A program made the translations under genes and the position numbers. Source: an uncultured delta proteobacterium (GTDB taxonomy: Bacteria > RBG-13-61-14 > DRUE01). Taken from it: a DNA stretch of 11,038 bases. Below the pieces are notes generated by a model. That model made no database searches and had not been told where the DNA came from. It worked only from the letters and a program-made list of their open reading frames with translations. Numbering within the stretch: the stretch's first letter is position 1; each line of letters starts with the position of its first letter. This document shows positions 1-11,038 of the stretch, in pieces. The stretch covers positions 1 through 11,038 of the forward strand of contig CAIYYW010000005.1 of assembly GCA_903930515.1 (NCBI GenBank), written 5' to 3'.

Positions 1-14
1 ATTAGGAGGGGAAA

Positions 15-719
15 ATGGATGAATCAAAAACAATAACTGCTCAGGGACTTAATATCACCGATTCAAAGGGAAATTTGCGAGCAAGCATCGCAGTGGAAGA
101 AAATGGTGCTGTTGGATTTACTCTAGTGGATGATAAAGGTAAACCACGCGCACTCATGTTTTTATCAGAAAATGGTTCTCCAGGAATTCATCTTTTTGAT
201 AACTCGTATAAAGTGCGAGCTGGCCTTAGTTTGAGCTCTGATGGCGCTCCGCTAATTGGACTTGCGGATGATAAATGCCAAGTACGGGCTGCCATGGATG
301 TATCTATAGATGGCACTCCGGGAATTGGCTTCCTTGATAAAAATGGACAAGCTAGGGCTGGCATAAGCCTAGCGCCGGACGGCACTCCTACAATTGAGCT
401 AGTGGATGATAAGGGCAAACTTCGGGCCAACATGGCTTTATTACCTGATGGGTCTCCGTTAATTAGGTTTTCAGATTATAAAGGCGATTCCCGAATAAGC
501 ATCATTTTATCTCCAGATGGCTCTTCAGTAATTGGTCTTTCGGATGATAAAGGTAAAGCTCGAGTAGGCATGAGCTTAATGCCCGATGGCTCGCCAGGCG
601 TTAACCTTTTTGATAATAATGGCAAATTCAGGGTTGGCATGGGCTTGCAAAATGATGGATCGCCGAAAATTGCGCTTTTGGACGATAAAGGAAGACCATT
701 TTGGATGCGGCCTAAATAA
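15..719 (+). CDS. 23-residue tandem-repeat protein, function unknown
   Basis: The 234-residue protein is almost entirely a tandem array of 23-residue units with no insertions: the conserved Arg falls at residues 22, 45, 68, 91, 114, 137, 160, 183 and 206. The unit reads roughly DDKGKxRAxMxLxxDGSPxIxL, alternating short hydrophobic strands with DxxG and DG(S/T)P turns, which suggests a beta-solenoid or beta-roll-like fold (inference). The array closes with a degenerate unit ending DDKGRPFWMRPK. There is no signal peptide, membrane segment or enzyme motif. The start is firm: AGGAGG at 4-9 lies five bases before the ATG. I recall similar D-G-x-P / DxxGxxR repeat proteins in varied bacteria without a known role. 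The composition is AT-rich like the next two genes. Coding is certain; function is unknown. Confidence 0.85.
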   Translation: MDESKTITAQGLNITDSKGNLRASIAVEENGAVGFTLVDDKGKPRALMFLSENGSPGIHLFDNSYKVRAGLSLSSDGAPLIGLADDKCQVRAAMDVSIDGTPGIGFLDKNGQARAGISLAPDGTPTIELVDDKGKLRANMALLPDGSPLIRFSDYKGDSRISIILSPDGSSVIGLSDDKGKARVGMSLMPDGSPGVNLFDNNGKFRVGMGLQNDGSPKIALLDDKGRPFWMRPK

Positions 720-826
720 TAAAGAAAATCATTTGGCAGGTGCGCAAGATATAATGGCAGCAGCCTTGGCGAAGGCAGATGTCAAGGTTTGATCCCATGA
801 GTTCGTAAAAAGAAAAGGAGATCATA

Positions 827-1720
827 ATGCTTTTGAGCGAACCACAAATGAGAAGATTAGTTTTTATTAAATACCTGTATAATCAAGCTGTTCTTCAGTC
901 TCATCAACCTGAGCCAAGCTGTTGGACATCATTATTGCTTTTCCAAGATTGTGTAGAGCTTTTTCTTGGTCTCGCTTGCGAATTTAAGAATATTCAAACT
1001 AAAGAGAAGGCTTACTTCAACGAATATTTTGAACTTCTTAATGATAAAATTAAACCGAAACTCATTGCTGAAGTATCGTCTATGCAACGATTGAATAAGG
1101 GAAGGGTCGCCTTAAAGCATCACAGCATTTTTCCACATAAACAAGATATCGAGAATTATAGGGTAAGCACCTCAAACTTTTTTGAGGAAAATACCAAATT
1201 AATATTTAAAGGCGATTTTGATTCCATCTCGCTATCAGATCTGGTAATATGCGATGGAGCGAGAAAAAGCCTGAAAATTGCTGAACAATTCATCGGAAAA
1301 GGCGAAACCGGGAATGCTATAGACAATATTGCTATTTCATTTTATCAGTTGATAGAAGATTATGAAAATAGAAATACCATATTAGATAAATCTCCTTTTG
1401 ATTTTGGACGACTGGAAATGCCCTTTCCTTTTGCCTTGGCGTTGATGGCAGACAAGGATAAAGTTAGTAGATTTATTGGTAACATGGGAACAGCTGTAAT
1501 ACACATGCAGAAAGCATTAAAAATATTGAGCCTTGGATTAGATTATCGCTTCTATCATGATTTTAATTCATTTACTCCCTTTGTTTCAAAAACCGATTCT
1601 GGGTATGAGTTAAATAGGCATATAGTATACGATAATTTTCACAGTGAGATTTGCAGGCCATATTTTGATTTCGTTATACAAAGCGCTTTGAGACTTCAAG
1701 AAGGCGAAATTTGGAGATAG
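827..1720 (+). CDS. Helical protein with R-x4-H motif, possibly HEPN-like
   Basis: A soluble 297-residue protein, probably all-helical, with no signal or membrane segment. Residues 30-52 form a hydrophobic helix (LLLFQDCVELFLGLA), and residues 88-98 read QRLNKGRVALKH. The pair R93...H98 gives R-x4-H, the spacing of the HEPN ribonuclease motif, preceded by an acidic helix as in HEPN domains. Residues 135-180 and 205-240 are further helices. HEPN domains are usually RNases in toxin-antitoxin and abortive-infection systems; assigning this protein to HEPN is my inference from motif and helix pattern, not a recognised family hit. AAGGAG at 815-820 sits six bases before the ATG. The codons are AT-rich, unlike the core genes from 2.8 kb onward. 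It may work alone or with the 219-residue product downstream, but the 94-base gap argues against tight coupling. Confidence 0.8.
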   Translation: MLLSEPQMRRLVFIKYLYNQAVLQSHQPEPSCWTSLLLFQDCVELFLGLACEFKNIQTKEKAYFNEYFELLNDKIKPKLIAEVSSMQRLNKGRVALKHHSIFPHKQDIENYRVSTSNFFEENTKLIFKGDFDSISLSDLVICDGARKSLKIAEQFIGKGETGNAIDNIAISFYQLIEDYENRNTILDKSPFDFGRLEMPFPFALALMADKDKVSRFIGNMGTAVIHMQKALKILSLGLDYRFYHDFNSFTPFVSKTDSGYELNRHIVYDNFHSEICRPYFDFVIQSALRLQEGEIWR

Positions 1721-1766
1721 ACTTGACGAACCATTCCCAGCAAGCTCTCAGCAGACTCAAGCGGAT

Positions 1767-1790
1767 GGGGTCAGATTCGAATGGCACTTT
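1767..1790. repeat. GGGGTCAGA-type element end, remnant
   Basis: The sequence GGGGTCAGATTCGAATGGCA resembles GGGTCAGATCTTGAC at 10806-10820; both share GGGTCAGAT. From memory, GGGGTCAGATCTTGA-type strings are common at the edges of REP-associated Y1 transposase (RAYT) genes and their orphan repeats in environmental bacteria. No transposase is present here. It is called a remnant on resemblance only. Confidence 0.3.
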
Positions 1791-1814
1791 AATAATTCAA
1801 ATAGGAGGCCTAAA

Positions 1815-2474
1815 ATGGGATTTTGGAAATCTTTAAACTATAGTAATAATGAGAAAAACATGCTAAATCAATATTCCCAATTACTAATGACAATAACGGG
1901 ACTATCTTATTCCGAGGCGCGCAAAAAAGCAAAAGATATCTTGGATGAGGCGATTACGCAATCAAAAAATGATGGAACCTATAATTTGCCTGTGAATTTA
2001 GGCGATATCGTTTTAGAAATTTCTACAACGAGCGATCCTAACGTTCAGCTCCTTGTAAAAAACATTAGAAATGGTCTCCCAAATAAGAGAATGGATGGTG
2101 TTAGAGACGAAGATATTCGAGATTATTGGAATCTCAATATTATTGAACGTCATCTTATGTATCAACTCGATACGCTTTCCAGAACAGCTATGTATATTGA
2201 TGAAATCAATAAAAATAGAATAGACTCCAAAGAAATGGCCTCCGAAAAAGCTTTGCTCATTGTTTACAAATATCACCCGCTGTATGGCGATCCTGATGAT
2301 ACAAGCTTTACAAGTGGTGAAGATAGGCCATTGCCTATTGAGCTTAAAAACAGGATCAACATTTATATACAAAAGCGATTTCAAAGAGATCAAGATGACT
2401 ATAAAAAAGAGATTGAGCAATCTTCTTCTTTTAACGCATTGCTTAGAAAGGCGATTAGATTGGGTGAAATCTGA
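1815..2474 (+). CDS. Hypothetical protein, 219 residues
   Basis: I do not recognise this gene. The protein is soluble, charged and mostly helical. An N-terminal segment (residues 10-52) reads as two amphipathic helices; residues 55-70 look like a short beta stretch; residues 95-135 (core DEDIRDYWNLNIIERHL) are helical and richest in acidic and aromatic residues; residues 138-160 contain EKALLIVYKYHPLYGDP; and the C-terminal 45 residues are basic and helical. No catalytic signature, signal peptide or membrane helix is visible. AGGAGG at 1803-1808 lies six bases before the ATG, a strong start. AT-rich composition matches the two genes upstream, so the three may have arrived together. The 94-base gap upstream contains a GGGGTCAGA-type repeat end. 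Confidence 0.75.
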   Translation: MGFWKSLNYSNNEKNMLNQYSQLLMTITGLSYSEARKKAKDILDEAITQSKNDGTYNLPVNLGDIVLEISTTSDPNVQLLVKNIRNGLPNKRMDGVRDEDIRDYWNLNIIERHLMYQLDTLSRTAMYIDEINKNRIDSKEMASEKALLIVYKYHPLYGDPDDTSFTSGEDRPLPIELKNRINIYIQKRFQRDQDDYKKEIEQSSSFNALLRKAIRLGEI

Positions 2475-2511
2475 TTTTTAGCTGAGCAAATGGAGTCAAA
2501 GCCAGACATCT

Positions 2512-2577
2512 CCCTCCGTCCCGCGAATAGGAGGGGCTTGCGCCTTTGCTATCATCCGTCGCTAAAGCTATGGATGA
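2512..2577. repeat. Two small hairpin-forming elements
   Basis: CCCTCC at 2512-2517 pairs with GGAGGG at 2530-2535 over a 12-base loop. Immediately downstream, 2552-2577 forms an almost complete palindrome: TCATCCGT pairs with ATGGATGA (one G-T wobble), then one mismatch, then GCT-AA-AGC at the tip. The pattern resembles dispersed REP-like hairpins of the 'CCGTCGCTAAAGCTACGG' kind that I recall from intergenic regions of environmental genomes. They lie 38 bases past the stop of the 219-residue gene, so could act in 3'-end processing or weak termination, but no T-run follows. Confidence 0.5.
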
Positions 2578-2591
2578 CAAGAAACTTCGGC

Positions 2592-2627
2592 GGACAAGTC
2601 GGAGGACAGGACGGGGGACAAGTGAGA
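2592..2627. repeat. Three 12-base tandem units
   Basis: GGACAAGTCGGA, GGACAGGACGGG and GGACAAGTGAGA follow one another with exact 12-base spacing. They lie in the non-coding stretch between the AT-rich block and the truncated START-gene copy. No function is apparent. Confidence 0.5.
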
Positions 2628-2660
2628 CATTATCGCAGCAATTTTCAGAATAGATTACAA

Positions 2661-2690
2661 TTGACACCAGCTTGGCTCCTGTGGTAAGGA
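2661..2690 (+). promoter_or_regulatory. Putative sigma70-type promoter of the truncated gene copy
   Basis: A perfect TTGACA (2661-2666) is followed after 18 bases by TAAGGA, a weak -10. The same arrangement, TTGACA-18-TAAAGA, lies before the intact START-domain gene at 3737-3766, and the surrounding bases are shared. Conservation between the copies may reflect recent duplication rather than selection. The -10 is poor, so confidence is limited. Confidence 0.4.
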
Positions 2691-2720
2691 ATAGACTCAA
2701 ATTTACCAAAGGAGCAAATG

Positions 2721-2804
2721 ATGAAGAGAATCCTTTTGGCGGCAATTTATCTGGCGGCCATGCTGGCGACCATACCCGGCTCGGGTCAGAACCGGATAGT
2801 TTGA
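2721..2804 (+). pseudogene. Truncated copy of the START-domain gene (signal peptide only)
   Basis: The 27-codon stub MKRILLAAIYLAAMLATIPG...NRIV ends at TGA 2802-2804. It aligns with the first part of the intact protein at 3794 (MKRSLVAAIFLSVFLATFPG), and the similarity extends upstream through the Shine-Dalgarno (AAAGGAG 2708-2714) and the -35 box. An in-frame ATG also lies directly before it at 2718. After about residue 22 nothing resembles the START domain, so this is the 5' end of a duplicated or paralogous gene whose body has been lost. The sequence just beyond contains the minus-strand MNT/HEPN pair, which now separates the stub from the intact copy. The peptide is probably not a functional product, though a secreted micropeptide cannot be excluded. 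Confidence 0.7.
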
Positions 2805-2840
2805 GTGCAAGGTGTTAGGGCGTTTGAAGTTCTTGGATGA

Positions 2841-3203
2841 TTATTTATTCGTTTCCGGCGGCAGCGGGGGAATGAGCGGCTCCAGCTTGGAAATCAAATC
2901 CGGGATTCTCTCTTTGGCAACCAGCCAAAGGCGTTCCTGTTTGATCTCGCCATACTCGTGAGCCAGGACATTTCGCTGTCCGATGATGCCGCGCCAGGGG
3001 ATTTCCGGATGAGCCTGCTGAAAAGAATCAGAGACCTTGTGAGCCGCTTCTCCGATTATTTCAATTGCCCGCTCAACCGCGAGTTGAAGTTTTCGGTCCC
3101 GTTCGTAATTGATGAAAAGCACATTTTCCACAAACTGTCTGACCAGCTTTGCGGATTCCAGCATATCGCACAGATAAGCCGCGTCTTTATCCTCGGGCTT
3201 CAA
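2841..3203 (-). CDS. hepT: HEPN-domain ribonuclease toxin, HepT family (DUF86)
   Basis: The 120-residue protein has the usual length and layout of DUF86 HEPN toxins: an N-terminal helix (EDKDAAYLCDMLESAKL, 4-20), the helix ending AIEIIGEAA (46-54), and the catalytic motif R77-N-V-L-A-H82-E-Y84, i.e. R-x4-H-x-Y. In this family the Arg/His pair cleaves RNA, and the Tyr after the His is the residue AMPylated by the MntA antitoxin (established for the MntA/HepT system). I chose the TTG at 3203 because AGAGG lies six bases before it and because the extra N-terminal residues restore the conserved DxxYLxDMLE start; the first downstream ATG (3164) would remove them. It overlaps the end of the antitoxin gene by 17 bases, so translation is likely coupled. 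The key residues are intact, so the toxin is probably active. Confidence 0.88.
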   Translation of the reverse strand: MKPEDKDAAYLCDMLESAKLVRQFVENVLFINYERDRKLQLAVERAIEIIGEAAHKVSDSFQQAHPEIPWRGIIGQRNVLAHEYGEIKQERLWLVAKERIPDLISKLEPLIPPLPPETNK

Positions 3204-3510
3204 AGATAACCTCTTTGCTGGACAGGATCGCATGGCGGCGGAAGGGGTTGCGGAGCGCTTCTTTTTCGAGGAGGTCCACCTCGCGGCCAAAGATTTCCTT
3301 AAGCTCGTCCTGCATGATGACCAGGTCCATCAGGCTCCAGCCCGCGTTTTCAACAAAGCTGACCAGGACATCAATATCGCTGTGCGGTTTGAAATCCGCC
3401 CGCAAAACCGACCCGAACAAGGAAAACTCCTTGATCTTCCAGCGCGCACAGAACTCGGAGATCTTCCGCATGGGGATTTCATTTCCAGCAATCTTCAGCG
3501 CTTCGCTCAT
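3187..3510 (-). CDS. mntA: MNT-domain nucleotidyltransferase antitoxin, MntA type
   Basis: A 107-residue minimal nucleotidyltransferase. The signature G33-S-V-L-R-x7-D45-I-D47 provides the nucleotide-binding GS and two metal-binding Asp residues; a third Asp is D79 in REVDLLEK. Known members transfer AMP from ATP onto the tyrosine of the partner HepT R-x4-H-x-Y motif and so silence it. The partner lies directly downstream and overlaps by 17 bases, the standard antitoxin-first order. The ATG at 3510 has no good Shine-Dalgarno, but a perfect TATAAT ends six bases before it, suggesting a leaderless transcript. All catalytic positions are present. The gene is GC-rich like the core and faces away from the START-domain gene. 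Confidence 0.88.
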   Translation of the reverse strand: MSEALKIAGNEIPMRKISEFCARWKIKEFSLFGSVLRADFKPHSDIDVLVSFVENAGWSLMDLVIMQDELKEIFGREVDLLEKEALRNPFRRHAILSSKEVIFEARG

Positions 3511-3516
3511 ACTTCA

Positions 3517-3546
3517 ATTATAACCCATTTGCGCAAACTTATCCAA
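3517..3546 (-). promoter_or_regulatory. Putative promoter of the mntA-hepT operon, possibly leaderless
   Basis: On the minus strand, TTGGAT (3546-3541) is followed after 18 bases by a perfect TATAAT (3522-3517). Only six bases separate the -10 from the mntA ATG at 3510, so transcription would begin at or within a base or two of the start codon. The absence of a Shine-Dalgarno agrees with a leaderless mRNA. A perfect TTGACA lies further upstream (minus strand, about 34 bases before the TATAAT), too far to pair with this -10. Confidence 0.45.
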
Positions 3547-3637
3547 ATCCAACCTTTGTCAACCCCTTGCCGGGCGCCCAGCTAAGCCCGCGGCTGCCGG
3601 CTCAAGCCCCGGGTATTCGAAGGCCCGAACAAAATCT

Positions 3638-3675
3638 CTCCATCTGGTATTCTGGTACCAGAATACCAGATGGAG
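3638..3675. repeat. Perfect 38-base palindrome
   Basis: The left arm CTCCATCTGGTATTCTG, the centre GTAC and the right arm CAGAATACCAGATGGAG form an uninterrupted perfect inverted repeat with its axis between 3656 and 3657. Inside, CTGGTA occurs twice in each direction, so the site is also a nested direct/inverted repeat. It lies in the divergent region between mntA and the START-domain gene, about 61 bases before the latter's -35. No loop and no T-run argue against a simple terminator. A regulator-binding site or a cruciform or resolution site is more likely. It is absent upstream of the truncated gene copy. Confidence 0.85.
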
Positions 3676-3736
3676 CGGAGGGCTTGATGGACAAGGTCTT
3701 TACAAAAAGTGGGGGGCCGGTCAGAGGCGATGGCAA

Positions 3737-3766
3737 TTGACACCGGCTTGCTTGCTGTGGTAAAGA
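3737..3766 (+). promoter_or_regulatory. Putative promoter of the START-domain gene
   Basis: A perfect TTGACA (3737-3742) is followed after an 18-base spacer by TAAAGA (3761-3766), a weak -10. The arrangement matches the copy at 2661-2690. The predicted start would give a leader of roughly 20 bases containing AAAGGAG at 3781-3787. Confidence 0.45.
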
Positions 3767-3793
3767 ATAGGCAAATTCTCAAAGGAGCAGACG

Positions 3794-4450
3794 ATGAAGA
3801 GAAGTCTGGTGGCGGCGATTTTTCTGAGCGTTTTCTTGGCAACTTTTCCGGGCGCGGGAGAGGAAGTGGAAGGGATCAATATGAAGGGATTGGACCCGAA
3901 CCAGGTTGCGGCTCTGGCCAGGCAGGGGAGCCTGGTGATCGTGAAGCTCAAGCCGGACGGGTCTTTGAAGGAGATAGTGGCGGCCGCGGTGGTGAACGCG
4001 CCGAGTGACAAGGTCTGGGACCTGATCGTTGATTTTGAAAACTATCCCAAGTTTATGCCCCAGACCACGGAGATGAAGATCATCAGTCGGCCCTCCGAGA
4101 ACCAGGCGATCACGGCTCAGACCATTCAGGTGGAAATATATGTGCTCAAGGTCAACCTGACCTATCAGTATTTGCAGAAGCTGGACCCGAAAAAGAAAAT
4201 CCGCTTCTCTTATCTATCCGGGGACCTGCCCGGCACTTACGGCGGATGGGATTTGGTGGAGGTGCCGGGAAAAAATCAGACCATCGTCTTCTATTCCCTT
4301 TATTCCAACCTCACCGCCCTGGCCTGGCCGATCGGGCCGATTATGAGAAGCCAGCCGGATTTCCTCACCTCGGTCAATGTCTCCACCGGATCTATGGTGG
4401 TCAAGTCGGTGAAGGAAGAAGCGGAACGGATCGCGGCCAGCTGCAAATAA
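3794..4450 (+). CDS. Secreted SRPBCC/START-like (COQ10/polyketide cyclase type) protein
   Basis: The 218-residue protein begins with a signal peptide (MKRS, then hydrophobic residues 5-18, likely cleavage near AGA/EE at 20-23), placing it in the periplasm or outside. From about residue 60 it follows the START-like pattern: a first strand ending V-N-A-P-S-D-K-V-W (67-75), DLIVDFENYPKFMP (76-89), then alternating strands through 165 with a GGWDLVEV segment, and a long C-terminal helix (200-217). Such helix-grip proteins bind lipids, quinones or other hydrophobic ligands and are seldom catalytic; the ligand here is unknown. AAAGGAG lies six bases before the ATG. A truncated copy of its 5' end lies about 1.07 kb upstream. 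It is convergent with the LysE-type exporter gene and appears monocistronic. Confidence 0.82.
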   Translation: MKRSLVAAIFLSVFLATFPGAGEEVEGINMKGLDPNQVAALARQGSLVIVKLKPDGSLKEIVAAAVVNAPSDKVWDLIVDFENYPKFMPQTTEMKIISRPSENQAITAQTIQVEIYVLKVNLTYQYLQKLDPKKKIRFSYLSGDLPGTYGGWDLVEVPGKNQTIVFYSLYSNLTALAWPIGPIMRSQPDFLTSVNVSTGSMVVKSVKEEAERIAASCK

Positions 4451-4496
4451 TGGGAAGGTCTATCCTTTAAACATAATTCAATAAAGTATTTTTATT

Positions 4497-4583
4497 CTTT
4501 GCGTCTTTGCGGTGAAAAAATCTTGAATTGTCTTTGTGAATTGTCTTGGTATTCCTCGGTGTTCTCCGTGTCTCTGTGGTGAA
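4497..4583. repeat. Dispersed GTCTTTGCGGTGAA / GTCTCTGTGGTGAA repeats
   Basis: CTTTGCGTCTTTGCGGTGAA (4497-4516) and CTCCGTGTCTCTGTGGTGAA (4564-4583) are two variants of one motif between the convergent START-domain and exporter genes. Read on the minus strand they would encode the familiar spurious HRDTENTEE and SPQRRKE peptides. Related copies lie at 7688-7836 and 10851-10896. I know this as a widespread intergenic repeat in environmental bacteria with no established function. Confidence 0.65.
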
Positions 4584-4598
4584 TATAAAATAATATTT

Positions 4599-5219
4599 TT
4601 AAAACCTTGAAAGGATCGCGTCGGCCAGGAAGCGGATTCCGAAAAAGAGCATCCCCAACCCGCAGATGATGAAGACGGCGACCTGCAATTTTTTGCCGAA
4701 GAATTTTCCGCCCTGGAAGCTCATCCAGCTCAGGAACTGGAGCCAGGCCAAATCGCATAACCAGTGCACCAGGGCGAAACTGATCAGTCCAACGGTCCCG
4801 AACCCGATCGCCTGCACCACCAGGCTGGCGCCCACGGTGGCCCACCAGACCAGGAAATAGGGGTTGCCGGCGCTCAGTAAAATTCCGCCCAGGAAGGGAT
4901 TGATCTCTCGCTCCTGGCTTTTAATCTCGGCCTTGCGGGCGTTGAGCAGCATCTCTATCGCCAGCCAGATCAGAACCCCGCCGCCTAAAATACCGATCGC
5001 CATTTTCACCGGCGGTTTCTGGAACAGCACGCCCACTCCCAGGTAGATCAGGGCGATTAGGGGAAATTCCACAACCCCGTGTCCGAGCGCGACCAACGAG
5101 CCGGCCTTCCATTCCCGGCTGCCCCGGGCCATGGTGACCGCGGTGATCGGCCCGGGCATCAGCACCCCGCTCAGGCTGATTAAAACCACGGAAGCCAGGA
5201 ATAATAAAAAACTATTCAT
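4599..5219 (-). CDS. LysE/RhtB-family amino-acid exporter
   Basis: A 206-residue inner-membrane protein with six hydrophobic segments (about 3-25, 41-66, 72-92, 110-135, 142-165 and 178-200), the normal size and topology for the LysE superfamily. The family hallmark is at the N terminus: MPGPITAVTMARG (21-33) followed by G40 and ALGHGVVE (44-51). NPYFLVWWATVG (119-130) matches the second conserved block. Family members export amino acids or related small polar solutes by proton antiport; the substrate here cannot be read from sequence. AAGGGA five to six bases before the ATG supports the start. It lies 69 bases downstream of the acetyltransferase gene on the same strand and may be the last gene of that cluster. 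Confidence 0.88.
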   Translation of the reverse strand: MNSFLLFLASVVLISLSGVLMPGPITAVTMARGSREWKAGSLVALGHGVVEFPLIALIYLGVGVLFQKPPVKMAIGILGGGVLIWLAIEMLLNARKAEIKSQEREINPFLGGILLSAGNPYFLVWWATVGASLVVQAIGFGTVGLISFALVHWLCDLAWLQFLSWMSFQGGKFFGKKLQVAVFIICGLGMLFFGIRFLADAILSRF

Positions 5220-5288
5220 TTAAATCCCTTGTCGCGCGAGCAACTTCTTGTGCTGAGCTTGCCAAAGCATAGTCGCGATTTATATGTC

Positions 5289-5945
5289 TCAAAGCTTCAA
5301 CCCCATCCCGATTTTTTCGATCGGCTCCGGAGTGATGTGGTCATAGCAGGTGAGCGGCCCGCGGAACAGGTCCTGGAAGCCGGTCCGGTAATACAGGCCG
5401 AGCGCGGCCCGGTTGCGGGAAGTGGTTACCAGGTGTACGCCGGGTATTTGACGCTCCCTGAGATAGGCCAGGTAGCCCTGCATCAAGGCCTTGCCCATCC
5501 CTTTGCCGCGGTACTCGGGAGGAGCGATATTGGTATGGAGATGCGCCGGATATTCAGCATTAACCGTCTCCCGCGGTTCCTTGAACTCGCCCCGCCGCGC
5601 GCTCCTGAAGACCCGGTAAAAATATCGCCAGTTCTTCCAGCGCCGGAAATCCCCTTCTTTCAACGCCATCCGAAAAAGCTTCGGTTGAATTTCTTTTTGA
5701 AAAATACGGGCCTGCTTATTAGTGTCCAGGCATCCCAAAAGATATCCAACAACTCTACCCCCCGCCTCCGCCACCAAACAACTCTCCGGCTCATAATCCG
5801 TCCAATACCCCGACCACATCTCCGCAAAACTCTCCCGGCCGATGAAATAATTCTCCACCGGCTCCCCCATAAAACCGGTCTCGCAACAAATCCACCGGAC
5901 CGACTCCCGGTCCTTCAATTCATATTTCCGGATCCTGAATTCCAT
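5289..5945 (-). CDS. GNAT-family N-acetyltransferase
   Basis: The 218-residue protein carries the acetyl-CoA-binding motif A: HLHTNIAPPEYRGKGMGKAL (136-154), with R146-G-K-G-M-G as the R-x-x-G-x-G loop that holds the pyrophosphate. Motif B follows (NRAALGLYYRTGF, 178-190). The N-terminal strand-helix (FRIRKYELKDRESVRWI) and the CLVAEAGGRVVGYLLG strands complete the fold. A 60-residue charged insert (78-135) lies between strands, longer than in minimal GNATs and likely shaping substrate choice. I placed the start at the ATG 5945 rather than a longer reading into the upstream gene, since the GNAT fold begins there. It starts 16 bases after the GH39-like gene stop, with GAGGA about 13 bases before the ATG, so the two are probably co-transcribed. 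The acceptor is unknown. Confidence 0.85.
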   Translation of the reverse strand: MEFRIRKYELKDRESVRWICCETGFMGEPVENYFIGRESFAEMWSGYWTDYEPESCLVAEAGGRVVGYLLGCLDTNKQARIFQKEIQPKLFRMALKEGDFRRWKNWRYFYRVFRSARRGEFKEPRETVNAEYPAHLHTNIAPPEYRGKGMGKALMQGYLAYLRERQIPGVHLVTTSRNRAALGLYYRTGFQDLFRGPLTCYDHITPEPIEKIGMGLKL

Positions 5946-5961
5946 TTTCAAAACGACATCC

Positions 5962-7602
5962 TCACTCGCTCTTAAGAAAAACCACCCCGGCCGGAGGGAG
6001 CGCAAAGGAAAGGGATAGATCGGATCGGTCAATCCTGGCGTCCATCTCCTTGGCCCGGATGCTGGTATCGCTGATGGTCTTCAGGCCGGACAGTTCCTCC
6101 GGCGTAAGCTTCGCCGGCTTTCCCATTTTGATCCACTCTGCAAAAGGATTGCCGTGGTCCTGGTCAATCCGGTATCCGATCATCTTTTTACCGAGCAACG
6201 ATTCAGGCAGATCAACAAGCTCAAGGCTGACCGTTGCCATAGGTCCGCCGGTTTCTCCCTTGCCGGCTGTGTCCAGATAGCGCCAGACCAGGACGGACAA
6301 TTGATTCTGGTCCAAGGTGGCCATTGCCTCAATCCCTGGGCCGGGGCTGTTCACTTTGGTCTCAATCAGGTTTGTGCCCATCTGATGCAGGAAAACGAAG
6401 GAATGATATGAGGGCTTGTGGATGCCGTCAATGGTGATCAATCCGAAGCCTCCGTGAAAAACCCCGTTCTTCACCGGCCATCTCGTCCCCGGCAAACCCC
6501 ATTCCTCAAAGACATCCGAATGAGTCCAGTGCGAAAAACCCGCGGTGTATCCGTTCACCTCCTTGACCGCCTTGCAGATAAAGGCCGCGTCATTGGGAAG
6601 GTCGTGATCATTGGGCCAGGCCGACAACTGATATGAATACGAAACCGAGCTGTTCCATTCGGTGATATAAAGAGGGAGCTTGCCGAAAGAGGACCGCGCC
6701 ATAATCTCATTGATCAGACGCACTTCGTCATAAAAAAAACCGCGACTGTTTCCCCGATCAACCTTCACCCCCGCTTTTTCTGCTTGCGGGATCAGCAGAT
6801 GAATCTTTTCATTCCCATACCCGTGCGTGCTGACAAAGTCCACCGGCAACCTTGCCCCGGAACAATGCTCCAGGAATTCCCAAATCCAGGCCGCCTGGGA
6901 ACTGGCCGGGCCTCCAACCTTTAATGCCGGATCAACCGATTTGATCGCCTTAACCGTAACCTCGTAGAGTTGAAAGTATGCGTCCATATCCCCGGCCCAG
7001 AACACCGACAAATTCGGCTCGTTCCAGACCTCAAAATACCAACCCTCAACTTCTTCCCGGCCGTATCTTTCCAACAAATGCCTGGTAAAGGACTCAATCA
7101 TCCCGCCCCATTCCTCATAACTCTTGGGCGGAGAAATATAAGGCTTGTATCCGAGCGGAAATCCCCGGGCCTTGCCGGATGCCAGTTCTTTAGGCATAAA
7201 GCTCAATTCTATAAACGGCTTGACCCCCGCCTTTTTGATCCCGTCATAAAGTTTATCCACTTGAGAAAAATCGTAACAACCGGGTCCCTGAAAAACGCCC
7301 ACCTGGTCCCCGAAAACCCCGTGAAACCGGACCGTCTGGATCCCGAGGTTCTGATGAGCGTCTGCCAGATGCTCAAGGATTTTGTCCCCCCATACCTCCC
7401 GAACATAAAGTCCTGCATTACCCGAACCAATGACCGTTTCCCAGGAATGATCCAGAATCCCGGCTGACCGAGAAGCGTCCGCCTTGACCTCAACCCTGAT
7501 CCCAGGCCCGGAAACCAGCGGAATCTTGTAGCCTCCCCCACATCCCAACAGCAACAATATCCCGACCCATAATCCCGGCCTTATATAAAATCTCTTCCCC
7601 AT
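5962..7602 (-). CDS. GH39-like beta-xylosidase/glycosidase lipoprotein
   Basis: The 546-residue protein begins with a lipoprotein signal: basic MGKR, hydrophobic residues 11-19 and lipobox L-L-G-C21 followed by GGG, so it is probably anchored to a membrane. The catalytic domain (about 50-440) is a TIM barrel in the manner of glycoside hydrolase family 39: FEVWNEPN (190-197) supplies the acid/base E195, and LPLYITEWNSS (309-319) the nucleophile E315. Other family features include VRFHGVF (91-97), DFVSTHGYG (255-263) and HKPSYHSFVFLHQMG. The C-terminal 100 residues look like the small beta-sandwich. GH39 members act on xylosides and related glycosides with retention; the substrate here is unproven. 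GGGGG six bases before the ATG supports the start. It leads the minus-strand cluster with the acetyltransferase gene. Confidence 0.87.
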   Translation of the reverse strand: MGKRFYIRPGLWVGILLLLGCGGGYKIPLVSGPGIRVEVKADASRSAGILDHSWETVIGSGNAGLYVREVWGDKILEHLADAHQNLGIQTVRFHGVFGDQVGVFQGPGCYDFSQVDKLYDGIKKAGVKPFIELSFMPKELASGKARGFPLGYKPYISPPKSYEEWGGMIESFTRHLLERYGREEVEGWYFEVWNEPNLSVFWAGDMDAYFQLYEVTVKAIKSVDPALKVGGPASSQAAWIWEFLEHCSGARLPVDFVSTHGYGNEKIHLLIPQAEKAGVKVDRGNSRGFFYDEVRLINEIMARSSFGKLPLYITEWNSSVSYSYQLSAWPNDHDLPNDAAFICKAVKEVNGYTAGFSHWTHSDVFEEWGLPGTRWPVKNGVFHGGFGLITIDGIHKPSYHSFVFLHQMGTNLIETKVNSPGPGIEAMATLDQNQLSVLVWRYLDTAGKGETGGPMATVSLELVDLPESLLGKKMIGYRIDQDHGNPFAEWIKMGKPAKLTPEELSGLKTISDTSIRAKEMDARIDRSDLSLSFALPPAGVVFLKSE

Positions 7603-7687
7603 CTCTTACCCCCAATGATCCCACCTATTTTCGCCGCCTTCCCCAGCTTGTCAATCCCCATAAAAAAGCCGCCAGTATTCAAATTGC

Positions 7688-7836
7688 TTTTCACCACAAC
7701 GACACCACGAATCAAAAGATTTTTTCCGTTGTGCCCGTTGTGTCGTCGTGTTTAAGAGAAATTCTAATTGAAGATTTTAAACACCACGGCACCACGCCGG
7801 ATGAGGAAGAAATTGTTCTCACCGCAAAGACGCCGA
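7688..7836. repeat. Cluster of dispersed repeats in both orientations
   Basis: This fills most of the 306-base gap between the GH39-like gene and the second MNT gene. CACCACAACGACACCACGAA (7692-7711) and the oppositely oriented CCGTTGTGCCCGTTGTGTCG (7726-7745) are one repeat type facing itself; AAACACCACGGCACCACG follows at 7779-7796; and TCACCGCAAAGACGCC (7819-7834) is the reverse complement of the element at 4497-4516. No gene or clear promoter is seen; a TTGACT (7867-7872) and a TATAAG (7887-7892) are only 14 bases apart, too close for a normal promoter. Confidence 0.6.
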
Positions 7837-7908
7837 ACTGCCTTTCCAACGCCCAGAGCCGGGAATTTGACTTTTGAGTCCGTCCTTATAAGCTGAAAGA
7901 TAAGAGCG

Positions 7909-8202
7909 ATGAAGACCTTAAAAGAAATTCAGGACCTGCTTAAAGCGCATCAGGCGGAGCTAAGGGACAAGTATCGGGTCCGGGAGCTCGGCATCTTCGG
8001 CTCCGTGGTCCGGGGAGAGCAGAAACGCGGGAGCGATGTGGACATCCTGGTGGATTTTGACCAGGCGCCGGACCTGCTCAAATTCTGCGAGGTTGAAATC
8101 TACCTGGAAAAAATCCTGCGCCAGAAGGTGGACCTGGTCCGAAAACCCGCGCTCCGGCCCGAACTCAGAGACCAGATCCTGAGCGAGGCCCGTTATATAT
8201 GA
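7909..8202 (+). CDS. mntA: MNT-domain nucleotidyltransferase antitoxin (second copy)
   Basis: A 97-residue minimal nucleotidyltransferase. LGIFGSVVRGEQKRGSDVDI (27-46) contains the G31-S32 nucleotide-binding pair and metal-binding D43 and D45; D75 in QKVDLVRK is the third Asp. All catalytic positions of an MntA-type AMP transferase are therefore present. It is clearly diverged from the first MNT protein (107 residues), so it is not a recent duplicate. Its stop overlaps the start of a HepT gene by four bases (ATGA at 8199-8202), but that toxin is cut short, leaving the antitoxin an orphan. The Shine-Dalgarno is weak (TAAGAG just before the ATG). It may now supply the transcript for the large nuclease gene that follows. 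It could still counter HepT proteins encoded elsewhere. Confidence 0.85.
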   Translation: MKTLKEIQDLLKAHQAELRDKYRVRELGIFGSVVRGEQKRGSDVDILVDFDQAPDLLKFCEVEIYLEKILRQKVDLVRKPALRPELRDQILSEARYI

Positions 8203-8327
8203 AACGAGACGCGAGCCTTTATCGCAAGGATATTTTGGATTGCATCGCCAAAACCCGGGAATTTATCGGCGACCTAAGCTATGATGATTTTATCAAAGAT
8301 GACAAGACCTCCAGCGATGCTTTTTAG
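8199..8327 (+). pseudogene. Truncated HepT (DUF86 HEPN) toxin remnant
   Basis: Forty-two codons from an ATG overlapping the MNT stop encode MKRDASLYRKDILDCIAKTR and on to FIGDLSYDDFIKDDKTSSDAF. This matches the standard N terminus of DUF86 HEPN toxins (RDxxLYxxDILxxI...F..YDDF..D.KT..A). Intact homologues continue with a helix of the LEIIGEA kind and the R-x4-H-x-Y site; here everything after about codon 41 is missing, and a TAG stop is reached where the AT-rich nuclease gene begins. With no catalytic Arg or His the product cannot be a ribonuclease. The remainder of the toxin is not found in the other frames just downstream nor after the nuclease gene, so this is a deletion or replacement rather than a simple insertion. 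Confidence 0.75.
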
Positions 8328-8339
8328 GAGAATTTGGAG

Positions 8340-10712
8340 ATGGTTTCAAGGGATATAATCGAGCTAGCTATTAGCTCTCCCATTGATTGGGAGAAATTCG
8401 AATCGTTGGTAGTAGATGTTCTTCAAAATGACGACTTACCTAGGCTACGCAAGCTTGGTGGCAGGGCGGACAGAGGAATAGATGCTGAAGATGAGGCCTT
8501 CTATCAAGACGAATCACGAATTGAAGCAGTAATTCAGGTGACATCTCAGAAAGACCAATTAGAAAAGTTAGTTTCAACAATCTCGCGATTGATCGAAGAA
8601 GAAATTAAATTTAAAAAGCTAATCATGGTTTTTCGCCAACCAGTCGAGAGTACCATGCGCACAAGGTTACAAGCAAAGGCGCTTGAACTAGGGGTGTTAG
8701 CAGATATCCGAGATCAATCATACTTAATCGCGCAATTATCAAAACCCGGAAGCCACATTTTTGCTAGATACTTTGATGATATAGGCGCGCAGATAAAATC
8801 GTTGTTAGCGACACCTGATCCACTCCAAATTGCTACTGATCCTCTTAGGCACGCCGTTCTTGCTTCACTAGGCGCATATGTTATCAGCCCTCACGCTAGG
8901 ATGGCGCGGCGCACTTTATTCGAGAAAACTATTTTGGCTGTTATCGTCTCGATTGGCGAAGCAGAAATAGCATCGGTGATTGACCGCCTTCGTATCCTTT
9001 TGCCAGAAGAACAAATTGACGAAGAACGGGTACGCCCAGTACTGGATTCTTTAGAAAAAGCCAGCGATATTAAAATAGTAGGCTCAAAAATAATACCAAA
9101 TGAGCAAACTCTTATTGCCGTTGGAAAGACGATTGCTTTATCAAAGGCTGCTTATGAGGGAATTCGTGTCTTTGTGCTTCAATCTTGTGCAAAAAATTTT
9201 AGGTTGGATGACGCTTCTCGTGGATATCTGGAGCGAAATCTTAGACGCGCATTGCTCATGCTTCTTCGCAGCTACGGCCCAATCGACACCGATCAATCAA
9301 ATATGTGCCTCCCCCAAGAATATTCCGGGGATTTGCAAAGTTGTTTTTCAAAGGACTTACCTGAGCAACTGGCCCGCTCGGCTTTCATCGCTTTCGCAGC
9401 ATATTTGGAAGACAAGAAAAATGTACCATATCTTGCTATATTTGCAAGAACATATGCCGCACTTGCTATTCGAAATTTGGACCCGATGGGCAGGAGATGG
9501 CAAAAAACTGCGCTTTCCAGATCAATTCTTGCGCTTGATACAGACGCAGTATTGCAAATTATCGTCAATGAGTCGCCAGAACATTCAATTATCTTGCGCG
9601 CAATTCAGGCTCTGCAAAAAGCTGGTTTCAAAATCGTAATCTCTGATGAAGTTTTTCATGAAGCTATTGATCATATTAGCAGAGCAGATCGCGTTTACGC
9701 CATGTTCAAAAACAATTTCTTGCGAATGTCACCCGCCATGGCTGATGCACAGATAGAGAACCTAGTAGCGAGGGGTTACTACTATGCATTAAAAGTAAAT
9801 GAAGATATAACCTGGAGAAATTATTGGCGTAATTATTATGATGGCAAAGATCCAGAGCGCTATGTTCGCTCGATGCTTGGGACAGTTTTAAATGTGGATA
9901 TTCAAGCTCTGGAATCCATTCCTGATGAATGGCTACCAGCTCTCCACGAAATATCCGAGTATTTATTAACTAAAAAGGAGCCCCGTCGGCTGAAGGCAAA
10001 ATTCCGTGATGAAGATCAAAGGCACAGGCGGGTTTATGCAGATGTACGAATGGCTATGCATTTAGCTAATTACGAAACGAGTTCCAGCATATCAAATGCC
10101 AAGGGATATCTCGTTAGTGATGATAGAGCGTTTTTAAAAGCACAAACTCATAGGGCTTGGTCACCTCGCCAGATGATCCTGATAATGACTCATGCTATAC
10201 CCGAACTGGCAGCTTTTCTCTGCGGAGAAATATTTGAGGATAATCAAATTGTCCAACTATTATTTGATTCCGCCATAGCATCAGCCGCAACTCTTATGGA
10301 AAATGAAATAATGACCCTTACATCTTTGGGTGTTAACTTAAAAACTATAAGTGTTGCAAGGCTGGAGTGGGATCTTAAAAATGTACTCCACGATGCCATT
10401 CATAGTTATCAGGCCGCAGAAGGTGGAGATATTAAAGATCGATTTAACAGCGCCATGAATGTTTTGGAAACTGCAAAGGAAAAGGGCCTTCAAATCGATG
10501 CAACAATAGCGCAATTTATTGAATCGTTCAAAGCAGAGACAAAAGGCTCGGTAGAGTTAATTGATGAGAATAAAAAGCTTAAGGATATCATTCATAGGCT
10601 TGCATTATCCATTGGAAAATTGAAAAAGCCTAGAAGAAGAGTAAGCCAAGTGCTAAAAGAGATAGGTTTAACTTACAGTGATTTGATTGCAGATGAAGAA
10701 GACGAAGAATAA
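8340..10712 (+). CDS. Two-nuclease protein: Mrr-like PD-(D/E)XK domain plus PIN domain
   Basis: A 790-residue protein, numbered from the ATG at 8340 (AGGAG at 8326-8330, nine bases before; a TTG at 8334 is possible). Residues 13-133 look like a restriction-endonuclease fold: WEKFESLVVDVL, GGRADRGID (D44, D48), then EAVIQVTSQK (E62, Q66, K71). In Mrr relatives the last block is QxK; here it is QVT, so the domain may be altered or use K71. Residues about 190-255 resemble a winged helix. Residues 396-600 read as a PIN RNase domain: LDTDAVL (D400, D402), VISDEVFHEA (E441), YADVRMAMHLA (D568) and GYLVSDDRAF (D594/D595), with a large helical insert. The C terminus is helical, with a short coiled coil near 740-760 and an acidic tail. 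I know no named family with this order. Defence or toxin function is inferred from domains, AT-rich composition and position in a broken toxin operon. Confidence 0.8.
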   Translation: MVSRDIIELAISSPIDWEKFESLVVDVLQNDDLPRLRKLGGRADRGIDAEDEAFYQDESRIEAVIQVTSQKDQLEKLVSTISRLIEEEIKFKKLIMVFRQPVESTMRTRLQAKALELGVLADIRDQSYLIAQLSKPGSHIFARYFDDIGAQIKSLLATPDPLQIATDPLRHAVLASLGAYVISPHARMARRTLFEKTILAVIVSIGEAEIASVIDRLRILLPEEQIDEERVRPVLDSLEKASDIKIVGSKIIPNEQTLIAVGKTIALSKAAYEGIRVFVLQSCAKNFRLDDASRGYLERNLRRALLMLLRSYGPIDTDQSNMCLPQEYSGDLQSCFSKDLPEQLARSAFIAFAAYLEDKKNVPYLAIFARTYAALAIRNLDPMGRRWQKTALSRSILALDTDAVLQIIVNESPEHSIILRAIQALQKAGFKIVISDEVFHEAIDHISRADRVYAMFKNNFLRMSPAMADAQIENLVARGYYYALKVNEDITWRNYWRNYYDGKDPERYVRSMLGTVLNVDIQALESIPDEWLPALHEISEYLLTKKEPRRLKAKFRDEDQRHRRVYADVRMAMHLANYETSSSISNAKGYLVSDDRAFLKAQTHRAWSPRQMILIMTHAIPELAAFLCGEIFEDNQIVQLLFDSAIASAATLMENEIMTLTSLGVNLKTISVARLEWDLKNVLHDAIHSYQAAEGGDIKDRFNSAMNVLETAKEKGLQIDATIAQFIESFKAETKGSVELIDENKKLKDIIHRLALSIGKLKKPRRRVSQVLKEIGLTYSDLIADEEDEE

Positions 10713-10805
10713 GGAAAGGATTTTTGGAAGCCCGGAGGGGTCATCTATAAAAGCCCAGGTCAAGAGAAATTCTTCCCCTAACAGCCAAATTTCTTTAAGG
10801 CCGGC

Positions 10806-10826
10806 GGGTCAGATCTTGACTTTTTC
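10806..10826. repeat. GGGTCAGATCTTGAC element end
   Basis: GGGTCAGATCTTGACTTTTT closely matches a string I associate with the edges of RAYT/Y1-transposase repeats. It resembles 1767-1780. The CTTGAC end can pair with GTCAAG near 10759. No transposase gene is present in the window. Confidence 0.35.
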
Positions 10827-10850
10827 CTTTTCCGAATAAAAAAAGTGAAT

Positions 10851-10896
10851 TCTCTGCGTAGGACACTTGTGTCCCTCTGTGTCTCTGTGGTGAAAA
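10851..10896. repeat. Dispersed GTGTCTCTGTGGTGAA repeat with internal palindrome
   Basis: CTCTGTGTCTCTGTGGTGAA (10875-10894) is the same element as 4564-4583. Before it, GGACACTTGTGTCC (10861-10874) is a perfect 14-base inverted repeat (GGACAC-TT-GTGTCC), not seen in the other copies in this window. Confidence 0.6.
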
Positions 10897-11038
10897 TTAG
10901 ATTGGGGTTTGCGTGGGTTAAATTCATCGCGAGCCAAGGGGAAGATTTGCGGATGGAAGGGGGAACGGGCAGGATTTCAGTTTCCGGTTCAGTTAAAACC
11001 TGGACCTCAGAAACCCGGCTAGGGCGGTATAAGCCGAG

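Follow-up and report, generated by a model that had tools for sequence, protein, structure and literature searches.

A perfect 38-bp palindrome with the form of a double Rrf2-type operator, probably carried by a dispersed IS/MITE-ended repeat, in an uncultured delta proteobacterium

The operators of the Rrf2-family regulators NsrR, IscR and RirA are palindromes that serve a regulator (PF02082) with conserved cysteines and have a link to hcp-type nitrosative stress, and the consensus for NsrR is gATGyAT-N5-ATrCATc (PMC1274295). In anaerobes, hcp (a gene of the nitrosative-stress type) and frdX are controlled by HcpR, a regulator of the CRP/FNR family, through operators of the type TTGACnnnnGTCAA and related sequences (PMC1274295, from which the roles of hcp and frdX are also taken). 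The palindrome described here, as a proposed Rrf2 site, resembles the Rrf2-family operators in the respects first named, and differs from them in its sequence, which is built of TGGTA/TACCA half-sites, and in its doubled layout. With the HcpR operators, sites of this kind have the link to hcp and frdX in common, whereas the regulator family and the sequence are unrelated.

The palindrome lies in a window of 11,038 nucleotides (by which we mean the whole stretch of DNA analysed), where it is surrounded by the following features:

2841 to 3206, minus strand: hepT, the partner gene (Pfam PF01934, 1.5e-24)
3187 to 3510, minus strand: mntA, encoding an MNT nucleotidyltransferase antitoxin (Pfam PF01909, 8e-17)
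3545 to 3517, minus strand: predicted mntA promoter (promoter scan)
3638 to 3675, no strand assigned: perfect 38-bp palindrome with the form of a double Rrf2-type operator, with four TGGTA/TACCA half-sites (inverted-repeat search and motif comparison)
3737 to 3766, plus strand: promoter of the START-domain gene, with TTGACA at 3737-3742 and a -10-like TAAAGA at 3761-3766, conserved in the START orthologue of the sister genome G001
3794 to 4450, plus strand: gene for a START/polyketide-cyclase domain (Pfam PF03364, 1.9e-13), downstream of the element described below

The site thus lies, as the earlier note had it, between the divergent mntA and START-domain genes. That the two genes share it as a control region is not clearly borne out, since the palindrome keeps a fixed 81 bp to the START-domain -35 box, and the predicted -35 box of mntA is about 93 bp away. 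Several other features of the window were recorded. The promoter and 5’ end of the START-domain gene are duplicated (2645-2753 and 3721-3826, 77% identity), and the two copies, the first of which belongs to a truncated gene, bracket hepT-mntA together with the palindrome element. After a second MNT gene (7909-8202) come first a short ORF resembling a truncated HepT partner (region 7909-8328) and then a 792-aa ORF whose Mrr_cat match is weak and below threshold. A 234-aa ORF at 15-719 contains internal repeats of the DDKGKxRA type and has no Pfam match, and sequence of the ctctgtgtctctgtggtga type occurs in two short intergenic stretches (4540-4590 and 10850-10900).

An inverted-repeat search returned two arms of 19 nt (3638-3656 and 3657-3675) that are 100% complementary with a spacer of 0 nt, which agrees with the previous description of a perfect palindrome of 17 + GTAC + 17. 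As that description also stated, CTGGTA and TACCAG are each present twice; the four TGGTA/TACCA half-sites make up two overlapping TGGTA-N6-TACCA dyads. Perfect palindromes of this size are indeed uncommon: the chance expectation in 3.65 Mb is 1.3e-5 per genome, and the palindrome is far above chance frequency. An assembly fold-back artefact was ruled out, because the same core with homologous flanks occurs in an independent assembly (G001) and the left and right flanks show no complementarity beyond the 38 bp. Both strands are predicted to fold strongly (about -35 to -37 kcal/mol, z -6.5), and one terminator-like site is found on the minus strand, as would suit a bidirectional intrinsic terminator or a post-transcriptional RNA hairpin. 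We consider this explanation very improbable: the T-tract is weak, the terminator scan gave no better result than shuffled sequence (1 vs 0.9), no transcript calls for termination between the divergent starts that flank the site, an Rfam search of the window returned zero matches, and the specific sequence is common to Rrf2 operators.

By sequence comparison, the core of the palindrome, GTATTCTGGTACCAGAATAC, agrees with the putative operator of an Rrf2 subfamily of the Fe-S type. In a scan of genome contigs, the exact 20-bp core was found outside the genus in two genomes only, a Sumerlaeota and a Desulfarculus, in both cases directly upstream of an Rrf2-family gene (the Desulfarculus protein was confirmed as Rrf2). 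A core-like site is present upstream of 20 of 28 Rrf2 orthologues, mostly from different families (220 bp scanned, shuffle p<=0.01), while random stretches from the same Rrf2 loci reach such a score in 2.8% of cases. The consensus of 24 upstream Rrf2 sites, ATTnTGGTATTnTGGTACCAGAATACCnnAA, includes the outer half-sites, which are therefore native to the operator, and the doubled dyad layout of the window palindrome likewise recurs upstream of Rrf2 orthologues in other families. The suggestion of an operator for two dimers is thus upheld in form. The nine subfamily proteins aligned for a profile have three invariant cysteines; searched against 386 genomes, this profile found close members in 49, and the gene that follows Rrf2 is often, as judged from sequence, a frdX-like ferredoxin or hcp. 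Native sites lie mostly 15-30 bp before the start of the Rrf2 gene, shortly after TTGACA, and hence overlap the -10 box, whereas in the window 81 bp separate the site from the downstream -35 box of the START-domain gene.

The binder proposed in the earlier note, MntA or the HepT-MntA complex, fares less well than the layout. A local operator for toxin-antitoxin autoregulation would account for a palindrome located between divergent genes and upstream of mntA; against it, the roughly 20 copies in G001 stand mostly before unrelated genes, the core outside the genus marks Rrf2 genes, and about 93 bp separate the palindrome from the predicted mntA -35 box. Of all the explanations weighed, we give this one the least credence. 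The protein likely to bind here is an Rrf2 regulator of the Fe-S type and not MntA or HepT-MntA.

The genome that carries the window has a single Rrf2, of another type; a cognate Rrf2 was not detected in it by the profile at 1e-22 (the assembly is rated 93% complete). The cognate subfamily regulator is present in G001, an independently assembled genome whose contigs match the uncultured delta proteobacterium AlinenSedimentsD2_bin-1424 and which is the sole other genome of the genus in the comparison set (the phylum search returned three genomes only). G001 has six Rrf2 genes, most of them near a large near-perfect palindrome in which each arm consists of two tandem 8-mers, the 8-mer differing between paralogues. 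Three of the G001 paralogues, at L139 (C449) 1652-2860, L141 (C718) 2332-3832 and L144 (C210) 1536-2893, have their own palindromes on both sides, and outside these lie direct duplications of about 120-130 bp of a host-gene 3’ end (88-94% identical), with a different host gene in each case. A second dispersed palindrome type in G001, CAAAACTAGGGAC(T/A)GTCCCTAGTTTTG, adjoins some of the Rrf2-type palindromes (L141 2579-2605; L158 2074-2100 and 2486-2512).

The genome search for the palindrome proposed earlier found one copy of the core in the window’s own genome at up to 2 mismatches and about 19-23 copies in G001; in viral contigs the core is absent. Aligned copies have a near-invariant core, ATCTGGTATTCTGGTACCAGAATACCAGAT, and outer arms that covary in pairs (CTTAAT/ATTAAG, CTCAAT/ATTGAG and CTCCAT/ATGGAG, the last being that of the window), and they are homologous over about 50 bp on either side of the palindrome. 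Because such copies with homologous flanks exist in a sister species, the idea that the palindrome is of recent formation finds no support. Its positions differ between the lineages: the G001 orthologue of the START-domain gene has no palindrome, homology to the window beginning at 3728, and five G000 orthologues of palindrome-bearing G001 genes are also without it. Such lineage-specific placement is what a mobile element, or one gained and lost rapidly, would be expected to show. When sister promoters lacking the element were compared, no target-site duplication could be made out, the element boundaries being indistinct. The homologous flanks place the palindrome within a longer repeat, which has the following parts in the window:

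3587 to 3724, plus strand: dispersed repeat of about 140 bp carrying the palindrome (sequence model R1, 106.7 bits, E 1.1e-30)
3677 to 3698, plus strand: GGAGGG..ATGGACAAGGTC, a putative remnant resembling the ribosome-binding site and first codons (MGKV) of the Rrf2 gene on G001 contig C666
3704 to 3724, plus strand: right end of the element, AAAAAGTGGGGGGCCGGTCAG, a degenerate match to the IS/MITE terminal inverted repeat AAAAAGTGTTAGACGGTCAG

The repeat model was trained on 8 sequences, the window among them, and found one copy in the window’s own genome (3587-3724) and about 20 in G001; weak matches on own-genome contigs C306 and C94 lie inside apparent coding sequence and were set aside. 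The element is thus multi-copy and dispersed, as a MITE is, in G001 and present as one copy in its own genome. G001 has 26 exact occurrences of the 17-bp end AAAAAGTGTTAGACGGTCAG, often at contig ends, with upstream contexts of two kinds. Ends of this type form inverted pairs that bound units of 349 bp (with a palindrome), 761 bp and 859 bp, and AAAAAGTGTTAGACGGTCAG therefore behaves as a terminal inverted repeat. The 761-bp unit, at L261 (C699) 404-1164, contains an ORF that as a Y1 (IS200-like) transposase falls just short of the Pfam cut-off, and the 859-bp unit a DDE-like fragment judged by eye, with no Pfam match. The right end is present in many palindrome copies, while one copy only (C814) has terminal repeats at both ends, and a left terminal repeat for the window copy was not found. 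The mobile-element target that had been suggested is half borne out, in that the palindrome is carried by a dispersed element; a role as a resolution site finds no support. The paired copies 284-723 bp apart and the GTTAGAC-like right end also suggested an integron attC site, an identity that we rejected on finding ordinary-looking chromosomal genes as neighbours and no cassette array.

The element end stands in a fixed register to promoters. TTGA begins exactly 12 bp past the end of the terminal repeat at 18 of 42 distinct ends in three genomes, 15 of them with a -10 box, for a nominal P of about 1e-23 that overstates independence, since copies share ancestry. Because the two kinds of IS end alike show this spacing, simple shared descent is a less likely cause of it. 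In the window the element ends at 3724 and TTGACA starts at 3737, so that the -35 box of the START-domain gene begins 12 bp past the element end and 81 bp past the palindrome centre, and this distance of exactly 81 bp from palindrome centre to -35 box recurs in 6 of 19 copies, before unrelated genes. For ends matching AAGTGTTAGACGGTCAG (L231-L260 and L261-L280), too, a -35 box follows after exactly 12 bp at far above chance frequency in three genomes, palindrome-free places included. Either an insertion preference or the survival of insertions near promoters could produce the 12-bp rule.

The motif’s link to Rrf2 genes, its dispersal, its lineage-specific positions and its fixed spacing are computed. 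From the sequences we consider it probable that the palindrome is a full-consensus double operator of the Fe-S Rrf2 subfamily, carried by a dispersed IS/MITE-ended repeat to a fixed register before promoters. The Fe-S (three-cysteine) subfamily that precedes frdX or hcp in other bacteria would recognise the palindrome, and two Rrf2 dimers could occupy its two overlapping TGGTA-N6-TACCA dyads. Within the genus the operator would travel inside the repeat of about 140 bp, whose downstream end matches an IS/MITE terminal inverted repeat, and an IS transposase would presumably move it; with a -35 box often following the element end after exactly 12 bp, the palindrome centre would come to lie 81 bp upstream of that box. 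In the window the element would put the operator before the START-domain gene, whose transcription it might affect. Because its own genome has no detectable Rrf2 of the subfamily, the operator in the window may be a relic or an orphan; it may also be served by a gene absent from the assembly, or regulate the START-domain gene. A more far-reaching version, to which we give somewhat less than even credence, is that a family of transposable elements inserts exactly 12 bp upstream of -35 boxes and that one branch captured an Rrf2 double operator, writing sites 81 bp from unrelated promoters.

The strongest competitor to the transposed operator supposes a real regulon of the genus, whose conserved regulatory site spread as promoter regions were duplicated and was maintained by selection, without transposition. 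The fixed -35 spacing, the consistent orientation toward gene starts and the outer arms that vary as pairs would all fit such a site. In opposition to this, the site is not common to orthologous promoters of the sister species, the flanks of about 50 bp are homologous among copies, the right end also occurs as the paired inverted ends of other units, and the window’s own genome retains one copy without the regulator; overall, we regard this explanation as unlikely. A regulator-free extragenic palindrome of the REP/RAYT type is less probable still: the palindrome is dispersed and intergenic, and a unit with the same ends holds a Y1-like ORF, but the palindrome is perfect, it has no GTAG/CGTC tag at its foot of the kind described for REP in PMC3733652, and its core is identical to an Rrf2 operator.

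Neither this motif or an hcp-linked Rrf2 operator nor an operator-bearing bacterial MITE is described in the literature searched, which left most subscription papers outside. The present reading proposes an operator for the Fe-S Rrf2 subfamily found ahead of hcp and frdX in many bacteria, none such having been found in that literature, and, if true, a mobile element that carries a regulator’s operator to a fixed promoter register would be a route for regulon growth. Like the REP elements, which are intergenic dispersed palindromes of 20-40 bp according to PMC3733652, the window palindrome is dispersed and intergenic; it differs from REP as characterised there in being perfect, in lacking the GTAG/CGTC tag and in matching the operator of a regulator. 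Like MITEs and other IS-derived miniature elements, the window element is short, dispersed and without its own transposase, and shares an end with an IS-like terminal repeat. It differs from them in that the left terminal repeat is usually not visible and in that it carries a double operator, fixed 12 bp from the -35 box.

Follow-up and report, generated by a model that had tools for sequence, protein, structure and literature searches.

What does a single protein do when it joins a restriction-endonuclease-like (REase-like) domain to a PIN ribonuclease domain and is encoded directly behind a toxin-antitoxin operon? The question is raised by a 790-residue protein encoded near the end of the window, that is, the whole stretch of 11,038 nucleotides analysed here from a contig of an uncultured delta proteobacterium. 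An earlier note on the same DNA had taken the protein to fit a standalone anti-phage effector, lying in a broken toxin-antitoxin operon, in which one part could sense or cut DNA and the PIN part would cut RNA.

The gene and its surroundings

The open reading frame (8340-10712, forward strand) is uninterrupted over 790 codons from an ATG at 8340 to a stop at 10712, with a TTG at 8334 as a possible alternative start. It is preceded by a likely ribosome-binding site that overlaps the stop codon of the gene upstream, a remnant of the toxin HepT. The features are as follows.

7909-8202, forward strand: intact MNT-type nucleotidyltransferase gene (NTP_transf_2, E 2.1e-15; PADLOC candidate PDC-S09, E 2e-30)
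8199-8327, forward strand: HepT (HEPN) toxin remnant of 42 aa, judged against the intact HepT of L007
8326-8331, forward strand: likely ribosome-binding site AGGAGA, read from the sequence, about 9 bases 5' of the ATG
8340-10712, forward strand: full gene, 790 aa (REase-like domain, winged helix, helical region, PIN domain, helical C terminus)
8340-8744, forward strand: residues 1-135, Mrr-clade PD-(D/E)XK-like domain (E21, D48, K71, K76), from Mrr_cat and hhalign
8886-9137, forward strand: residues 183-266, predicted winged helix, from VIA-align to the winged helices of RosR, OhrR, ORC2 and Csa3
9138-9512, forward strand: residues 267-391, helical region, from the model; 50% identity to the relative in L002
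9513-10235, forward strand: residues 392-632, predicted PIN domain (D400, E441, D568, D595), from VIA-align and the PIN_3 and PIN profiles
9711-9995, forward strand: residues 458-552, helical insert within the PIN domain, from alignment spacing and model helices; 39% identity
10236-10709, forward strand: residues 633-790, C-terminal helices with a conserved basic stretch, KKxRRRV, at the end, from the alignment and the model

That this is a real protein, as the earlier note had proposed, is borne out by the open frame, the well-placed AGGAGA and a relative in an unrelated genome (L002:10001-12382, MAG WY4.bin59), with which it shares 47% identity from end to end. A full-length match of this kind excludes an assembly artefact as the source of the domain order, which is kept at that distance. 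The gene is AT-rich, as had been noted, with a GC content of 41.7% and a GC3 of 36%, against 53-58% and 63-78% in core-like neighbours.

The operon just upstream is indeed broken: the intact MNT gene, which is of the type that forms the antitoxin half of an MNT/HEPN pair, is followed by a HepT remnant that stops before the catalytic end, while the intact HepT of the same-genus L007 continues for more than 90 aa. The defence-type context in the window consists of toxin-antitoxin modules only, and a second MNT/HEPN pair, apparently intact, lies on the same 11-kb contig (2841-3510, reverse strand). The MNT gene at 7909-8202 matched PDC-S09 and not the PADLOC Cyclase models, and no CD-NTase gene was found in the window or among the scanned neighbours of the L002 copy; nor was an Argonaute or APAZ partner matched in the protein or in the scanned neighbours. 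No small antitoxin gene of VapBC type adjoins either the window copy or the L002 copy.

From its position directly 3' of the MNT gene and the truncated HepT, the gene could be read as a selfish element, an orphan toxin or addiction gene that landed in a toxin-antitoxin locus and has no anti-phage role. The PIN fold, which is that of VapC toxins, and the sporadic distribution described below would suit this reading, but a small antitoxin gene is absent beside both copies and 790 aa far exceeds the classic size of a toxin, which leaves it unlikely.

At the gene itself, a search for terminal repeats of the kind that would mark a mobile element was negative. The contig ends in about 300 bases downstream of the gene that are repeated elsewhere in the genome; this intergenic stretch (10713-11038) and another at 7674-7811 occur in many copies in the same genome and probably break the assembly. 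Two very AT-rich open reading frames at 827-2474 (GC 35%), the first of which matches phrog_37995 (E 6.8e-58), a phage family of unknown function, suggest by their composition and this match a second acquired stretch. A 234-aa protein at 15-719 is made of repeat units of about 23-25 residues (DDKGKxRaxmxlxxDGsPxIxL) and has no family match.

Domains of the protein

By sequence comparison, the N-terminal domain is a member of the Mrr-clade restriction-endonuclease-like family. When residues 1-160 were searched alone with Pfam Mrr_cat, whose curated cut-off is 21 bits, the window protein scored 20.8 bits, just under the cut-off, and the L002 relative 23.0 bits, above it; the cut-off is also passed by the family members L035 (22.5 bits) and L029 (27 bits). 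A profile built from the two full-length sequences and run against genomes matched a protein from a bacterium with a large genome (L022/L024, E 4.8e-11), in the N-terminal domain only, and from there further relatives of this domain were reached in haloarchaeal and alphaproteobacterial plasmid proteins and in L029. With hhalign, the window/L002 pair matched an independent alignment of four relatives (Prob 91, E 1.1e-6); in a control, the N-terminal-family alignment gave Prob 0.2 against PIN_3 proteins. The motifs GGRADRGID, containing D48, and EAVIQVTSQK, on which the earlier note had based its Mrr/PD-(D/E)XK pattern, are both present, but E62 is Asp in the relative and the pattern of a catalytic D followed by (E/Q)-x-K is kept at D48 and Q66 with T68 in place of the lysine. 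This lysine position is Thr or Ser across the clade, and only E21, D48 and K76 are invariant in the ten-member alignment. The family is thus clear, but with another residue in place of the canonical Q-x-K lysine it is uncertain that this domain cuts DNA; K71 and the invariant K76 may substitute for the lysine. The AlphaFold2 model has a pLDDT of about 30 in this N-terminal part.

AlphaFold2 modelling from two sequences gave low overall confidence (pLDDT 47 and 43), and Foldseek E-values alone were not significant, so the calls of the winged helix and the PIN domain rest on a second alignment pass. In that pass (VIA-align), residues 183-266, where the model has low-to-middling confidence, aligned with winged-helix structures at Z about 8-10, in agreement with the winged-helix-like segment proposed before. 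To residues 267-391 and 633-790 no fold could be assigned from the predicted model.

Residues 392-632 aligned at Z 11.2 with 1y82 (145/146 residues) and with VapC4, at Z 11.0 with VapBC2, at Z 11.0 over 149 residues with the HARP RNase P 7og5, and at Z about 11 with Rrp44; a separate model of the PIN region alone listed almost only PIN chains, with a best Z of 7.1. The four acidic positions claimed within residues 396-600 are identical in the window protein and the relative (D400, E441, D568, D595), and the PIN fold is predicted over residues 392-632. Between E441 and D568, about 95 additional residues form a helical insert that widens the spacing. With the insert included, Pfam PIN_3 matched at E 0.094; with it left out, PIN_3 matched at E 6.7e-4 and PIN at E 1.2e-3, both short of their curated cut-offs, the insert-free PIN_3 score being 20.9 bits against a cut-off of 27. 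Once spliced in this way, the window domain (14.7 bits) narrowly beats all 1000 shuffles (maximum 14.3), and for the L002 domain (7.5 bits) 9 of 1000 shuffles score at least as high. When the unspliced region was compared profile to profile with PIN_3 members, the match was weak but in the right register (P 0.019); with whole-length alignment the match landed elsewhere. Because of the fold match and the four acids, and despite the Pfam scores below the cut-off, residues 392-632 are read as a divergent PIN domain. Profile and structure comparisons thus back the reading of the protein as a REase-like domain, a winged helix, a helical region and a PIN domain.

With a non-canonical REase motif, one or both nuclease folds might be catalytically dead and the protein a DNA- or RNA-binding regulator; this is improbable, as two proteins with an overall identity of 47% have both retained the four PIN acids together with D48, K71 and K76.

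Distribution and defence loci

Both full-length copies are sporadic. None of the 131 other genomes examined from the phylum of the L002 relative has the gene, and of the three genomes examined from the phylum of the window's host, the other two (one of the same genus, one of the same order) are without it. Neither full-length protein had a relative in the searches of plasmids, phages and IMG/VR, and a PDB sequence search gave no match to the protein. Weak genome hits in L004/L005 (ThiE/ThiL region) and L023 (a chemoreceptor-like coiled coil) were rejected as chance.

The L002 gene is solitary, with no defence genes among its scanned neighbours. It adjoins an rRNA operon, whose 5S rRNA gene precedes it by 348 nt; a terminator-like hairpin lies between the two. 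Two inverted 43-nt stretches, 81% complementary, flank the L002 gene (9802-9844 and 12584-12626), the right-hand one being a match to the Acido-Lenti-1 RNA, and a group I intron lies within the 23S rRNA gene (7664-8167). A role in rRNA processing, prompted by this position, was set aside in view of the hairpin and the sporadic presence. More broadly, the protein might be a host maintenance enzyme, either for HARP-like RNA processing or as a DNA-repair nuclease, since its PIN model fits HARP RNase P and VapC about equally well and the relative lies close to the 5S gene. Such a role appears hardly probable: the gene is absent from the same-genus and same-order genomes and from the 131 of the relative's phylum, its GC content is atypical, the hairpin follows the L002 5S gene, and no rRNA lies near the window copy. 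Judged from its composition and distribution, the solitary gene was apparently acquired horizontally.

Relatives of the N-terminal domain are found in defence loci. In L029, a CD-NTase cyclase (E 1e-61) adjoins one of them. At this locus (226-2637, reverse strand), the gene beside the cyclase combines an Mrr-type domain with an unassigned C-terminal part and is possibly a CBASS variant. A Sphingobium relative adjoins HamA and a helicase (Hachiman), and a Halomarina relative adjoins BREX-5 genes and a KwaB-like gene. Among PADLOC models, the closest to the domain describe the REase of an Argonaute-associated protein (E 1.1e-3 and 9e-5) and LmuA. For the proteins in these defence contexts, the resemblance to the window protein ends with the N-terminal domain. 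On an Agrobacterium plasmid (L032, 3858-10129), a SMEK-NACHT protein is divergent from a 1067-aa protein with an Mrr-type N-terminal domain, which is resembled by unannotated proteins of about 1100 aa in L031, L033 and L034.

Because the N-terminal-domain relatives sit in defence loci and the gene itself is sporadic and apparently acquired, a defence role is plausible on these genomic grounds. The earlier proposal of a standalone anti-phage effector was therefore upheld in part: homologues near defence genes do exist for the N-terminal domain, but the full-length L002 copy is without defence neighbours and adjoins the rRNA operon instead.

Proposed function and known systems

In VapC toxins the PIN domain acts as a metal-dependent RNase; domains of Mrr type serve as DNA nucleases or effector modules, and winged helices are commonly DNA-binding. 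From the domain content, order, conservation and sporadic distribution, which are observed, we infer a function and a division of labour: at a probability of roughly 0.38, the protein is a solitary, horizontally acquired effector of defence or toxin type, with a DNA-engaging REase-like domain and winged helix and an RNA-cutting PIN domain. The REase-like domain and the winged helix would bind DNA that is invading, damaged or unusual in some other way; the PIN domain, freed by this binding, would cleave tRNA, rRNA or mRNA and so halt growth in the manner of VapC toxins. Until DNA is engaged, the helical stretches that separate and follow the domains would keep the PIN domain inactive; as no antitoxin is evident, control would have to be internal. 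The REase-like domain may nick DNA as well. A narrower version, which is tentative, is a one-gene immune protein in which the REase-like/winged-helix half directly licenses the PIN half, so that foreign or broken DNA would lead to RNA cleavage within one polypeptide. It is equally tentative that this would need no helicase, NTPase, second messenger or antitoxin.

The PIN domain is favoured as the executor because its acidic set is complete and the REase motif is unusual. The roles could also be reversed, because the REase-like domain is the best conserved region between the two copies, and its identity (63%, against 45% for the PIN domain) could mark it as the active half. It would then degrade DNA, and the PIN domain would sense or process RNA or switch the protein on and off. 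The invariant E21, D48 and K76 and the domain's relatives, which adjoin a cyclase or resemble Argonaute-associated effectors, speak for this reversal, but this clade has Thr or Ser in place of the canonical Mrr lysine, and a complete PIN acidic set is superfluous in a pure sensor; on balance it seems rather doubtful.

The protein can be compared with several known systems. The Argonaute-associated REase (PADLOC Aga_REase-TIR-PNTD1-PNTD2) and the cyclase-linked protein of L029 have an N-terminal REase-like domain of the same clade. In contrast to them, the window protein has no TIR, APAZ or PNTD part, has a winged helix and a PIN domain instead, and has no Argonaute or cyclase gene nearby. It shares with VapC/PIN toxins a PIN fold with four conserved acids; here, however, the domain is embedded in 790 aa, has the helical insert and is not accompanied by a VapB-like antitoxin. 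With HARP, the minimal protein-only RNase P, the modelled PIN domain aligns at the Z of 11.0 given above, and both PINs exceed the VapC core, but the likeness is one of modelled fold, and the window protein has large extra domains and is sporadic rather than housekeeping.

In vWA-MoxR and STAND-type conflict systems, Mrr-like REase and PIN domains are described as exchangeable effectors, several effector types being at times present in one polypeptide (PMC7159879, accessible portion); no NTPase, vWA or MoxR part was found in the window protein, and no Mrr-winged-helix-PIN chain in that portion of the article. Accessible parts of other work report the fusion of PIN to a defence-type regulatory domain in CARF-PIN proteins (PMC4012209), genes for PIN and REase proteins in the surroundings of Dnd loci (PMC10853773) and nucleases of Mrr type that accompany Argonautes (PMC6299218), and the present chain was not found in those parts either. 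The window protein matches no CARF domain, and a weak match of a PADLOC CARF model to the N terminus of the L002 relative (E 0.002) falls on the REase-like region. The absence of a named system with this order, noted from the outset, held up in the PADLOC, Pfam, NCBIfam and PHROG libraries and in a literature search that ran largely outside subscription journals, where the same architecture was not found. Each part is known in kind, and the architecture can fairly be labeled new among solitary nuclease effectors.

In most known systems, the step from DNA detection to RNA damage takes several proteins, a messenger or an NTPase. If the favoured reading is true, one 790-aa chain carrying both folds would be a compact and testable example of this step, and the Mrr-type effector module of cyclase and Argonaute loci would also be joined to toxin-type RNases. 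Were the protein a plain orphan toxin, its architecture would still be new and rare.
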